A stretch of 64,000 nt of DNA from Aneurinibacillus uraniidurans. Its GTDB lineage: Bacteria > Bacillota > Bacilli > Aneurinibacillales > Aneurinibacillaceae. The notes under the pieces are model-generated. The model searched no databases, was not told where the DNA came from, and saw only the letters and a program-made list of their open reading frames with translations. A program made the position numbers and the translations under genes. Where the stretch lies: positions 122,501 to 186,500 of the forward strand of contig NZ_CP116902.1 of the NCBI RefSeq assembly GCF_028471905.1, given 5' to 3'. Shown here piece by piece: positions 1 through 64,000 of this stretch (position 1 is its first letter; every line of letters begins with the position of its first letter).

Positions 1-3
1 AAT

Positions 4-39
4 AAAACTCGCAGAAGGATAATATTTCTGCGAGTTTTT
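4..39. terminator. Bidirectional intrinsic terminator
   Basis: A 13-bp perfect stem (4-16 with 26-38) closes a 9-base loop and is flanked by A-runs on the left and T-runs on the right, so it can end transcription from either side. It directly follows the stop codon of the minus-strand 59-aa gene. Confidence 0.85.
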
Positions 40-40
40 C

Positions 41-220
41 TTAATATATAGGTTCTGGCTGTCTATTCAAATCTTTTTTTCTAGAAATTCGTTCTGTGAC
101 TAGTGTATGCAATGATTCCTCAAGCTCTTCCCAACTCCAGCCAACTGCTTCAGCAAACATCTCTAATTGCCTTTTTTCACTGCTATTCATCGTAATTCTG
201 ACCCTTTTCTTATTGTTCAT
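41..220 (-). CDS. Small ribbon-helix-helix-like protein (59 aa)
   Basis: The reading frame starts at ATG 220 behind a good site (GGAGACAAAAC) and ends with TAA at 41, immediately before a terminator. The protein begins with a basic strand-like stretch (KKRVRITMNSSEKRQ), followed by two predicted helices around AEAVGWSWEELEES and LHTLVTERIS, the order seen in ribbon-helix-helix DNA-binding proteins. That fold assignment is inference from the pattern. RBS, size and terminator support a real gene. It stands alone and divergent from the crotonase gene, so it could regulate itself or that neighbour, but nothing in the sequence proves a target. Confidence 0.6.
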   Translation of the reverse strand: MNNKKRVRITMNSSEKRQLEMFAEAVGWSWEELEESLHTLVTERISRKKDLNRQPEPIY

Positions 221-446
221 GTTTTGTCTCCTATATAAAGTAGTGCGTTTTTTACTTTACACAATCAGCAGGTAAAAGTAAATCCTCTTTTCACAGGGAA
301 AAGAAGAGAAGGACGGTAAATGTGACCGTAAAAAATGATAACGCATACATTTTACGTCCCCCCATGATTAACCAGTATGTTACAATGAGGATAGTTTTCC
401 GTATTATCTGAACAATTATGATGAATACATTGAAGGAGGAGATAGA

Positions 447-1241
447 ATGGCTAATACAGAAACAGCTGACTACCAGCATGTTCTTTTTGAAACAGAAGGT
501 TCGATTGCCTATGTAACGATGAATCGTCCGACGAAACGTAATGCACTGTCGCTTGAACATATGCAGGAACTAATTAATGTATTTGAAAACATAAGCCACG
601 ATCAAAAAATCGCCGCTGTTATTTTAAAAGGAAGCGGTCCTGCTTTTTGTGCCGGGCATGATTTGAGCGAGATGCCGAATCAAAGCCCTGTATTTTATCG
701 CCATCTGTTTGAAGTATGTACTAAACTGATGGAAACCATTCAATCCATTCCCCAGCCTGTTATCGCCCAAGTACATGGCATTGCTACAGCCGCAGGATGT
801 CAGCTAGTAGCAACGTGTGATCTTGCTGTGGCAGAAGAGAATGCGAAATTTGCTACACCAGGCGTGAAAATCGGGCTATTTTGCTCGACTCCAATGGTAG
901 CACTAACAAGAGCGGTTGGACGAAAAAAGGCGATGGAAATGCTTCTGACAGGTGAAGCTCTGAACGCAGAAGAAGCATTGCTTGCCGGGCTGATCAACCA
1001 CGCAGTACCTGCAGAAGACCTTGAAAATAAAACCAAAGCACTAGCGCAAAAAATTGCCGCAGCCAGCACATTTACTGTGGGAATTGGTAAACAGGCGTTC
1101 TATAAACAGATTGAGATGCCCCAGCCACTTGCATACTCGTACGCAAAAGAAGTCATGAGCTTGAATGCCACAGCCGCTGATGCGGAAGAAGGAATTTGTG
1201 CGTTTCTTGAGAAGCGCCCACCGAGTTGGAAGGGATGCTAA
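447..1241 (+). CDS. Enoyl-CoA hydratase/isomerase family protein, ECHDC3-like
   Basis: A 264-aa crotonase-fold protein with a strong site (AAGGAGGAGATAG) before ATG 447. The CoA-binding and oxyanion-hole segments are present: FCAGHDLSEM near residue 70, and HGIATAAGCQLVATCDLAVA near residue 112. The two glutamates that catalyse hydration in classical enoyl-CoA hydratases are absent: the first position is Gln in AAGCQLV and the second falls in FATPGVKIGLF with no Glu. This matches the ECHDC3 subgroup, whose reaction is poorly defined, so ordinary beta-oxidation hydratase activity should not be assumed. It is monocistronic, ended by a strong terminator, and far from the fatty-acid cluster at the other end of the window. 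Confidence 0.85.
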   Translation: MANTETADYQHVLFETEGSIAYVTMNRPTKRNALSLEHMQELINVFENISHDQKIAAVILKGSGPAFCAGHDLSEMPNQSPVFYRHLFEVCTKLMETIQSIPQPVIAQVHGIATAAGCQLVATCDLAVAEENAKFATPGVKIGLFCSTPMVALTRAVGRKKAMEMLLTGEALNAEEALLAGLINHAVPAEDLENKTKALAQKIAAASTFTVGIGKQAFYKQIEMPQPLAYSYAKEVMSLNATAADAEEGICAFLEKRPPSWKGC

Positions 1242-1250
1242 TACAGGAAG

Positions 1251-1286
1251 AGGAGACAGGGATGCTTTCAACCCTGTCTCCTTTTT
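1251..1286 (+). terminator. Intrinsic terminator after the crotonase gene
   Basis: An 11-bp perfect stem AGGAGACAGGG (1251-1261) pairs with CCCTGTCTCCT (1272-1282) around a 10-base loop and runs into a T-tract. Confidence 0.9.
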
Positions 1287-1401
1287 CATAAGATGGAGAA
1301 TGAAATGAAACGGATGCAGGCGTTCATGCGTATGTTTGAGTAAGGAGAAGTAAAATGCTAGGATGTATCATACCGAGCTACCATATCATGGAGGGGAAAG
1401 C

Positions 1402-2094
1402 ATGAAATCGTTACTGTCTGTTATGCGCACACTGGCAGGTCTTGTTATTGGTGGAATTAGTCTGCTTGTGCTGCTTCTTGTCTTCCGTGTCCCTTTGTTT
1501 TTACTAATACTGTTTACGGCAGGCTCACTCATTGTATGGGCTGCAGCCCGTCCCAGTTTCGGGCGTGTTTCTATTCCAGATGGGGTAGAAATCAGTCGTT
1601 CCGACCGCAAATATATCAAACAAAATCTGCGTGACGCACGCCGTAAGCTTAAGCAGATTCGCTACTTCCAGTTCCGTCTTCGTTCGTTTACGATGTGGCA
1701 GAAAATATCGCATCTGTATAAGCTGGCTCGTCAGATTATACAAGTTGTTGAACAGCAGCCGCATAAATTCCATCAGGCTCGTAGCTTTTTTTCAGCTTAT
1801 TTGGACTCTACCTTGCATGTGCTTGATAAATACACGTTTCTGATGAGCCAGCCGATTCGGAATGCAGAGATGAAAGAGACGCTTCACAAGACTGAGCAAA
1901 TGCTTAATGATATTACAGCTGCGCTGGAACAAGAGCTGCTGCAGGTGCTCTCGGATGATGTGATGAATCTCGATATTGAACTGGAAACCTTACGCAAGTC
2001 GATTGGCACAGCCAGAGGTAAGACGATGGACATGCCCTATACGCCTGTGTCTGAACAAGAAAAGGTGTACGAGCATGAGGAGTCAAAACGATGA
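1402..2094 (+). CDS. xpaC: XpaC-type 5-bromo-4-chloroindolyl phosphate hydrolysis protein
   Basis: A 230-aa membrane protein. ATG 1402 follows GGAGGGG and is preferred over an upstream in-frame start at 1363 that has no site. Two hydrophobic segments (about residues 8-28 and 30-48) are followed by a charged, helix-rich cytoplasmic region. The pairing with a TelA homologue, which starts inside its stop codon (ATGA), is the xpaC-yaaN arrangement of Bacillus. XpaC was named for hydrolysis of X-phosphate, but its physiological role is unclear; the pair is loosely linked to envelope or toxic-anion stress. The family call rests on layout, length and neighbour; no catalytic motif is evident to me. 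Confidence 0.8.
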   Translation: MKSLLSVMRTLAGLVIGGISLLVLLLVFRVPLFLLILFTAGSLIVWAAARPSFGRVSIPDGVEISRSDRKYIKQNLRDARRKLKQIRYFQFRLRSFTMWQKISHLYKLARQIIQVVEQQPHKFHQARSFFSAYLDSTLHVLDKYTFLMSQPIRNAEMKETLHKTEQMLNDITAALEQELLQVLSDDVMNLDIELETLRKSIGTARGKTMDMPYTPVSEQEKVYEHEESKR

Positions 2095-3053
2095 GAGAAG
2101 AACGAGCAAGCAGCCGGTCTGGAGCGCTGAGGCCGGAACAGATAAGACAGGTGCAAGAGTTGGTCACGCGCATTCGGATGGAGAATCCACAAGCGTTGCT
2201 TCAGTTCGGAGTCAGTGTACAGGGACAGCTTGCCCGTCTGGCCGATCAGATGCTCGGGTATGTGCGGGAACGTAATACACCTGAACAGATTAGTGTCTTG
2301 CTGTATGATCTGGTCAGCCGCCTCGAAGAAGCGAATCCAGATGCTCTGTTGAACGGAGCGCGGGGTTTCTGGTCGCGTCTATTTGGAACTTCACCCAGGA
2401 AAGTACTGGAGAAGAAACTGGCTCATTACCAGTGCATCGGTAGTGAGGTGGAGCAGCTTGCCGATATTTTGGAACGGCTGCGGCATCAGATGCTTCGTGA
2501 TCTGACAATGCTGGATATGATGTATCAAAAATACGAAGTGCAGTACAGCGAAATGGATGTATATATCGCCGCAGTTCGGCAGAAACGAATAGAAGTGGAC
2601 AAGCAACTGCTTCCGATGCTGGAGCAACGACTTGCCTCCTCAGAAGATGTCATGGACGCACAGGCAGTCACAGATGCTCGTAGCTTCTCGGATCGTTTGG
2701 TAGCCAGGGAAAATGATCTTCTTGTAAGTCAGACGATTGCGTTACAGGCGCTTCCGCAAATCCGATTGATTCAGGAGAATCACCGTATTTTAATTGATAA
2801 AATTCAGTCGTCGATTTTGCTTGCGATTCCATTGTGGAAAAATCAAATGATGGCGCTTCTGACCTTGTGCCGCCAGCAGACGGCGCAGGAGGCGGCAGGA
2901 GAAGCACTGCAACGGGCTGCAGATGCATGTAAGCAGACAAGCGTGGGGTTAACTTCTATCGTGGAAGAAGCCTTGATGCTGGAGAAGGACGGGCGGGAAG
3001 CTCGTATCAGAGCAGAGAAGAAACTCGCGGCCGGAGAGGTACATTCATCATAA
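2091..3053 (+). CDS. TelA-family toxic anion resistance protein (YaaN-like)
   Basis: A 320-aa soluble, almost entirely helical protein rich in Gln, Glu, Arg and Leu, as expected for the TelA/KlaA family (Bacillus YaaN). It overlaps xpaC by four bases (ATGA), so the two are translationally coupled. The segment RGFWSRLFGTSPRKVLEKK near residue 88 and the long coiled helices after it resemble YaaN. TelA proteins are linked to tellurite and antimicrobial resistance, but the mechanism is not established. The function given is by family, not by a catalytic signature. Confidence 0.85.
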   Translation: MREERASSRSGALRPEQIRQVQELVTRIRMENPQALLQFGVSVQGQLARLADQMLGYVRERNTPEQISVLLYDLVSRLEEANPDALLNGARGFWSRLFGTSPRKVLEKKLAHYQCIGSEVEQLADILERLRHQMLRDLTMLDMMYQKYEVQYSEMDVYIAAVRQKRIEVDKQLLPMLEQRLASSEDVMDAQAVTDARSFSDRLVARENDLLVSQTIALQALPQIRLIQENHRILIDKIQSSILLAIPLWKNQMMALLTLCRQQTAQEAAGEALQRAADACKQTSVGLTSIVEEALMLEKDGREARIRAEKKLAAGEVHSS

Positions 3054-3065
3054 GGGGGCACATCT

Positions 3066-3677
3066 TTGAAGCTGGACCGTGATTTTTATAACCGTGATGC
3101 TGTAACCGTAGCCAGGGAACTGCTTGGCAAGCGGGTAGTCCATCAAGAGAGTGGCATATGTCGAGCCGGTATTATTGTGGAAACCGAAGCGTATATGGGC
3201 GTGGATGACAAAGGAGCGCATTCATACGGCGGCAGACGGACACCGCGCAATGAAGTGATGTACGGGCCACCGGGGTATTCGTATGTCTATATCATCTACG
3301 GCATGTATAACTGTCTGAATGCAGTAGTGAATGAAGCGGGGACACCGCAGGGTGTGCTCATTCGAGCACTCGAGCCGATGGAAGGAATTGACGCCATGGC
3401 AGAAGCGCGATTTGGGAGAACGGGTCCGCTTACACGCCGGGAGATGTACAATTTGACAAATGGTCCAGGGAAGCTGTGTGTAGCTCTTGGCTTGACACGG
3501 GCGCACAACGGCCTTGATTTGCTTGGAGATGAGCTGTTTATTACCGAGCCACTTGTTCCGCTTGCTCCGTTTGAAGTGAATACTGGACCGCGTATTAATA
3601 TTGATTATGCAGAAGAAGCCGTTCATTATCCGTGGCGGTTCACGATTAAGGACAATCCGTATTTGTCGCGAAAATAG
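3066..3677 (+). CDS. DNA-3-methyladenine glycosylase (AAG/Mpg family)
   Basis: A 203-aa enzyme of the alkyladenine DNA glycosylase family that removes alkylated purines, starting base excision repair. The start is TTG 3066 behind AAGGGGG. Diagnostic segments are VARELLGKRVV near residue 15, VETEAYMGVDDKGAHSYGG near residue 40 (with the catalytic Glu), and PPGYSYVYIIYGMYNCLNAV near residue 70, which contains the intercalating Tyr region. NGPGKLCVALGL near 137 is also typical. It lies 12 bases after telA and could be cotranscribed with it; a terminator follows. Confidence 0.93.
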   Translation: MKLDRDFYNRDAVTVARELLGKRVVHQESGICRAGIIVETEAYMGVDDKGAHSYGGRRTPRNEVMYGPPGYSYVYIIYGMYNCLNAVVNEAGTPQGVLIRALEPMEGIDAMAEARFGRTGPLTRREMYNLTNGPGKLCVALGLTRAHNGLDLLGDELFITEPLVPLAPFEVNTGPRINIDYAEEAVHYPWRFTIKDNPYLSRK

Positions 3678-3737
3678 GCACAGTACAGGCCATTCAATTG
3701 GTGTGGGAGCCTTTGAGGTACGGGTAACAAAATAGGA

Positions 3738-3786
3738 AAAAATGCTGTCATCTGTGGTAAGCTAACCATACGTGACAGCATTTTTG
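3738..3786 (+). terminator. Intrinsic terminator after the glycosylase gene
   Basis: A 13-bp perfect stem (3738-3750 with 3773-3785) encloses a 22-base loop, with a T-run at the 3' side and an A-run at the 5' side. Confidence 0.85.
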
Positions 3787-3815
3787 ATTTTATAAGACTA
3801 AGGAAGTGTTTACAT

Positions 3816-4730
3816 ATGTTTGATGTAGCTTTGCTCGGATGCGGAGGTACGATGCCGCTGCCGAATAGGTGGCTGACTGCACTGCTTGCATCGTATAACG
3901 GCAAAATGGTGCTCATTGACTGCGGAGAGGGCACACAGGTAACGATGAAGATGCTCGGCTGGGGGTTTAAAACGATTGAAGCAATCTGCTTCACGCATTA
4001 CCATGCGGATCATGTAGCAGGGATCCCGGGTTTGTTGTTTGCGATTGCAAATGCGGGGCGGACAGAGCCGCTCACGCTGATTGGTCCATCGGGACTTGCT
4101 CCTGTCATTGCGGGTGTTACCGTAATCGCACCGCACCTTCCATACGAATTGAAGCTGGTTGAGCTTGCGGCAGAAGAAATGAACTCGGTTCATCGAATCG
4201 GGGATTTTATTGTGCGTACTGTGCCGGTGCAGCATACTGTGCCGTGTGTAAGCTACAGTCTAGAAGTGGAGCGAGGACGTAAGTTTGATGCCCGCAAAGC
4301 ATCGGAACTTGATCTGCCGGTCGTCTACTGGGGACGCCTGCAGAAAGGTGAGGATGTAACGGTTGATGGACGCACTTATACGCCAGGCATGGTGCTCGGA
4401 CCACCGCGCAAAGGGTTAAAAGTGTGTTATAGTACCGATACGCGTCCAGTGCCGCAGCTTTTGGAGTTTATTCAAGGTGCTGATCTGTTTATCGGGGAAG
4501 GTATGTATGGAGACGATGAGAGTCTTCCAAAGGCGGAGGAACACGGCCATATGCTGTTCTCGGAAGCCGCTACTCTGGCGCGGGATGGCGGCGTAAAAGA
4601 GCTATGGCTGACGCATTACAGTCCATCGTTACATAACCCTAAGGATTATCTTGAGCATGCAGTAGCGATCTTCCCACACACCCAGCTTGGCTATGACAGA
4701 CTGACAACATCATTACGTTTTGCTCCGTAA
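3816..4730 (+). CDS. Ribonuclease Z-like metallo-beta-lactamase-fold hydrolase
   Basis: A 304-aa protein of usual RNase Z length. Zinc-binding motifs occur in the family order: HYHADHVAG near residue 66 (HxHxDH), a His in the VPVQHTVPC stretch near 142, the Asp in CYSTDTRP near 207, and the final His in LTHYSP near 269. The insert KASELDLPVVYWGRLQKGE and the PPRKGLKV segment match bacterial RNase Z, which trims tRNA 3' ends. The overall match is more divergent than Bacillus Rnz, so another phosphodiesterase role is possible. The site AAGGAAG lies shortly before ATG 3816. It is monocistronic between a terminator and an FNR-type site. Confidence 0.8.
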   Translation: MFDVALLGCGGTMPLPNRWLTALLASYNGKMVLIDCGEGTQVTMKMLGWGFKTIEAICFTHYHADHVAGIPGLLFAIANAGRTEPLTLIGPSGLAPVIAGVTVIAPHLPYELKLVELAAEEMNSVHRIGDFIVRTVPVQHTVPCVSYSLEVERGRKFDARKASELDLPVVYWGRLQKGEDVTVDGRTYTPGMVLGPPRKGLKVCYSTDTRPVPQLLEFIQGADLFIGEGMYGDDESLPKAEEHGHMLFSEAATLARDGGVKELWLTHYSPSLHNPKDYLEHAVAIFPHTQLGYDRLTTSLRFAP

Positions 4731-4734
4731 CTGT

Positions 4735-4750
4735 TGTGATAATCATCACT
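4735..4750. promoter_or_regulatory. FNR/CRP-type operator of the cupin gene
   Basis: TGTGATAATCATCACT matches the TGTGA-N6-TCACA core of FNR and CRP sites with one deviation. A -10-like hexamer TATGAT at 4772-4777 places the inferred transcription start at 4784, so the box centre is at -41.5, the classical class II activator position. Regulator identity is inference. Confidence 0.7.
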
Positions 4751-4808
4751 GAATGATTTCTGGTCTCCCGGTATGATAGGTGTAAGAGATCAGAAGGGGG
4801 ATAGCATT

Positions 4809-5126
4809 ATGAAAGTAGCTGTACTGAAACATATGCTGGAGGACAGAGCGGTAGGCCGTGCAAAAGTGCTTGAGTTTGATGGTGGAGTGGTGATGAATCT
4901 ACAGCTGAAAGCAGGAGAGAAAGTCTCCCGCCATCGTACGCCAAGCGACGCTATCGTGCATGTTGTAGCAGGGCGTGTTCGATTCGGAGTGGGCGAGCAG
5001 GATGTAGAGCTTGTACCAGGAATGCTGCTGCATATGGACCCACAGGAAGAGCATGAGCTGGAAGCGCTGGAGGATGCGAGTATACTGGTGATGAAGATCG
5101 GCGCTAACACAGTGTGTGGATCGTAA
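4809..5126 (+). CDS. Small single-domain cupin protein
   Basis: A 105-aa protein with one cupin barrel. ATG 4809 is chosen because AGAAGGGGG lies just before it; an upstream in-frame ATG has no site. Cupin motif 1 is HRTPSDAIVHVVAGRVRF near residue 41, with a metal-ligand-like His, and motif 2 contains HMDPQEEHELEAL near residue 77. The substrate cannot be told from sequence; such proteins are often metal-dependent dioxygenases, isomerases or sensors. Its promoter carries an FNR-like box at -41.5, as does hcp 2.5 kb away, which suggests a role under oxygen limitation or nitrosative stress. A terminator follows. Confidence 0.85.
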   Translation: MKVAVLKHMLEDRAVGRAKVLEFDGGVVMNLQLKAGEKVSRHRTPSDAIVHVVAGRVRFGVGEQDVELVPGMLLHMDPQEEHELEALEDASILVMKIGANTVCGS

Positions 5127-5167
5127 TTGCGCTGGCTTTTTATGATGGAAATTAGAGTGAAATGGAC

Positions 5168-5203
5168 AAAGGTGTGAAGGTGCTGTGGCCCTCACACCTT
5201 TTG
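5168..5203. terminator. Terminator between the cupin gene and the convergent orphan gene
   Basis: AAAGGTGTGA (5168-5177) pairs with TCACACCTTT (5192-5201); the loop can add a short GG/CC extension. A-rich and T-rich flanks suit both directions. Confidence 0.8.
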
Positions 5204-5256
5204 TATTTCAAACTAGTGATGTTATCTAGATGTTAAGAATAACGTTAAAAAATAAC

Positions 5257-5787
5257 TTATAATACTAATTTTAAAAACCTGCTTTGTAGTTCTTCATCTT
5301 CATTAATCCAATCGTATTTAATCCATAAAGGTGCTCGGAAAATATCTTCAAGTTTAGATACCTTTTCTTCTAAATCATCTGCTGAAAGAACAGAGGATAG
5401 CTCATTTTCACTAATTTGTAATTGTAACTTCTCTATGAGCAACTTTATATTTCCCATTTTAGGCAAAGAGTCCATATAATCTTCAAACCCTGAAATATGG
5501 CAGGTTAGTATGGCTCCTTTTTCTACAAGGTAAAGTTCAAATAAATCATCATCAAAATAATGAACGGCAAGAATAGGTGAAGGAATATAACGAGATAATT
5601 CGATTGCTTCGTCCCTTACCTCTCCCCATGAATAATCATGAAGAACCGTTACCCAATTTTCTGTTAGATTCCCGATGTAGTATTCATTTCTTGTTTTTTC
5701 GCGCTGTGTATAATATTTAATTAAAGCATTTTTAACAATCTCCAAGTTAGTTTCTTGAATTTGGATGTTTGTAAATTTTGTTCCCAA
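5257..5787 (-). CDS. Uncharacterised acidic protein, AT-rich gene (176 aa)
   Basis: I do not recognise this protein. The reading frame starts at TTG 5787 behind GGAGGAG and ends in a cluster of A/T. The product is acidic and mixed alpha/beta, with aromatic-rich patches (ENWVTVLHDYSW, VHYFDDDLFELYLVEKG, APLWIKYDW), and has no signal peptide or membrane segment. This style resembles small cytoplasmic immunity or SMI1/SUKH-like proteins, but I see no diagnostic motif. The gene is visibly more AT-rich than its neighbours and stands alone, convergent with the cupin gene, which hints at horizontal acquisition. Confidence 0.7.
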   Translation of the reverse strand: MGTKFTNIQIQETNLEIVKNALIKYYTQREKTRNEYYIGNLTENWVTVLHDYSWGEVRDEAIELSRYIPSPILAVHYFDDDLFELYLVEKGAILTCHISGFEDYMDSLPKMGNIKLLIEKLQLQISENELSSVLSADDLEEKVSKLEDIFRAPLWIKYDWINEDEELQSRFLKLVL

Positions 5788-5929
5788 GTAATCTCCTCCT
5801 TTTTAAGCTTAAAATTTAGATTCTCTATAATTTCCATCAATCCTTTTTACATAACCCAAGTCTCAGGCTCCCGAAGCGGACAGCACCTTCTTTCTCCCGC
5901 TCTCTACTTACACATTTTCGATGCTACAA

Positions 5930-5974
5930 CAAAAAGCTGTCCCGTTGGCCATGTTCTGGCTTTTGGGACAGCTT
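5930..5974 (-). terminator. Intrinsic terminator of hcp
   Basis: AAGCTGTCCC (5934-5943) pairs with GGGACAGCTT (5965-5974); read on the minus strand the stem is followed by a T-run (A5931-A5935). Confidence 0.85.
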
Positions 5975-6010
5975 CCATCTTGAAATTATTTCTGCTCGTT
6001 TTCTTCCTTC

Positions 6011-7309
6011 TTATTGCGTTGAGACAGTAAGCATTGCCTGCATATCTGCCTGTGCGTTTGTAATAAGCTTCAGGCCAAATGCTTCCTGAAGAACATTGAG
6101 CACGCCCGGTGTAACAAATTCCGGCGGTTTTGGACCGATGCGAATATCCTGAATGCCGAGACTAAACAGACCAAGTAGAATAGCTACCGCTTTTTGTTCA
6201 AACCAGGACAGGACGATGCTGACCGGCAGCTCGTTGACCGTACAGCCGAACGCATCTGCGAGGGCAAGTGCAATTTTGACTGTAGAACCGGAGTTGTTGC
6301 ACTGACCCAGGTCGATATAACGCGGGATGTTAGTACCCGGTACTGTACCATAATCCACATCATTAAAACGGAACTTGCCACATGATGTCGTCAGGATCAC
6401 AGTATCCTGCGGCAGTGAGGTTGCCAGCTCCCGGTAGTATTCGCCGCCTTTTCCTGGTGCATCGCAGCCTGCGATGACGAAGAAGCGCTGAATTTTACCT
6501 GCTTTTACAGCATCGATAATTTCTGGTGCGATGCCGATGACGGTCTCATGATGGAAGCCAGTTGTCAGCTTTTGCTCGGATTCGATGTTTGCTTCCGGCA
6601 GCTCAAGTGCACGCTGGATGAGCGCAGTGAAGTCATCATTTTCTACCTTCGTTACGCCTTCCAGTCCTGCGATGTCATAAGAGAAGAAGCGATCTGCATA
6701 TGTGCCTTTGATTGGCATGACACAGTTCGTTGTAGCAAGAATCGCACCAGGGAATTCTTCAAACAGACGGCGCTGATCAAACCATGCCTTGCCGATGTTG
6801 CCTTTCAGGTGTGGATATTTCTTAAGTTCTGGATAGCCGTGTGCAGGCAACATCTCAGAGTGTGTATAAATGTTAATGCCTTTGCCTTCAGACTGCTTAA
6901 GCAGTTCTTCAAGTGCAAACAAATTATGTCCAGTAACGATAATGCATTTGCCTTCAATTTTGTTCTGGGATACTTGTACCGGCTGCGGGATACCGAAGCG
7001 GTCTGTGTGAGCACGGTCAAGTACATCCATAATACGAACCGCTGCCTGGCCGACTTTCATGGCCATGTTAATATGTTCTTGTGTATTAAAATTAGAGTTC
7101 GTTAGCGTCATGTACAACGCTTCCTGGGTTGTTTCTTCCACGAATGGATCGGTATAACCAAGCTGACGTGCGTGTGTCGCGTATGCTGCGATTCCTTTTA
7201 ACCCAAAGATCATAATGTCTTGCAAACTAGCAATGTCCTCGTTTTTGCCGCATACCCCGATTACTTTACAGCCGCCGCTTGGCGTTTGTTCACATTGATA
7301 ACAGAACAT
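6011..7309 (-). CDS. hcp: Hydroxylamine reductase / hybrid cluster protein, short (class III) form
   Basis: A 432-aa hybrid cluster protein. The N-terminus carries the iron-sulfur motif C3-x2-C6-x7-C14-x5-C20 (MFCYQCEQTPSGGCKVIGVC), the spacing of [4Fe-4S] Hcp classes. Later Cys-rich segments (TTNCVMPIKGTYADR, VIAGCDAPGKGGEYY, LTTSCGKFRFN) supply hybrid-cluster ligands. Typical Hcp proteins have about 540-550 residues; this one lacks roughly 110, as in class III proteins that miss part of the helical domain. Hcp reduces nitric oxide or hydroxylamine under anaerobic nitrosative stress. The start ATG 7309 follows AAAGGGGG. A perfect FNR-type palindrome lies at -41.5 of its inferred promoter, and a 7-bp hairpin (7335-7358) lies early in the leader. 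Confidence 0.95.
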   Translation of the reverse strand: MFCYQCEQTPSGGCKVIGVCGKNEDIASLQDIMIFGLKGIAAYATHARQLGYTDPFVEETTQEALYMTLTNSNFNTQEHINMAMKVGQAAVRIMDVLDRAHTDRFGIPQPVQVSQNKIEGKCIIVTGHNLFALEELLKQSEGKGINIYTHSEMLPAHGYPELKKYPHLKGNIGKAWFDQRRLFEEFPGAILATTNCVMPIKGTYADRFFSYDIAGLEGVTKVENDDFTALIQRALELPEANIESEQKLTTGFHHETVIGIAPEIIDAVKAGKIQRFFVIAGCDAPGKGGEYYRELATSLPQDTVILTTSCGKFRFNDVDYGTVPGTNIPRYIDLGQCNNSGSTVKIALALADAFGCTVNELPVSIVLSWFEQKAVAILLGLFSLGIQDIRIGPKPPEFVTPGVLNVLQEAFGLKLITNAQADMQAMLTVSTQ

Positions 7310-7371
7310 CCCTCATATCCCCCTTTACGAGTTCGCTTCTCTTCTAACGTGGAGAAGCACCGTATACGTAT

Positions 7372-7414
7372 ACTATAATTGAGGAGGAGGAATACGAATG
7401 TGACACATGTCACA
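7372..7414 (-). promoter_or_regulatory. FNR/CRP-type operator and promoter of hcp
   Basis: TGTGACACATGTCACA at 7399-7414 has the TGTGA-N6-TCACA form with perfectly matched arms. On the minus strand a -10 hexamer TATAGT lies at 7377-7372, placing the start near 7365 and the box centre (7406.5) at -41.5. FNR is the favoured regulator because hcp is a known FNR/CRP-family target in many bacteria; the exact regulator is inferred. Confidence 0.85.
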
Positions 7415-7439
7415 CGATGGGTCTGTTCACAAAATTGCC

Positions 7440-8006
7440 CTATTGTGCAGCTGCCAGTTTTTCGATCGCTTCTTTAATGCGAGCGGCTGCCTCTTCGTGT
7501 TTGATACCTTCTTCGAGTTGGACTGGTGGACCGAATACAACGCCTGCAGGTTGGAACCAGCCTTGCTTGGTGCCGTGGATGTATACGGGAACGACCGGGG
7601 CTTTACTTTTACTAACGATAAAGCCGATACCTTTCTTTGCTTCTTGCATTTCACCGCTCTGGGAGCGAGTGCCTTCGATGAAGATAGAGAACAGGTTGCC
7701 GTCTTGAATGAGCTTTAACGTATACTTAAGTGATTTGAGGTCAGCTTGTCCACGCTTTACCGGGAACGCCCCCATCTCAGTGATGAGCCAGGCGAAGAAT
7801 CGTTTGCGGAACAGTTCCTCCTTGGCCATGATGTACATTTTACGCGGGGTATGCGTGCCGACTAATAATGAATCATAGTTGCTTGTGTGATTCATTGCTA
7901 GAATGCAGCCGCCTTCGTGCGGAATATTTTCAATTCCATCAATGCGTACACGGAAGCGGAGATGCAGCCAAAGTTTTACGCAATTGCGGACGATTGTATA
8001 AACCAT
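7440..8006 (-). CDS. 1-acylglycerol-3-phosphate acyltransferase, PlsC-type
   Basis: A 188-aa acyltransferase. The catalytic HX4D motif is NHTSNYDSLL near residue 39, and the substrate-binding motif FIEGTRSQSG lies near residue 110. Both are diagnostic of the PlsC family, which transfers an acyl chain to lysophosphatidic acid at the membrane. An N-terminal hydrophobic or basic stretch (MVYTIVRNCVKLWLHLRFRVR) suits peripheral membrane attachment. ATG 8006 follows TAAGGAG. It is transcribed toward hcp with no clear terminator between them, but hcp has its own promoter. Confidence 0.9.
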   Translation of the reverse strand: MVYTIVRNCVKLWLHLRFRVRIDGIENIPHEGGCILAMNHTSNYDSLLVGTHTPRKMYIMAKEELFRKRFFAWLITEMGAFPVKRGQADLKSLKYTLKLIQDGNLFSIFIEGTRSQSGEMQEAKKGIGFIVSKSKAPVVPVYIHGTKQGWFQPAGVVFGPPVQLEEGIKHEEAAARIKEAIEKLAAAQ

Positions 8007-8116
8007 ATCTTTTAGCTCCTTACAGTGTTTTTTCTGATTATAGCATGAGATTTTAGTACCTGATACTAACTTGGAGAAATTCTTTCATGAATAATGGATG
8101 TGAAAGGAGTGGTACG

Positions 8117-8770
8117 ATGATAGAAAAGCGATACGGTATTATATTTGACATGGATAATACACTGCTGCAGTCCCGCATTGATTTTGGTGGCATGAAGAAA
8201 GCTGTGTTTGAGGAGATGGTAGTAAGAGGTCTGTGTGCGGCTGATCTGGCCTGGAGGGATCATACCGCGTCTCAGTTAATCGAATTGGCTCGGGAATCGG
8301 GGAAGATGACGCAAGAGGCGGAGACGGTCATCTGGGGGGCGGTGGAGCGGTTTGAACGGGAAGGGATGCATGAGGCTATACTGGAGCCGCATGTTCCGGA
8401 TATGCTAGCAGACCTGCATGAGCATGGCTATCTTACTGTACTAACGAACAATGCCCGCTCCGCTGCCGTAGAGGCGCTTACGCGGACCGGGATTGCCCAT
8501 TACTTCGACTATATAGCCGGACGGGAACAGATGACAGCTCTTAAGCCTTCGCCATCCGGGATTTTATATGTGCAGAATCAGTATCCGCATGTGCCAGGAG
8601 AGCGATGGATATTCATCGGAGACTCATGGATTGATGGCAAAGCTGCACAGGATGGAGGCATTCGCTTTTTCGCATATCGGGGAGATGTAGAAGAGATGGA
8701 ACGGCGTGGTGTCCGCCCTCATGTTCATATTCGTCATATGAAGGAGCTTGCTGGGCACGTACGGGATTAG
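8117..8770 (+). CDS. HAD-superfamily hydrolase
   Basis: A 217-aa haloacid dehalogenase-type phosphatase. Motif I is DMDNTLL (nucleophile and acid Asp) near residue 11, motif II is VLTNNARS near 111, the Lys of motif III lies in TALKPSPSG near 142, and motif IV is FIGDSWIDGKA near 165. The helical cap between motifs I and II makes it a subfamily I phosphatase of the phosphoglycolate phosphatase or pyrophosphatase PpaX kind; the substrate is not determinable. ATG 8117 (AAAGGAG) is preferred over an upstream ATG. It is divergent from the acyltransferase gene. Confidence 0.9.
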   Translation: MIEKRYGIIFDMDNTLLQSRIDFGGMKKAVFEEMVVRGLCAADLAWRDHTASQLIELARESGKMTQEAETVIWGAVERFEREGMHEAILEPHVPDMLADLHEHGYLTVLTNNARSAAVEALTRTGIAHYFDYIAGREQMTALKPSPSGILYVQNQYPHVPGERWIFIGDSWIDGKAAQDGGIRFFAYRGDVEEMERRGVRPHVHIRHMKELAGHVRD

Positions 8771-8805
8771 TGACAGTATCAGAAATTCCTTACAGGAAGC
8801 TATTC

Positions 8806-9645
8806 TTACGATTCAAGTGTAAGCGTAAGACGGTTGATTAATTCGTCCTGGGTAAATGGAGTAGTACGCCCGGGTTGGATAATTTGCAGCATAAACGGAC
8901 GGTGCGGATTTTTCATATGATAGTAGCCTGGAACACGCATCGTACGAGACAAGTTCCATATATTCGGATCGGACTGAAACTTACGGCTTAATGCTTGCTG
9001 AATGAGAGGGAATTGTTTTATATCTCCGTTGCGGATTGGCCAGTAGATGTGATAACCGTTGAGTGTTTCTACAATCATTGCATCTGCTAGGTCAGGCATA
9101 TGCTGCTGTAAGAACTGCTGTTTGAGATGTTGAACATGGGACTCGGTACGAACCCCGGTAAGATAGAATAGGCCACCTGATTCCTTGTAGGATACATGTA
9201 TGACCGGATCTTCTGTATCATGCTTCCAGGCTTCTGCGATTGCATCTGCTTCTTCGTGGGATAACGCTTGGGCAGTGCGTTTATTAAGATCAACATCAAT
9301 AAAATGCGCTCGTATCCGCCGGATGTTCTCGTTTTTTGTGCCTCCGCCGTTAATGACCATATGTACGCCATATCCTTTTATGTTGCTTTGATACGGATTG
9401 ATTAGGATATTCCTTGAGTTTGTGAAACGAACATGTAAAACGGATTTTTCAATATCTTTATACGGGCGGGATAGATTAATCGCTATTTTTTTAGAGAGAG
9501 GAGGAGATGGGACGTCATCAATTAGACGAAACCAGAGTGTTTCCCGTTCACTAATACATAGTGCCTGCAGAAAGGCATGGAGGTGTCGGGAGCGTTCCTG
9601 AATGAAAGGGGGAACAGGACGCTTCCGCTTATTCTGTGATGCCAT
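8806..9645 (-). CDS. Orphan RepB-type primase (archaeo-eukaryotic primase fold)
   Basis: A 279-aa protein with the three signature motifs of RepB-like/AEP primases: the acidic metal site in HFIDVDLNKRT (about residues 114-124), the nucleotide-binding motif NGYHIYWPI (about 196-204), and NLSRTMRVPGYYHMKNP (about 231-247) with the conserved R-x-P-G. Such domains usually belong to plasmid or phage replication proteins. Here no helicase, relaxase, iterons or integrase flank it. ATG 9645 (AAGGGGGAG) is chosen because the longer in-frame start at 9738 would overlap ybaK. A priming or polymerase role is inferred; it may be a domesticated replication gene. It lies in a minus-strand run with ybaK and a 113-aa orphan. 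Confidence 0.78.
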   Translation of the reverse strand: MASQNKRKRPVPPFIQERSRHLHAFLQALCISERETLWFRLIDDVPSPPLSKKIAINLSRPYKDIEKSVLHVRFTNSRNILINPYQSNIKGYGVHMVINGGGTKNENIRRIRAHFIDVDLNKRTAQALSHEEADAIAEAWKHDTEDPVIHVSYKESGGLFYLTGVRTESHVQHLKQQFLQQHMPDLADAMIVETLNGYHIYWPIRNGDIKQFPLIQQALSRKFQSDPNIWNLSRTMRVPGYYHMKNPHRPFMLQIIQPGRTTPFTQDELINRLTLTLES

Positions 9646-9730
9646 ACTGTTCTCCCCCTTCCTAGTAGTATTGCTGTATTGTATTCGATTCTCGCAATTC
9701 CGGTCATAGAATACGAGAAAAAGGGGCACT

Positions 9731-10210
9731 CTAGGCATCTTTGGAAATGGAGCCGCATGCAGCGCGGGTGAGGGAGACGAGATGCTGCGGATTCAGGAGA
9801 ACCTGGCAGCCGCGTACTCCGGCACTAATCGAGATGGTATCAAACGAAAGTGCTGCTTCTTCTAGAAAAAACGGGTATTTTTTCTTTAATCCAAGTGGAG
9901 AGACACCGCCACGGATGTAACCGGTAAGAGGCTGAACATCCTTAAGGGGAACGACCTCTACTTTTTTATTGCTGCTAAGTGACGCCAATGCTTTTAGATC
10001 AAGCTCTTTATCACCGGGAATACAGGCAAGCAGAACACCGGTTTTATCTCCTCGTGCAACGAGAGTTTTATAAACTTGCGGCAGCGGGAAATTAATTTTA
10101 GCAGCCACTGTACTTGCTGAGAGGTCAGATTCATCCACTGTATAGGTACGCAACTCATACGGTATTTTATTTTGATCGAGCTGACGCACCGCATTTGTTT
10201 TTTGTGTCAT
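9731..10210 (-). CDS. ybaK: Cys-tRNA(Pro)/Cys-tRNA(Cys) deacylase YbaK
   Basis: A 159-aa YbaK/EbsC-family editing protein that hydrolyses Cys-tRNA(Pro) made in error by prolyl-tRNA synthetase. The family segments are clear: VYKTLVARGD near residue 46, the catalytic Lys among them; a central PGDKELDLKALA stretch; and TGYIRGGVSPLGLKKKYP near residue 95. The length is normal. It sits between an orphan gene and the primase gene on the same strand, spaced by 54 and 85 bases. Confidence 0.95.
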   Translation of the reverse strand: MTQKTNAVRQLDQNKIPYELRTYTVDESDLSASTVAAKINFPLPQVYKTLVARGDKTGVLLACIPGDKELDLKALASLSSNKKVEVVPLKDVQPLTGYIRGGVSPLGLKKKYPFFLEEAALSFDTISISAGVRGCQVLLNPQHLVSLTRAACGSISKDA

Positions 10211-10264
10211 GAGAAGCCTCCTAAAATAGATAAGTATGGCTTTATTGTAGCATCTCGTGAAGTA

Positions 10265-10606
10265 TTATTTCGAAGCTGCTTCAAGAAATTTTTCGAGGAG
10301 TCCTCGTAGATAGGCACCATGTGTAGGGGATAGGTGTTCTAAACGATATAGATGGCTCCACAGAGAGTTATATGTAGAACGGTACTGTTGCGGTGGAATA
10401 TTACCGAACACATGTTGGAGATGTACAAGACGAAAGCGAATATAGTTGCGATGCTCTAGACGATTCGGGAGATCACCCATATCGATTCGAATAATTTGTT
10501 CATTTGTTTCATGAAGTAGTGTCTCGATCATCTTTTGCTGGTTCTGGAAGTATTGTCCATCATACAGCAATCCGTTTTGAAGGGGCTTGTCCTTCAATAA
10601 ATTCAT
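10265..10606 (-). CDS. Uncharacterised helical protein (113 aa)
   Basis: I do not recognise this protein. ATG 10606 is preceded by GAAAGGA. The sequence is basic to neutral and helical, rich in His, Arg and Gln (NRLEHRNYIRFRLVHLQHVF and RSTYNSLWSHLYRLEHL), with no signal peptide or membrane span. It is the first gene of a possible minus-strand run with ybaK and the orphan primase. Nothing further about function can be said. Confidence 0.65.
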   Translation of the reverse strand: MNLLKDKPLQNGLLYDGQYFQNQQKMIETLLHETNEQIIRIDMGDLPNRLEHRNYIRFRLVHLQHVFGNIPPQQYRSTYNSLWSHLYRLEHLSPTHGAYLRGLLEKFLEAASK

Positions 10607-10869
10607 AGTGTAAATCCTTTCTTTTCTCTCTTTATATGAAGTAGAACAATTTGTAATAGTATCCATGCTCAATGGATTATATCATTCTAAAAGAGCTGTA
10701 GCGATTATCATGCATGAATTGCACTATGCAAATATTACAATATGATTCATTGTAGAATATATATAGGTTTTTTAAATTGTAACGGTTTATCTTATATTAT
10801 TATAATATTAAATGTGCTTCAAAGTTTGAAATATTACAGAAAGAAAAAAGTGGGGAGATGGTTTGAGGA

Positions 10870-12555
10870 ATGAAAATTGGTCAAAAGTTACTAGGGGGAG
10901 TTGGGGCTGTCTTACTGCTTCTAGTTATATTGGTAGGAGTAAGTTATTATGAGTTCCGCAATGTAGATGCAACATATACAGAATTAATTAATAGAGAAGA
11001 TCAGAAGATTATACTCATAACCGAAGCAAATTCACTTGTGAATGAACAATCCAAAGCAATTCGCGGGTATTTGCTGTTAGGGGATGAAACTGCTTTACAA
11101 TCGTATGAAAAAGCCGATAGTCGATACCAGGAAGTTAGCAAAAGCTTAGAAGGATTATTGGTGACAGAGAAAGGGCGAAAGCTGCTCATTGAGATGAATA
11201 AACTGAGCGACGACTATGGTGTGATTGCACAACAGTTAATTGCCTATAAAAAACAAAACAAGGTTGCGGAATACCAGCAACTTGTGAAAACACAAGAGCG
11301 TGACGCTGCGCGTAAGTTTACAGAAAAAGCGCAGGAGTTAAAAAAGACGGTTGAGGATTATGTCCAAACGGTAAGTAATGAAGCAAGCGCAAGAGTACAG
11401 GCTGTTAAGCAGTTCCTGCTTATGGTTGCAGGGGCTTCCATTATTTTAGGAGCTGTGATCGCTTTTATCATGAATAAAATTATTTCTGGGCCGATTGTCG
11501 CTATTACAAGAGCGGCTAAAGAGATGGGGGCAGGAGACCTCACGATTGAAGATGTACAGGTTAAAAGCAAGGATGAGATTAGCGAGTTGGCCGCATCATT
11601 TAATCAGACGAAAAATCAATTGCGTGATTTGATTAAAAAGATACAATCCAATACGGAACAGGTCGCCGCTTCGTCAGAAGAGCTATTTGCCAGTTCCGAG
11701 CAGGCCGTACAAGCGACTACCCATGTCTCCTCTGCGGTTGACGAGGTTGCTAGTGGATCAGAGACACAAACACGTGGCATGGATGAAACAAAACGTGCTG
11801 TAGAGGAAAATGCGATCGCCATTCAACGAATTGCTGAATCTACTTCTGCCGTATCCGATTCGGCTATGGAAGTTCTCGCGGAATCCAAGCAAGGAAATGA
11901 AATTATTAAGCGTACCATTAAACAAATGGAAGAAATTCGAGCTTCTGTTATAGAATCAGCAGATGTGATTCGTACCCTCGGGGAAAACTCAAAAGAAATT
12001 GGCAACATTGTTGAAACGATTAATCAGATTGCAGAGCAAACTAACTTGTTGGCGCTTAATGCGGCCATAGAAGCCGCACGAGCTGGCGAACACGGCAAAG
12101 GATTTGCTGTTGTAGCAGATGAAGTTCGAAAGCTGGCTGAACAGTCGAGACAATCTACCGAGCAGATCGCCTCTTTGATCGAAGGAATTCAGCAAAATAC
12201 GGCACATGCTGTACAGGCTATGGAGAAAGGTACGAAAGAGGTAGAGGCAGGCACGGCAGTAGCTAATGATGCAGGGGAAGCGTTTCAACATATTCTGTCG
12301 TCTGTTGAACAGGCTGTTAGCGAGATGCAGGAAGTATCAGCAGCAACAGAAGAAATATCAGCGAGTACCGAGCAGGTTACGGCTTCTGTAGAGCAGATGG
12401 CTAGTATTACTTCAGGTATCTCAGAAAGTATGCAGGGGGTAGCAGCTTCTTCGGAAGAACAATTAGCATCAGCCCAGGAAATCACGGCAGCGGCTGAAAG
12501 CCTAAGTAACCTGGCACAAGAATTACAGCACGAGGTAAGCCTGTTTAAAGTGTAA
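10870..12555 (+). CDS. Methyl-accepting chemotaxis protein with 4-helix-bundle sensor
   Basis: A 561-aa chemoreceptor. Order of parts: first membrane span (about residues 8-28), an extracellular four-helix-bundle sensor (about 30-180, similar to the 4HB_MCP type), second span (about 184-205), a HAMP linker (about 206-258), then the long coiled-coil signalling domain with the conserved hairpin [18 protein letters not shown] near residue 390. It has the same length as the receptor at 27365-29050 and is clearly its paralogue, sharing the signature around IRGYLL-GD in the sensor. It signals through CheW/CheA; the ligand is unknown. The gene is monocistronic with a long AT-rich leader and a terminator. 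Confidence 0.96.
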
Positions 12556-12565
12556 AGAGAGAGAT

Positions 12566-12612
12566 AAAAGCCTGACATTCTCTTCCTAATAGGGAGGGGG
12601 GTCAGGCTTTTA
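12566..12612 (+). terminator. Intrinsic terminator after the first chemoreceptor gene
   Basis: AAAAGCCTGAC (12566-12576) pairs exactly with GTCAGGCTTTT (12601-12611); the loop is 24 bases. Confidence 0.85.
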
Positions 12613-12686
12613 CTTTGCGCCGCAGAATCTTAAACGATGGTAGAATGGAAGGTAACGATATGAACAAGTAAAGAGGGAGATTATTC

Positions 12687-14096
12687 GTGTACAGAACTGG
12701 AGAAACGAATTACCCGGGCGAGCCGCCATTCGGGGTGCAGGACGGGTTAATACTTGAGCATTATGGCGTGAATGAGTTGCATTTTGATTCGGTTAAAAGC
12801 TATCGAAGTCGGTTTCTTTCCGCCAGGCCGGATCATCCGTGGAACGGTCTGGAGACGAAAGAATTTCTCTATAAAATCGGGGCGTGGGGCAAACTGCGTG
12901 ATACCGGTAAAGAGGGGCTGACACTTGCAGGATTGTTAATGTTTAGTGAGGAGCGGATGATCACCGAGGTGCTCCCTCATTATTTTCTGGAATATCGCAG
13001 TGAAGACGGATCTGGCTTTGGAGAGGACAGATGGACAGATCGAGTGACTTCCCAGGATGGAACATGGTCAGGTAATTTATACGAATTTTATTTTCTGGTT
13101 ATGCCGCGTCTGACCGCACACCTTCAGATTCCATTCCGGGTGGACAGTCTTGTGCGTCGGGATGAAACAGATGTACACATCGCATTACGAGAAGCTTTAG
13201 TAAATACATTAATTCATACGGATTACTACGGGGAACGTGGGGTTGTAGTCGAGCGTGAGACATCCGGTTTTGTGTTTGCAAATCCGGGTTCATTCCGAAT
13301 TGCTCAAACGCAGGCATTTGCCGGTGGGATAAGTGATATACGAAATCCAAACTTGAGTAAAATGTTTTTACTGATTGGCCTTGGTGAGAGAGCAGGTTCT
13401 GGACTCGTCACCATTCGACAGACGTGGAACACAAATAAGTGGGTAATTCCCGAAATTTCGCACCAAGAAACCCCTGCTCGAACAATTTTGACATTACGAA
13501 CAATTGTTGCAGAAACAGAAGAAAAAGCGGATGATTTCCGAACAATGCAGAACTCCGTAAATAACAATACTCCTAAAATAACAGAAAAACAAAACTCCTC
13601 AAATAAGGGGTGGGAGTCCTTAAATAAGGAGTTTATCTCCTATAATAATGGTGAAACCTCCTATAATAAGCCGCTGAACTCCTTGAATAGAGGTGTGAAC
13701 ACCTTAAATAACGATGAAAACTCCTTAAATAAATCCTCGAACTCCTATAATATCGAAGGTTCAGAGATGGTGACAGGAGAGGAGGAAGAATGGGAGGGTA
13801 TAGATGCGCCGGAGATTGAGACGCATATAGTTGTTACCTGGGAGCAGATTTGGGAGATGGGACAATTAGCACGGAAGCGAAAGCGACTCAACCCTTCCAT
13901 TATGGAAGATTTGCTGGTGGAATTGTGTACACAGAAGCCGCTTATGCTCAAAGAGCTTGCACAACTAACGGAACGGACTCCAGATGGCCTGCGAAATAAC
14001 TATTTATCTAAGCTCGTTAAAGAGAACCGTCTTTATCTTCGCTACCCAGATCAGGTCAATCATCCACGCCAAGCATACATTGCTAGGAAAAAGTAA
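12687..14096 (+). CDS. ATP-binding regulator with heptad-repeat linker, missing the AlbA_2 domain
   Basis: A 469-aa member of the AlbA_2/HATPase_c_4 family of putative transcriptional regulators, annotated in genomes as RecG-like ATP-binding proteins. The usual N-terminal AlbA_2 DNA-binding domain of about 130 residues is absent: the frame opens at GTG 12687 (site AGAGGGAG) in the segment that normally follows it. The GHKL-type ATPase is intact, with the N-box EALVNTLIHTDY near residue 173 and the glycine loop GLGERAGSGL near 230. Residues 289-358 are ten consecutive heptads of the form N-S-(L/Y)-N-(K/N)-x-x. A C-terminal winged-helix-like region (about 385-465) follows. Only 75 bases separate the start from the previous terminator, so the missing domain is not hidden upstream. 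Confidence 0.8.
   Translation: MYRTGETNYPGEPPFGVQDGLILEHYGVNELHFDSVKSYRSRFLSARPDHPWNGLETKEFLYKIGAWGKLRDTGKEGLTLAGLLMFSEERMITEVLPHYFLEYRSEDGSGFGEDRWTDRVTSQDGTWSGNLYEFYFLVMPRLTAHLQIPFRVDSLVRRDETDVHIALREALVNTLIHTDYYGERGVVVERETSGFVFANPGSFRIAQTQAFAGGISDIRNPNLSKMFLLIGLGERAGSGLVTIRQTWNTNKWVIPEISHQETPARTILTLRTIVAETEEKADDFRTMQNSVNNNTPKITEKQNSSNKGWESLNKEFISYNNGETSYNKPLNSLNRGVNTLNNDENSLNKSSNSYNIEGSEMVTGEEEEWEGIDAPEIETHIVVTWEQIWEMGQLARKRKRLNPSIMEDLLVELCTQKPLMLKELAQLTERTPDGLRNNYLSKLVKENRLYLRYPDQVNHPRQAYIARKK
13551..13760 (+). repeat. 21-bp tandem repeat, ten units, in frame
   Basis: Ten 21-base units start at 13551 and recur exactly every 21 bases. The first 12 bases of each unit stay near AACTCCTTAAAT while the last part varies. 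Unit 2 (13572) is degenerate. The repeat encodes seven-residue periods such as NSLNKSS, NTLNNDE, TSYNKPL and forms a linker between the ATPase and the winged-helix region. Confidence 0.92.
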
Positions 14097-14099
14097 GAG

Positions 14100-14133
14100 A
14101 AAAGCAGCGTTCTAATGAACGGCTGCTTTTTTC
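14100..14133 (+). terminator. Intrinsic terminator after the repeat ATPase gene
   Basis: AAAAGCAGC-GTTC (14100-14112) pairs with GAAC-G-GCTGCTTTT (14117-14130) with one bulged G and a four-base loop, followed by T residues. Confidence 0.85.
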
Positions 14134-14273
14134 TTGTTTTATCTTATTGGTTATCACTTTATTCATAGGGTAAAAATACATGGCTCTTAGTGCGGTAAAA
14201 TTGTGGGGGGAATTACATAAAAAGGTCGTGTATAATGAAGCAATAAGAATTGCTAATTAAGGAGCGTGAATGA

Positions 14274-16316
14274 ATGATGCGGACCATCATGGACAGTATC
14301 CCGGACTTTGTATGCTTCCGGGACAGAGAGGGAAGATGGCTAGCCGCTAACTCTTTTGCTTTACGCTTTTTTGGACTAGGAACGACGACTTATCAAGGAA
14401 AGACGGCAGAGGAGCTTACATCATTCGTTACGTGTAATCTAGATGTATTTATGAACTGTACACAATCAGATAAGGAAGTCTGGGCTACAGGTAAGATGAT
14501 GCGTATTGAACAAGAACTGCGGCTTCCGAATGGACATCCCGTATTTTTGGATACGGTAAAAGTTCCGGTGTATAAAGAAGATGGACAGCCAAAAGAACTG
14601 ATTGTAATCGGGCGGGATGTTACGATGCATAAACAGGCTGAGCGCCTGTTGAAAGAAAGCGAACAGCGCTATCGCTCGCTGGTTGAGTACAATGCGGATG
14701 CTGTTTTTACGCATGATCTTGCAGGTCGCTTCATGAGTATGAATAAAGCAACAGAAGGAATGACCGGCTATTTTGAGGAGGAACTCCTGTATCATACTCC
14801 GTTTCGGATGATTCTACCGGAAGACAGAGTTCGGGCGCAGGCACACTTTGAGCGAGCGAAAGAAGGAAAGGCGCAAAACTATGATGTTACGATTGTGCAC
14901 AAGTCAGGACGGCATGTGCACGTTAATGTGGCAAATATCCCGATTATTGTGGATGAAGAAGTTGTAGGTGTATATGGCATTGCCAAAGATATTACGGAGC
15001 GGAGCATGGCAGAGAAGCGCGTTGCGTATATGGCATACCATGATGAACTAACCGGTTTGATTAACCGACGTTTCTATAAACAGAAGCTTCAGGAAGCACT
15101 TTGTGAAGCGGAAGTGAATGAAAGTCGGATGGCGATTTTGTTTATGGATATGGATCGTTTTAAAAATGTGAACGATTCGATGGGACATGCGTTTGGGGAT
15201 GAACTGCTGCGCATGATTGCGGATCGTCTGCGTTTCTGCTTGGAGGAGCATCATGTGCTTGCGCGTCTTGGTGGGGATGAATTCACGTTATTGTGTCGCG
15301 ATGTACAGGATGAGCAGGAAGTGAGTGAAATAGCCAATCGTATTGCTATGGTGTTGGATGACCCCTTTAAGTTAAATGGATTCGAGTTTCATATGACGGC
15401 AAGTATGGGCATCTCTATGTATCCGAGGGATGGTCAGGATAGTGAAACACTCATGCGTCATGCTGATATCGCCATGTATCATGCTAAAAGTCAAGGTGTG
15501 AGTTATCAGTATTATCGTCCCGGTATGAATAGAAAATCACATGACTCCTGGCTGCTTGAACGAGAATTGCGCAAAGGGTTGGAACGTGAGGAGTTCACCG
15601 TATATTATCAACCGCAGATGAACATTGCGACGGGTAAAATTATTGGCGCAGAAGCGTTGATTCGCTGGATTCATCCGGAGAAAGGATTCATTTCGCCAGG
15701 TGAATTTATTCCACTGGCAGAAGAGATTGGACTCATTGTTCCGCTGGGTAACTGGGTGCTCGACAAAGCATGCAAACAGAATAAGCTATGGCAGGAAGCG
15801 GGGCTACCGCCCATTAAGGTGGGAGTGAACCTGTCGTTTCGCCAGTTTGTGCAGCAGGACCTGGCTCGCACGGTAGCCGATACGTTACAAAGCACCGGAT
15901 TGGATTCCTCTTACTTAGACTTGGAGATCACTGAATCGATGACGATGGAAGTGGAGCGGGCGATGGAAGTGCTTGCGCAGCTACGGTCACTTGGAGTCAG
16001 CATTAGCATGGATGACTTTGGTACGGGGTATAGTTCGCTTACGCATCTGACTAAATTTCCGATTGATAAGCTAAAAATTGATCAGTCATTTATCCGTAAT
16101 ATTACAGATGGGGCCAATGATGCAGCGATTGCCGCAACGATTGTGACGATGGCGAAAAATTTAAAGCTGAGAGCGATTGCGGAAGGTGTCGAAACAGATG
16201 ACCAATTGCAGTTCCTGCAGCAATGCGGTTGCGATGAAATTCAAGGGTATTGGCTTAGTCCGCCAGTGCCAGCAGAGAAATTTGAGCAGATTCTGGCAAG
16301 TAATTCGTGTGTATAG
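14274..16316 (+). CDS. PAS-PAS-GGDEF-EAL cyclic-di-GMP signalling protein
   Basis: A 680-aa cytoplasmic protein with no membrane span. Two PAS domains (about residues 1-120 and 125-245) precede a diguanylate cyclase domain with the intact active-site motif in LARLGGDEFTLL near residue 330, and a phosphodiesterase domain with the intact signature IIGAEALIRW near residue 458. The EAL domain also has ITESMTMEVE, MDDFGTGYSS and the loop Glu in IAEGVETDDQ. Both catalytic halves look active, so the protein may synthesise or degrade c-di-GMP depending on the PAS signal. ATG 14274 follows AAGGAG; a -10 hexamer TATAAT is at 14231-14236. It is monocistronic. Confidence 0.95.
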   Translation: MMRTIMDSIPDFVCFRDREGRWLAANSFALRFFGLGTTTYQGKTAEELTSFVTCNLDVFMNCTQSDKEVWATGKMMRIEQELRLPNGHPVFLDTVKVPVYKEDGQPKELIVIGRDVTMHKQAERLLKESEQRYRSLVEYNADAVFTHDLAGRFMSMNKATEGMTGYFEEELLYHTPFRMILPEDRVRAQAHFERAKEGKAQNYDVTIVHKSGRHVHVNVANIPIIVDEEVVGVYGIAKDITERSMAEKRVAYMAYHDELTGLINRRFYKQKLQEALCEAEVNESRMAILFMDMDRFKNVNDSMGHAFGDELLRMIADRLRFCLEEHHVLARLGGDEFTLLCRDVQDEQEVSEIANRIAMVLDDPFKLNGFEFHMTASMGISMYPRDGQDSETLMRHADIAMYHAKSQGVSYQYYRPGMNRKSHDSWLLERELRKGLEREEFTVYYQPQMNIATGKIIGAEALIRWIHPEKGFISPGEFIPLAEEIGLIVPLGNWVLDKACKQNKLWQEAGLPPIKVGVNLSFRQFVQQDLARTVADTLQSTGLDSSYLDLEITESMTMEVERAMEVLAQLRSLGVSISMDDFGTGYSSLTHLTKFPIDKLKIDQSFIRNITDGANDAAIAATIVTMAKNLKLRAIAEGVETDDQLQFLQQCGCDEIQGYWLSPPVPAEKFEQILASNSCV

Positions 16317-16318
16317 CG

Positions 16319-16356
16319 AAAAGGAGCAATCTCATCTGAATGGGACTGCTCCTTTT
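16319..16356 (+). terminator. Intrinsic terminator after the GGDEF-EAL gene
   Basis: AAAAGGAGCA (16319-16328) pairs with TGCTCCTTTT (16347-16356), with further T residues. Confidence 0.85.
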
Positions 16357-16385
16357 TTAATGATGGTGCCTTACGTTAGAAATAC

Positions 16386-16991
16386 TTATAGGAGGCGGGC
16401 AGCTGCCTCCTGAAAGCGTTTATACTTGCCTTCTTTATGTAGGGTGAACGTATACCCTTGTGTAAGCAGATGATCCATTACACGGCGGCAAGCTGCTTCA
16501 TTTTCTACCCCTTCGATTTCCAGCTCATAGGACTCATTATTTCCTGGGAATAGTGTGCGGTCCAGTTCATATGTATACGGCGAATTAGGAAATGGAAGCA
16601 GGCACCGTTCATTTTCCAGTGCACCGCGCAGACTGATTTGTTCTGGGGAAACGATGGTATTTATCGCCTCCTGTCCTTCTGCTGGTAGGTGGCTAAGCAG
16701 CACAGTTGCACGCTGTTTTCCCTGCTCAAAAACAGCTTCTGGAATCGTCTGTTCGAGTTCGGTGCAGATCAGCGAGCTGCCGGATGCGTCTTGCAGGATT
16801 TTGGCGCATAAAATAAACTGCCCGTTTTCTTGTCGTACACGCAGCATGATTTTATTACGACCAAGGTAAAAATCAGGGGTATCAAAATAGTAATTTACTT
16901 GTTTAACTGGAGCGGGAGCATTCGGAAAATCTTCGAGCAATTTCTCGTATGTTGTCCGGTCAAGCAGCAGTTTTAATTCCTGTTCTTTCAT
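16386..16991 (-). CDS. CYTH-domain protein (triphosphate tunnel-type, YjbK-like)
   Basis: A 201-aa CYTH protein. The diagnostic N-terminal ExExK motif is EQELK at residues 3-7. Further tunnel residues include VNYYFDTPDFYL near residue 32, MLRVRQENG near 50, CTELEQTIPEA near 76 and YELDRTLFP near 140 with ELEIEG. CYTH enzymes hydrolyse inorganic or thiamine triphosphate, or act as adenylate cyclases; the substrate here is undetermined. ATG 16991 lies in the ATGA overlap with the preceding 66-aa frame and has the site AAGGAGG, so it is translationally coupled to it, and thus to parA. The link between ParA and CYTH is unusual. Confidence 0.88.
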   Translation of the reverse strand: MKEQELKLLLDRTTYEKLLEDFPNAPAPVKQVNYYFDTPDFYLGRNKIMLRVRQENGQFILCAKILQDASGSSLICTELEQTIPEAVFEQGKQRATVLLSHLPAEGQEAINTIVSPEQISLRGALENERCLLPFPNSPYTYELDRTLFPGNNESYELEIEGVENEAACRRVMDHLLTQGYTFTLHKEGKYKRFQEAAARLL

Positions 16992-17188
16992 GATGATTCC
17001 TCCTTATTGAGCATCTGGGTGTAGGTAGACCAAAACCGTAGATGCAGAGTGAATGGATGGAAGGTATACCACAGGCTTTCTTGCTGAGGTTGCTTGGATG
17101 CCTGGCGACCAGAAATATGAATGGTGCCAAGAATTCGGTCCATCGCCTGTTCAATGGTTTGTTTGCTGTTTTTTCTTCGTGCTGACAC
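16988..17188 (-). CDS. Small basic protein overlapping parA and the CYTH gene (66 aa)
   Basis: A 66-aa frame begins at GTG 17188, inside the last 13 codons of parA, with GAGGAG about ten bases upstream; it ends in the ATGA that starts the CYTH gene. The protein has a basic N-terminus (MSARRKNSKQTIEQAMDRIL) and an aromatic-rich middle (WYTFHPFTLHLRFWSTYTQML). I recognise no family. Its position between two coupled genes and its own ribosome site favour a real gene; otherwise 160 bases would be untranslated between them. A shorter start at ATG 17143 is possible but has no good site. Confidence 0.55.
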   Translation of the reverse strand: MSARRKNSKQTIEQAMDRILGTIHISGRQASKQPQQESLWYTFHPFTLHLRFWSTYTQMLNKEESS

Positions 17189-17963
17189 GCTGAATCAGCT
17201 CCTCGGTGAATGATTGGTAAGCGGTGAGCGCAGGGCTGTGTCGATCATATGTGAGCAAGGTCTCGTTCGCGTATTGTGATTTTTCTACGGATGCGCTTTT
17301 CGGGATGTAGGACGTAAATAACAGATCACCGAAGTAAGCGGCTAGCTTCTCACGCGATAAGCGGGACGTCTGGACGCGCATTTCCACTTTTGTGTTTAGA
17401 ATGCCTGCGATTTCTAACGTTGGGTTATAACTTTCTCGGATTGTATTGTATTTGGCAATCAGGTTACTCATACCGGTCAGGGCATATTTAGAACTGTCAC
17501 ATGGAATGACTACATAATCAGAAGCTGCCAGTGCATTCATTGTCAGAAGGGACAGAGACGGCGGGCAGTCGATTAAAATATAGTCGTAAGACGAACGGAG
17601 TGGAGCAAGAATGGTCTGGAGTCGGAATTCCAGGTTTGTACCTTGCGCCGCCTGTTCTGCGAATTGATCGAGAGCAGGGGAGGCAGGAATAACATCGCAG
17701 CCAATCACGGGTGAAGGACAGAGAAGAGTCTCTACCTGCCCTAGCGATAATGGGGTTGATCCGCTCGAAGCGAGAAGCAGTTCCAGCAATAATGATGCAT
17801 CTTCCTCTACTTCTATGCCCGCTGCATCCGAAGCGTTGGCCTGTGGGTCCAGATCAATCAGAAGTACGCGTTCTCCTCGCTGAACGAGGCAGGACGCGGT
17901 TGTGATAGCGGTTGTCGTTTTCGCGACGCCACCTTTATTGTTATATAAAGAAATAGTCGTCAT
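17151..17963 (-). CDS. ParA/Soj-family ATPase
   Basis: A 270-aa ParA-type ATPase. The deviant Walker A motif YNNKGGVAKTTT lies near residue 7, the switch Asp in LLIDLDPQANAS near residue 38, and Walker B in YILIDCPPSLSL near residue 125. ATG 17963 with AGAAGGGGG is chosen over a longer frame from 18089. No parB or parS-like repeat is seen nearby, so this is an orphan ParA rather than the chromosomal Soj-Spo0J pair; orphan ParAs position plasmids, chemoreceptor clusters or other cargo. It heads an overlapping operon with a 66-aa ORF and a CYTH protein and is divergent from a DUF3298 gene. Confidence 0.9.
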   Translation of the reverse strand: MTTISLYNNKGGVAKTTTAITTASCLVQRGERVLLIDLDPQANASDAAGIEVEEDASLLLELLLASSGSTPLSLGQVETLLCPSPVIGCDVIPASPALDQFAEQAAQGTNLEFRLQTILAPLRSSYDYILIDCPPSLSLLTMNALAASDYVVIPCDSSKYALTGMSNLIAKYNTIRESYNPTLEIAGILNTKVEMRVQTSRLSREKLAAYFGDLLFTSYIPKSASVEKSQYANETLLTYDRHSPALTAYQSFTEELIQRVSTKKKQQTNH

Positions 17964-18101
17964 ACAATCATCCCCCTTCTGTAAAGTATAAGGAAAAAAC
18001 CAGAAGTGTGAACCGAACGATTTGAATGGACTGCTCACTTTTTTCTGAACCCGGGAATACGCTACACCAGATGAATTCGCGGAATACAAGGAGGAAAGAG
18101 T

Positions 18102-18713
18102 ATGAGCGAGAACAAAGATACGGTTCTGGTTGAAGCAAAAGAGCTCATTCAGCCCCGCCTAAAGCTGACATACCTAGATGTGAGTATCACGGGGAACAGG
18201 CGAGCGCAGAAGAGCATCAACCGTGACATTCACAACGCACTTACACAGATGCTGCGTACGGATCAATACCCAAACGCGAAAGAGAAGGAGTTCTGGGGCG
18301 GGCATGAAGTAAAAGTCAATGAGAATCAGGTGCTAAGTCTAGTGTTTGAACTATGTAACTATGCGACCGGAGCCACTCATGGCATGGTTACGTACAAATC
18401 TCGCACCTATGATACACGAGGCGGGCATGCGTATACCTTAGCCGAATTATTCCGTCGGGGAAGCGACTGGAAGAATCGCTTGAATAAAGAGATCAAGCGT
18501 CAGTTCAAGAAGCAGGACATCCCACAAACCTCTCCGTTTAAAACCGTAACAGAAGTGACGGATTACTTCGTCACTTCGCAAGATCTTGTCATTTATTTTC
18601 AATTGCATGAATATACGCCGTACGCGTATGGTATCCCAGAGTTTGCGATTTCGATTGCTTCTCTACAAGATATTGCTAATCCGACCGGTCCACTGGCACG
18701 ACTTGGTGTATAA
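18102..18713 (+). CDS. DUF3298 (RsiV-like) domain protein without signal peptide
   Basis: A 203-aa protein matching the DUF4163/DUF3298 pattern of RsiV and PdaC: ATGATHGMVTYKSRTYDTRG near residue 85, followed by AYTLAELFRRGSDW and YFQLHEYTPYAYGIPEFAI near residue 165. In RsiV and PdaC this unit is extracellular. This protein starts MSENKDTVLVEAKE and has no signal peptide or transmembrane segment, so it is predicted to stay in the cytoplasm unless the start is wrong; no alternative start with an export signal is visible. The site AAGGAGG lies before ATG 18102. The domain assignment is by remembered family pattern. Confidence 0.75.
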   Translation: MSENKDTVLVEAKELIQPRLKLTYLDVSITGNRRAQKSINRDIHNALTQMLRTDQYPNAKEKEFWGGHEVKVNENQVLSLVFELCNYATGATHGMVTYKSRTYDTRGGHAYTLAELFRRGSDWKNRLNKEIKRQFKKQDIPQTSPFKTVTEVTDYFVTSQDLVIYFQLHEYTPYAYGIPEFAISIASLQDIANPTGPLARLGV

Positions 18714-18726
18714 AACGTTCATCTGC

Positions 18727-19008
18727 TCAAGAGAATTCAATTTCGTCCCGAGAAGAATTGTAGGAAACCCGAAGATTTTGTTCGTTCAAGTACCAGACGT
18801 CTTCCTTCTCCATATAGAAGGTAATTTCATCTATCGTAGTAGAGATTCCGATTTCCTTTGGGGCTTCTTTGGCTACTCCAAGTGAGAAGCCGGTTTGGAC
18901 AGTGCTGCATCCGCCGATACGGACGAAAAAGCGTACGAATTCTCCTTGTTGCACACTCATTTCTGAGCGGAACCAGTCGAGTGCAGTCGGTTCAATCGTG
19001 AAAGTCAT
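18727..19008 (-). CDS. HesB/IscA-like small protein (YneR type)
   Basis: A 93-aa protein of the HesB/IscA fold as in Bacillus YneR. It has the FVRIGGCSTVQTGFSLG segment near residue 28 but only one cysteine, whereas A-type iron-sulfur carriers need three, so it probably does not carry a cluster in the IscA manner. AGGAGG overlaps the stop codon of the EamA transporter gene, 12 bases away, so the two are coupled. Function unknown beyond the fold. Confidence 0.85.
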   Translation of the reverse strand: MTFTIEPTALDWFRSEMSVQQGEFVRFFVRIGGCSTVQTGFSLGVAKEAPKEIGISTTIDEITFYMEKEDVWYLNEQNLRVSYNSSRDEIEFS

Positions 19009-19020
19009 GAAGCAGGCCTC

Positions 19021-19956
19021 CTAGTTGTTCATTTGTTTATATTGTACCATGGGACGTGGAAGCTTCGCTGAGATGTAGACGCCGACGATGACAAAAGCGC
19101 CGCCGAGAAGCTGGTACCAGGCAATATGTTCACCGAGAAACAGGATGGCGAACACAGACGCAAATACGGGAATTAGATTTAGAAAGACCCCCGCATGCGC
19201 CGCGCCAATGCGGGCAACGGCGGTGTTCCACGACAGGAAGGCCGCAATGGAAGCGAGAATCCCGACATATAAAATTGTGGCGAATGAAGAAACAGACCAG
19301 ACTGCTGCTACCCCAGACCAGAATGTTTCGTATAAAAAGAATGGGAATAACAACATAATCCCAATTAAAATGGTCGCGGCAAACGTCGTGTTGCCCGGCA
19401 ATTGCCCGGCCGTCTTTTTAACCAGAATCGAATAAATGCTCCAGCAGATGACGGCTGCGATAACAAGCAAATCCCCTTTGTTGAAGGAAAATGTAAGCAA
19501 GGCAGCAGCTGAGCCACGGGAGATGATGCAAACAACACCGACCAGGGAGAGCGCTGTTCCGAGTAGCTGATTTCGATTTAATTTTTCTCGCAGCACGAAG
19601 AAGGTAATTAAATAAATGATAATTGGTGTTGACGTATTCACGAGTGATGCGTTAATTGACGTTGTGTAGTGCAGCGCAATATACAGGAGCGTATTAAAGC
19701 CAGCAACACCTGTCAGGGATAGAAAAAACAGCATCGGCAAGCGCTGACGTAACACAGGCCAATCTGTGCGTAGATGTTTCCAGCAGAACGGCAGAAATAC
19801 AAGCAGCGCTGTACACCAGCGCACAAATGACAATGTATAAGGCGGCAGTTGCCCGGCAACTGCCCGGCCGATAACGAAATTTCCACCCCATAGAAGTGTT
19901 GCAAGTACAAGCAGGACGTGTGGAGGTAGATTGCGTATCATAAGTTTTGTCACCAC
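19021..19956 (-). CDS. EamA-family (DMT) transporter
   Basis: A 311-aa integral membrane protein with about ten hydrophobic helices arranged as two EamA repeats, typical of drug/metabolite transporters. The motif near the end of each half is recognisable, for example NASLVNTSTPIIIYLITFF near residue 108 and AHAGVFLNLIPVFASVFA near residue 255. The substrate cannot be inferred. The start GTG 19956 follows GGGGAAG; ATG 19941 is an alternative. A nearly identical palindromic DNA stretch encodes AGQLP in both halves (19844-19864 and 19389-19410). The HesB-like gene is immediately downstream. Confidence 0.9.
   Translation of the reverse strand: MVTKLMIRNLPPHVLLVLATLLWGGNFVIGRAVAGQLPPYTLSFVRWCTALLVFLPFCWKHLRTDWPVLRQRLPMLFFLSLTGVAGFNTLLYIALHYTTSINASLVNTSTPIIIYLITFFVLREKLNRNQLLGTALSLVGVVCIISRGSAAALLTFSFNKGDLLVIAAVICWSIYSILVKKTAGQLPGNTTFAATILIGIMLLFPFFLYETFWSGVAAVWSVSSFATILYVGILASIAAFLSWNTAVARIGAAHAGVFLNLIPVFASVFAILFLGEHIAWYQLLGGAFVIVGVYISAKLPRPMVQYKQMNN
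19844..19864. repeat. Perfect 21-bp palindrome within the EamA gene
   Basis: GGCAGTTGCC (19844-19853), a central C, and GGCAACTGCC (19855-19864) are exact inverted copies. A near-identical stretch recurs at 19389-19410, both in codons for AGQLP. Confidence 0.8.
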
Positions 19957-20001
19957 TTCCCCAATATTTCCTCTAATTATAGCGTATGTTTCCTGCAGTC
20001 G

Positions 20002-20880
20002 TTAGTAGGAAGGGATGATAAAATGATAGGGAAATGAATCATGGGTAAGTGGAGCGAATGTAAACCCCTGTTTACGAAGCCCTTCAATGATCTGGGGTAG
20101 TGCTTGTACCGTTGTTATTTTCGCCGGGCTGTCATGCATTAAAATGATTGCTTTTTGTTTGCCACGGGATCCGTTCAGAACGGCCTGTACAATGCGTTCG
20201 CGCTTCTGGCGATGCACAGAAGCGTCAGTGGAATCTACATTCCAGTCGAAATACTGATAGCCTTCGTTCAATTTTTGTTTTGTGAGCATCACCATTAGAT
20301 CTTTTCCGCCATATTTCCAGCTGACATGGTTGTTAGACCCTCCAGGAAAGCGAATAATGTCTGGCTGGTAGCCAATGCTTGCTTGAATCAGCTTGTCCAA
20401 TTGCACAAAATCGTTCTGAAATGCCTGTGGGGAAGAGTAAATATAGCGGTAGTTGTGCGAGTATGAATGCAGACCAATGGAATGCCCGCCCCGACGAATG
20501 AGCCGATAGAGTTCTCGTCCTGATGATGTATTTTTCCCGGTTACAAAAAAGGTGGCCCGTACATTGTAGGCAGCCAGAATACGAAGGATCGAGCGTGTGT
20601 TTGCAGAAGGCCCATCGTCGAATGTGAGATAGGCTATTTTCTGTATTTTAGCCTGGGAATGAGAAGAAGGAACGGAGTCGGTCTGCTTCTCATCCGGAGT
20701 AAACACGGCATAGAGCAATAGGATCAGTGCAACTATAGTTGCAGCGGTGACGATGACAGAACGAATAATGCTCACTCCGATCAGATAGTATTTTTTACAT
20801 ATGTATGCTCGTCTTTTCTCCTGCATGAACAGCTTTTTTACCGTAAAATAAAAGGGGGAGGACTCTATCTTTTTACACAT
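20002..20880 (-). CDS. Membrane-anchored polysaccharide deacetylase (NodB domain)
   Basis: A 292-aa protein with one N-terminal membrane anchor (about residues 36-60, SVIVTAATIVALILLLYAVF) and an external NodB deacetylase domain. Active-site motifs: YLTFDDGPS near residue 88 (catalytic Asp and metal Asp), LHSYSHNY near 140 (metal His pair), IRFPGGSNN near 175, YFDWNVDSTD near 215 and ILMHDSP near 248. It likely deacetylates peptidoglycan or another cell-wall glycan. ATG 20880 has only a weak ribosome site, so the true start may be ATG 20826 or lie further in. It precedes the EamA transporter by 45 bases on the same strand. Confidence 0.9.
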   Translation of the reverse strand: MCKKIESSPFYFTVKKLFMQEKRRAYICKKYYLIGVSIIRSVIVTAATIVALILLLYAVFTPDEKQTDSVPSSHSQAKIQKIAYLTFDDGPSANTRSILRILAAYNVRATFFVTGKNTSSGRELYRLIRRGGHSIGLHSYSHNYRYIYSSPQAFQNDFVQLDKLIQASIGYQPDIIRFPGGSNNHVSWKYGGKDLMVMLTKQKLNEGYQYFDWNVDSTDASVHRQKRERIVQAVLNGSRGKQKAIILMHDSPAKITTVQALPQIIEGLRKQGFTFAPLTHDSFPYHFIIPSY

Positions 20881-21037
20881 AATTGTAAATTTCGGAAACT
20901 TTTTCTGGCATAAGAACGTAGAGGATTGTAGAATAAATCATCATTGCTTTTTTCTTTGTCTGTGATTATTTTGTGAAAGAACGGATGATTTATGAAAAAA
21001 CATCGTCTATGGTAGAAACTGTGAAGGATGAGATCAA

Positions 21038-21691
21038 TTGATTTCTATTGTGGGTGTAACCAAAACATATAAGAAAAGGCCCGTCTTGAACGGACTATCA
21101 GCTGAGATCGCAGCAGGAGAACTGTTTGGTTTGACCGGGGAAAATGGAGCGGGTAAGTCTACCTTGCTGTCTATTCTCGCCAGTGTGCTTCCGCCGGATG
21201 AAGGAGAGATATGGATTGGTGGGCAAAGTGTGCGCCAGCAGGGAAACGAAGTGAAGCGGCTTGTTGGTTATGTTCCACAGGAGATTGCTCTGTATCCTAC
21301 ACTTAGTGGGGAAGCGAATCTGATGTTCTGGGGTCGGATGTACGGCCTGCGTGGCCGTAAGCTTACAGAGCGTGTCGCGGAAGCATTAGCGACTGTTCAG
21401 ATGGAGGATCGCTGTCATGACAAGATCTCTGCGTATTCCGGTGGCATGAAGCGTCGTATTAATCTGGCAGCTGCACTCTTGCATAATCCGCGTGTGTTAA
21501 TTCTGGATGAACCGACGGCCGGTGTAGATACGGCTTCGCGCCATCATATTATGGATGTTCTGAAGGAGCGGAGCCGACAGGGAGTGACAATCGTTTACAC
21601 GAGTCACCATATGGAAGAAATCATGGCCTGTGATCGAATCGGAGTCCTCAAGGACGGGATACTGGCCGTGTCCGGTACTGCCGGAAATTAA
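21038..21691 (+). CDS. ABC transporter ATP-binding protein
   Basis: A 217-aa ATPase. Walker A is GENGAGKSTLL near residue 34, the Q-loop lies in GYVPQEIAL near 78, the signature is YSGGMKRRINLA near 135, Walker B is RVLILDEPTAG near 155, and the switch His is in YTSHHMEE near 190. The start is TTG 21038 with GAAGGATG upstream. It is the first gene of an exporter operon with a DUF6583-like membrane-anchored protein and two ABC-2 permeases. Its C-terminus is short, lacking the extra domain of many drug ABCs. Confidence 0.95.
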   Translation: MISIVGVTKTYKKRPVLNGLSAEIAAGELFGLTGENGAGKSTLLSILASVLPPDEGEIWIGGQSVRQQGNEVKRLVGYVPQEIALYPTLSGEANLMFWGRMYGLRGRKLTERVAEALATVQMEDRCHDKISAYSGGMKRRINLAAALLHNPRVLILDEPTAGVDTASRHHIMDVLKERSRQGVTIVYTSHHMEEIMACDRIGVLKDGILAVSGTAGN

Positions 21692-21718
21692 AGATACATA
21701 ATTTGGAGGGGTACATTG

Positions 21719-23239
21719 ATGGAGGCAAAAAAGAAAAAAGCACTTGGAATCGGAGTTGCCGCAGCCGTGCTCGTTGCAGGGGGATCGTACGTTGCGTACG
21801 CGAAGTTTGATATGTTTAAAAGTCCGCGCATGATGTATCTGGAAGCGGAAGCGCAAAATATGAGTGAGGTTTCGAAAAAAATCGATAAAGTGAGCAAGGA
21901 ATATAATGAGGTGGTGGATGCCTCCGTAAAGGGTACTACTTCTCAGGATATTGAAATTTCCAATCTCATTCTTGATATGGCTGCGCCAGACCCACAAGTA
22001 CAGAAAGTTCTCGATTTGGCCAAAGATAGCAAGATTGTGATTCATTCGGATGCAGACGGAGCCAATGACAAGGGAACGGGAAAAGTTGATTTATTCATCA
22101 ATAAAAGCAATTTGATTGGTGCAGAATTTTTCTATGATAAAGAGAAGCTTGGATTCGGAGTTCCGGCAATCTACAATAAATACGGCTATTATAATTACAA
22201 AGATAAAGCGCTTGTCGAGCAAAAATTTGGGCAGGTGGGGCTCCCTGATCGTATGCCGAGCAACAAAGACTATCTGGACATCCTCCGTATTCCAAATGAA
22301 GAGTTGAAGCCGATTCTAGCTGATTACGCCAAGCTGTATGCAGAAAGCATTCAGGATAAGCAGGTAACAGTGAAGAAAGGTGCAACCTTTGAAGCGGATG
22401 GCGTGAAGAAGAGCGGCAAAGAGCTGACGGTAACTTTCACCGCAGATGAATACAAACAATTGATGAAAAAACTTGTCGATAAAGTTTCCAAAGATGAAAA
22501 GCTCCAGGATCTTTTGTATGTGCGCTACGATAAATTGGTAGAGTTGACGAAACAAAACGCACCGAACGAGAGCATTAAGAAGATGACGAAAGAAGAGTTT
22601 AAGCAAAAGTTTGCTGAATTCAAAAAAGAGACAGATCTTGACATTGATAAAGCAGATGTTGGCTCTGGTGTGAAGATGGTTGTGTTCGCAGATTCAGATG
22701 ATCATATTTTGCGTCGCACCATTACGAAAGAAGGTAAATCCAAGGACGAAAATGTTGTGATTACGATAGATAACTATAAAAATAAAGAAGGACGTGAACA
22801 TAGTTCCTTTGAATTCGCAGGCAAAGATGAACAAGGCGAAGATGTCAAGATGAATATTGTGAGCTTGACGAAAGAAGAGGGCGGTAAAACAGATCGGGAT
22901 CTTACGTTCTCGGTAAAAGCAGAAGAGAATGGAAGACCAATCGATATGACACTTTCTGTTAAAGGTGCAACCACGAAAAATGATAAAGATAAGAGCAAAA
23001 TAGGAGATATGAAAGTGGAGCTGGCGATGGATAAGAATGATCCAACAATGCCGAAAAAGCTTACATTTAACGTGAAATCTACCCAAAAGCTGAGTGGTGA
23101 AGTGAAAATCCCGGCATTGAGCGCAGGCAACAGCGTCAATCTGGCAACTGTAACCGATGCTGATCTCATGAAAATTCAGCAGGAAATTCAGCTAGGTGCC
23201 CAGCAGTTCATGATCAAAAATATGCAGCTGTTCCAATAG
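21719..23239 (+). CDS. Membrane-anchored extracellular protein, DUF6583-like, of an ABC exporter operon
   Basis: A 506-aa protein with a short Lys-rich cytoplasmic tip, one hydrophobic anchor (about residues 9-28, GIGVAAAVLVAGGSYVAYA), and a long Lys/Asp-rich extracellular region with many beta-strand-like repeats (for example KMNIVSLTKEEGGKTDRDLT and MTLSVKGATTKN). It resembles proteins labelled DUF6583 that accompany ABC-2 exporters in Bacilli; I am fairly but not fully sure of that name. The role may be a substrate-binding, chaperone or cell-wall partner for the exported compound. TTG 21716 is an alternative start. A hairpin with terminator features separates it from the permease genes. 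Confidence 0.7.
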   Translation: MEAKKKKALGIGVAAAVLVAGGSYVAYAKFDMFKSPRMMYLEAEAQNMSEVSKKIDKVSKEYNEVVDASVKGTTSQDIEISNLILDMAAPDPQVQKVLDLAKDSKIVIHSDADGANDKGTGKVDLFINKSNLIGAEFFYDKEKLGFGVPAIYNKYGYYNYKDKALVEQKFGQVGLPDRMPSNKDYLDILRIPNEELKPILADYAKLYAESIQDKQVTVKKGATFEADGVKKSGKELTVTFTADEYKQLMKKLVDKVSKDEKLQDLLYVRYDKLVELTKQNAPNESIKKMTKEEFKQKFAEFKKETDLDIDKADVGSGVKMVVFADSDDHILRRTITKEGKSKDENVVITIDNYKNKEGREHSSFEFAGKDEQGEDVKMNIVSLTKEEGGKTDRDLTFSVKAEENGRPIDMTLSVKGATTKNDKDKSKIGDMKVELAMDKNDPTMPKKLTFNVKSTQKLSGEVKIPALSAGNSVNLATVTDADLMKIQQEIQLGAQQFMIKNMQLFQ

Positions 23240-23282
23240 TTCGGCCTGCTACCGTAGAGGAAAATAGATCAATAAGGGACAC

Positions 23283-23315
23283 AGGAAGGAGCCGATTGCT
23301 GGTTCCTTCCTTATT
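23283..23315 (+). terminator. Intergenic terminator or attenuator in the exporter operon
   Basis: AGGAAGGAGCC (23283-23293) pairs with GGTTCCTTCCT (23301-23311) with one G-U, a seven-base loop and a T-rich tail. It lies between the DUF6583-like gene and the first permease gene, all on the same strand, so partial read-through is likely. Confidence 0.7.
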
Positions 23316-23336
23316 TTGTATACAGGCAGGTGTGCT

Positions 23337-24566
23337 GTGATCATTCGAGCGATCGCTATAAACGATGGGAAAATGTACGGCCGGGACTGGAAGGGGATGG
23401 CTTTCTTGCTTGGGTTCTCCCTGCTTTCGATTTGGCTGTTTACACAGGCGTTGTCTTCGCATTTGTTTGCCAGTCGGTTTAGTCAACCATTTGCGATTGC
23501 GCTTGTAGACGAGGATCAGACCTTTAATACACGGCTGATTAGCCGTCAGCTTGAAGAAACGGAATATTTGAAAGGGTTTATTACCATTCAGCATGTGACG
23601 AAGGCAGAAGCGATACGGAGCATTGAACGGAATGAAATTGCGGGGGCAGTTGTAATTCCGCAGGGCTTCACGGCTAGTTTGTATAGTGGGGATAACTGGC
23701 CGATTCAATTCATCGGCAATCCGGCTCAGCAGAAGCGCTCGGTGCAGATGAAGAACGAACTGACGAGTGCTGTACAGTACATTTCAGCCGGGCAAAGTGC
23801 CGTGAAAGCGGTCTGGTATGCAGCTCGGGATGGGGGAGCGTCACCTGAACAATTAGATCGATTGATGAAAGAAAGTGTTATGACATTTATGAGTCAGGCG
23901 CTAGCACGCGGTGAATTGTATCGGGAGCGGACGCTTACAAGCTTACCAGATGTGAAGTTGCCAGAATACTATACAGCGGCACTTGGTGTGTTGTTTGCCG
24001 GTTTTTTCGCAGTGCGTGGTAGTCGGGCGTTTACGGTAGAGAAAGAGTCTGGTGTGCTGCGCCGTCTTTATGCCGCTCCGGTCGCCTGGTGGCAGGTTGG
24101 GATCGGTAAATTCATTGCGCTATTTGGTGCGTTGTTTGTGCAGGTAGCTATTTTATTCGGCGCGGCTATTTTTTTGTTTGATGTCTACATTGGTTCGCAG
24201 TGGGGGGAGATAGTACTTCTGCTGCTGTCGGCTTCTTTTGTGCTCGGAGCATGGGGGATGTTGCTTGGCGTGATTGGACTGGTTTCGCGAGGAGCAGATG
24301 TGCTCGGATACGTGGGTACATTCTTGCTTGCTTTCCTTGGAGGGTGTATCTATCCATTGTTTTCCCTGCCGGAGGTGTTACAGGTACTTGGAGAGTGGAC
24401 GTTTCAGCATGGGATGATGACGGGATTGCTCATTATCTTTTCAGGGCAGGACGGATTGGCGCTGATGCCTGTATGTGGACGTCTATTTCTTGTAGGCAGT
24501 ATTCTGCTTGGTTTTGCAGCGCTAATGTTCTCGCGTGTGTGGAAAGGGAGGGGATACGATGCGTAA
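23337..24566 (+). CDS. ABC-2 type transporter permease 1
   Basis: A 409-aa permease. An N-terminal helix (about residues 22-40) is followed by a large extracellular domain (SRFSQPFAIALVDEDQTFNT onward), then five more helices from about residue 215 to 405, the ABC-2 exporter layout. The segment RAFTVEKESGVLRRLYAAP near residue 232 is the coupling-helix signature. GTG 23337 is preferred (site AGG-rich just upstream) over an upstream start that overlaps the attenuator tail. It overlaps the next permease gene by eight bases and so forms a heterodimer candidate with it. Confidence 0.88.
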   Translation: MIIRAIAINDGKMYGRDWKGMAFLLGFSLLSIWLFTQALSSHLFASRFSQPFAIALVDEDQTFNTRLISRQLEETEYLKGFITIQHVTKAEAIRSIERNEIAGAVVIPQGFTASLYSGDNWPIQFIGNPAQQKRSVQMKNELTSAVQYISAGQSAVKAVWYAARDGGASPEQLDRLMKESVMTFMSQALARGELYRERTLTSLPDVKLPEYYTAALGVLFAGFFAVRGSRAFTVEKESGVLRRLYAAPVAWWQVGIGKFIALFGALFVQVAILFGAAIFLFDVYIGSQWGEIVLLLLSASFVLGAWGMLLGVIGLVSRGADVLGYVGTFLLAFLGGCIYPLFSLPEVLQVLGEWTFQHGMMTGLLIIFSGQDGLALMPVCGRLFLVGSILLGFAALMFSRVWKGRGYDA

Positions 24567-25776
24567 CGTATGGGGACTTCGCCTTCGACTCTGGGCGCGA
24601 GATCGCATATTTGTAGCGCTTGTAGTACTGCTTCCTGTTCTGTTCGTGCTTGTTATGGGGGCAGCTGGTAGCTTCGAGGCGCAGCCTGTTATCGCAGTCG
24701 CGGTCGCAGATGAGGACCGGACTGACTATTCCAAGCTTGTGATCGATCGATTTTCGAAGAAGGAAGGCATTCGTGTTATTCAAGGCAGCGAGTCTGATGT
24801 GAAGATGCTGGCCGAGAATTATAAAGTCGAGGCGGCTTTTGTGATTCGAAAAGGATTTAAGGAAGCCATTCTCCATGAAGACACTCGAGAGCGAATTGAT
24901 GTATTCAAAAATCCGGGTTCGCTTTCGTACGGGATTCTGGAAGAAATGCTTGGTAGTGAAGTCGCCCGTCTGTCTGCAAATGCAGGAGCGGCTAACATGG
25001 CGGTGCGTGTATATCGAGAGTATGGGTTATCTCCTGTGCCGGAATCCACCTTATGGGAGCGGGTACGAGCATATGCGGATGCTCAGTGGGAACCGAAACC
25101 ACTTCTTACACTGGAAGAGAAGAAGTGGACAGCGGACGGATTGTCAAAAGCAGCGAATGTGGCCCCAATCTCTTCAACTCTGATGGCTGGCATCGGGGTG
25201 CTGCTCGTCTTGCTTATGTTACTGGTTCTGTTATCGAGTGCATGGTTAATTGAGGAGCGTGAGGCGGGCATCCTTCGCCGGGCCCGTTCTGTTCCCGGGA
25301 TGCTCGGCAAGTTGTACATGGGCAGTGTGCTAGCGCAGCTTACGATTGCGATGACAGTTGTGTTGCTTTGTGTAGGAATTGCGTATGTTGGGTTCGGTAC
25401 CTGGCTTCTGCCGCATCCCCTGCTGTACGGGCTGCTTGCTGTGTACATGGTGGCTGCTTCCGGGATTGGGATGGCCATAGCTGTCCATATGCGGACAGGT
25501 GGTCAGCTCGCAAGCATTGCGCCGCTGGCTGCGATGTTGACGGGGTTTATCGGAGGATGTTTTTGGGCGTTTCTCCCTGTGCCGGATGCACTTGCTGCGC
25601 TTTCCCTTTGCACGCCGCAGGGCTGGGTACTCTTAGGAACAAAGGAGCTGCTGGCTGGGGGAAATATGGGGGGAATGTTTGGAACAGCGGTAGGAGTTCT
25701 GCTGGCAGTAGGAGGGCTGCTTCATCTGTACAGTTTTTGGTACATTGATAGAAAAAAGTGTGGAGATGAAAGATGA
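24559..25776 (+). CDS. ABC-2 type transporter permease 2
   Basis: A 405-aa permease with the same plan as its upstream neighbour: helix near residues 15-35, extracellular domain with VAVADEDRTDYSKLV, and a C-terminal block of helices with the coupling motif WLIEEREAGILRRARSVPG near residue 232. It starts at ATG 24559 within the last codons of permease 1 with GGGAGGGG upstream. Together with the ATPase and the anchored DUF6583-like protein it makes a complete exporter; the substrate is unknown. A bidirectional hairpin follows. Confidence 0.9.
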   Translation: MRNVWGLRLRLWARDRIFVALVVLLPVLFVLVMGAAGSFEAQPVIAVAVADEDRTDYSKLVIDRFSKKEGIRVIQGSESDVKMLAENYKVEAAFVIRKGFKEAILHEDTRERIDVFKNPGSLSYGILEEMLGSEVARLSANAGAANMAVRVYREYGLSPVPESTLWERVRAYADAQWEPKPLLTLEEKKWTADGLSKAANVAPISSTLMAGIGVLLVLLMLLVLLSSAWLIEEREAGILRRARSVPGMLGKLYMGSVLAQLTIAMTVVLLCVGIAYVGFGTWLLPHPLLYGLLAVYMVAASGIGMAIAVHMRTGGQLASIAPLAAMLTGFIGGCFWAFLPVPDALAALSLCTPQGWVLLGTKELLAGGNMGGMFGTAVGVLLAVGGLLHLYSFWYIDRKKCGDER

Positions 25777-25809
25777 GGGGGAGAAAATGCATTCACCTTT
25801 CTCCCTCTT
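25775..25809. terminator. Terminator between the exporter operon and the nitrilase gene
   Basis: A stem formed by GAGGGGGAGAAA (25775-25786) and TTTCTCCCTC (25798-25807) has two extra G residues bulged; it lies between convergent genes. Confidence 0.65.
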
Positions 25810-25817
25810 GCAGCAGA

Positions 25818-26702
25818 CTATACTCGTTTTACCGTCATGTTGTATTGATTGTATAGTTCAAGGCGGCGGTCGTTAAAAGGAGCGACCTGCCCGTGTGCCC
25901 GATTCGCTTCGAGTGCTGTACTGTCAAGGCGAGCCGACACTGTCATAACGTTGTTCGTTTCCCCGAGAGCGAGTATACCGTTCGCTGGAAATGGATGATC
26001 GCATGGACTAAAAATGCCTGCCTGAGAATAGCCCGCATCTATTTGTGGAACGTGCGGCAAATAGCCAACAAGTCCGCTCAGAACGACAAACACTTGATTC
26101 TCAATTGCCCGTGCCTGTGCACAGTATCGCACACGGTAGTAGCCTTCCGCCCCGTCTGTGTAAGACGGGCAGAGGATAATATCCGCCCCCATTCCAGCTA
26201 CAATCCGGGATGCTTCCGGAAACTCGATGTCGTAGCACGTCAGGATCGCTACACGTCCAATCTCGGTATCCTGAACAGTAAACCGATCGCCCGGTGTTAG
26301 GTTCCACCGGTTGCGCTCTTCCGGTGTGCTGTGGACTTTGGTCTGACGAATGACATCGCCATTTGGCATAAATAAATAAGCCGCATTCAGGAAGGCATCA
26401 TTTTCTTTTGTAATGTGTGTACCTCCGAGTATGGTGATCCCGGTCTGCTTACTGATCGTAGAAAACGTTGTCATGTATTCGTCTGTGAAGGAAGCCATAT
26501 AGTCACACGCTTCGGCATGGTTCATGACCGATTCAAGAGCGAGAAGTGTGCCGGTCACGTATTCAGGAAATACGATGAGTCGGCTGCCGTCATCTATGGC
26601 TTGCTTCGTGTGCTGCATGACTTGATCCCAGAATTCTTCTTTGTTGGTAAGGGGACCGATTCCGAACTGAACTGCTGATACGGCTGAAACAGTCAACGTC
26701 AT
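25818..26702 (-). CDS. Carbon-nitrogen hydrolase (nitrilase superfamily)
   Basis: A 294-aa hydrolase with the full Glu-Lys-Cys triad of the nitrilase superfamily: Glu in LIVFPEYVTG near residue 48, Lys in QTKVHSTPEERN near residue 125, Cys in VAILTCYDIEFPE near residue 158. The family cleaves amides, N-carbamyl groups or nitriles. In Bacillus YhcX an N-terminal GNAT acetyltransferase is fused to such a hydrolase; here the GNAT is a separate gene directly upstream, which supports the same paired role. It ends a run chemoreceptor-GNAT-nitrilase on the minus strand. Confidence 0.92.
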   Translation of the reverse strand: MTLTVSAVSAVQFGIGPLTNKEEFWDQVMQHTKQAIDDGSRLIVFPEYVTGTLLALESVMNHAEACDYMASFTDEYMTTFSTISKQTGITILGGTHITKENDAFLNAAYLFMPNGDVIRQTKVHSTPEERNRWNLTPGDRFTVQDTEIGRVAILTCYDIEFPEASRIVAGMGADIILCPSYTDGAEGYYRVRYCAQARAIENQVFVVLSGLVGYLPHVPQIDAGYSQAGIFSPCDHPFPANGILALGETNNVMTVSARLDSTALEANRAHGQVAPFNDRRLELYNQYNMTVKRV

Positions 26703-26731
26703 TCCTCCTGCAAGTTTATTCTCTATTTATT

Positions 26732-27346
26732 TTACTGGGGATTGCGCCACTCGACCAGTACAGCGTAGTCAAGTGATTCCCCGTCCTCTACATATTCAGG
26801 CAAAATCTGAAGTGGAGTAAGCCCCTGCTTGATCATAAATGAAAGTACCATATCATGAATTTGACCATTTGTCACTTGTATCACATATTCTTCTGGTGTC
26901 ATCTGTGGGGCATGTTGATAATAGCCGGGGATACGGCATCCAGCTAAAAAGCGGGTAAGTCCTTTTTCTATGACAAGATTTTTGCGTGCTGTATAAAGAG
27001 CCTGTGCGATTCCTTGTCTACGAAATGAGGGGCGAACACACAAATCGATGCCGTATAGGCTATCTCCCATTGCGTTGTGGGTGTTTTTGATCATACCATT
27101 ATCGGAGATCTGTGACCATGTATGCGGTGATCCGTCGTAACGGATGATGAGGGATGTAGCAGATCCAACCGGAAAACGATTTGCTTCGACAAGCATAGCT
27201 CCTTCAGGAAAGGTCTCAACATGAGCAGCTACTTGTTCCGGACTCCACCATAGCTCTTCAGGGAATGGAGGGGGAAAAGCTTCACGCTGAATATCGAGTA
27301 GAGCATCAAAGTCACGCTGTGTATACGGTCGAACGCTTACATGCAT
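26732..27346 (-). CDS. GNAT acetyltransferase, split YhcX N-terminal half
   Basis: A 204-aa GNAT protein. The acetyl-CoA binding motif is CVRPSFRRQGIAQALYTARK near residue 108 (R-x-x-G form), preceded by beta-strand SLYGIDL. It closely resembles the N-terminal half of Bacillus YhcX, in which it is fused to a nitrilase-type hydrolase; here the two halves are separate genes 29 bases apart. ATG 27346 follows GGGGGAG, only 18 bases after the chemoreceptor stop codon, so it is probably cotranscribed with the receptor. Substrate unknown. Confidence 0.88.
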   Translation of the reverse strand: MHVSVRPYTQRDFDALLDIQREAFPPPFPEELWWSPEQVAAHVETFPEGAMLVEANRFPVGSATSLIIRYDGSPHTWSQISDNGMIKNTHNAMGDSLYGIDLCVRPSFRRQGIAQALYTARKNLVIEKGLTRFLAGCRIPGYYQHAPQMTPEEYVIQVTNGQIHDMVLSFMIKQGLTPLQILPEYVEDGESLDYAVLVEWRNPQ

Positions 27347-27364
27347 ACAGATCTCCCCCTGTTT

Positions 27365-29050
27365 TTAAACGTTGAACCTCATAATTTCATTCTGTAGCTC
27401 TTGAGCCAGTTTACTTAAATCATCGGCAGCGGCTGTAACTTCTTCCATGGAAGCCAATTGTTCTTGAGAAGAGGCAGTAGTGCCCTGGGTCCCCATTGAT
27501 ATTTTTTCAGAAATCAGGCTTAGTTGCTCCATCGCTGCTGTCATTTGCTCGGTGCTTGCTGACACTTCTTCAGTGGCCGCTGATACATCCTGAACCTGCT
27601 CCGTAATTTGCTGAATCGAATGTAAAATTTGTTGAAAAGCCTGGCCTGCTTTATTAACAATAACGGCTCCAGCTTCAACTTCTTTTGCTCCTCTACCCAT
27701 TACATCGATGGAGTGAGTTGTATTTTGTTGTATTTCTTTAATTAGCTCTCCAACTTGCTCCGAGGATTGTCTGGATTGTTCAGCCAATTTTCTTACTTCG
27801 TCAGCCACAACGGCAAATCCTTTTCCGTGTTCACCTGCCCGTGCCGCTTCGATCGCAGCATTTAAAGCCAATAGGTTGGTTTGACTTGCAATGTCACTAA
27901 TTACTTCCATAATATGTCCGATTTTTATGGAGCTATCTTCTAAATCTTTCATAACGGTAGATGACTGTTGGACAGACGAACTAATGGTTTCCATTTGTTG
28001 TACCGTTTGGTTGATGATTTGATTCCCCTGTTTTGCTTGTTGCAGTACTTGTATGGATGACTCCGCCGCCGTAGAAGCGGACTCTGCAATACGCTGAAGG
28101 GCGATTGCCCCTTCTTCCATTGCTTTTTTATTTTCTTCTGTACTTTTCATTTGAATATCTGCACCTGTAGCGATTTCTTGCATAGTAGAAGCTATCTGAT
28201 TAGCAGTTTGCGCTGCCTGTTCGGAACTGGCATATAGTTCTTCGGAAGAAGCAGCAATTTGCTTAGAGCTTTCGCTAACTTTGTGAATCAGATTGCGTAG
28301 ATTCCCTTTCATCTGGTTGAATAATGTGGCCAAATCTCCGACTTCATCTTTATTTTTGACAACGACATCTGGTAGAGAGAGAGTTCCTTCCGCCATTTGC
28401 TTTGCAGTTTCCGCTATACGAACGATTGGCCTCGACAAAATACGACCGATCAAGTAAGCGATGACACTGCCAACTAAAAAGGCAAGGATCGAAATGAATA
28501 TGACTACATTTTTAATATGAGCTACTTTCTCCTCGATTTGTGCAATGTTTTTGTTTAGAAGTTCGGTTTGAAAGATTTCTAGTTCATTTGTTTCCTGGAT
28601 GAATACCTTTCCAATAGGGTTTCCTTTTTCTTTTATTAGACGTACAAACCCTTGCATATTGTTTTGTTTTTTTAAGGTGATGAGCTGTTCCGCGATACCC
28701 GCATATTCGGTATTCGTTTTATCAAGTTCTTGCAGGAAGCTTCTTACTTTTTCCTGATCGGTACTATTGCGTAATTCTAGTGATATTTCGGCAAACTTAT
28801 TTCTGGCCTGTTCATAATCCTGAATCGAAGAATCATCTCCTGTAAGCAGGTATCCCCGAATGGATTTTAGCTGCTCGGTTGATAAATATCGTAGCTTTTC
28901 GACCATGATCATTCTTTTTACCCGAGTATCCAATAGGTTAGAGTATGTGGCATTTATAGCAGATAGCTGGTAAACGGCAATGCTTGCGACAATACCTAAA
29001 AGCACAAGAATAATGGAAAAGCCACTAAGCAACTTTTTATTAATACTCAT
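27365..29050 (-). CDS. Methyl-accepting chemotaxis protein with 4-helix-bundle sensor
   Basis: A 561-aa chemoreceptor, the same length as the one at 10870-12555 and paralogous to it. Parts: first span (about residues 8-30), 4HB sensor (about 30-185) with the shared [12 protein letters not shown] segment, second span (about 190-212), HAMP (about 213-265), and signalling hairpin [18 protein letters not shown] near residue 390. ATG 29050 follows GGAGG and is preferred over an upstream frame. The GNAT and nitrilase genes follow 18 and then 29 bases apart with no terminator, suggesting that the receptor may sense a compound related to their substrate. Confidence 0.95.
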
Positions 29051-29302
29051 CTCATAAACCTCCAGTAATGGTACTAAATACTTAAATACAATCATTGTTT
29101 TTAATATTTATATTACCTTGGTATGATTAATAAATCAATTTTTTACTGTAGGTATAGTAATAATCAGGTATGAAATTTCGTTATTATAGGGGATGATTAG
29201 ACTATGGTATGATGGTTTATCAGATTGGTACTCAGTCTGGTGGGTCTGGTATAATAACGGCGTAAACACTAGCAAATGTATGATGGAAAGGAGAGAGATA
29301 AA

Positions 29303-29683
29303 ATGGGACGATTGTTTATTATTCTTGGAAGCTTCAATATGTTCATGTCGGTAGCGCTTGGCGCATTCGGTGCACATGTTCTTCGTAGTCTTGTGACAGC
29401 GGACAGGCTTGCGACCTTTAATACAGGCGTACATTATCATATGATTCATGCGCTTGGGTTGATTGCGATTGGGATTTTTATTGGACAGATTGGTGTAAGT
29501 AAAATGCTGACATGGGCGGGCTGGCTGCTTCAATTCGGGATTCTCTGCTTCTCGTTCAGTCTGTATTTCCTTGTGATGCTGAATCTTCCATGGCTCGGTG
29601 CGATTACGCCGATTGGTGGTGTCGCATTTCTGATCGGCTGGATTCTGCTTGCGGTATCGGCTGCTAAGGCGAACAAAAGATAA
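29303..29683 (+). CDS. DUF423 membrane protein (YwdK-like)
   Basis: A 126-aa protein with four hydrophobic helices. The N-terminal MSVALGAFGAHVLRS near residue 14 is the DUF423 signature, and YHMIHALGLIAIG near residue 44 fits too. Function unknown. ATG 29303 follows AAAGGAGAG; a TATAAT -10 hexamer lies at about 29250. It is convergent with the heparinase-like gene, whose stop is eight bases away, with no room for a terminator between them. Confidence 0.92.
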   Translation: MGRLFIILGSFNMFMSVALGAFGAHVLRSLVTADRLATFNTGVHYHMIHALGLIAIGIFIGQIGVSKMLTWAGWLLQFGILCFSFSLYFLVMLNLPWLGAITPIGGVAFLIGWILLAVSAAKANKR

Positions 29684-29690
29684 GAGCAAG

Positions 29691-32684
29691 CTAGAGCCAT
29701 TCCACCTGAAAGTTGGGTTCTATGTCGATGATGTCAAAGGTTTCACCGACGCTAAAGGGACTCGCAGCTTGAATTCGAATGGATTTAGGAGATGGAATAG
29801 CGAGAATGATACCCCGGCTCCCCCGGTTGCCGCGTATTGTTTTTCCTGTAAGAGAGGCAGCAAGCGGTAGCGGGTCTGTCGTATGAAGGGTATCGCTGCT
29901 ATAGGACAGGACAGTACCTTTCGATAATATGAAATCATCGCGCAGAATCAGTACAGCATTGTCTGCCTCAGTTTGAACATGTTCAACCGGGTAGATAGAT
30001 GCCTGCGTATCTGAAGAACGAGCGATTCGCACATAGCCTGAATTTCCGGAAACGGGGAGGGGTGGCGTGATGCGGATCGCTCGTTTGGTATAGTCAACGT
30101 CTATAATGGTGCTCGTTATACGCCGTATCCCTTCATAGCGGATTCCTTGGAATCGCATCTCATCTGCGTACATACAATCTGCACGCATGATTTTTCCCTG
30201 AAGGTTGGTGCGCACCATGGCACATCGGCCTATTACCTGCCACTCGCCGAAGCGGGTTTGGACTACCATCGTCTGCCGGATCGGACTGTACACCCAGAAG
30301 TCAATAGACCCACTCTCATGTGTTACAGACAGAGCTGTTACTTGTACGCCGCGGGCAGAGAGTCGATGAATTCGGGATAGTTCGGATGGTTGTTTGTTTT
30401 TTCGCGTACAGAAAACAGCGGCGTACTGCATGGTCGTACCTGTGCCGCGTACGATGAGCAAGGGATGCTTCTCACGTCCGTCGAGAGTCGGATAGGTTCC
30501 AGTCCAAATGCGTTCGTTCCCTGTTAGTAGCCCCTGCCATGTTAGCGTATAGCCTTCTTGGGATACCCAGTTCGCCTGCAGGATGTTGTCTGCGGGCTTT
30601 TCGCATGGTTGCAGATCATAAATAAATCCATACCCGTTATTTGGATCTGGTGTCCAGCCTTGAGCGCGTTCTTCCTTGCCTAGCGGATGGAATGTTTCCC
30701 CTGTCGTAAGACGTTCTCCGAAGCTTTGGCCAGGTGCATCATAATACAGACGCTTCGATGCATCTACACCGGCTAGCGTCCAAGTCGAATCTGCCGAACG
30801 TATCCGAGATACGGCTAGTGATAGTTCCGCTTTCTCATGAAAAGCGCGGAAGGTATAATCGCCTGTTACAGCCCCGCGAATGTAAAATAGATCGAGTACA
30901 TAAGAAGAAGCACCAAGTGGTACGATGGCGACTGCTCGTTCATATGCCTCGATTCCATACAGGTTTGGAGCGCTTCCTTCGAACATTGTGATGCCGTCTT
31001 TTTCATATAGAAAAGAAAGTGTACCCCCGGCACACGGTTTATATAGTTGTCCGCGTTTCATTTTCTGGTCGCTGTTTACAACTACAGTATTATGGGCGAT
31101 GGAGTGCGTAGTCCAGCCGTAGTGCCCGTTTGTACCATACGAACTGTAGCCGACATCTGCTGAGATTTCCTTACCGTATGCGTAATAAGATAAACCAAGC
31201 ATATCATCGTGACTATGTGTGTAATTCGGGCCAACTCGCATTAGTATAGTAGTGCCATTGCCATCACGTCCGATAAGAATGCCTGCCTGCCCGGTGAAGA
31301 TAGAGGAAGTAGGTAGGGTTAGTGCAGCTGCCTGATGTGGCTCTGGATGAGAGAGAAAGAGATCAAGGCCTTTTGTACCGAGTCTTTTTTCAACGAGTGC
31401 ATATAGACTGTACAGGTGTTTGGCAGCTTGACTGCGTAGGGCATCATCTGGGGAGAAGGTATAGAAATGAAGGGCAGCTCGGTATATATCGGCCATTGTT
31501 TTCGGATCGGGTGCAGGATTGCTTGATCGATCTTGTCCCCAGTCGCCGTAACATGGCAGATGCCCCTGGCAAAGCAGGTCCAATGGATTTTCGACAGCGA
31601 ATTGGAAAAAACGACGGCTTTCAAACGGATGCGAACCTACCTGAGCGGTATCAGCACGCATCGCAAGTAGTCCCATATCAAGCAGCACCGTACTAGTGAA
31701 CATGGAATAACCGTATGATCCTTCAAAATACATGCCATCTCGCCCGAGTGCGTTAGCGAGAAATACATCTGTCGCCCGAATTCCCCATTTTAGATAATCT
31801 GGCTCCTCTAGTACCAACCCAACCGCCAGCATCGCGCGTACACCATCCGCTTCGTGATTGTGCAGTTCAGTCAGATTCCCCTCGGTCAGGTCATACTCGG
31901 GTCCACCGGGTTCTGTAAGCAAGTAGTCACGCAGCATTGCCTCAATGTTGTCTCGTACTGTGCCTGGCAGACCAAGCAGTGCCCGTGCCGGGGATGGTTC
32001 ACCGAGTTCTGGCAGGTAATACAGCCAGTCATAATCGTGGGCAAGCAGCACTTTAACCCGATACACGATACTCGTAAGCAGATGTAGACGTCCCATTTCT
32101 TTGGTGCTGCCGAATGGTGTGAAATCACGCGGTCCGATTGTGCCGGGATAAATAGCGGCGAACGCATCGAGAATAACGATTGCTTGTCGTGCGTACCGTT
32201 GGTTGTTCGTCAGGATATACAGCCAGACAAGCTTAGTAACCATGCCTTCATGATCTCGGACCCCGCCGAGTAGCTGTCCTGCTATGTAGAAGTTCCACAT
32301 TCCAATCAGGTAGTACTCAATCCCATCCCGTTTGATCCCAGCGCCTTCGTCTGTATATGTTGCATCGGGTAGCACGGTTTTACAGGAAGGGCAGGTGACT
32401 GTCTTAATGGGAAAACGGGAAAACATTGCTCGCTGTGCATCTTCAGAGAACGGAAACGGTTTGCGGCAATGGGGACAGCCCGTAATGCCGTATGCAAAAG
32501 TTTGCCCATGCATAGACAGAACGCAGGCATATACGTCTTCCTCAGACCAGTCGATCAGAAATTGCTGGCACTCGGCTTCTAATTGCTTGAAGGTTTGTTT
32601 GGCCCATGGGTGAGTAGCTATGTTTTTTCGTGCGGTTGCGAGTTGCTTTGCGTCTACATAAAACCCTCGTTTTGGTTTAAGCAT
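29691..32684 (-). CDS. Large heparinase II/III-like protein with zinc-ribbon-like insert
   Basis: A 997-aa protein with no signal peptide or membrane span. Two CxxC pairs (GCPHCRKP near residue 72 and VTCPSCKT near 97) form a rubredoxin-like zinc knuckle. An alpha/alpha-toroid region follows (LTELHNHEADGVRAMLAV near 270, GMYFEGSYGYSMFTS near 318), then the heparinase II/III beta-sandwich with THSHDDMLGLSYYAYGKEIS near 510 and GWTTHSIAHNTVVVN near 545, where catalytic His and Tyr residues of polysaccharide lyases lie. A C-terminal beta-rich region (about 800-997) has no match I know. Polysaccharide degradation is inferred; a cytoplasmic lyase implies imported oligosaccharides, yet no sugar transporter is adjacent. 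ATG 32684 follows AGAAGGGA. Confidence 0.8.
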   Translation of the reverse strand: MLKPKRGFYVDAKQLATARKNIATHPWAKQTFKQLEAECQQFLIDWSEEDVYACVLSMHGQTFAYGITGCPHCRKPFPFSEDAQRAMFSRFPIKTVTCPSCKTVLPDATYTDEGAGIKRDGIEYYLIGMWNFYIAGQLLGGVRDHEGMVTKLVWLYILTNNQRYARQAIVILDAFAAIYPGTIGPRDFTPFGSTKEMGRLHLLTSIVYRVKVLLAHDYDWLYYLPELGEPSPARALLGLPGTVRDNIEAMLRDYLLTEPGGPEYDLTEGNLTELHNHEADGVRAMLAVGLVLEEPDYLKWGIRATDVFLANALGRDGMYFEGSYGYSMFTSTVLLDMGLLAMRADTAQVGSHPFESRRFFQFAVENPLDLLCQGHLPCYGDWGQDRSSNPAPDPKTMADIYRAALHFYTFSPDDALRSQAAKHLYSLYALVEKRLGTKGLDLFLSHPEPHQAAALTLPTSSIFTGQAGILIGRDGNGTTILMRVGPNYTHSHDDMLGLSYYAYGKEISADVGYSSYGTNGHYGWTTHSIAHNTVVVNSDQKMKRGQLYKPCAGGTLSFLYEKDGITMFEGSAPNLYGIEAYERAVAIVPLGASSYVLDLFYIRGAVTGDYTFRAFHEKAELSLAVSRIRSADSTWTLAGVDASKRLYYDAPGQSFGERLTTGETFHPLGKEERAQGWTPDPNNGYGFIYDLQPCEKPADNILQANWVSQEGYTLTWQGLLTGNERIWTGTYPTLDGREKHPLLIVRGTGTTMQYAAVFCTRKNKQPSELSRIHRLSARGVQVTALSVTHESGSIDFWVYSPIRQTMVVQTRFGEWQVIGRCAMVRTNLQGKIMRADCMYADEMRFQGIRYEGIRRITSTIIDVDYTKRAIRITPPLPVSGNSGYVRIARSSDTQASIYPVEHVQTEADNAVLILRDDFILSKGTVLSYSSDTLHTTDPLPLAASLTGKTIRGNRGSRGIILAIPSPKSIRIQAASPFSVGETFDIIDIEPNFQVEWL

Positions 32685-32735
32685 ACGATCCCTTCTTTCT
32701 TGATGATGGAAGGTTACCGATGGATACGACAGTCT

Positions 32736-32749
32736 ATATCGTACGATAT
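32736..32749. promoter_or_regulatory. 14-bp palindrome upstream of the heparinase-like gene
   Basis: ATATCGTACGATAT is a perfect palindrome about 50 bases upstream of ATG 32684 on the minus strand, in the divergent region with the 83-aa gene. An operator is possible; regulator unknown. Confidence 0.4.
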
Positions 32750-32852
32750 GTTAATTCTCATATGAATATTTTTTGATTGTTACGAAAAAGGAGGATATAG
32801 GATTTTTTTGTCGAAATAGGTCTATAAGCCAAAATTCAGGGAGGCGAGGTAA

Positions 32853-33104
32853 ATGGGTTACTTACACAAAGCCAACTGGAGTGCGATACAAAGTCACCGG
32901 AACGCAATCTTTATGGTTAATGTCGAAGGTCCGAGTGAATATAAACATGTGACGACTGTTGATAAAAATGATCTTTTGTCCATGAAGTACTATATAACAT
33001 ACGGGTCATGCACAATCGTGCATGAAATTGTTGATAAGGCGATTGATGAGAATGACAATTTGATTTTGTTTGTGAAAGACAATGTTATTGAATGTCTCCG
33101 ATAA
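32853..33104 (+). CDS. Uncharacterised small protein (83 aa)
   Basis: I do not recognise this protein. ATG 32853 follows GGGAGGCGAGG. The 83-aa sequence is soluble with alternating strands (AIFMVNVEGPSEYKHVTTVD, YITYGSCTIVHEIVD, NLILFVKDNVIECLR) and a single-domain beta-rich look. It is followed at once by a hairpin that overlaps its stop codon, so it is an independent transcription unit. Confidence 0.7.
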   Translation: MGYLHKANWSAIQSHRNAIFMVNVEGPSEYKHVTTVDKNDLLSMKYYITYGSCTIVHEIVDKAIDENDNLILFVKDNVIECLR

Positions 33105-33128
33105 GCTGCTCATTTGAGCGGCTTTTTT
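33103..33128 (+). terminator. Intrinsic terminator of the 83-aa gene
   Basis: AAGCTGCTC (33103-33111) pairs with GAGCGGCTT (33116-33124, one G-U) with a four-base loop and six T residues; it overlaps the stop codon. Confidence 0.85.
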
Positions 33129-33215
33129 CTTTAGTTACATCCTGTATTTGGGAAAATATAGAGAAGAACACGTAAGAGCGATCAGCAGATGCAGTAACAA
33201 GCTAAAGGGTAAGAA

Positions 33216-33255
33216 AAACGGCCTTTCTCGATATTCAGTTGGGAAAAGGCCGTTT
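33216..33255 (-). terminator. Intrinsic terminator of the yihY-like gene
   Basis: AAACGGCCTTT (33216-33226) pairs exactly with AAAGGCCGTTT (33245-33255); on the minus strand a T-run follows. Confidence 0.85.
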
Positions 33256-33292
33256 ATTATGGTCACTTGGGGTTCGATCTCGTAGTCAGATC

Positions 33293-34126
33293 TTACGACA
33301 AATACTTCTGAATCATCGCGTTAATTTGCCCACCAAGAATCAAGATCATCGCAGATAAATAAAACCAGATCATCAGAATAATAACGCCCCCAAGACTGCC
33401 GTATGTAATCGTGTAGCTGTTGAAGCTGTTCACATAGAACGAGAAGCCGTACGAGACAACGAGCCAGCCAACTGCCGCAAATACAGCACCGATACAGCCA
33501 ATGCGCCAGTGTACCTTACAATTTGGGGCAAAGTAATAGATGAATGCAAACAACCCGATCAAGAACACGAAGCTGAACACCCAGCGGATAACTGTCCAGA
33601 ATTGCAGAACATTTTCTGGAACAATGATATACGATGTAACAAATGTCTCGATTGTCTTGCCAAACACCGGCAAAAGAAGTGTCACAATAATAGCAAGTAC
33701 CATGCCGATGGTAAATAAAATCGCCATCATTCGTGACATAACATACGAACGCTCCTCTTTTACGTCATACGCCCGATTCAGTGCACTAATAATCGCATGA
33801 ATCGCACTAGATGAGGTCCATAGCGTTCCAAGGAGACTAAAGACGAGCAGCCAGCCGCGTCGTACGTTTAATATGCTGTGGATATTGCTTTCCAGCAGTT
33901 CCGTTACTTTTTGTGGGGCAACCGCATGCAGGAAGTAGAGGGTATGCTCGGCTGAGATAGGCAAGTACCCGATCAAGGTGAAGGCAAAAATGAAAAACGG
34001 AAAAATCGACAACATGAAATAGTACGCCAGCTGCGCCGACATACCGGATACATCATTTTCAATAAAGCGTCCCACCAGTTCTTTTCCGTATTGATATAGG
34101 CGGCTTTTGGATAGAAATGAAATCAT
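33293..34126 (-). CDS. YihY/BrkB-family membrane protein
   Basis: A 277-aa integral membrane protein with about six helices. The family signature near the N-terminus is DVSGMSAQLAYYFMLSIFPF (residues about 24-43), and LGTLWTSSSAIHAIISALNR near residue 100 also fits. Once called ribonuclease BN, this family is now regarded as membrane proteins of unknown function. ATG 34126 is divergent from the methyltransferase gene. Confidence 0.93.
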   Translation of the reverse strand: MISFLSKSRLYQYGKELVGRFIENDVSGMSAQLAYYFMLSIFPFFIFAFTLIGYLPISAEHTLYFLHAVAPQKVTELLESNIHSILNVRRGWLLVFSLLGTLWTSSSAIHAIISALNRAYDVKEERSYVMSRMMAILFTIGMVLAIIVTLLLPVFGKTIETFVTSYIIVPENVLQFWTVIRWVFSFVFLIGLFAFIYYFAPNCKVHWRIGCIGAVFAAVGWLVVSYGFSFYVNSFNSYTITYGSLGGVIILMIWFYLSAMILILGGQINAMIQKYLS

Positions 34127-34212
34127 AAGCCCTCTCCATTGACATTTTTGGGTGTTATCGTTATCGTACCAGTATCTTTTATTTTATATGAAAAGTGTCG
34201 GAGGACAATAAC

Positions 34213-35505
34213 ATGGCAAAAGTATTTCTTGTACGCAATCGCCGCAAGCGATTGGAACAGGGTCATCCCTGGGTATACCAAAGTGAAGTAGAGCGAATCG
34301 AAGGCGAATATGAGCCGGGTGACATGGTCGATGTGGTGAATCATCAGGGTCATTTTCTCGCTAAAGGATATATCAATCCACAATCACAAATGATCGTGCG
34401 TATTTTATCATACCGCCCGGATGAAGAGATTAATCAAGAGTGGGTGACAGCGCGTGTACGCCAGGCCTGGACATTCCGTCAGCGTTTCTTACCAGGAATA
34501 CGCTCTTGCCGCGTGCTGTATGGCGAAGCGGATTTCCTGCCGGGTGTAGTGGTAGATAAATATGAGGACGTACTTGTTGTTCAGATTTTATCACTCGGCA
34601 TGGAAGTGCGCAAAGATTGGCTGCTTCAGGCGCTGCTTGACGTATTTAGCCCGAGAGCTGTCTACTTGCGTAATGATGTGCATGTGCGTGGGCTGGAAGG
34701 GCTTGAGCAGGACAAAGGCTTCTGGTATGGCGAATCCGAGACTGAGATCGAAATTGAAGAAAATGGCTTAAAGCTTGTTGTTGATATTGAGAATGGGCAG
34801 AAAACAGGCTATTTCTTCGATCAGCGTGAAAACCGTTCAGCAATTGCCCCCATTATGATAGGCTGGGGCGCGGAACATGGCATCAGCTTGCAGCCGGTGG
34901 AAGAAGAAGGCGAAACGGTGATGAAGCCGGTGGACAAGCGCGGCAAAGTCATCAAAAATCCGTTCTGGGACGGCGCAGAAGTACTCGACTGCTTCACACA
35001 TACAGGCTCCTTTACGTTGAATGCCTGCAAACATGGGGCAAAAAAGGTCACAACGCTTGATATTTCGGATCACGCGATTGAGACAGCGAAGCAAAATGTA
35101 CAGCGGAACGGGTTCTTACACCGTGTGAACTTTGTTGTGGCGAATGCATTCGATTATTTACGGGAAGCGGTAAAAGAAAACAAGCAGTGGGATGTGGTCA
35201 TCCTTGACCCGCCAGCATTCGCGAAGTCGCGCGGTGCGGTCAAAGGCGCGGTACGTGGCTATAAGGACATTAATCTGAACGGCCTAAAACTTGTGCGTGA
35301 GGGCGGCTATCTGGTGACAGCAAGCTGTTCATACCATATGAGCCCGGAACAGTTCCAGGAAACGATTCAGGAAGCAGCGGTTGACGCGAAAAAAATGCTG
35401 CGTCTGATTCACTGGAGCGGAGCGGGACTTGATCATCCTAAACTCACGGGAATTGATGAGGGCGACTACTTGAAGTTTGCCATTTATGAAGTAACGTCTC
35501 GCTAA
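34213..35505 (+). CDS. RlmI-like class I rRNA (cytosine-C5) methyltransferase with an insert
   Basis: A 430-aa SAM-dependent methyltransferase of the RlmI/YccW family: N-terminal PUA-like domain (LVRNRRKRLEQGHPWVYQSE), the central EEL domain, then the Rossmann catalytic domain with EVLDCFTHTGSFTLNA near residue 260 (SAM site), VILDPPAFAKS near 332 and TASCSYHMS near 373 (catalytic Cys). It probably methylates 23S rRNA. About 35 extra residues (roughly 220-255, WGAEHGISLQPVEEEGE onward) sit between ENRSAIAPI and the SAM motif, where typical members have a short link. ATG 34213 follows GGAGGAC. Confidence 0.92.
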   Translation: MAKVFLVRNRRKRLEQGHPWVYQSEVERIEGEYEPGDMVDVVNHQGHFLAKGYINPQSQMIVRILSYRPDEEINQEWVTARVRQAWTFRQRFLPGIRSCRVLYGEADFLPGVVVDKYEDVLVVQILSLGMEVRKDWLLQALLDVFSPRAVYLRNDVHVRGLEGLEQDKGFWYGESETEIEIEENGLKLVVDIENGQKTGYFFDQRENRSAIAPIMIGWGAEHGISLQPVEEEGETVMKPVDKRGKVIKNPFWDGAEVLDCFTHTGSFTLNACKHGAKKVTTLDISDHAIETAKQNVQRNGFLHRVNFVVANAFDYLREAVKENKQWDVVILDPPAFAKSRGAVKGAVRGYKDINLNGLKLVREGGYLVTASCSYHMSPEQFQETIQEAAVDAKKMLRLIHWSGAGLDHPKLTGIDEGDYLKFAIYEVTSR

Positions 35506-35517
35506 TATAAGTTAAAC

Positions 35518-35556
35518 AAAAGGAGAGCTTCCGGAAAACCGGGCTCTCCTTTTATT
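35518..35556. terminator. Bidirectional terminator between the methyltransferase and deacetylase genes
   Basis: AAAAGGAGAGC (35518-35528) pairs with GCTCTCCTTTT (35543-35553), and an inner CCGG/CCGG adds to the stem; A and T runs flank it. Confidence 0.88.
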
Positions 35557-36421
35557 ATTTTTGCGCTTGGCTCACTTGCTTCTCATCATATGCTTTCATT
35601 TTCTTCAATAGAACTTGTTCCGTAATTTCCGGTGATCCGGCATTGACCCGCTTAATCAGCTCCTGCCCGCGTTCTGCGATCCCCTCTTCCGTGGTAAAAA
35701 ACAGGGTAACACCAGCTTCTTTTCCAGCTTGTATGGTGAGCGGACTATATGCGCCATACGGGAAGGCTAACAAATTTGGCTGCTTGCCAAGCATAGCCTG
35801 AAGTTCCATATCTGCTACCATCAAGTCGGTCCGGATGCGTGTATGCGCTTCTGCCTTTGTCTCATTAAGAAGTGGGCCGAGTAATACCGGTTTTTTCGTA
35901 CCTTTCTCATCTACGACATCTTTATAGTGTTGATTATACGTATGGGAATAAAATGACATTCCTTGTGTCTGCAATTCTTTTATTTGTTTCCATGACATGT
36001 GCGGCAGAGCACCTGGTGGTGAATTCTCGATGTAGCTAACTACAAGGAAGTTCGTAGCTGTATACCCGTATTTATTAAGAATGGGGCAGGCTTTTGTGTA
36101 GAAGCTTTCGTATCCGTCATCAAACGTAAGGAGTACGGCGTTTGGTGGGACATCCTGTTCATTTTTCATGTAGCTGATAAAATGCGGCATGGAAATGATG
36201 GTATAACCAGCATCCCGCAATGCTTTCATATGAGAGTGAAACCGGATAGGTGTAATGGCTGCGCTAGTTTGAGGATATGCCTCAAGGTGATGATACGTAA
36301 GAACAAGCACCTTATCTTTGTAATGAAAGGGAATGGTATATGCGAATGCTGGCTTTATGAGCAGCAGACAGATCATAAAACCCGCAGCAAAAATTAAATG
36401 TCTTCTTCCTTTTAACCCCAT
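35555..36421 (-). CDS. Secreted polysaccharide deacetylase (PgaB/IcaB-like)
   Basis: A 288-aa exported deacetylase. A signal peptide (basic start, hydrophobic HLIFAAGFMICLLLIKPAFA, cleavage after AFA) precedes a NodB domain: YHHLEAYPQ near residue 44, LTFDDGYESFY near 98 (catalytic and metal Asp), SFYSHTYNQH near 156 (metal His pair) and LLAFPYGAYSP near 215. The YHH start and DDGYES form are those of IcaB/PgaB-type N-acetylglucosamine deacetylases and similar exoenzymes. ATG 36421 is placed seven bases from GGAGG; a second ATG at 36424 is only four bases away. Confidence 0.9.
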   Translation of the reverse strand: MGLKGRRHLIFAAGFMICLLLIKPAFAYTIPFHYKDKVLVLTYHHLEAYPQTSAAITPIRFHSHMKALRDAGYTIISMPHFISYMKNEQDVPPNAVLLTFDDGYESFYTKACPILNKYGYTATNFLVVSYIENSPPGALPHMSWKQIKELQTQGMSFYSHTYNQHYKDVVDEKGTKKPVLLGPLLNETKAEAHTRIRTDLMVADMELQAMLGKQPNLLAFPYGAYSPLTIQAGKEAGVTLFFTTEEGIAERGQELIKRVNAGSPEITEQVLLKKMKAYDEKQVSQAQK

Positions 36422-36560
36422 CATCGTTCCTCCGTTTTTATACGCTTGATCTTTTTATCTTATCAATTTGTACTACAAAAATTGTATTTTTACAACAAAA
36501 AAACCATGTGTCTTCGATGTTCCTGCACGATTCTACAAAAATACATATTTTAGTTGCGTG

Positions 36561-36575
36561 AATTGTCGGACAATT
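36561..36575. promoter_or_regulatory. 15-bp palindromic operator candidate
   Basis: AATTGTC-G-GACAATT is a perfect inverted repeat upstream of a -10-like hexamer TATAAT at 36602-36607 and the 94-aa gene. A MarR- or Rrf2-like operator is possible; the regulator is unknown. Confidence 0.5.
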
Positions 36576-36646
36576 AATGTTTTATTTAGGTTTATACCGT
36601 TTTATAATGAGCTTACGAAACCAAATGGAACGAGGAGGAATAAACG

Positions 36647-36931
36647 ATGATACCAATGGAAGATAAGGATATGAATGTGTTTACCTACTATGAGGAAGGT
36701 ATCACACAGTATATTTGGCTGCAGGATGTAACGGAAGGTCGGGCACGAACCGTCGAGGAAGAAGCTGCTCATTCTTCGCTGGCTGAACTAGTTGAGATGC
36801 TGCAGGAAGGAAGTAATAGGCTATGGCCGAATGGATCATTTATCGCTGCTGTAGTGGAAGGGGCGGTTCGGGATGCAGCGGGCTGGTTGATAGACGGGTC
36901 ACAGGATATTGGGTATTTAGATACAGGTTGA
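36647..36931 (+). CDS. Uncharacterised acidic protein (94 aa)
   Basis: I do not recognise this protein. ATG 36647 follows GAGGAGGA; ATG 36656 is an alternative. The protein is acidic, soluble and mixed, with YYEEGITQYIWLQDVTEG near residue 14 and a helix-rich middle (EEEAAHSSLAELVEMLQEGS). It has its own likely promoter and a hairpin after it. The palindrome 72 bases upstream may control it. Confidence 0.65.
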   Translation: MIPMEDKDMNVFTYYEEGITQYIWLQDVTEGRARTVEEEAAHSSLAELVEMLQEGSNRLWPNGSFIAAVVEGAVRDAAGWLIDGSQDIGYLDTG

Positions 36932-36937
36932 GCTGAC

Positions 36938-36957
36938 AAAAGCAGGCGCCGCTTTTC
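36938..36957 (+). terminator. Short terminator after the 94-aa gene
   Basis: AAAAGC (36938-36943) pairs with GCTTTT (36951-36956) around a seven-base loop AGGCGCC. Confidence 0.55.
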
Positions 36958-37093
36958 TCAATTCAACGTAAATGGCTAGCCCCATCCTGAACGCTCCCTC
37001 CTTCGACACATATATGAAATTTACTCCCCCACATTGCATGGTTCATGCCCCGATTTGGTATAATGGAAGAAAAACGAACGGAGTTATTCTTAC

Positions 37094-37840
37094 ATGAATC
37101 CCATTCTGTATGTAGAAAACATGACAGGCGGATACCGAAAAAACCGCCCCATTATTCATGACGTGTCATTCTCTGTATATCCAGAAGAAATGGTCGGACT
37201 CATCGGGCTCAATGGAGCTGGAAAGAGTACGACCATTAAGCATATTCTAGGGCTGTTAACTCCGACAGCAGGTACTGTACGCATAAATGGCACAGCGCTT
37301 ACGGATGACCCAAAGAAATATCGCTCAGCTTATTCATACGTACCGGAGAACCCGCTTGTATATGATGATCTGACGCTGCGAGAGCACCTGGAGTTTACTG
37401 CGATGGCGTATGGCATCGATCGAGATACATTCACGGCACGTAGTGAAATGCTAGTAGATGAGTTCCGAATGAAGGATCGTCTTGATACATTTCCGCGCCA
37501 TATGTCAAAAGGGATGCGTCAGAAGATGATGATTATGAATGCGTTTCTGGTACAGCCATCATTGTATATGATTGATGAGCCGTTCCTTGGACTTGACCCG
37601 CTTGGCATTCGTTCTCTATTAGAGCTGATGGTACGGATGAAAAAAACAGGCGCCGGGATTTTGATGAGTTCCCATATTTTGTCGACGGTAGAGAGGTATT
37701 GTGATAAATTCGTGGTGCTCCATCAGGGGCGAGTATGCGCATCAGGTACGCTTGCGGACTTGCGTCGGCAGACCGGCCTGATGAACGGTTCGCTGGACGA
37801 TATTTTCTATGAGCTAACGAAAGAAGAGGACAAAGCTTGA
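37094..37840 (+). CDS. ecsA: ABC transporter ATP-binding protein EcsA
   Basis: A 248-aa ATPase, the length of Bacillus EcsA. Walker A is GLNGAGKSTTIKH near residue 38, the Q-loop region SYVPENPLVYDDLT near 84, signature MSKGMRQKMMI near 138, Walker B LYMIDEPFLGLDP near 155, and switch His MSSHILST near 194. It works with the EcsB permease, whose gene starts one base after its stop codon. In Bacillus, EcsAB affects secretion, sporulation and competence through the intramembrane protease RasP; its substrate is not firmly known. A TATAAT hexamer lies at 37059-37064. Confidence 0.93.
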   Translation: MNPILYVENMTGGYRKNRPIIHDVSFSVYPEEMVGLIGLNGAGKSTTIKHILGLLTPTAGTVRINGTALTDDPKKYRSAYSYVPENPLVYDDLTLREHLEFTAMAYGIDRDTFTARSEMLVDEFRMKDRLDTFPRHMSKGMRQKMMIMNAFLVQPSLYMIDEPFLGLDPLGIRSLLELMVRMKKTGAGILMSSHILSTVERYCDKFVVLHQGRVCASGTLADLRRQTGLMNGSLDDIFYELTKEEDKA

Positions 37841-37841
37841 T

Positions 37842-39056
37842 ATGGAGATAAAAGCGTTATGGAACAAGCGCATGGGTGCATTTTTGACGGAAGCGCTCGG
37901 TTATTTGCGCTACGTGGGCAATAGTGGGGCGATTGGATTTCTTGTGCTTGTCGTCCTAACGGGTGCATACTATTATTCGCGCTTGTTGAAGTATTTGCCG
38001 GATACATATCCAGTTGAATGGGGAATCGGGCTTGTGATGGTGTATTTGCTTACGAGAGGACAGGTCCGAACGTTTATCAAAGAAGCGGATCTTGTGTTTT
38101 TGCTGCCGCTTGAATCAGACATGAAACCATATTTCCGGTCCGCTGTGTTGTACAGCTTCATCTTTCAGGCAGCTGGGATTGCTGGGATGCTGCTCGTACT
38201 GTGGCCGTTGTATCGGCACCGGATGGGGGAAGCAGCACTTTCATTCGGGAGTGTGCTGCTTGTCTTGCTTGTGCTGCGTCTGCTGAATACGGCGGCACGC
38301 TGGCAGGAGGAGAGACTGTCGGAATCGAGAGAAGTGATGTGGTATGGACTTGGTCGAACCTGTGTGAATGCAGCGATTGTCCTTGTAGTATTTGTGCGGG
38401 GGTTCGTCTTGCTGAGTCTGCTAGGAGCAGTTGTTTTTATTGCAGTGGCGGCCTGGTATTATCGTCATACTCTAGTATCCCGTACCGTGAATTGGGAGCG
38501 GCTGCTGCAGACTGAGCAGGCACTTGCATCCCGCTTTTATTCATGGATGAATCAGTTTGTCGATGTGCCATATGAATTTAGTAAAGTCCGGCGCAGGAAT
38601 TGGGCCGCATCACTCGTTGGGCGGCTTTCGTTTACATCGCACAATGCATATATATATTTGTATGCGAAAACGTTCGTGCGTTCTGAACTGTTCGCCATGG
38701 TGCTGCGGCTGACGATTATTGGCTGTGTGATTATTATGGTAATCGACGGTTCGTTGGCGAAGTGGATTACGTATGTACTGGTGCTTGGCGTGACGGCCGT
38801 ACAGCTATCATCGCTGCGTCGCTATCATCGCTATATGTTTTGGGCGCATATTTATCCCCTTTCACTCGATGGAAGAAGAGAAGCGGTGGAACGGGTAGTT
38901 GGGATCGTTCTGCTCATTCAATCGCTGTTTCTGGATATAGCCCTGTTTCTCCCTTTTTCGGCAGGATGGCATCTACTTGCAGGTCCTGTGGCGGGACTGG
39001 TGATTACATATGGATATAGTCGAGTTGTGCTCGGACGTCGTTTGCAGTCTTTATAA
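37842..39056 (+). CDS. ecsB: ABC transporter permease EcsB
   Basis: A 404-aa integral membrane protein with about eight hydrophobic helices, matching EcsB in length and position. Landmarks: MEIKALWNKRMGAFLTEALG at the start, LVFLLPLESDMKPYFR near residue 90, and DVPYEFSKVRRRNWAASLV near residue 238, characteristic of EcsB. It overlaps functionally with EcsA in a two-gene operon ended by a terminator. Confidence 0.93.
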   Translation: MEIKALWNKRMGAFLTEALGYLRYVGNSGAIGFLVLVVLTGAYYYSRLLKYLPDTYPVEWGIGLVMVYLLTRGQVRTFIKEADLVFLLPLESDMKPYFRSAVLYSFIFQAAGIAGMLLVLWPLYRHRMGEAALSFGSVLLVLLVLRLLNTAARWQEERLSESREVMWYGLGRTCVNAAIVLVVFVRGFVLLSLLGAVVFIAVAAWYYRHTLVSRTVNWERLLQTEQALASRFYSWMNQFVDVPYEFSKVRRRNWAASLVGRLSFTSHNAYIYLYAKTFVRSELFAMVLRLTIIGCVIIMVIDGSLAKWITYVLVLGVTAVQLSSLRRYHRYMFWAHIYPLSLDGRREAVERVVGIVLLIQSLFLDIALFLPFSAGWHLLAGPVAGLVITYGYSRVVLGRRLQSL

Positions 39057-39070
39057 GTGTCGTGTCAAAG

Positions 39071-39105
39071 AAGACTATTCTGTATGGTAACAGAATGGTC
39101 TTTTT
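39071..39105 (+). terminator. Intrinsic terminator of the ecsAB operon
   Basis: AAGACTATTCTG (39071-39082) pairs with CAGAATGGTCTT (39091-39102, one T-G), an eight-base loop, then T residues. Confidence 0.85.
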
Positions 39106-39209
39106 CCTCTGGGCAACTCTGTTGCAATAGGCGCAAAAGGTTTCTCTAGACCCACATGCTTACGGTTTGGTAGCATACTTATACATCAATTTGGAACGGG
39201 GTATGCGGC

Positions 39210-40079
39210 ATGGAAGAGCAGTACAATAATCTAAAACAGGGGGAGCGAGGGGCCTGGCTTAGTATTATTGTGTATATTGTGTTATCAGCAGGTAAACTAG
39301 CGGTTGGCTACTGGACGAGTTCAGAGGCGCTGCTGGCCGATGGTTTAAATAATACGACAGATATTATGGCGTCCATTGCGGTACTGGTCGGACTTAGACT
39401 CTCGCAAAAGCCACCTGATCTGGATCATCCGTACGGGCACTGGCGAGCAGAAACGGTTGCGTCTATGATCGCTTCCTTTATCATGATGACAGTAGGGCTA
39501 CAGGTACTGTATAAGGCAATCAGATCGCTTGCTAATTTCCAGGAAATTCAGGCGCCAGATATGACCGCGATGTGGGTGGCTCTTGTGTCTGCCGGGGTCA
39601 TGTATGGCGTGTACCACTACAATCGCCGGCTCGGAGAGCGAATTCAGAGCCAGGCTGTTACAGCGGCAGCCCAGGATAACCTGTCTGACGCGTGGGTTAG
39701 CATTGGAGCAGCAGTTGGGATTGCGGGTGCGCAGTTTGGTCTGCCGTGGCTTGATCCGGTGGCGGCCTTTATTGTAGGATTGATGATCTGCCGAACGGCG
39801 TGGGGAATTTTTAGCGTGGCGTCACTTAGCCTGACTGATGGCTTTGATGAGGCAGAGCTGGACCGTCTTCGACAGACGATTGAAGAGATGCCGGAAGTGA
39901 AGGCACTGACGGATATTAAGGCCCGTGCCCATGGCAATCGTGTACTTGTGGATGTAGTGATCCAGGTCAACCCGCAGCTAACGGTTCTAGAGAGTCATCG
40001 GATTACGGAGGACATCGAGGAAAAAATGCACCGAGAGCATAACATTCTCAATGTACATGTTCATGTAGAACCGCTTTGA
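39210..40079 (+). CDS. Cation diffusion facilitator family transporter
   Basis: A 289-aa CDF protein with six predicted helices and a C-terminal metallochaperone-like domain. Metal-site residues appear in helix 2 (LLADGLNNTTDIMAS near residue 40) and helix 5 (QDNLSDAWVSIGA near 156), and the loop LDHPYGHWRAE near 70 is typical. The C-terminal half (VLVDVVIQVNPQLTVLESH, NVHVHVEPL) forms the ferredoxin-like cytoplasmic domain. It exports divalent cations (Zn, Fe, Co or Mn); selectivity is not determined. It is followed by the GDPD gene, 53 bases on. Confidence 0.93.
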   Translation: MEEQYNNLKQGERGAWLSIIVYIVLSAGKLAVGYWTSSEALLADGLNNTTDIMASIAVLVGLRLSQKPPDLDHPYGHWRAETVASMIASFIMMTVGLQVLYKAIRSLANFQEIQAPDMTAMWVALVSAGVMYGVYHYNRRLGERIQSQAVTAAAQDNLSDAWVSIGAAVGIAGAQFGLPWLDPVAAFIVGLMICRTAWGIFSVASLSLTDGFDEAELDRLRQTIEEMPEVKALTDIKARAHGNRVLVDVVIQVNPQLTVLESHRITEDIEEKMHREHNILNVHVHVEPL

Positions 40080-40132
40080 CATAGAAATAGTAGTGTCTAG
40101 TTACGATGGTAAGAAAGAAGGGAGCGAGGGAA

Positions 40133-40855
40133 ATGAACGTTTGTATGGCACATCGTGGCTGGTCGGGACGTGCACCGGAAAATACACGCAGTGCAATCCG
40201 GCTGGCTTTGGCAGAACCTCGTATTCACTCGATAGAATTTGATGTTCAACTGACGAAGGATGGCGTTCCGGTTGTGATTCATGATTTTGTCCTTGGTCGT
40301 ACCGCAAACGGGAGCGGTCCGGTGGGCTCTTATACGTATGCGGAACTGCGGAAGTTGGATGCAGGCAGTTGGTTTGGTGCGGAATTCAAAGGCGAGCACA
40401 TCCCTGCACTGGAAGAAATATTGCAAGAATCGCAGGGAAGAGGGCGGCTGAATATCGAATTGAAAACGGTTGGAAATCTATATCCTGGACTTGAAGAGAA
40501 GGTAGTAAAGCTTATTCATCAGTATGGCATGCAGCACGATGTGTATGTGACTTCTTTTGATCATGATGTGATTAAACGAGTACATGCGCTTGATTCGTCC
40601 ATGAAAACCGGACTTATTTTTGAAGGGAAACCAGCGTTGGTGCGTGAACAGCTCTCGAAAGTCGGTGCATCTGTGCTTTCGATGTCGTACATGCATATGA
40701 CGAAGGAATTTGTAGTTGAAATGATTGAATCTGGAATTCCGGTGGTCGCTTGGACTGTCGATGACCCGGAGGCTATTCAGCGCCTGATGGGATTTCATCC
40801 AGATATCCAGATTTGTACGAATTACCCAGACCGCATGATCGGCTTGATACGCTAA
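40133..40855 (+). CDS. Glycerophosphodiester phosphodiesterase (cytoplasmic type)
   Basis: A 240-aa GDPD without signal peptide. Catalytic and metal residues are present: MAHRGWSGRAPENT near residue 5 (first His and Glu), IEFDVQLTKDGVPVVIHDF near residue 35 (Glu, Asp and second His), NIELKTVG near 105. It cleaves glycerophosphodiesters to an alcohol and glycerol 3-phosphate. ATG 40133 (GGGAGCGAGGG) is preferred over an upstream frame. A terminator follows. Confidence 0.94.
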   Translation: MNVCMAHRGWSGRAPENTRSAIRLALAEPRIHSIEFDVQLTKDGVPVVIHDFVLGRTANGSGPVGSYTYAELRKLDAGSWFGAEFKGEHIPALEEILQESQGRGRLNIELKTVGNLYPGLEEKVVKLIHQYGMQHDVYVTSFDHDVIKRVHALDSSMKTGLIFEGKPALVREQLSKVGASVLSMSYMHMTKEFVVEMIESGIPVVAWTVDDPEAIQRLMGFHPDIQICTNYPDRMIGLIR

Positions 40856-40917
40856 TCAGCCGGATATGAATATTCTTATGTTTGTGTATCATGTTTATTT
40901 GTAATGTAAATATGATG

Positions 40918-40957
40918 AAAAAAAGGTGCCCCAAAGTAGGGAGGGCATCTTTTTTTA
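40918..40957 (+). terminator. Intrinsic terminator after the GDPD gene
   Basis: AAAAAAGGTGCCC pairs with GGGCATCTTTTTT, one G-U, around an 11-base loop (40918-40957). Confidence 0.8.
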
Positions 40958-41064
40958 TTGTATAAAATTCCTTTTATGTGGGATTTTAAAGGAGGTAAGC
41001 GATTTATTTTCCTGCACTAAAATATTTTGAATAATTGTACTTTATTTAATGGTAAATTTTTTTA

Positions 41065-41176
41065 TTGATAAAAAATAAAATATTTACTATAGTATCTTTC
41101 TGTGTTTCCCCATCGTTAGGTAGCATCTATCGAATGCTAATGACTGATAATTCAATTTATACCGGAGGAATTTGTA
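41065..41176 (+). promoter_or_regulatory. brnQ promoter and leader
   Basis: This is part of the only intergenic stretch above 300 bases (40856-41176). TTGATA (41065-41070) and TATAGT (41088-41093) are 17 bases apart, giving a start near 41100 and a leader of about 77 bases. The region before the promoter is very AT-rich. No T-box, riboswitch or convincing CodY site is seen. Confidence 0.75.
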
Positions 41177-42514
41177 GTGAAATCAGAAAGGTTACCTTTT
41201 TCAACCACTTTAATTGTCGGTTTAACTCTCTTTGCGCTATTTTTTGGAGCAGGAAATCTGATTTTTCCAGCGTCGCTTGGCCAGGTAGCGGGCACAAACT
41301 TTTGGCCTGCTGTTTCTGGTTTTTTAATAACAGGAGTAGGATTGCCTTTACTTGGGGTTGTTGCAATGGGGGTTTCCGGGAAAACAGACTTGCTTTCTGT
41401 CTCCAGTCGGGTTCATCCGTGGTTTGGTCTTGTTTTTACACTAGCGCTTTATTTAGCGATTGGTCCGCTATTTGCTTTGCCACGAACTGGAAGTGTATCG
41501 TATGAAATTGGCGTTACCCCATTTCTTTCAGCAAACGCCGGACATCTTCCGTTATTCATTTTTACGGTGGTATTCTTTTCGATTAGCTGCTTTTTCTCGC
41601 TAAACCCTAACCGAATTGTAGACATCGTTGGACGATTTTTGACTCCTTTAAAATTAGGCTTTATCTTGATTTTAGTGTTGGCTGGCTTGATTCATCCAAT
41701 GGGACCCATACAGCCACCTGCAGATGAGTATGTATCGATCCCGTTTTTCAAGGGATTTCAAGAAGGCTATTTAACAATGGATACATTGGCTTCGTTTGTC
41801 TTTGGTATGTTGGTGATTAATTCCATTAAACAAAAAGGAGCAACGACCGCAAAATCTATTGCGGTTGCTTGTCTGAAATCTTCTGTGGTCGCGGCTCTTT
41901 TATTAATTTTTATTTACGGGTCTCTTACCTTTTTGGGAGCATCGAGTGTCTCTGTGTTAGGAAGATTGGATAATGGGGGACTAGTATTAGCACAAGCTGC
42001 AACTTATTACTTCCAATCATTAGGTGGCATATTACTTGGCCTGATGATTACGGTTGCGTGTTTGACTACGAGCATCGGCTTGACTAGTTCTTGTGCCTCT
42101 TTCTTCCATACGCTGCTGCCTGGAATTCCATATAAAGCACTCGCTGTTTTATTAAGCGTGTTTAGTGCTACGATGGCCAATATTGGGCTGACACAATTGA
42201 TTTCTATTTCTGTTCCGATACTGACGGCGATTTATCCGATGGCAATCACGCTTATTTTTTTGATATTTCTACATCCTTTGTTTAAAGGGCGTTCAGAAGT
42301 TTATCAAGGTGCCATGCTTTGCACGGGATTGGTAAGTATTTTTGATGGATTAAAAGTAGCACATATCAACGTATCGGCCATTGATTCTCTCTTCAGCCAT
42401 ATGCTGCCGTTATATAGTCTGGGGCTGGGCTGGTTGTTACCAGGAATTGTTGGGGGGATTGTAGGCTTTGTCATTAGCTTGGTTAATGCATCAAAGCCGA
42501 TACCGTCTCGATAA
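41177..42514 (+). CDS. brnQ: Branched-chain amino acid:cation symporter BrnQ
   Basis: A 445-aa LIVCS-family transporter with about 12 hydrophobic helices. The N-terminal FGAGNLIFPASLGQVAG near residue 24 is the family signature, and LFALPRTGSVSYEIGVTPF near 97 is equally characteristic. It imports leucine, isoleucine and valine with Na+ or H+. GTG 41177 follows CGGAGGA. It stands alone with its own promoter and terminator; base composition is slightly AT-richer than the neighbours. Confidence 0.96.
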   Translation: MKSERLPFSTTLIVGLTLFALFFGAGNLIFPASLGQVAGTNFWPAVSGFLITGVGLPLLGVVAMGVSGKTDLLSVSSRVHPWFGLVFTLALYLAIGPLFALPRTGSVSYEIGVTPFLSANAGHLPLFIFTVVFFSISCFFSLNPNRIVDIVGRFLTPLKLGFILILVLAGLIHPMGPIQPPADEYVSIPFFKGFQEGYLTMDTLASFVFGMLVINSIKQKGATTAKSIAVACLKSSVVAALLLIFIYGSLTFLGASSVSVLGRLDNGGLVLAQAATYYFQSLGGILLGLMITVACLTTSIGLTSSCASFFHTLLPGIPYKALAVLLSVFSATMANIGLTQLISISVPILTAIYPMAITLIFLIFLHPLFKGRSEVYQGAMLCTGLVSIFDGLKVAHINVSAIDSLFSHMLPLYSLGLGWLLPGIVGGIVGFVISLVNASKPIPSR

Positions 42515-42525
42515 GTACACACGAC

Positions 42526-42563
42526 AAACCCGCTGACCATGGTTGTGGATCAGCGGGTTTTTT
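42526..42563. terminator. Bidirectional terminator between brnQ and asnB
   Basis: AAACCCGCTGA (42526-42536) pairs exactly with TCAGCGGGTTT (42550-42560), followed by T residues. Confidence 0.9.
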
Positions 42564-42583
42564 GTATGCAGACAGATGCATAG

Positions 42584-44428
42584 TTATTTCACGGTTACGT
42601 TATAGTTGCGCATCCATGCATCAATCTGAATGAGATACGCAAAAAACTGCGGGACATTCATGAGCTGTCCGAACCATGGCATATGAACTTTCGTGAGATC
42701 TTGTTTAGCAAATTCACGAATTGTTGCCGCATTCACGAACGGGGTGAGTGGAGATGTTGTATCATCGAGAATCGCTAGCACGCGGTCACGTACAGTGGTC
42801 AGATAGGATGGGTTGTGTGTTTTTGGATAGGGGCTTTTGAGGCGGTAGAGAACATCATCGGGTAGAATACCTTTCAGTGCCTTTCGTAAAATGCCTTTTT
42901 CCCGCTCACCGTCTGTCTTCATCGCCCACGGTACATTCCACATGTATTCCACCAGACGATGGTCGCAGAACGGTACACGCACTTCGAGTCCGACGGCCAT
43001 GCTCATGCGGTCCTTGCGATCAAGCAGTGTCGGCATCCAGCGTGTCAGGTTAAGATAGAACATTTCACGGATGCGTTTATCTAGCCCTTCCTCTCCGGCT
43101 AGGCGCGGCACTTCGTCGAGAGCTTCCTGATAGCGCATTTTTACATAGGCTTCCGGGTTGACCTCGGCAAGCAGGTCGTTAGAGAAGAAGCGGGTTTTGT
43201 CCGCGATATTGCGTGCCCACGGGAACACGGTGGCATTTAGTGCTTCTGTGCGGTGGAACCACGGGTAGCCACCGAATACTTCATCCGCACACTCGCCGGA
43301 CAGTGCGACAGTCGCATGCTTTTTGATCTCCCGACAGAATAAATACAGGGAGCCGTCGATATCGGTCATGCCTGGGAGATCGCGGGCGTGCAGGGCGACA
43401 TCGAGTGAATCGATTAAGTCCGGTGTGTCGAAATAAATGTTGTGGTGTATGGATTCGATGAATTCAGACACGCGCTTTGCCCATGGTGCGTCTGCATTCG
43501 GCTGGAATTCGTTCGGACGGAAGTGAACGTCATTGCCGACATAATCGACAGAGAACGTATGCAGCGCATCTTTTCCTTCTTCTTTGAATGCCTGTGCTGC
43601 AATGGCAGAGATCGCACTCGAATCGAGTCCACCTGACAGCAGCGTGCATACGGGTACATCTGCGATAAGTTGGCGGCGAATACTATCGCTAAGGAGTTCA
43701 CGGATTTTTGTAATGGTTGTCTCCATATCATCTTCATGGGTGTGGCTGTCAAGCGTCCAGTAACGATTAGTCCGCATTCCGTGGCGTGTGTGTAACAAAT
43801 ACGAAGCTGGAAGTAATTCGAATACATTATGGAATACACCGCTACCAGGTGTTCTTGCAGGGCCCAGTGCGAAAATTTCAGACAGGCCCTCCTGGCGAAT
43901 TTCCGGCTGTACAGCTGGATGTGCGAGAAGTGCCTTTAGTTCCGAGCCAAAAATAAAACTTGTGCCGCACTGTGTATAAAATAGCGGTTTTACACCGATC
44001 CGGTCGCGGGCCATAAACACGCTCTCCTCATTGTGCTTCCAGATCGCAAATGCATAAATTCCGTTCAGTTTCTCTACGCACTCAGGTCCCCATTCCATAT
44101 AGGAGACGAGCAGTACTTCTGTATCTGATGTAGATGCAAAACAATGGCCGCGTGCGAGAAGCGCTCCTCGCAAATCTTCTGTATTGTATAACTCTCCGTT
44201 ATAAACGATGGTATACGTTTCTTCGCCGTATGACCGGGTCATTGGCTGAACGCCGCCTTCCGGGTCCACTACAACGAGGCGGCGATGGGCAAATGCGGCA
44301 TGGCGTGTTGTCCAGATGCCCTCGCTATCCGGGCCGCGCGGAATGAGCGATTGAGCCATGTTGCGCATGATTTCCGTTTCTCCGCTAATATCAGTCTGCC
44401 AGTCAATCCATCCTGCAATTCCGCACAT
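42584..44428 (-). CDS. asnB: Asparagine synthase (glutamine-hydrolysing)
   Basis: A 614-aa enzyme, the length of Bacillus AsnO/AsnB-type synthetases. The N-terminal glutaminase has the nucleophile Cys2 (MCGIAGWIDW) and RGPDSEGIW. The synthetase half has the PP-loop CTLLSGGLDSSAISAIA near residue 262 and GECADEVFGGYPWFH near 378, which contact ATP and aspartate. It makes asparagine from aspartate, glutamine and ATP. The gene is monocistronic; which of the paralogues (vegetative or sporulation) it is cannot be told here. Confidence 0.96.
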   Translation of the reverse strand: MCGIAGWIDWQTDISGETEIMRNMAQSLIPRGPDSEGIWTTRHAAFAHRRLVVVDPEGGVQPMTRSYGEETYTIVYNGELYNTEDLRGALLARGHCFASTSDTEVLLVSYMEWGPECVEKLNGIYAFAIWKHNEESVFMARDRIGVKPLFYTQCGTSFIFGSELKALLAHPAVQPEIRQEGLSEIFALGPARTPGSGVFHNVFELLPASYLLHTRHGMRTNRYWTLDSHTHEDDMETTITKIRELLSDSIRRQLIADVPVCTLLSGGLDSSAISAIAAQAFKEEGKDALHTFSVDYVGNDVHFRPNEFQPNADAPWAKRVSEFIESIHHNIYFDTPDLIDSLDVALHARDLPGMTDIDGSLYLFCREIKKHATVALSGECADEVFGGYPWFHRTEALNATVFPWARNIADKTRFFSNDLLAEVNPEAYVKMRYQEALDEVPRLAGEEGLDKRIREMFYLNLTRWMPTLLDRKDRMSMAVGLEVRVPFCDHRLVEYMWNVPWAMKTDGEREKGILRKALKGILPDDVLYRLKSPYPKTHNPSYLTTVRDRVLAILDDTTSPLTPFVNAATIREFAKQDLTKVHMPWFGQLMNVPQFFAYLIQIDAWMRNYNVTVK

Positions 44429-44596
44429 GTAGTTAATCCCTCCACTCTTGAATCCCTAACTCATTAGCTACACTATGCCTAGCGGCTACTTATCGGTGCA
44501 TGGCCTAAGAAAATAAGCGGGTAAAAGAGTAAGAACAATCGGTCTGGTCCACACTAGAAAAAGTGAACGAAATCTTACTACAAGGGAGGCAGTGAC

Positions 44597-44932
44597 ATGG
44601 CGGATAACAAGAACATCAAGCCAGGGCAGGTCGGGGATAAGCTGCCGCATCAGATCGATGCACCAGCGACAGAACAGCCGCGGGCTAAGCCGTTTGTGAA
44701 CCAGTATGGAGTGGTCATCGGAGACAGTTTTTATGATTCAGCGAACTCACCGCTGAACAACTGGAGCAAAGACGTTGATCCGGCCATTATGGCAGGTGAT
44801 CAGTGGGTGCATCCGACGAATGATATCGGCTGGAATACAGCGGAAAATCAGGCGTTATTAGAAGAAGGATTCGTACCGCAGAGCGGTATGTTCATGCACG
44901 CTACAAAAGATGTAAGCTATCGGAAAGACTAA
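44597..44932 (+). CDS. DUF3905 protein (111 aa)
   Basis: A 111-aa hydrophilic protein. The central stretch with VNQYGVVIGDSFYDSANSPL near residue 35 and AGDQWVHPTNDIGWNTAENQ near residue 75 matches the DUF3905 pattern of spore formers as I remember it. Function unknown; no membrane or signal segment. ATG 44597 follows AAGGGAGG. An imperfect hairpin follows. Confidence 0.75.
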   Translation: MADNKNIKPGQVGDKLPHQIDAPATEQPRAKPFVNQYGVVIGDSFYDSANSPLNNWSKDVDPAIMAGDQWVHPTNDIGWNTAENQALLEEGFVPQSGMFMHATKDVSYRKD

Positions 44933-44965
44933 AAAAGCGCAGCTGTCGGCATCAGCACTTTTTTC
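44931..44965 (+). terminator. Probable terminator after the DUF3905 gene
   Basis: An A-run and a T-run (AAAAAAG ... CTTTTTT) pair with GC/GC above, with a mismatch, and an inner GCTG/CAGC stem adds to it. Confidence 0.55.
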
Positions 44966-45054
44966 GTATTGGCGAGAAAGGCGTCTGTTGTGATATGATA
45001 AAGAGCAGAGTTTCAACAGGCCTGTCAGCAATACGGTAAGAAAGGAAGCACAGT

Positions 45055-45279
45055 ATGACGACAGAATTTCGCGTATGCGATGAATGTAAAATGGTGAATG
45101 TGAAGACGCTTGTTCCCCGCCTGAAAGAGATCGAGCCGGATTGCACGATGGAGATCGGCTGTCAATCATACTGCGGAATTGGATTTAAGAAGCATTTCGC
45201 GGTAGTGAATGGTCGACACATTACAGCACCGACAGAGGATCAATTGGTGGAGAAAGTGAAGAAGCATCTGAAAAAATAG
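45055..45279 (+). CDS. DUF1450 small protein (YuzB-like)
   Basis: A 74-aa protein of the DUF1450 family, recognised by VCDECKMVN near residue 7, GCQSYCGIGFKKHFAVVNG near residue 40 and the final TEDQLVEKVKKHL. Four cysteines (two CxxC-like pairs) suggest a metal or redox site in a thioredoxin-like fold; the function is unknown. ATG 45055 follows AAGGAAG. Confidence 0.85.
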   Translation: MTTEFRVCDECKMVNVKTLVPRLKEIEPDCTMEIGCQSYCGIGFKKHFAVVNGRHITAPTEDQLVEKVKKHLKK

Positions 45280-45291
45280 TGCGAACATAAC

Positions 45292-45327
45292 AAACGCTCC
45301 CTGCGTATGAATCATGGGAGCGTTTTT
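45292..45327. terminator. Bidirectional terminator between DUF1450 and the stress protein gene
   Basis: AAACGCTCCC (45292-45301) pairs exactly with GGGAGCGTTT (45316-45325), with T residues after and A residues before. Confidence 0.88.
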
Positions 45328-45329
45328 TA

Positions 45330-45746
45330 TTATTTTACTACGATGACATCGCAATGTGCATGCTGAGTAACACTCTGGCTGACACCGCCAAGCATGAAGC
45401 GGGCGTAATTGGATAGACCGCGTGAGCCAATCACAATAGCGTCTACTTCAAGTTCCTCTGCTGTATCGAGGATCAGATTTTTCGGATCGGCTGCTTTTAC
45501 GACTTTATGAATGGAAATATTCCGGGATGTGAATACGTCGTCCAATTCATCCGCCTTGGCAACCCAGTATGCTCGCATTTCCTCATCACTAATGTCTTTA
45601 GCACCGATGATAAATGATGGAGAAGTTGGATACGCTGTTACAATGGTAACATGGGCCCCGAATGCAGAAGCTAATTCAGCAGCACGCTCGGCTGCCTTTT
45701 TTGCATGATCAGATCCGTCATAGGAAAGTAAAATATGGTGGTACAT
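45330..45746 (-). CDS. Universal stress protein (UspA family)
   Basis: A 138-aa UspA-fold protein. The start LLSYDGSDHAKKAAERA and the ATP-binding loop GSRGLSNYARFMLGGVSQSV near residue 105 (G-x2-G-x9-G(S/T)-like) are family signatures; ATP binding is therefore likely. ATG 45746 is used because the earlier ATG lies right against the ribosome site (TGGAGGA). Role in stress survival is by family. Confidence 0.94.
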   Translation of the reverse strand: MYHHILLSYDGSDHAKKAAERAAELASAFGAHVTIVTAYPTSPSFIIGAKDISDEEMRAYWVAKADELDDVFTSRNISIHKVVKAADPKNLILDTAEELEVDAIVIGSRGLSNYARFMLGGVSQSVTQHAHCDVIVVK

Positions 45747-45927
45747 GGTCATTCCTCCAGTTGATGGGTTCTGTCTCTATTGTACCGATAAGTTCTGTAG
45801 CCGTCAAAACTGGCGGGAAAGGTTTTCTGACGATTAACGCCGAATGTTGTTAAGGATGCAGCGATATACAAAAGCAGTACAAATATATAGCAAAGAAGAT
45901 ATAGGATTATAGGAGGGGATGACGAAC

Positions 45928-46701
45928 ATGCTGGACAAAATTCTTGCAAGCATTGGAATTGGCGCAGCGCGGGTCGATGCACGCATCACGAGCGCAGGTG
46001 TACGTCAGGGAGACGAGTTAGTGGGAGAAGTACATGTTATTGGTGGTAGTGTAGAGCAGTCGATCTCGCAAATTTATATGTATTTATATACAGAATACAG
46101 CCGGGAAGTGGGAGGAACACAGTCCAGGCAAAAAGAAGTACTAGCCTCTTATCGCATTTCGGATTCGCTTGTAATACGTCCGAATGAGACTAGAATCATT
46201 CCGTTCCAGCTGCGTGTACCGCATCATGCACCTATTTCTTTCCGCACACAACAGGTGTATTTGAGTACAGGACTTGATATTGAGATGGCAATCGATCCAA
46301 AAGATAAAGACCTGATTACTGTACTGCCGGACCCGCTAATTGAGCAGATATTTGCTCAAGCGGAGGATCTGGGATTCCGTCATACATCTGAGAGCGGCTA
46401 TTGCGAATATAAGAAACACATCCATCGCATGGTTCCGTTTGTGCAGGAATTTGAGCTTAGGCCGACTGATCGTTTTCGGGATGAGCTGGATGAGATTGAG
46501 TTGATATTTGATGTGTACTCGGAAGGTGTGGATGTCCTGCTGGAAGTGGACCGCAAAGCCAAAAACGCCCGTGGGCTGTTGCAAGATATGTTAGGGCTAG
46601 ATGAACGGTATGTTCGGTTTACGATCAGCCGTACAAAGGGATTAGCGTCAGAGGAGTTAGCGAGGATGATCCAGCGCGGGCTTGATATGATCCCAAAATG
46701 A
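45928..46701 (+). CDS. spo0M: Sporulation-control protein Spo0M
   Basis: A 257-aa arrestin-like Spo0M. Landmarks: KILASIGIGAARVDARI at the start, GDELVGEVHVIGGS near residue 32, and the C-terminal FDVYSEGVDVLLEVDRKA typical of the family. In Bacillus it modulates the sporulation phosphorelay and is linked to cytoskeletal proteins. ATG 45928 is preferred over 45919, which abuts AGGAGGGG. It is 31 bases before the pseudouridine synthase gene. Confidence 0.93.
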   Translation: MLDKILASIGIGAARVDARITSAGVRQGDELVGEVHVIGGSVEQSISQIYMYLYTEYSREVGGTQSRQKEVLASYRISDSLVIRPNETRIIPFQLRVPHHAPISFRTQQVYLSTGLDIEMAIDPKDKDLITVLPDPLIEQIFAQAEDLGFRHTSESGYCEYKKHIHRMVPFVQEFELRPTDRFRDELDEIELIFDVYSEGVDVLLEVDRKAKNARGLLQDMLGLDERYVRFTISRTKGLASEELARMIQRGLDMIPK

Positions 46702-46732
46702 TTTTTAAACTATAGTAAAGCAGGTGACGTAA

Positions 46733-47671
46733 TTGACAGCATGGAAAATGGACAAACGGTGGCTGGAATACGAAGTAGAGAGGGAGATAGCAGGTTGGAC
46801 GCTAGAGCGTGTTCTAAAGGAGAAGCTTGGCATATCAGGCCGGATGATTCAGCGCCTTACCCGGCAGAAGGGTGTTCACTTAAACCGCAAGCAGCCGTAT
46901 TTGCAAAAAAAGGTGAAGAAGGGCGACGAGGTTAAAGTTCGAATTGCGGATGCGTTTGAGCCGACTCTTCCACCTGTGGCGATGGATATTCATGTGCTGT
47001 ACGAAGATGACGCACTGCTCGTGGTGAATAAGCCTGCGGGCCTGGCGGTGCATCCGGTGAACGAGAAGCAGACACGCACACTCGCCCATGGTATCTCGCA
47101 TTACTGGACAGAGAAGGGCCAGCCGCGAGCCGTGCGTCCTGTCCATCGGTTAGACAAGGAAACGAGCGGTGCGATTTTGATTGCGAAGAATGGATTCATC
47201 CAGCAGCTTCTTGATAAACAACTGCGTGAACATGCGATTCGTCGCACGTATCTTGCGCTGGTAAGCGGGCATCCGGCACAAGTGGGCGAGAGTGGTACAT
47301 TCTCAGATCCAATTGCCAGGGACCCACATCATCCAACCCGTCGTTGTGTATCTACGAAGGGGGATGACGCCATTACCCATTATACCGTGCGGGAATTGTA
47401 TGAACCGAAGCCTGATGTGCTGCCAGAAGGGGCCGCGCTGGTGGAGATAGAGCTTGAAACGGGGCGTACGCATCAAATTCGGGTGCATTTTAGCCATCAC
47501 GGGTTTCCGATTCTTGGGGATACGCTCTATGGCGGTCCGGTTGTAGATGGATTTCGTCGTCAGGCGCTGCATGCGGTGAGCCTTACGTTTTCGCACCCAT
47601 TAAGCGGTGAAGTGATTGAATGCATGGCACCTGCGCCGGATGATTTTGTGAAACTGCGCGACCAACTTTAA
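46733..47671 (+). CDS. RluA/RluD-type pseudouridine synthase
   Basis: A 312-aa enzyme. An S4-like N-terminal region (TLERVLKEKLGISGRMIQRL, MIQRLTRQKGVHLN) precedes the catalytic domain with the universal motif PVHRLDKETSGAILIAKN near residue 138 (catalytic Asp) and ELETGRTHQIRVHFSHHGFP near residue 240. It converts uridine to pseudouridine in rRNA or tRNA; the target site is not known. The start TTG 46733 follows AGGTGA; ATG 46748 is an alternative. Likely cotranscribed with spo0M and ywfO. Confidence 0.93.
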   Translation: MTAWKMDKRWLEYEVEREIAGWTLERVLKEKLGISGRMIQRLTRQKGVHLNRKQPYLQKKVKKGDEVKVRIADAFEPTLPPVAMDIHVLYEDDALLVVNKPAGLAVHPVNEKQTRTLAHGISHYWTEKGQPRAVRPVHRLDKETSGAILIAKNGFIQQLLDKQLREHAIRRTYLALVSGHPAQVGESGTFSDPIARDPHHPTRRCVSTKGDDAITHYTVRELYEPKPDVLPEGAALVEIELETGRTHQIRVHFSHHGFPILGDTLYGGPVVDGFRRQALHAVSLTFSHPLSGEVIECMAPAPDDFVKLRDQL

Positions 47672-47687
47672 TAAGGAGGGGTTGTGA

Positions 47688-48983
47688 ATGATGGGACGAT
47701 TACAGGAAGAGAAAGTTTTTAAAGATCCGGTCCACCGTTACGTGCATGTGCGGGATACACTGATCTGGGACTTAATTAATGCACGCGAATTTCAGCGCTT
47801 GCGCCGGATTCGTCAGCTTGGTACTTCGTATGTAACGTTCCATGGAGCGGAGCACAGCCGCTTCAACCACAGCCTTGGCGTATATGAGATTATGCGGCGC
47901 ATTCTGTCTAACTTTAGCCGCCGCAGTAATTTTATGATAACAGAGGAAGAACGGTTGTTATGCCTCAGTGCAGCGCTTTTGCATGACATTGGGCATGGAC
48001 CGTTCTCCCATTCATTTGAGAAAGTATTCCATACTGATCATGAAGAATGGACACAGCGTATTCTGACAGGGGATACACAGGTAAATACAGTGCTTCGGCA
48101 GGTGTCCGATGATTTTCCGGCGAAAGTGGCACAGATGATCGGCAAGACGTATCCGAATAAGCTGTTAGTGAGTTTGATTTCGAGCCAGATTGATGCAGAT
48201 CGGATGGATTATTTGCTGCGAGACGCTTATTATACGGGCACAAGTTATGGTTCGTTTGATTTGGAGCGTATCTTGCGGGTGCTTAAGCCGTATGAAGATA
48301 AAGTTGTCATTAAGCATACGGGGATGCATGCAGTAGAAGACTATATCGCGGCACGGTATCAGATGTATTGGCAGGTGTATTTTCACCGGGTAACGCGCAG
48401 TGCAGAAGTCATTTTGCGTAATATTTTCGCCCGTGTACGGCACTTGCATGAGAGTGAGTATTCGTTCGTACATAATCCGAAGCGGTTCATGCCGCTGTTT
48501 AACGATACGATGACACTTGAGGAATACATCACGCTTGATGAAGCGACTGTGATGTACTACATGAGTGAGTGGAGTGAGGAGTCAGACGAAGTATTGCGCG
48601 ATTTGTGCCGCCGATTTATGGAGCGGCGCTTGTTCAAATACGTGGAGCACGATGAGAATGCGGATAATCCGCAGGAGATGCAAGAATTAAAGGATTTGTT
48701 TGCGGAGATTGGAATTGATCCTGATTACTACCTGGGAGTGGATTCCCCGTCTGATTTACCGTATGATGTTTATCGAAGCGGGGAAGAGGGGGAGCGGATG
48801 CCAATCTATCTTTTGATGCCGGATGGCCATTTGGAAGAATTGTCCCGCTGTTCAGTCATTGTGGAGGCGATTTCCGGTAAGCGGAGATACGACCACAAAT
48901 TGTACTTTCCGCTTGATTTTCTGGAAGACGGGACGCGTAATCCAGCTGTTGTGCAGGAGATTAAGCGTCGTCTACGTATATAA
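47688..48983 (+). CDS. HD-domain phosphohydrolase YwfO-like
   Basis: A 431-aa HD-superfamily protein. The metal ligands appear as H-RFNHSLGVYE near residue 58 (His), LLHDIGHGPFSHSFE near residue 100 (the HD pair and two His), and DADRMDYLLRD near residue 172 (Asp). It matches Bacillus YwfO, a nucleoside-triphosphate or dNTP hydrolase. The site AAGGAGGGG precedes ATG 47688 and the first codons repeat ATG. It is in a run with rluD-like and ywhD. Confidence 0.93.
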   Translation: MMGRLQEEKVFKDPVHRYVHVRDTLIWDLINAREFQRLRRIRQLGTSYVTFHGAEHSRFNHSLGVYEIMRRILSNFSRRSNFMITEEERLLCLSAALLHDIGHGPFSHSFEKVFHTDHEEWTQRILTGDTQVNTVLRQVSDDFPAKVAQMIGKTYPNKLLVSLISSQIDADRMDYLLRDAYYTGTSYGSFDLERILRVLKPYEDKVVIKHTGMHAVEDYIAARYQMYWQVYFHRVTRSAEVILRNIFARVRHLHESEYSFVHNPKRFMPLFNDTMTLEEYITLDEATVMYYMSEWSEESDEVLRDLCRRFMERRLFKYVEHDENADNPQEMQELKDLFAEIGIDPDYYLGVDSPSDLPYDVYRSGEEGERMPIYLLMPDGHLEELSRCSVIVEAISGKRRYDHKLYFPLDFLEDGTRNPAVVQEIKRRLRI

Positions 48984-49011
48984 GCGCTAGTAGAGAAAGG
49001 GGTACGGAAGT

Positions 49012-49509
49012 ATGGATATGTTCAAGAAAAACCAGGGTGGCTTTAATATTATTAGCAACAAAAATCAGGTTCACGGCGGCTATGGCGCGGGCATGATCGA
49101 CTTAAGTAGTGTATCTTCGATTATTTTGAGTGAAGAGGAAGCGGTTATTGACGTAGGCGCACTGCACGCGAAAAGTGCAGTGGAAAAAGGCGTTAAGTTT
49201 TCCATGAATAAAGAAGATGTTCCGAATGGTAAGAAGTACTGGCTCGTATGGGTGGCAGTAGATACTGGAGAAGCAGGCTCTTACTATGCGGGTGTTACGG
49301 CATGCGAAATGCTGATTGACCGTGAAGCACGTCGAGGTTGGAAAATCCTCGCTGACCACGTAAACAAGATGGATTATGCGATGAAGCGCCGCTACATTCT
49401 TGATGGTCTGAGCGAGAAAGAAAAAGAAAATCTACGTACTTTGCTGTCGACTCACAATCCAGACATGTGGGAACGTTCGCCGCAAGAACTGAAAGATATG
49501 CTTGTGTGA
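49012..49509 (+). CDS. ywhD: YwhD-family protein
   Basis: A 165-aa protein matching YwhD of Bacillus along its whole length: GGFNIISNKNQVHGGYGAGM near residue 9, FSMNKEDVPNGKKYWLVWV near residue 63, and MKRRYILDGLSEKEK near 125. Function unknown. It is a conserved neighbour of the pbpG/speE/speB genes in Bacillus, as here. ATG 49012 follows AAAGGGG. Confidence 0.92.
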   Translation: MDMFKKNQGGFNIISNKNQVHGGYGAGMIDLSSVSSIILSEEEAVIDVGALHAKSAVEKGVKFSMNKEDVPNGKKYWLVWVAVDTGEAGSYYAGVTACEMLIDREARRGWKILADHVNKMDYAMKRRYILDGLSEKEKENLRTLLSTHNPDMWERSPQELKDMLV

Positions 49510-49514
49510 TTTCA

Positions 49515-49555
49515 TAAAAAAGATCCGCCCTGTTTCATACAGAGGCGGATTTTTT
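49515..49555. terminator. Terminator between ywhD and the class A PBP gene
   Basis: ATCCGCC-CTGT (49523-49533) pairs with ACAG-A-GGCGGAT (49539-49550), with A and T runs outside. Confidence 0.88.
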
Positions 49556-49568
49556 ACTTACTGTAACA

Positions 49569-51593
49569 CTACCAGAACTTCCATTTCTCCCAGAACGATT
49601 TCTTTTCTTCCTCAGGAAATGGCTTCACAGGCACAGGCTCTGGTGCATATTCGGTTGGGGCTGTTCCTGGCACGAAGTACATCAACTCTTGCGTTTTGGA
49701 GTTAGGCCCGGCGAGCTTGCCGCTGATAGGGTCGATGTAGGCAGGCACCACTCCTTCCGGAACCGGGAAAGTAGCCGGCGGCGTAGAGGTGAGTGCACTT
49801 TCCATAAAAGCGGCCCAGATGGGCGCAGCGAGACGTGCATCTGCGACTTCATCCAGCTTGCGGTTGTCGTCATAGCCGACCCAGACAGCCGTCGCCAACT
49901 GTGGCGTAAATCCAGCAAGCCAGGCATCGTAATCAGTCGTTCCGGTTTTACCCGCCACTGGTCGGTGAAGCTGCCCGCTTACCCGGTTTGCCGTTCCGCC
50001 TGGTGCGAACACTTTTTCCATCAGATGGGTCAGAATAAAGGCGTTTTCTTTGCTGACAACTTGCTGTGCTTGCGGCTCAGTCTCGACTAACACGTTGCCT
50101 GCCCGATCTTCAATACGTGTGATCGCAAGCGGCTCTGTTTTTTGCCCTTGATCAGCGATGGTAGCGAATGCGCGTGTCAGCTCAAGCGGCATGACCGGTG
50201 CGCTGCCGAGCGCAAGAGACGGAATAGGCCTAAATGGAGAGTCAATGCCGAGACGCTTGGCGGTACTAACCATTTTGTCTGGCCCGATCGTCAAATGAGT
50301 CTGCACGGCATAGATGTTATCCGAGCGGGCAATTGCTTGTCCCATGTTAATGTAGTTGTTTGCATATTGATCACCAAAATTATGTGGCGTGTACGTTTCA
50401 TTATGATTTCCAAATGTAAAGACAGTTGGTTCGCTCTTAATCTGGGTGAGTGGTGTATAGCCGTTTTCAAGGGCCGCCATGTATAGTACTGGCTTGATGG
50501 ATGAACCTGGCTGGCGGAGTGCAAGCGCTCGGTTATACTGACTCTTCGTATAATCACGTCCGCCAACCATCGTCCGAATGTAGCCGGTTTGTGGTTCAAT
50601 GGCGACCAGCGCAGTCTGGAGCGGGCGGTCTTTCGGCATGTATTTTTTAACTGCTTCCTCCGCTTTTTGCTGCATGTGCGGATCGAGGGTGGTGTAGATT
50701 TTCAAGCCGCCATGCTCTACAAGGTCTTCTTCGATACCATACTTTTCTTTGGCTAGCTTGATGACATAATCACGAAAATACGGTGCGATGGTTTGGTTTT
50801 TGGCAGCGGCAGGGCTAGCGAACGTAAGCTTCTCTGCGTATGCGGCATCAGCCTGAGTGCGTGTCAGGTAGCCTTCTGCTACCATGGCATTTAACACGAT
50901 GCGTTGACGGTTTTTGGCAGCTTGCTCGTCGCGGAATGGTGAGAAAAATTTTGGCCCTTTTGGCAGTCCGGCGAGCATGCTGGCTTCTGCAAGATCAAGG
51001 TCGGCTGCATTTTTGCCGAAGTATGTTTTTGCTGCTGCCTGAATGCCATATGCGGCATGTCCATAATAGATTTGATTCAAATATAATTCCAGTAGCTGTG
51101 GTTTCGTGTAATTCAATTCAAGCTGAATGGTTAGCAGTGCTTCCTTGTATTTGCGTGACCATGTTTTATCGTGGCTCAAGTACAGATTACGGGCGAGCTG
51201 CATGGTGATCGTGCTCGCTCCTTCCGCTTTGGACAACGTTCGGATGTCGTTGAAGGCAGCGCCTGCAATACGCGTCATATCAAAGCCAGGATGTTCGTAA
51301 AACTTCCGGTCTTCAATTGCAATCGAAGCATTTTGCACATGCTTCGGAATTTTGTCCAGTGGTAGAAAGACGCGATTTTCCCCTTTATAAAGTGTGGCAA
51401 TCACAGAGCTGTCAGCCCCATAAATGGTAGTGGTCTCGTTCAGATCGGTCTGCGGCAGCGGCTGCGAGCGCAAATACAGCAGGAACAATCCGGCACATAT
51501 CGCAAACAGGACGGATGCAATCGCTAAGTAGCGAATGGTTCGTCCGGCAATACGAAGCCAGCGAACGAGCGGATCTTCCCGTTTGATTTCCAT
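49569..51593 (-). CDS. Class A penicillin-binding protein (transglycosylase/transpeptidase)
   Basis: A 674-aa bifunctional cell-wall enzyme. A cytoplasmic basic tip and one membrane anchor (about residues 22-42) precede the GT51 glycosyltransferase with EDRKFYEHPG near residue 92 and EGASTITMQLARN near 122. The transpeptidase has S-x-x-K in RQPGSSIKPVLYM near 370, SDN in AIARSDNIYAV near 424 and KTGT in VAGKTGTTDYD near 560. Position next to ywhD and speE-speB matches Bacillus pbpG (PBP2d), so this is the likely orthologue. ATG 51593 with AGGAGG is chosen over a longer frame. The gene is convergent with ywhD. Confidence 0.93.
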   Translation of the reverse strand: MEIKREDPLVRWLRIAGRTIRYLAIASVLFAICAGLFLLYLRSQPLPQTDLNETTTIYGADSSVIATLYKGENRVFLPLDKIPKHVQNASIAIEDRKFYEHPGFDMTRIAGAAFNDIRTLSKAEGASTITMQLARNLYLSHDKTWSRKYKEALLTIQLELNYTKPQLLELYLNQIYYGHAAYGIQAAAKTYFGKNAADLDLAEASMLAGLPKGPKFFSPFRDEQAAKNRQRIVLNAMVAEGYLTRTQADAAYAEKLTFASPAAAKNQTIAPYFRDYVIKLAKEKYGIEEDLVEHGGLKIYTTLDPHMQQKAEEAVKKYMPKDRPLQTALVAIEPQTGYIRTMVGGRDYTKSQYNRALALRQPGSSIKPVLYMAALENGYTPLTQIKSEPTVFTFGNHNETYTPHNFGDQYANNYINMGQAIARSDNIYAVQTHLTIGPDKMVSTAKRLGIDSPFRPIPSLALGSAPVMPLELTRAFATIADQGQKTEPLAITRIEDRAGNVLVETEPQAQQVVSKENAFILTHLMEKVFAPGGTANRVSGQLHRPVAGKTGTTDYDAWLAGFTPQLATAVWVGYDDNRKLDEVADARLAAPIWAAFMESALTSTPPATFPVPEGVVPAYIDPISGKLAGPNSKTQELMYFVPGTAPTEYAPEPVPVKPFPEEEKKSFWEKWKFW

Positions 51594-51697
51594 GAATAGG
51601 GACCTCCTGTAGTCATTGATACTTCTAGTATGGGGGAATCTAGTAAATTCTATACTTTTCGCGTAGGTTCGCAAGATTAATATGCTCGGTGATGAAA

Positions 51698-51732
51698 AAA
51701 GGAGCAAGCCCATCGTTTAGGGCTGCTCCTTT
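51698..51732 (-). terminator. Intrinsic terminator of the TM2 gene
   Basis: AAAGGAGCAAGCCC (51698-51711) pairs with GGGCTGCTCCTTT (51720-51732) with one bulge; read on the minus strand a T-run follows. Confidence 0.8.
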
Positions 51733-51752
51733 GCGAATAAAACTGTGAAACG

Positions 51753-52076
51753 TTACCTCGTGGCCCGTACTTTTTCGATAATACGTGCCTCGATCTGTGT
51801 GTTTAATTCATCCACACGCTTCCCGATTAAAAATACGTCCACAATGACCCAGATGCCAATGGGAATCATGAATAAAAATAAACTAACAATCCACACAACA
51901 ATCATTCCGATACCAAGTCCGGTATCTCCTGTGTAGAAGCGATGCGCACCCCAGCAGCCGACAAACAACCATAATAAGTACACAATCGTTTTTGATTTTT
52001 TCTGTTTATCGAACTCACTGCTAATCAGAAGCTGTTCTTCTGTGGTGAGACCCTGGCGTGCAGAGAAATTATCCAT
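51753..52076 (-). CDS. TM2-domain membrane protein (107 aa)
   Basis: A 107-aa protein with two hydrophobic helices joined by a short turn, the TM2 pattern: KTIVYLLWLFVGCWGAHRFY near residue 29 followed by the G-rich turn TGDTGLGIGM and a second helix IVVWIVSLFLFMIPIGIWV. The second half carries the (I/V)WVIVDVFLI signature. Function unknown. It is divergent from speE. Confidence 0.9.
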   Translation of the reverse strand: MDNFSARQGLTTEEQLLISSEFDKQKKSKTIVYLLWLFVGCWGAHRFYTGDTGLGIGMIVVWIVSLFLFMIPIGIWVIVDVFLIGKRVDELNTQIEARIIEKVRATR

Positions 52077-52205
52077 CTTCGCTCCCCCTTTAGATAAATG
52101 CCCTGTGTACTAAGTAATGTATGAGCAGTGCAGCTTGTCCCATGAATCTTTATCAAAAATTTACGGAGAAAAATAGTCATTGAGGGTAAGATAATGAAAG
52201 AGTGC

Positions 52206-52233
52206 TTGATTTTTGGTACAGGTCCTATATAAT
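52206..52233 (+). promoter_or_regulatory. speE-speB promoter
   Basis: TTGATT (52206-52211) and a perfect TATAAT (52228-52233), 16 bases apart, give a start near 52240, about 58 bases before speE. Confidence 0.75.
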
Positions 52234-52297
52234 GTAGCTTGTTTTACTATTGGGCATCCTTCATCTAAAGGAGGACACGAAAGGAGACGGATAAAGA

Positions 52298-53128
52298 ATG
52301 GCTGGTTTGTGGTTTACGGAGAAACAAACAGAAAATTTCGGGATTACAATTAAGGTTAATAAAACTTTACATACAGAACAGACAGAATTCCAGAAGCTCG
52401 ATATGGTCGAGACAGAGGAATTCGGCAACATGCTGCTTCTCGATGGTATGGTTATGACATCACAGGTGGATGAATTCGTCTATCATGAGATGGTAGCGCA
52501 TCCAGCTCTTAATACGCATCCGAACCCAGAGCATGTACTGGTAGTTGGCGGTGGCGATGGCGGCGTAATCCGCGAAATCATGAAGCATGAAAAAGTAAAA
52601 AAAGCAACGCTTGTTGAAATCGATGGCAAAGTAATCGAATACTCTAAGCAGTATCTGCCGAGCATTGCAGGCGAGCTGGATAATCCACGTGTGGAAGTAA
52701 TCGTGGGCGATGGCTTCATGCACATTGTAAAAAGCAAAAATCAGTACGATGTGATCATGGTTGACTCTACTGAACCAGTAGGACCAGCTGCTCCGCTGTT
52801 CGAGCGTGGTTTCTATCAAGGCATCTATGAAGCGCTGAAAGAAGATGGCATGTTCGTGGCACAAACAGACAACCCGTGGTTTAAGTCTGACTTGATCCGC
52901 AAAGTAAGCAAAGACATTAAAGAAATCTTCCCGATCACACGTGCATACGTGGCGAACATCCCAACGTATCCAAGCGGCATGTGGATGTTCCAAATGGGTT
53001 CGAAAAAATACGATCCGCTTGAAGTGGATGCAGCAAGCATTCCAGAACGCGAAACAAAATACTACACACCACGCCTGCACGGTGCAGCGTTTGTTCTTCC
53101 GAAATTCGTGGAAGACATGGTGAAATAG
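52298..53128 (+). CDS. speE: Spermidine synthase
   Basis: A 276-aa aminopropyltransferase. The decarboxylated-SAM site is [18 protein letters not shown] near residue 78, the diamine-binding residues lie in [14 protein letters not shown] near 54, and the catalytic Asp in [13 protein letters not shown] near 150. It transfers an aminopropyl group to putrescine to make spermidine. ATG 52298 follows AAAGGAG. It is the first gene of an operon with agmatinase, ten bases upstream of the second gene. Confidence 0.97.
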
Positions 53129-53138
53129 GAGGGCTATG

Positions 53139-54005
53139 ATGCATTTCTTTAACCCTTCTTACAGTGGTCATGCGTTCATTGAAGCACAAAGCACATACGA
53201 AGATGCGAAGGCTGTCATTTATGGCATGCCGATGGACTGGACAACAAGCTTCCGTCCGGGAACTCGTTTTGGTCCAACACGCATTCGCGAAGTGTCTATT
53301 AACCTGGAAACATACAGCCCATACGCAGATCGTGAGCTTGAAGAAGTTGCATTCTTTGATGCGGGTGATATTCCGCTTCCGTTTGGCAGCGCTCAGCGCA
53401 GCCTAGATGCGATTGAAGAGTATGTGCGTAAAGTTGTGGCAGATGGTAAATTCCCGATTGGTCTTGGCGGCGAGCACCTGGTTAGTCTTGCCCCGATTAA
53501 GGTGATGGCAGAGAAGTACCCGGATCTCGTGATCGTACACATCGATGCTCATACAGACCTGCGTCATGAGATGGAAGGGGAAGAATTGTCCCACTCGGCT
53601 GTTATTCGCCGTGCGCTGGACTATGTAAAGCCGGAAAATGTGTACCAGTTTGGTATTCGCTCTGGTCTAAAGGAAGAATTCCAGTTCGCGCAAGAAAACA
53701 TGCACCTGAACAAGTTCAAAGTGATCGAGCCGCTGAAAGCGTGTCTTGACGAGCTGAAAGGACGTCCGGTTTATGTCACATACGACATTGATGCGGTTGA
53801 TCCGGCATACGCTCCAGGCACAGGTACAGCGGAGCCGGGCGGTATCTCGGCAGCAGATGCAATCGAATCGATCTATCTGTTGTCTGAGCTGAACGTGGTT
53901 GGCTTTGACCTGGTAGAAGTATCTCCGGTGCTGGATCAGTCTGAGCGCACACAAATTCTTGCGTCCAAAATGATCCGTGAAGTGCTTCTCACAATGGTGA
54001 AATAA
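53139..54005 (+). CDS. speB: Agmatinase
   Basis: A 288-aa ureohydrolase that converts agmatine to putrescine and urea. Manganese ligands are seen in all three signature motifs: GLGGEHLVSL near residue 107, HIDAHTDLRHE near residue 132, and TYDIDAVDPAYAPGTGTAEP near residue 212. ATG 53139 is preferred, since the ATG at 53136 sits only two bases after the strong AGGAGG site. Product is the substrate of the adjacent SpeE. A UUCG-loop terminator follows. Confidence 0.97.
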   Translation: MHFFNPSYSGHAFIEAQSTYEDAKAVIYGMPMDWTTSFRPGTRFGPTRIREVSINLETYSPYADRELEEVAFFDAGDIPLPFGSAQRSLDAIEEYVRKVVADGKFPIGLGGEHLVSLAPIKVMAEKYPDLVIVHIDAHTDLRHEMEGEELSHSAVIRRALDYVKPENVYQFGIRSGLKEEFQFAQENMHLNKFKVIEPLKACLDELKGRPVYVTYDIDAVDPAYAPGTGTAEPGGISAADAIESIYLLSELNVVGFDLVEVSPVLDQSERTQILASKMIREVLLTMVK

Positions 54006-54016
54006 AATAGATTGTT

Positions 54017-54044
54017 ACAAAGCCCGCTTCGGCGGGTTTTGTTT
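54017..54044 (+). terminator. Terminator of speE-speB with UUCG loop
   Basis: ACAAAGCCCGC (54017-54027) pairs with GCGGGTTTTGT (54032-54042, one G-U), with the stable TTCG tetraloop (54028-54031). Confidence 0.9.
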
Positions 54045-54132
54045 GTAGAGGGGAAAAGTATGTGCTATGTTAGAGGGATAGCATATACTTTTTTCCTTAT
54101 GTAAATAACTGAAAGACAGTAGGGGGATACAT

Positions 54133-54570
54133 ATGGGCAGACCTCCCATACAGCAGGTAGCCATCACAATTGAAAGCCAGTTTGTACTGGAAGGCGGTCG
54201 TCGGGATAAGCATGAATACCGCTATGCGGGCGAGCTTCACCTGATGAACGGTACATGGTACATCAAGTATGTGGAGCAGGATGAAGCAGGTGAAACAAAG
54301 GCAACCGTGAAAGTACGACCTGACGAAGTTGTTGTCATTCGCAACGGACTTGTATCGATGCGGCAATCATTTCGTCTAGGTGTTACAACAAGCGGAGTGT
54401 TTGAAAGCCTGGCAGGTCCGATGCAGATGGACACGGAGACAACTGACGTTCGCGTGAAATACGATGAAGAAGGTTATTTATGCGAAGCAGTCTGGAATTA
54501 TACCCTGTTTTTAAATGAGCAGGAAGCGGGGCACTACATGGTAACGTGCAGCTTGCAGCGCAAACGATAA
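54133..54570 (+). CDS. ywiB: DUF1934 protein (YwiB-like)
   Basis: A 145-aa beta-rich protein of the DUF1934 family, with the calycin-like pattern of strands: VAITIESQFVLEGG near residue 8, LMNGTWYIKYVEQDEAGETK near 35, SMRQSFRLGVTTSG near 77 and VWNYTLFLNEQEAGHY near 122. Function unknown. In Bacillus ywiB lies directly before argS, as here (28 bases apart). ATG 54133 follows AGGGGGAT. Confidence 0.9.
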   Translation: MGRPPIQQVAITIESQFVLEGGRRDKHEYRYAGELHLMNGTWYIKYVEQDEAGETKATVKVRPDEVVVIRNGLVSMRQSFRLGVTTSGVFESLAGPMQMDTETTDVRVKYDEEGYLCEAVWNYTLFLNEQEAGHYMVTCSLQRKR

Positions 54571-54598
54571 GGAATAGAGAATAAAGGAGGCATCTCTT

Positions 54599-56269
54599 GT
54601 GAGTATTGTAGAGAAAATGAAAAGTACAATTGTAGAACAAATCAAGCAGGCGGTGATCAAGGCTGGCATCGTCGAAGCAGAACAAATCCCGGATTTTGTC
54701 CTGGAGTTACCAAAGGATAAGCAGCACGGCGACTATGCTACAAATATCGCGATGCAGTTAACTCGTATTGCACGCAAAAACCCACGTCAGATCGCAGAGC
54801 AAATCGTTGATGCGATTGATAAGGAAGCGGCAAGCATTGCAAAAATTGAAATTGCTGGGCCTGGTTTTATTAACTTCTACATGGATAACAGCTATTTGAC
54901 TAATGTAGTTGGACAAGTTATCGAAGCAGGGAATACATATGGCCGTACAGATGCAGGGAAAGGAAAAAAAGTACAGGTGGAATTCGTCAGTGCGAATCCG
55001 ACTGGAAGCTTGCATTTAGGTCATGCACGAGGAGCCGCGTTTGGTGATGCGCTGTGCAATGTGCTTGATATTGCGGGCTATGCTGTATCTCGCGAATATT
55101 ACATCAATGATGCCGGGAACCAGATTGTCAACCTTGCTCGTTCCATAGAAGCTCGCTATTTCCAGGCACTCGGTGAAGAACGTGATATGCCGGAAGATGG
55201 CTACTACGGACAAGATATTATCGAATTCGGGAAAGAGCTGGCAGCGAAAGACGGTGACAAGTACGCGAAGATGAGCGAGGAAGAGCGTTTTATATTCTTC
55301 CGCAACTGGGGCCGTGATAAAGAACTGGAGAAAATCAAAACTGACCTGGCTGATTTCCGTGTGAAATTCGACGAATGGTTTAGTGAGACATCCCTGTATG
55401 AAACAAACGAAGTTGAGCGTATCGTCGGTGTACTGCGTGAAAAAGGCTACGTGTATGATGAAGACGGTGCGACATGGCTTCGCTCGACTGACTTTGGTGA
55501 CGACAAAAACCGTGTGTTGATCAAGCAGGATGGCTCATACACGTACCTGACGCCGGATATCGCGTATCACCAGAACAAATTCAACCGTGGCTTTGACCAG
55601 TTGATTAACATCTGGGGAGCGGACCATCATGGCTACATTCCACGTATGAAAGCTGCGATGCAGTGCTTGGGCTACGATGCGGACCAGCTTGTTGTTTTGA
55701 TCAATCAGATGGTTAGCTTGTATCAAGGCGGCGAGAAAGTAAAAATGTCCAAACGTACAGGTAAAGCAGTAACGATGCGTGACCTCATGGAAGAGGTTGG
55801 AACTGATGCGACGCGCTACTTCTTTACTATGCGCAGTCAGGATGCACACCTTGATTTTGATATGGATCTTGCCGTATCCAAGTCAAATGAAAACCCGGTA
55901 TTTTATGTGCAATACGCTCATGCACGTATTTGCAGTATCTTCCGCCAGGCGGCTGAGCAAAGCATTGAAATCGATCTTTCCAAAGCAGATTTCAGCGGTA
56001 TGACAAGCGAGAAAGAAATCGACCTGCTCAAGCATATCGGTGAATTCCCGCAGGAAGTGGCGGGTGCTGCGGAAGCACTAGCACCGCACCGTATTGTTCG
56101 CTATGTACATGAGCTGGCAGCGCTACTGCACAGCTTCTACAACGCGGAGCGCGTTATTACAGAAGATGCTGGTTTGACACAGGCGCGTCTTGCACTAATG
56201 AAAGCCGTTCAGACTACGATTGCAAACGCTCTGCGTCTAATCGGTGTATCAGCACCGGAACGCATGTAA
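54599..56269 (+). CDS. argS: Arginyl-tRNA synthetase
   Basis: A 556-aa class I synthetase of normal length. The HIGH motif reads [15 protein letters not shown] near residue 136, KMSKR of the second motif is [12 protein letters not shown] near residue 380, and the N-terminal Arg-specific domain and C-terminal anticodon domain are present. It charges tRNA(Arg). The start GTG 54599 is eight bases from AAAGGAGG. It follows ywiB in an apparent operon and ends at a terminator. Confidence 0.97.
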
Positions 56270-56288
56270 GAATATAAAATGTAGGACT

Positions 56289-56322
56289 AACCCGATTTCT
56301 TTTATGGAAATCGGGTTTTGTT
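56289..56322 (+). terminator. Intrinsic terminator of argS
   Basis: AACCCGATTTC (56289-56299) pairs exactly with GAAATCGGGTT (56307-56317), then a T-rich tail. Confidence 0.9.
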
Positions 56323-56434
56323 TTGTGAAAAAATGAAATTTTGCATCCGATAATAGTATGTATGTAGTAAGAGGTATAGATATTTGCTATTTATGCTGCA
56401 TAACTTTGTTGTTAGATAAGGGGCTATTACGACG

Positions 56435-58408
56435 ATGTATAAACAAAAAAAGAAAAGCATTCGTAGTAAATTGATTTGGGCATTTGCTGTTATTTTACTT
56501 GTACCAAGTCTTTTGATAGGGGTTACATCCTATATGACAGCAAAAGAAAAAGTAGAAGACCAGCTCATCCAGAGCGCTAAGCAGAATGTTGTACTGCTGG
56601 ATCGTTTGCTTACGAGCACAATCGAACCGGAGTTAAGAGATGTAAAGCATCTGGCCTCTCTTGTGCATGGTACAACATTTCAGGGAGAAGAGCGGAATGC
56701 CATTCAGAAAAGTTTAGAAGGACTTCAGGCGCTTCATCCAGAGCTGATACACACATTTGTAGGGGCGACAAACGGTCAGATGCTGCTGGCACCGTATGAA
56801 AAGCTTGCGGACGATTATGATCCGCGCACACGTCTCTGGTACAAGCAGGCAGTTGAGCATCCAGGTCAAATTATTATTACAGAGCCGTATGTAGACGCTG
56901 CATCCAAAGATGAAGTTGTCACCATTGCTGTTCAGTCTGATGACCGAAAAAGTGTGGTAGGAATTGACCTGAATCTGAAAGCGTTGGCAGAAAGTGTGAA
57001 GCAGGTGAAGGTCGGAAATGAAGGATATGCGTTTCTGATTGATGGCTCCCGCAAATACATCGTACACCCGACACAAAAACCGGGAACCGAAGCATCCGGG
57101 TCGCCAACTGAGAAAATGTTTGCATCGACGTCGGGGGAGTTCGAATATGAATGGGAAGGCCATGAGCGCCGGATGTTTTTTGCAACGAATAAGCTGACCG
57201 GATGGAAAGTGGCCGGCACAATGTATGTGGATGAAGCAAAGAAAGAGGCGAATCCGATCTTTGTGACATTATTTGTGGTGCTGGCTGTATCATTTTTGTA
57301 TGGGGGGATTCGCAGCTTTTTTGTGATTCGTTCCATTGTTGGCCCGCTGCGAGTATTGAATGAAGCGGCACATCGGGTCAGTGAAGGGAAGCTGACAGAG
57401 AGAATTGATACACATTCCAATGACGAATTTGGTGAATTGGCAGAGAGTTTTAATCATATGAGTGATTCCTTGCAGATGGTACTGCGAGAGGTACAGGAAC
57501 AATCTGATCATCTTGCATCCTCCTCTTACCAGCTTACAGAAGGAGCGAATCAGACGAGCCATGCTACTGAGCAAATTACCGGAGTTATTCAGGAGGTGGC
57601 AGCAGACTCGGATAAGCAGGTAGAACGCATCGAAAGAGCATCCGGGACGGTTGTGGACATGTCGAACCGGGCGTTATCCATTGCAGAACAGGCGCGGAGC
57701 GTAACGGCATCGGCATCGCAGGCAGTCGATATGGCAGAAGAAGGAAATCTGGTTCTGCAACAAGCGGTGAATCAGATGCACGCAGTAAATGGAACGATGC
57801 AGGATTTAGAACATGTGATTAAAAACCTGGGCAAACGCTCAGATGAAATTGGCAAAATCATTGAAGTCATTACGACCATTTCCAGTCAGACGAATTTGCT
57901 TGCACTTAATGCGGCGATTGAGGCAGCTCGTGCTGGGGAACATGGGCGTGGTTTTGCGGTGGTAGCAGACGAAGTACGTGTGCTGGCTGAGCAGTCTGCG
58001 CAGTCTGCCGCACAGATCGCGGCACTGATCGGTACGATTCAACAGGAGACAGAAATGGCTGTCCAATCGATGGTGACAAGCTCACGGGAAGTGGCAGCCG
58101 GCATGGATGTAGTGGATACAGCGGGACAACTATTTGGAACGATTCGCGGTTCTGTGGCGGGCGCAGCCAGCCAGTTCCGGGAGGTAGCTGTAGCTGTTGA
58201 ACAGATGGCGGCGCATACAGGGGAGATTGTTCGCGTATTTGAAGGGATGGAACAGCTAACTTCCGAGACAGCATCGGGCATGCAGACGGTATATGCCTCA
58301 ACGGAAGAACAGCTTGCTTTTATGCAGGAGATTAGTGCATCTGCAGCTTCGCTTTCCCAAATGTCTGCGGAGCTTCAGGGGCTATTGCGTAAATTCGAAA
58401 TTTCATAA
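56435..58408 (+). CDS. Methyl-accepting chemotaxis protein with dCache sensor
   Basis: A 657-aa chemoreceptor. Parts: first span (about residues 14-36), a large extracellular double-Cache domain (about 40-275), second span (about 277-300), HAMP (about 300-352), and signalling domain with hairpin [18 protein letters not shown] near residue 488. In the distal Cache module the segment [11 protein letters not shown] near 128 with [11 protein letters not shown] near 150 and [10 protein letters not shown] near 174 carries the R-x-W-Y ... Y-x-D ... D arrangement described for amino-acid-binding dCache domains. An amino-acid ligand is therefore inferred. It is monocistronic, unlike the 4HB receptors. 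Confidence 0.95.
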
Positions 58409-58415
58409 CGAGACG

Positions 58416-58456
58416 AAAACGGGTGCCTCGATGTTACTGTTGAGGCACCTGTTTTA
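58416..58456 (+). terminator. Intrinsic terminator of the dCache chemoreceptor gene
   Basis: AAAACGGGTGCCTC (58416-58429) pairs with GAGGCACCTGTTTT (58442-58455) with one G-T. Confidence 0.88.
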
Positions 58457-58574
58457 TCGTTTTGGTTATCGATGTTCTTTTGGGATAAAATTATAATTAT
58501 TTTAGCTAGATTAAATCATAAAAAAGATATAGAATATTCTCATACCTAGGAGTGGATTTTTTGTGGAGCTTATC

Positions 58575-58592
58575 TGACTGAATGGTCATTCA
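58575..58592. promoter_or_regulatory. FadR-type operator upstream of fadF
   Basis: TGACTGA-ATGG-TCATTCA matches the TGAATGA-N4-TCATTCA form of the Bacillus FadR (TetR family) site with one mismatch. It lies 57 bases before ATG 58649. Acyl-CoA release of repression is inferred from FadR biology. Confidence 0.7.
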
Positions 58593-58648
58593 TATTTACG
58601 GATGACGATCCCTCGAAAGCTTCAACACCGAGAAGGAGATGAGAAACG

Positions 58649-60775
58649 ATGAATACTGCTTTATCGCTGCTTAATTTGCTTGCATTCTTTGCGGTAACGG
58701 GCTATGCGGTGTATTTGTTCGCCCAGCTTGTATACAGCCGAGTCACATACATCAAGCTCGGCCGTGCAGGCGATTTGCGCGAAGACGCCTCCCAGAAAGT
58801 AAATCAGTTTCTGGTTAACGTTTTTGGACAGAGAAAACTATTAAAAGATTCCAAAAGCGGCGTGATGCATCTTGTACTTTTTTATGGATTCTTGCTAGTT
58901 CAATTTGGAGCGATTGATTTGATCTGGAAGGGACTTAAGCCAGGTTCCCATCTTCCATTTGGGGCAGCTTATCCGTACTTTTTATTGTTCCAGGAAATTG
59001 TGGTCGTTGCGATCTTACTTTCAATTTTCTACGCATGGTATCGTCGTAATGTTGAAAAATTAAAGCGCTTAAAACGTGGCTGGAAAGCCAATCTTGTTGT
59101 TTGGCTGATTACAACGTTAATGATCAGTACGCTATTTGCAGAAGCAACAGAAATGATCTGGTTGCACCCGGATCAAGTGGCGTACCATTCGACACAGCCG
59201 ATTGCATCAAGCATTGCGGTTCTGTTGAGCGGAATCGGTTCGACAGCAGCAGGGGCTGTATTCTACGTATTCTGGTGGATTCACTTGCTGACGCTTTTGA
59301 CTTTCCTTGTATACATTCCGCAGGGCAAGCACGCACACTTGCTGTTTGCACCGTATAACTGGCTGATGAAAGATAAGACCCGCCCACCGAGTAAATTGAC
59401 AGCGCTTGACTTCGAGAAACTGGAAGAAGAAGGCGCGGAAGAGTTTGGGGTTGGCCGCATTGAGAATTTCACACAAAATCAGCTCATCGATCTGTATGCG
59501 TGTGTAGAGTGCGGTCGATGCACAAGTATGTGCCCGGCGGCGGGTACAGGTAAAACGTTGTCTCCGATGGATCTCATCGTGAAAATGCGTGATCATCTGA
59601 CAGACAAAGGAGCGGCGATCACAGGACGTACACCATGGTTGCCAGCGGGTATCTTTAAAGACATGAAGGGCAACGAACTGGCGATGCAGGCAGCTACCGC
59701 AAACGTAGCAGGCGGTGAAGTAGCGGTTGCGACAGATGGTTCATCTGCGCTCAAAATCGATTACGATGTGAACTTGATTGGTGATGTCATTACCGAAGAA
59801 GAATTGTGGGCTTGTACGACATGCCGTAACTGTGAAGATCAGTGTCCGGTAGCGAATGAACACGTTGAGAAAATTGTCGACATGCGCCGCTATCTTGTTA
59901 TGACAGAAGGGCAGATGCCAGCGGATGCGCAGCGTGCATTGAGCAACATCGAGCGTCAGAGCAACCCATGGGGCATTAACCGTAAGAACCGCATCAATTG
60001 GCGCGAAGGTATGGAAGATCTGGTGCCAACAGCAAAAGAAGCGGGCGAGTTCGATTACTTGTTCTTTGTTGGTTCTATGGGATCATTTGATAACCGTTCG
60101 ATCAAGATTACTCAGTCGTTTATCCATGTTATGCACAAGGCTGGTATCAAGTTTGCGATTCTCGGCAATGAGGAGAAAAACTCGGGTGATACACCACGCC
60201 GTCTTGGTAACGAGATGCTGTATCAAGAGTTGGCGATGGAAAATATCGCAAACTTTGAAAAGTACGGCGTGAAGAAGATCATCACGATGGACCCGCATGC
60301 CTACAATACAATTAAAAATGAATATCCGGATTTCGGTCTTGAGGGTGTGGAAGTATATCATCACACAGAAGTATTGGCACAGTGGCTGAAAGAAGGCCGA
60401 CTCAATCCGGTGAATGAAGTGAACGAACGTGTAACGTACCATGACTCTTGCTACCTGGGTCGTTACAACGAAGTGTACAATCCGCCGCGTGACATTCTGT
60501 CTGCGATTCCGGGTGTACAGATCGTGGAGATGGAACGTTCCGGCTGTGATAGCATGTGCTGCGGTGCAGGTGGCGGTATGATGTGGCAGGAAGAGCATCA
60601 AGGTACACGTGTAAACATCGCACGTACGGAACAGGCTCTGGCTGTGAATCCGACCACAATCGGAAGCGCATGCCCATACTGTCTGACGATGCTGTCTGAC
60701 GGTACAAAAGCAAAAGAAATGGAAGAGAAAGTTCAGACGCTTGACCTTGTAGAAATTTTAGAAAAAGCTTTATAA
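58649..60775 (+). CDS. fadF: Membrane iron-sulfur oxidoreductase of beta-oxidation (FadF/YwjF-like)
   Basis: A 708-aa protein in the length range of Bacillus YwjF/FadF. The N-terminal half has about five to six membrane spans like a NarI/heterodisulfide reductase gamma subunit (up to about residue 235). Two four-cysteine [4Fe-4S] clusters follow, CVECGRCTSMCPAAG near residue 287 and CTTCRNCEDQCPVA near 390. The C-terminal CCG domains include YHDSCYLGRYNEV near 600 and SGCDSMCCGAGGG near 632; the first CCG-like domain (LGNEEKNSGDTPRRLGNE) lacks its cysteines. It probably passes electrons from fatty-acid oxidation to the membrane quinone pool. A FadR-like operator precedes it. ATG 58649 follows GAAGGAGAT. 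Confidence 0.92.
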   Translation: MNTALSLLNLLAFFAVTGYAVYLFAQLVYSRVTYIKLGRAGDLREDASQKVNQFLVNVFGQRKLLKDSKSGVMHLVLFYGFLLVQFGAIDLIWKGLKPGSHLPFGAAYPYFLLFQEIVVVAILLSIFYAWYRRNVEKLKRLKRGWKANLVVWLITTLMISTLFAEATEMIWLHPDQVAYHSTQPIASSIAVLLSGIGSTAAGAVFYVFWWIHLLTLLTFLVYIPQGKHAHLLFAPYNWLMKDKTRPPSKLTALDFEKLEEEGAEEFGVGRIENFTQNQLIDLYACVECGRCTSMCPAAGTGKTLSPMDLIVKMRDHLTDKGAAITGRTPWLPAGIFKDMKGNELAMQAATANVAGGEVAVATDGSSALKIDYDVNLIGDVITEEELWACTTCRNCEDQCPVANEHVEKIVDMRRYLVMTEGQMPADAQRALSNIERQSNPWGINRKNRINWREGMEDLVPTAKEAGEFDYLFFVGSMGSFDNRSIKITQSFIHVMHKAGIKFAILGNEEKNSGDTPRRLGNEMLYQELAMENIANFEKYGVKKIITMDPHAYNTIKNEYPDFGLEGVEVYHHTEVLAQWLKEGRLNPVNEVNERVTYHDSCYLGRYNEVYNPPRDILSAIPGVQIVEMERSGCDSMCCGAGGGMMWQEEHQGTRVNIARTEQALAVNPTTIGSACPYCLTMLSDGTKAKEMEEKVQTLDLVEILEKAL

Positions 60776-60828
60776 TTTAATCTTTTTTATTTAGTTGAAT
60801 ATTGATAAAATAAAAACAAATAGGGATA

Positions 60829-60856
60829 CCCGGCGGTTACTAAGTCGCCGGGCTTC
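60829..60856 (+). terminator. Hairpin between fadF and the thiolase gene
   Basis: CCCGGCG (60829-60835) pairs exactly with CGCCGGG (60846-60852), with a ten-base loop and only a weak pyrimidine tail, so it may be a leaky terminator. Confidence 0.7.
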
Positions 60857-60876
60857 TCTTAAAGCTTATACTGACC

Positions 60877-60888
60877 GAGCAATCGCTC
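60877..60888. promoter_or_regulatory. Palindromic operator candidate before the thiolase gene
   Basis: GAGC-AATC-GCTC is an inverted repeat 49 bases before ATG 60937, distinct from the FadR-like site before fadF. A TetR-type regulator is possible. Confidence 0.45.
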
Positions 60889-60936
60889 ATTTTGATAATC
60901 CTTAGTTTGAGTTACAAAACGAGAGGGGCAATAAGT

Positions 60937-62121
60937 ATGAAAAAGTCTGTAATCGTCAGCGCAGCCCGCACACCATTCGGCAAGTTCGGAGGTAGCCTTA
61001 GTTCTTTGCAAGCAGTTGATTTAGGTGGAATTGTCATCAAGGAAGCAGTTGAACGTGCAGGTATTCAGCCGGAGCAAGTGGATGAATTAATTATGGGTAT
61101 GGTTTTACAAGGCGGGGCCAAGCAGATTCCATCCCGTCAGGCTGCTCGCAAGGCAGGATTGCCATGGGAAGTACAAACAGAAACGATTAACAAAGTATGT
61201 GCTTCCGGTTTGCGCAGCGTAACACTTGCGGACCAGATCATTCGTGCAGGAGACGCGGACGTTATTGTGGCAGGTGGTATGGAAAGCATGAGCAATGCGC
61301 CGTACATTTTGCCGAATGCACGCTGGGGCATGCGTATGGGTGACGGCAAGGCAGTTGACTTGATGCTTAATGACGGTCTTACAGACGCATACGACGGCAA
61401 ACATATGGCTGTACATGGCAGCAATGTAGCAGCTGAATTCGAGATTGCTCGCGAGGCACAGGATGAGTGGGCACTTCGCAGCCAGCAGCGTGCAGCGGAA
61501 GCGATGAAAGCAGGCAAGTTTGCTGATGAGATCGTGCCGGTTCCAGTACCGCAGCGCAAAGGTGAGCCAGTAATTGTTGATACAGACGAATCACCGCGTG
61601 AAACGAGCATGGAACAATTAGCAAAATTACCTCCTGTCTTTACAAAAGACGGTTCCATCACAGCAGGTAACGCACCAGGTGTAAACGATGGCGCAGGTGC
61701 ACTCGTTGTCATGTCCGAAGAGAAAGCAGAAGAGCTTGGTGCAAAACCACTCGCGACCATTCTCGGTCATGCGGCTGTTGGACAAGAAGCACCGTATATT
61801 GCGACTACACCAGGACTTGCGATTAATAAACTTCTTAAGAAAACAGGCTACACCATTGATCAAATTGATCTGTTTGAAGTAAATGAAGCATTTGCAGCCG
61901 TTGTCCTCACAAGCGGAAAAATCGTAGGCTGGGACCCGGAAAAAGTGAATGTCAACGGTGGAGCGATCGCATTCGGTCATCCGATTGGTGCAAGCGGCGC
62001 CCGTATCTTGATGACGCTCATCCATGAACTGCGTCGTCGCGGCGGCGGTCTGGGCATCGCAGCAATTTGCTCCGGTGCGGCACAGGGCGATGCGATTCTA
62101 GTAGAAGTTCCAAAGGCGTAA
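60937..62121 (+). CDS. Acetyl-CoA acetyltransferase (thiolase)
   Basis: A 394-aa thiolase of the MmgA/AtoB type. The nucleophile is the Cys of [16 protein letters not shown] near residue 88, and the base residues are in [11 protein letters not shown] near 348 and [11 protein letters not shown] near 378. ATG 60937 (GAGGGG) is preferred over an upstream frame. It cleaves 3-ketoacyl-CoA in beta-oxidation or condenses two acetyl-CoA. Neighbours are the 3-hydroxyacyl-CoA dehydrogenase and acyl-CoA dehydrogenase genes, which supports the catabolic role. Confidence 0.95.
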
Positions 62122-62168
62122 GCGGGAAATTTTATTTCCTTACGATATATAAAAGGAGTGGAGAATCC

Positions 62169-63020
62169 ATGGAAGTAAAAACATTTATGGTTGTAGGCGC
62201 AGGTCAAATGGGAAGCGGCATTGCACAAGTAGCAGCGCAGGCAGGCTTGAACGTCATTCTTCATGACGTAAAAGATGAGTTTGTAAACCGTGGCCTTGGC
62301 GTAATTACAAAGAATCTGACACGCGATGTGGAAAAAGGACGCAAGACAGAAGAAGAGAAACAAGCGATCCTTGGCCGCATCAAGCCGTCTACAGACATCA
62401 ATAACGCAAAAGATGTAGATTTCGTTGTCGAAGCGATCATCGAAAACATGGAGATCAAAACACAGCTCTTCAAACAGCTTGATGAGCTTGCGCCGGCTCA
62501 TGCGATTCTCGCAAGTAACACATCTTCTCTTCCGATCACTGAAATTGCAGCGGTAACGAAACGTCCAGAGCAAGTGATCGGCATGCACTTTATGAATCCA
62601 GTTCCGGTTATGAAGCTGATCGAAGTAATCCGCGGTCTGGCTACCTCAGATGAGACATACAAAATCGTAGCGGAATTATCCGAGAAAATGAACAAAACAG
62701 CAGTAGAAGTAAATGACTTCCCTGGGTTTGTATCCAACCGCGTTCTGCTTCCGATGATCAATGAAGCAATCTACTGTGTATACGAAGGTGTAGCAACGCC
62801 GGAAGCGATTGATGATGTAATGAAAATGGGCATGAACCATCCGATGGGTCCACTGACACTCGCTGACTTTATTGGACTTGACACGTGCCTCTATATCATG
62901 GAAGTGCTGCATGAAGGCCTGGGTGATTCCAAATACCGTCCATGTCCGCTTCTGCGCAAATATGTGAAAGCAGGCTGGCTCGGACGTAAATCAGGCCGTG
63001 GCTTCTACGTGTACGAATAG
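62169..63020 (+). CDS. 3-hydroxybutyryl-CoA dehydrogenase
   Basis: A 283-aa NAD-dependent dehydrogenase of the MmgB/Hbd type. The NAD site is [20 protein letters not shown] at residues 6-25, the catalytic and substrate-binding region is [10 protein letters not shown] near 117 and [17 protein letters not shown] near 137 (catalytic His), and the C-terminal [20 protein letters not shown] completes the family pattern. ATG 62169 follows AAAGGAG and is favoured over a longer frame. It oxidises L-3-hydroxyacyl-CoA between the acyl-CoA dehydrogenase and thiolase steps. Confidence 0.96.
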
Positions 63021-63091
63021 ATATATCTAATAGGCACATGGCAGGTGCTGTTTCAGCTAGAGCAGACAGATCGATCCAAGGAGGATAAACC

Positions 63092-64000
63092 ATGCATTTA
63101 CAATTGACAGAAGAGCAGGATATGATGCGCAAAATGGTGCGCGACTTTGCACGTGAAGAGATTGCACCGCAGATCGAAAAAATGGAAGAGACTGATGAAT
63201 TCCCATATGAGATCATTCGTAAAATGGGAGAATACGGTCTGATGGGGATTCCGATTCCAGAAGCATATGGCGGTTCAGAAGCGGATTTCATCTCGTATAT
63301 CATTGCCATCAATGAAATTTCTAAAGTAAGCCCGACAGTAGGGGTAATTCTCTCTGTGCACACTTCAGTTGGAACGAACCCGATTTTGTACTTCGGGAAT
63401 GAAGAGCAGAAGAAGAAGTATGTACCGAAGCTTGCAACAGGGGAATATATCGGTGCGTTTGCGTTAACAGAGCCGAGTGCAGGTTCTGATGCGGCAAGTA
63501 TGCGTACAACAGCTGTGAAGCAGGGCGATAAATATATTTTGAACGGCTCCAAGATTTTCATCACGAATGGTGGCGCGGCAAGTACGTATATCGTATTTGC
63601 GGTTACAGATTCATCCAAAGGACCAAAAGGGATTTCAGCTTTCATTGTAGAAAAAGATACACCAGGGTTTACTGTAGGCAAAAAGGAAAAGAAAATGGGT
63701 CTGCACGGTTCAAGTACAACCGAACTCATTTTCGATAATGCGGAAGTGCCAGCAGCAAATCTACTCGGCGAAGAGGGCATGGGCTTTACCATCGCGATGG
63801 CGAACCTTGATGTTGGTCGAATCGGGATTGCGGCGCAGGGTCTTGGGATTGCGGAAGGTGCGCTTGAGCATGCGATTGCGTATGCGAAAGAGCGTGTTCA
63901 GTTCGGCAAACCGATTGCAGCACAGCAGGGAATTGGCTTCAAGCTTGCAGATATGGCAACACAGACAGAAGCGGCTCGTATGCTTGTATACCGTGCGGCA
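63092..64000 (+). CDS. Acyl-CoA dehydrogenase (3' end beyond the window)
   Basis: The frame opens at ATG 63092 (site AAGGAGG) and runs 303 codons to the window edge without a stop, so the gene is cut; full length for the family is near 380 residues. The FAD/CoA signatures are present: AFALTEPSAGSDAASM near residue 120, SKIFITNGGAASTYIVFA near 150, and GRIGIAAQGLGIAEGA near 245. The catalytic glutamate near residue 365 lies beyond the window. It makes the first, FAD-linked dehydrogenation of fatty acyl-CoA, and FadF nearby could accept its electrons. Confidence 0.95.
   Translation, partial: MHLQLTEEQDMMRKMVRDFAREEIAPQIEKMEETDEFPYEIIRKMGEYGLMGIPIPEAYGGSEADFISYIIAINEISKVSPTVGVILSVHTSVGTNPILYFGNEEQKKKYVPKLATGEYIGAFALTEPSAGSDAASMRTTAVKQGDKYILNGSKIFITNGGAASTYIVFAVTDSSKGPKGISAFIVEKDTPGFTVGKKEKKMGLHGSSTTELIFDNAEVPAANLLGEEGMGFTIAMANLDVGRIGIAAQGLGIAEGALEHAIAYAKERVQFGKPIAAQQGIGFKLADMATQTEAARMLVYRAA

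Follow-up and report, generated by a model that had tools for sequence, protein, structure and literature searches.

A recurring GNAT acetyltransferase and carbon-nitrogen hydrolase gene pair behind a 4HB chemoreceptor gene in Aneurinibacillus uraniidurans

We analysed three adjacent genes within a window of 64,000 nucleotides from the genome of Aneurinibacillus uraniidurans (contig NZ_CP116902.1; genome G000 in our comparisons). They encode a chemoreceptor, a GNAT acetyltransferase and a carbon-nitrogen hydrolase, and all three belong to known kinds. The locus is probably a recurring GNAT→hydrolase operon that here lies downstream of an ordinary 4HB chemoreceptor, whose ligand is not tied to the enzyme pair. 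The more useful by-product of the comparison is the lasting partnership between GNAT and hydrolase, which persists across three separate arrangements.

Gene layout and transcription

The features of the locus are as follows.

27365..29050, minus strand: chemoreceptor, 561 aa, with 4HB/CHASE3 sensor, HAMP and MCPsignal (ORF calling and Pfam)
27347..27364, minus strand: receptor/GNAT junction of 18 bases, carrying the GNAT ribosome-binding site, without a terminator-like site
26732..27346, minus strand: GNAT acetyltransferase, 204 aa, Acetyltransf_1, homologue of the YhcX-type N-terminal part (ORF calling and Pfam)
26703..26731, minus strand: GNAT/hydrolase junction of 29 bases (35 given a TTG start at 26696)
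25818..26702, minus strand: carbon-nitrogen hydrolase, 294 aa, CN_hydrolase, homologue of the YhcX-type C-terminal part (ORF calling and Pfam)
25741..29213, no strand: segment without counterpart in the sister species (G005), which has 143 bases there instead

The gene order at the locus is real. Pfam confirms the gene families, and ORF calling puts receptor, GNAT and hydrolase, all on the minus strand, at the places and with the spacings (18 and 29 bases) given by the initial annotation. Its statement that no terminator lies between them agrees with our terminator scan, which found no terminator-like site at either junction and a sole minus-strand match inside the hydrolase gene (26295-26282); a hairpin between the hydrolase gene and the ABC gene beyond it was not significant. 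Ribosome-binding sites stand ahead of the receptor and GNAT genes. The receptor's ATG at 29050 is preceded by GGAGG, and ORF calling allows a longer frame from 29095. By eye, the hydrolase start region has AGGAGG 1 base before the ATG and 7 bases before a TTG at 26696; because the motif lies only 1 base ahead of the ATG, the TTG may be the actual start. Among the literature matches listed, judged from title or abstract opening, no paper describes this three-gene arrangement.

Cotranscription of the three genes is plausible, and transcripts would mostly begin upstream of the receptor gene, because the 18-base gap is too short to hold a promoter outside the receptor coding sequence. The alternative that fares best, which we nevertheless consider unlikely, is that the pair is driven by its own promoter, situated within the receptor gene towards its 3′ end, and forms no operon with the receptor. 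Elsewhere the pair does stand on its own, and a sigma-D-like site within the receptor gene (27687-27660, 10/12) could be an internal promoter, a point against our preferred reading, although such sites are common in the same scan, itself a weak one. Against an independent promoter, no minus-strand sigma-A-like site inside the receptor gene reached the threshold used, in a weak scan that also gave no good site near the receptor start.

The enzyme pair, its relatives and its neighbourhood

A search of 101 genomes for hydrolase relatives gave matches (E <= 1e-40) in 49, the window genome counted. Most are free-standing frames of ~285-342 aa or fused frames of ~517-572 aa, and a few are partial. 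When 121 places were classed, the window included, we counted 13 in the order GNAT→hydrolase, 51 in the order hydrolase→GNAT and 11 fusions, together with 40 that hold GNAT alone and 6 that hold hydrolase alone. The association of the two genes, frequent among Bacillus-like bacteria, exceeds chance; the pair is not universal, however, and the single-gene places count against our reading. Spacing within related GNAT→hydrolase loci is tight: the nearest in-frame hydrolase start lies -25 to 18 bases from the GNAT stop in 11 of 12, and the twelfth (L039) has no ATG, GTG or TTG at the expected position.

The window hydrolase falls within the carbon-nitrogen hydrolase (nitrilase) superfamily by its PF00795 match and its Glu-Lys-Cys set (Glu47, Lys122 and Cys156), residues whose catalytic roles we assume. 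All 13 GNAT→hydrolase rows keep the Glu, Lys and Cys. A PDB sequence search with the hydrolase returned 28 matches from the general nitrilase superfamily, and one with the GNAT, limited to E 0.1, returned a single match (E 0.016). Hydrolase copies that are broken or partial were seen at L131 9359-9880 (G004), L149 6459-6944 (G008) and L139 1255-2179 (G033), and suggest repeated loss of the gene. A family of 224-aa proteins occurs in 23 of 86 clustered loci, mostly directly behind hydrolase→GNAT pairs (for example L095 5625-6299); the one member scanned had no Pfam match at E 0.001.

Within the genus, 7 of 7 genomes contain relatives of the ABC permease and DUF423 genes that flank the site; the two lie on separate contigs in G004 and ~19 kb apart in G006. 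At this site, G002 and G006 carry the ABC permease, hydrolase and GNAT genes, followed by divergent IclR regulator, CT_C_D, CT_A_B and LamB/YcsF genes, in a cluster that further holds an Nramp-like transporter and a D-glutamate cyclase family gene; the Pfam names come from G002 alone. The CT_C_D, CT_A_B and LamB/YcsF genes presumably encode the 5-oxoprolinase subunits PxpB, PxpC and PxpA. That the pair at this site in two congeners stands back to back with the IclR/oxoprolinase-type cluster, where the window has the receptor, favours our main reading. G004 keeps a broken hydrolase there and has no GNAT match, G003 and G001 have the oxoprolinase-type cluster and lack the pair, and the window genome's own cluster is located elsewhere. 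In the sister species G005, the flanks align up to 25740 and again from 29214, 143 bases replace 3,473, and receptor, GNAT and hydrolase are all missing from the site; its genome gives no hydrolase match (E <= 1e-40) and no GNAT match (E <= 1e-70).

Back-to-back arrangements of a pair with 5-oxoprolinase-type genes involve both gene orders and are seen in G002, G006 and Peribacillus asahii (L129 1363-8904; L130 7125-13556; L084). The GNAT-DUF423 neighbourhood looks old, because a divergent DUF423 gene adjoins GNAT, directly or past a small frame, in 24 of the named-genome GNAT loci considered (best 80 of 86). These 24 loci (within L034-L070) come mostly from alkaliphilic Bacillaceae without the hydrolase, and L061 has a 494-aa frame in between; in the window, it is the receptor gene that sits between GNAT and DUF423.

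The neighbourhoods of relatives point to amino-acid metabolism, as far as gene content can indicate. Besides the oxoprolinase-type genes near the pair in congeners and in L084, Pfam identifies an anthranilate synthase gene in L076, behind its hydrolase→GNAT pair, and this gene has relatives in L077, L082, L087, L092 and L096; by eye there are more trp genes and some homoserine/threonine genes. In these six loci, four from Domibacillus and two from Bacillus, a gene of the anthranilate synthase component I family follows the hydrolase→GNAT pair at a short distance (Pfam on L076 only). Three Sporosarcina loci contain an amino-acid-type ABC transporter (by eye). In a study of B. amyloliquefaciens SQR9, expression of the fused yhcX rises about 3-fold with tryptophan and its loss lowers IAA production by 24% (PMC4558970). 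By our proposal, the GNAT would acylate an amine and the hydrolase would cleave an amide or similar C-N bond of an amino-acid-derived small molecule. That the two stay partners in either gene order and when fused speaks for a substrate in common or for a complex between them.

The receptor and its place beside the pair

The receptor has the sensor, HAMP and MCPsignal domains of a 4HB chemoreceptor (Pfam matches to MCPsignal, HAMP, CHASE3 and 4HB_MCP_1); a PDB sequence search with the sensor, limited to E 1, gave nine matches, the best at E 0.39, and none of them was a usable relative. The receptor would signal through the genome's CheW/CheA machinery in response to a ligand unconnected with the pair. 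The genome (3.85 Mb) contains 55 MCPsignal matches, 2 of them with internal stops, and 6 CheW matches. Another member of this large set lies in the window at 10870-12555; it shares 31% with the present sensor, and G005 contains a relative of it at 89%.

A same-strand frame starts within 61 bases past the receptor stop in 11 of the 55 cases, of which 8, including the window locus, are plausible by eye and 3 (L226, L195 and L229) are not. Judged by eye, the partners in the other 7 plausible tandems look like a response regulator, an RsbW-like protein, a YkuD-like protein, a STAS protein, a 102-aa protein, a condensation-type enzyme and a methyltransferase. Because 8 of 55 receptors have a plausible gene close behind them, a receptor-gene tandem at this locus is not surprising, and where one genome has as many as 55 receptor-domain matches, a gene set closely behind a receptor is weak evidence of a shared ligand.

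The initial annotation had suggested that the receptor senses the compound that the enzymes process, and had named a neighbourhood comparison as a check, to be refuted if relatives lack the receptor next to the pair. We searched 23 GNAT loci (L237-L247 and 12 related GNAT→hydrolase loci) with both receptor halves, using flanks from about 1.5 kb; L244 is L133 again, L239/L046 and L240/L049 are apparent repeats, and some places or species are represented twice. The hydrolase is present in 22 of these 23 loci and the receptor in none, so that the suggestion fails its own check. Among 112 other loci, receptor matches appeared in L074 only, on the opposite strand and beyond a further gene. Across the class (398 genomes), a close GNAT (E <= 1e-70) occurs in 14 genomes and a sensor match (E <= 1e-20, with up to 7 candidates scored per genome) in 38. 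With the same candidates, both occur in G000, G002, G006 and G013, and they adjoin only in G000, the window genome; in the other 13 of the 14, no receptor stands beside the close GNAT. The closest relatives of the receptor sensor, at 41%, lie in G008, G003 and G001, all among unrelated genes. These comparisons give no sign that receptor and GNAT associate beyond chance, and a receptor ligand identical to the pair's substrate is, on this genomic evidence, unsupported.

It consequently seems improbable that the three genes form one functional operon in which the receptor senses what the pair handles, an amide or an acylated compound. The tight spacing without a terminator-like site and the joint absence of all three genes from G005 would fit such a unit, and the G005 absence, equally compatible with a functional unit, counts against our main reading. 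Weighing against the functional unit are the 23 loci without a receptor, the single opposite-strand match among the 112 others, the unrelated surroundings of the sensor's closest relatives, and the tandems that receptors form with other genes in this same genome. We are similarly doubtful of a more specific form, in which a chemoreceptor was recruited ahead of an amino-acid-amide enzyme pair, taste and processing are switched on together, and the G005 absence reflects that unit. Very unlikely is the arrival of receptor, GNAT and hydrolase in this lineage as a single transferred block: the clean empty site in G005 and the uneven third-position GC (receptor 0.356, GNAT 0.380, hydrolase 0.515, window 0.454) are in its favour, but G002 and G006 also have the pair at this site, a hydrolase remnant persists in G004, the window hydrolase groups with those of G002 and G006 (100/99, hydrolase tree), repeats bounding the block were not found, and another receptor gene of the window has a similar third-position GC (0.375).

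Fused YhcX-type proteins and other known systems

The GNAT and hydrolase had initially been described as a split YhcX. The homology behind this description holds: all 12 fused proteins fetched, which we take to be YhcX orthologues, match both window proteins (GNAT 36.9-39.7% and hydrolase 37.9-40.4% identity). As recent history the description is wrong, because pairs and fusions group separately in the tree. We built a hydrolase tree of 81 rows and a GNAT tree of 115 rows with midpoint rooting, dropping matches under 200 hydrolase or 140 GNAT residues. Left out were the window genome's own L001-L004 (the window represents L001), the duplicates L005-L007 (of L129, L130 and L133) and L015, L029 and L033 (of L132, L148 and L147), L146 (same place as L017), the broken or partial L131 and L149, and L139, a fused protein with a broken extra copy, so that the fused group comprises 11 of the 12.

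The hydrolase tree resolved GNAT→hydrolase (100/100), fused (100/99) and the remaining 57 rows (100/98) as groups, with several long branches meeting and a bootstrap not fully settled. Among the forks listed for the GNAT tree, two groups are separate from the side with the window: the fused proteins (100) and the hydrolase→GNAT rows (98), the latter joined by 12 GNAT-alone rows; the other GNAT-alone rows fall on the window's side. The two pair orders and the fusions thus form three separate tree groups, and a recent split of YhcX is rejected. A fused protein and a split pair moreover coexist in G007, G064 and G067. The catalytic Cys column of 3 of the 11 fused rows (L134-L145) holds Ser (2) or Gly (1), possibly through misalignment.

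Set against known systems, the receptor has the same sensor, HAMP and MCPsignal layout as 4HB_MCP/CHASE3 chemoreceptors and shows nothing unusual. The Nit1C nitrilase cluster likewise combines a nitrilase-superfamily gene with a GNAT gene (PMC1199592). Membership in Nit1C was rejected on the criterion for Nit6803-type nitrilases, since the window hydrolase scores 30.5 bits against TIGR04048, for which the cut-off is 502.6; Nit1C represents a different nitrilase branch, and neither a radical SAM nor an AIR synthase gene lies beside the window pair. The YhcX-type fused GNAT/carbon-nitrogen hydrolases of Bacillus are homologous to the window proteins in both parts. They are, however, single polypeptides that form a separate hydrolase-tree group, whereas the window has two ORFs 29 bases apart and a receptor gene in front. 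Pairs in the order GNAT→hydrolase also occur in Brevibacillus, Tumebacillus, Paenibacillus, Thermoflavimicrobium and the congeners; unlike the window pair, they have no receptor in front, but they share its gene order, its tight spacing and its hydrolase-tree group (100/100).
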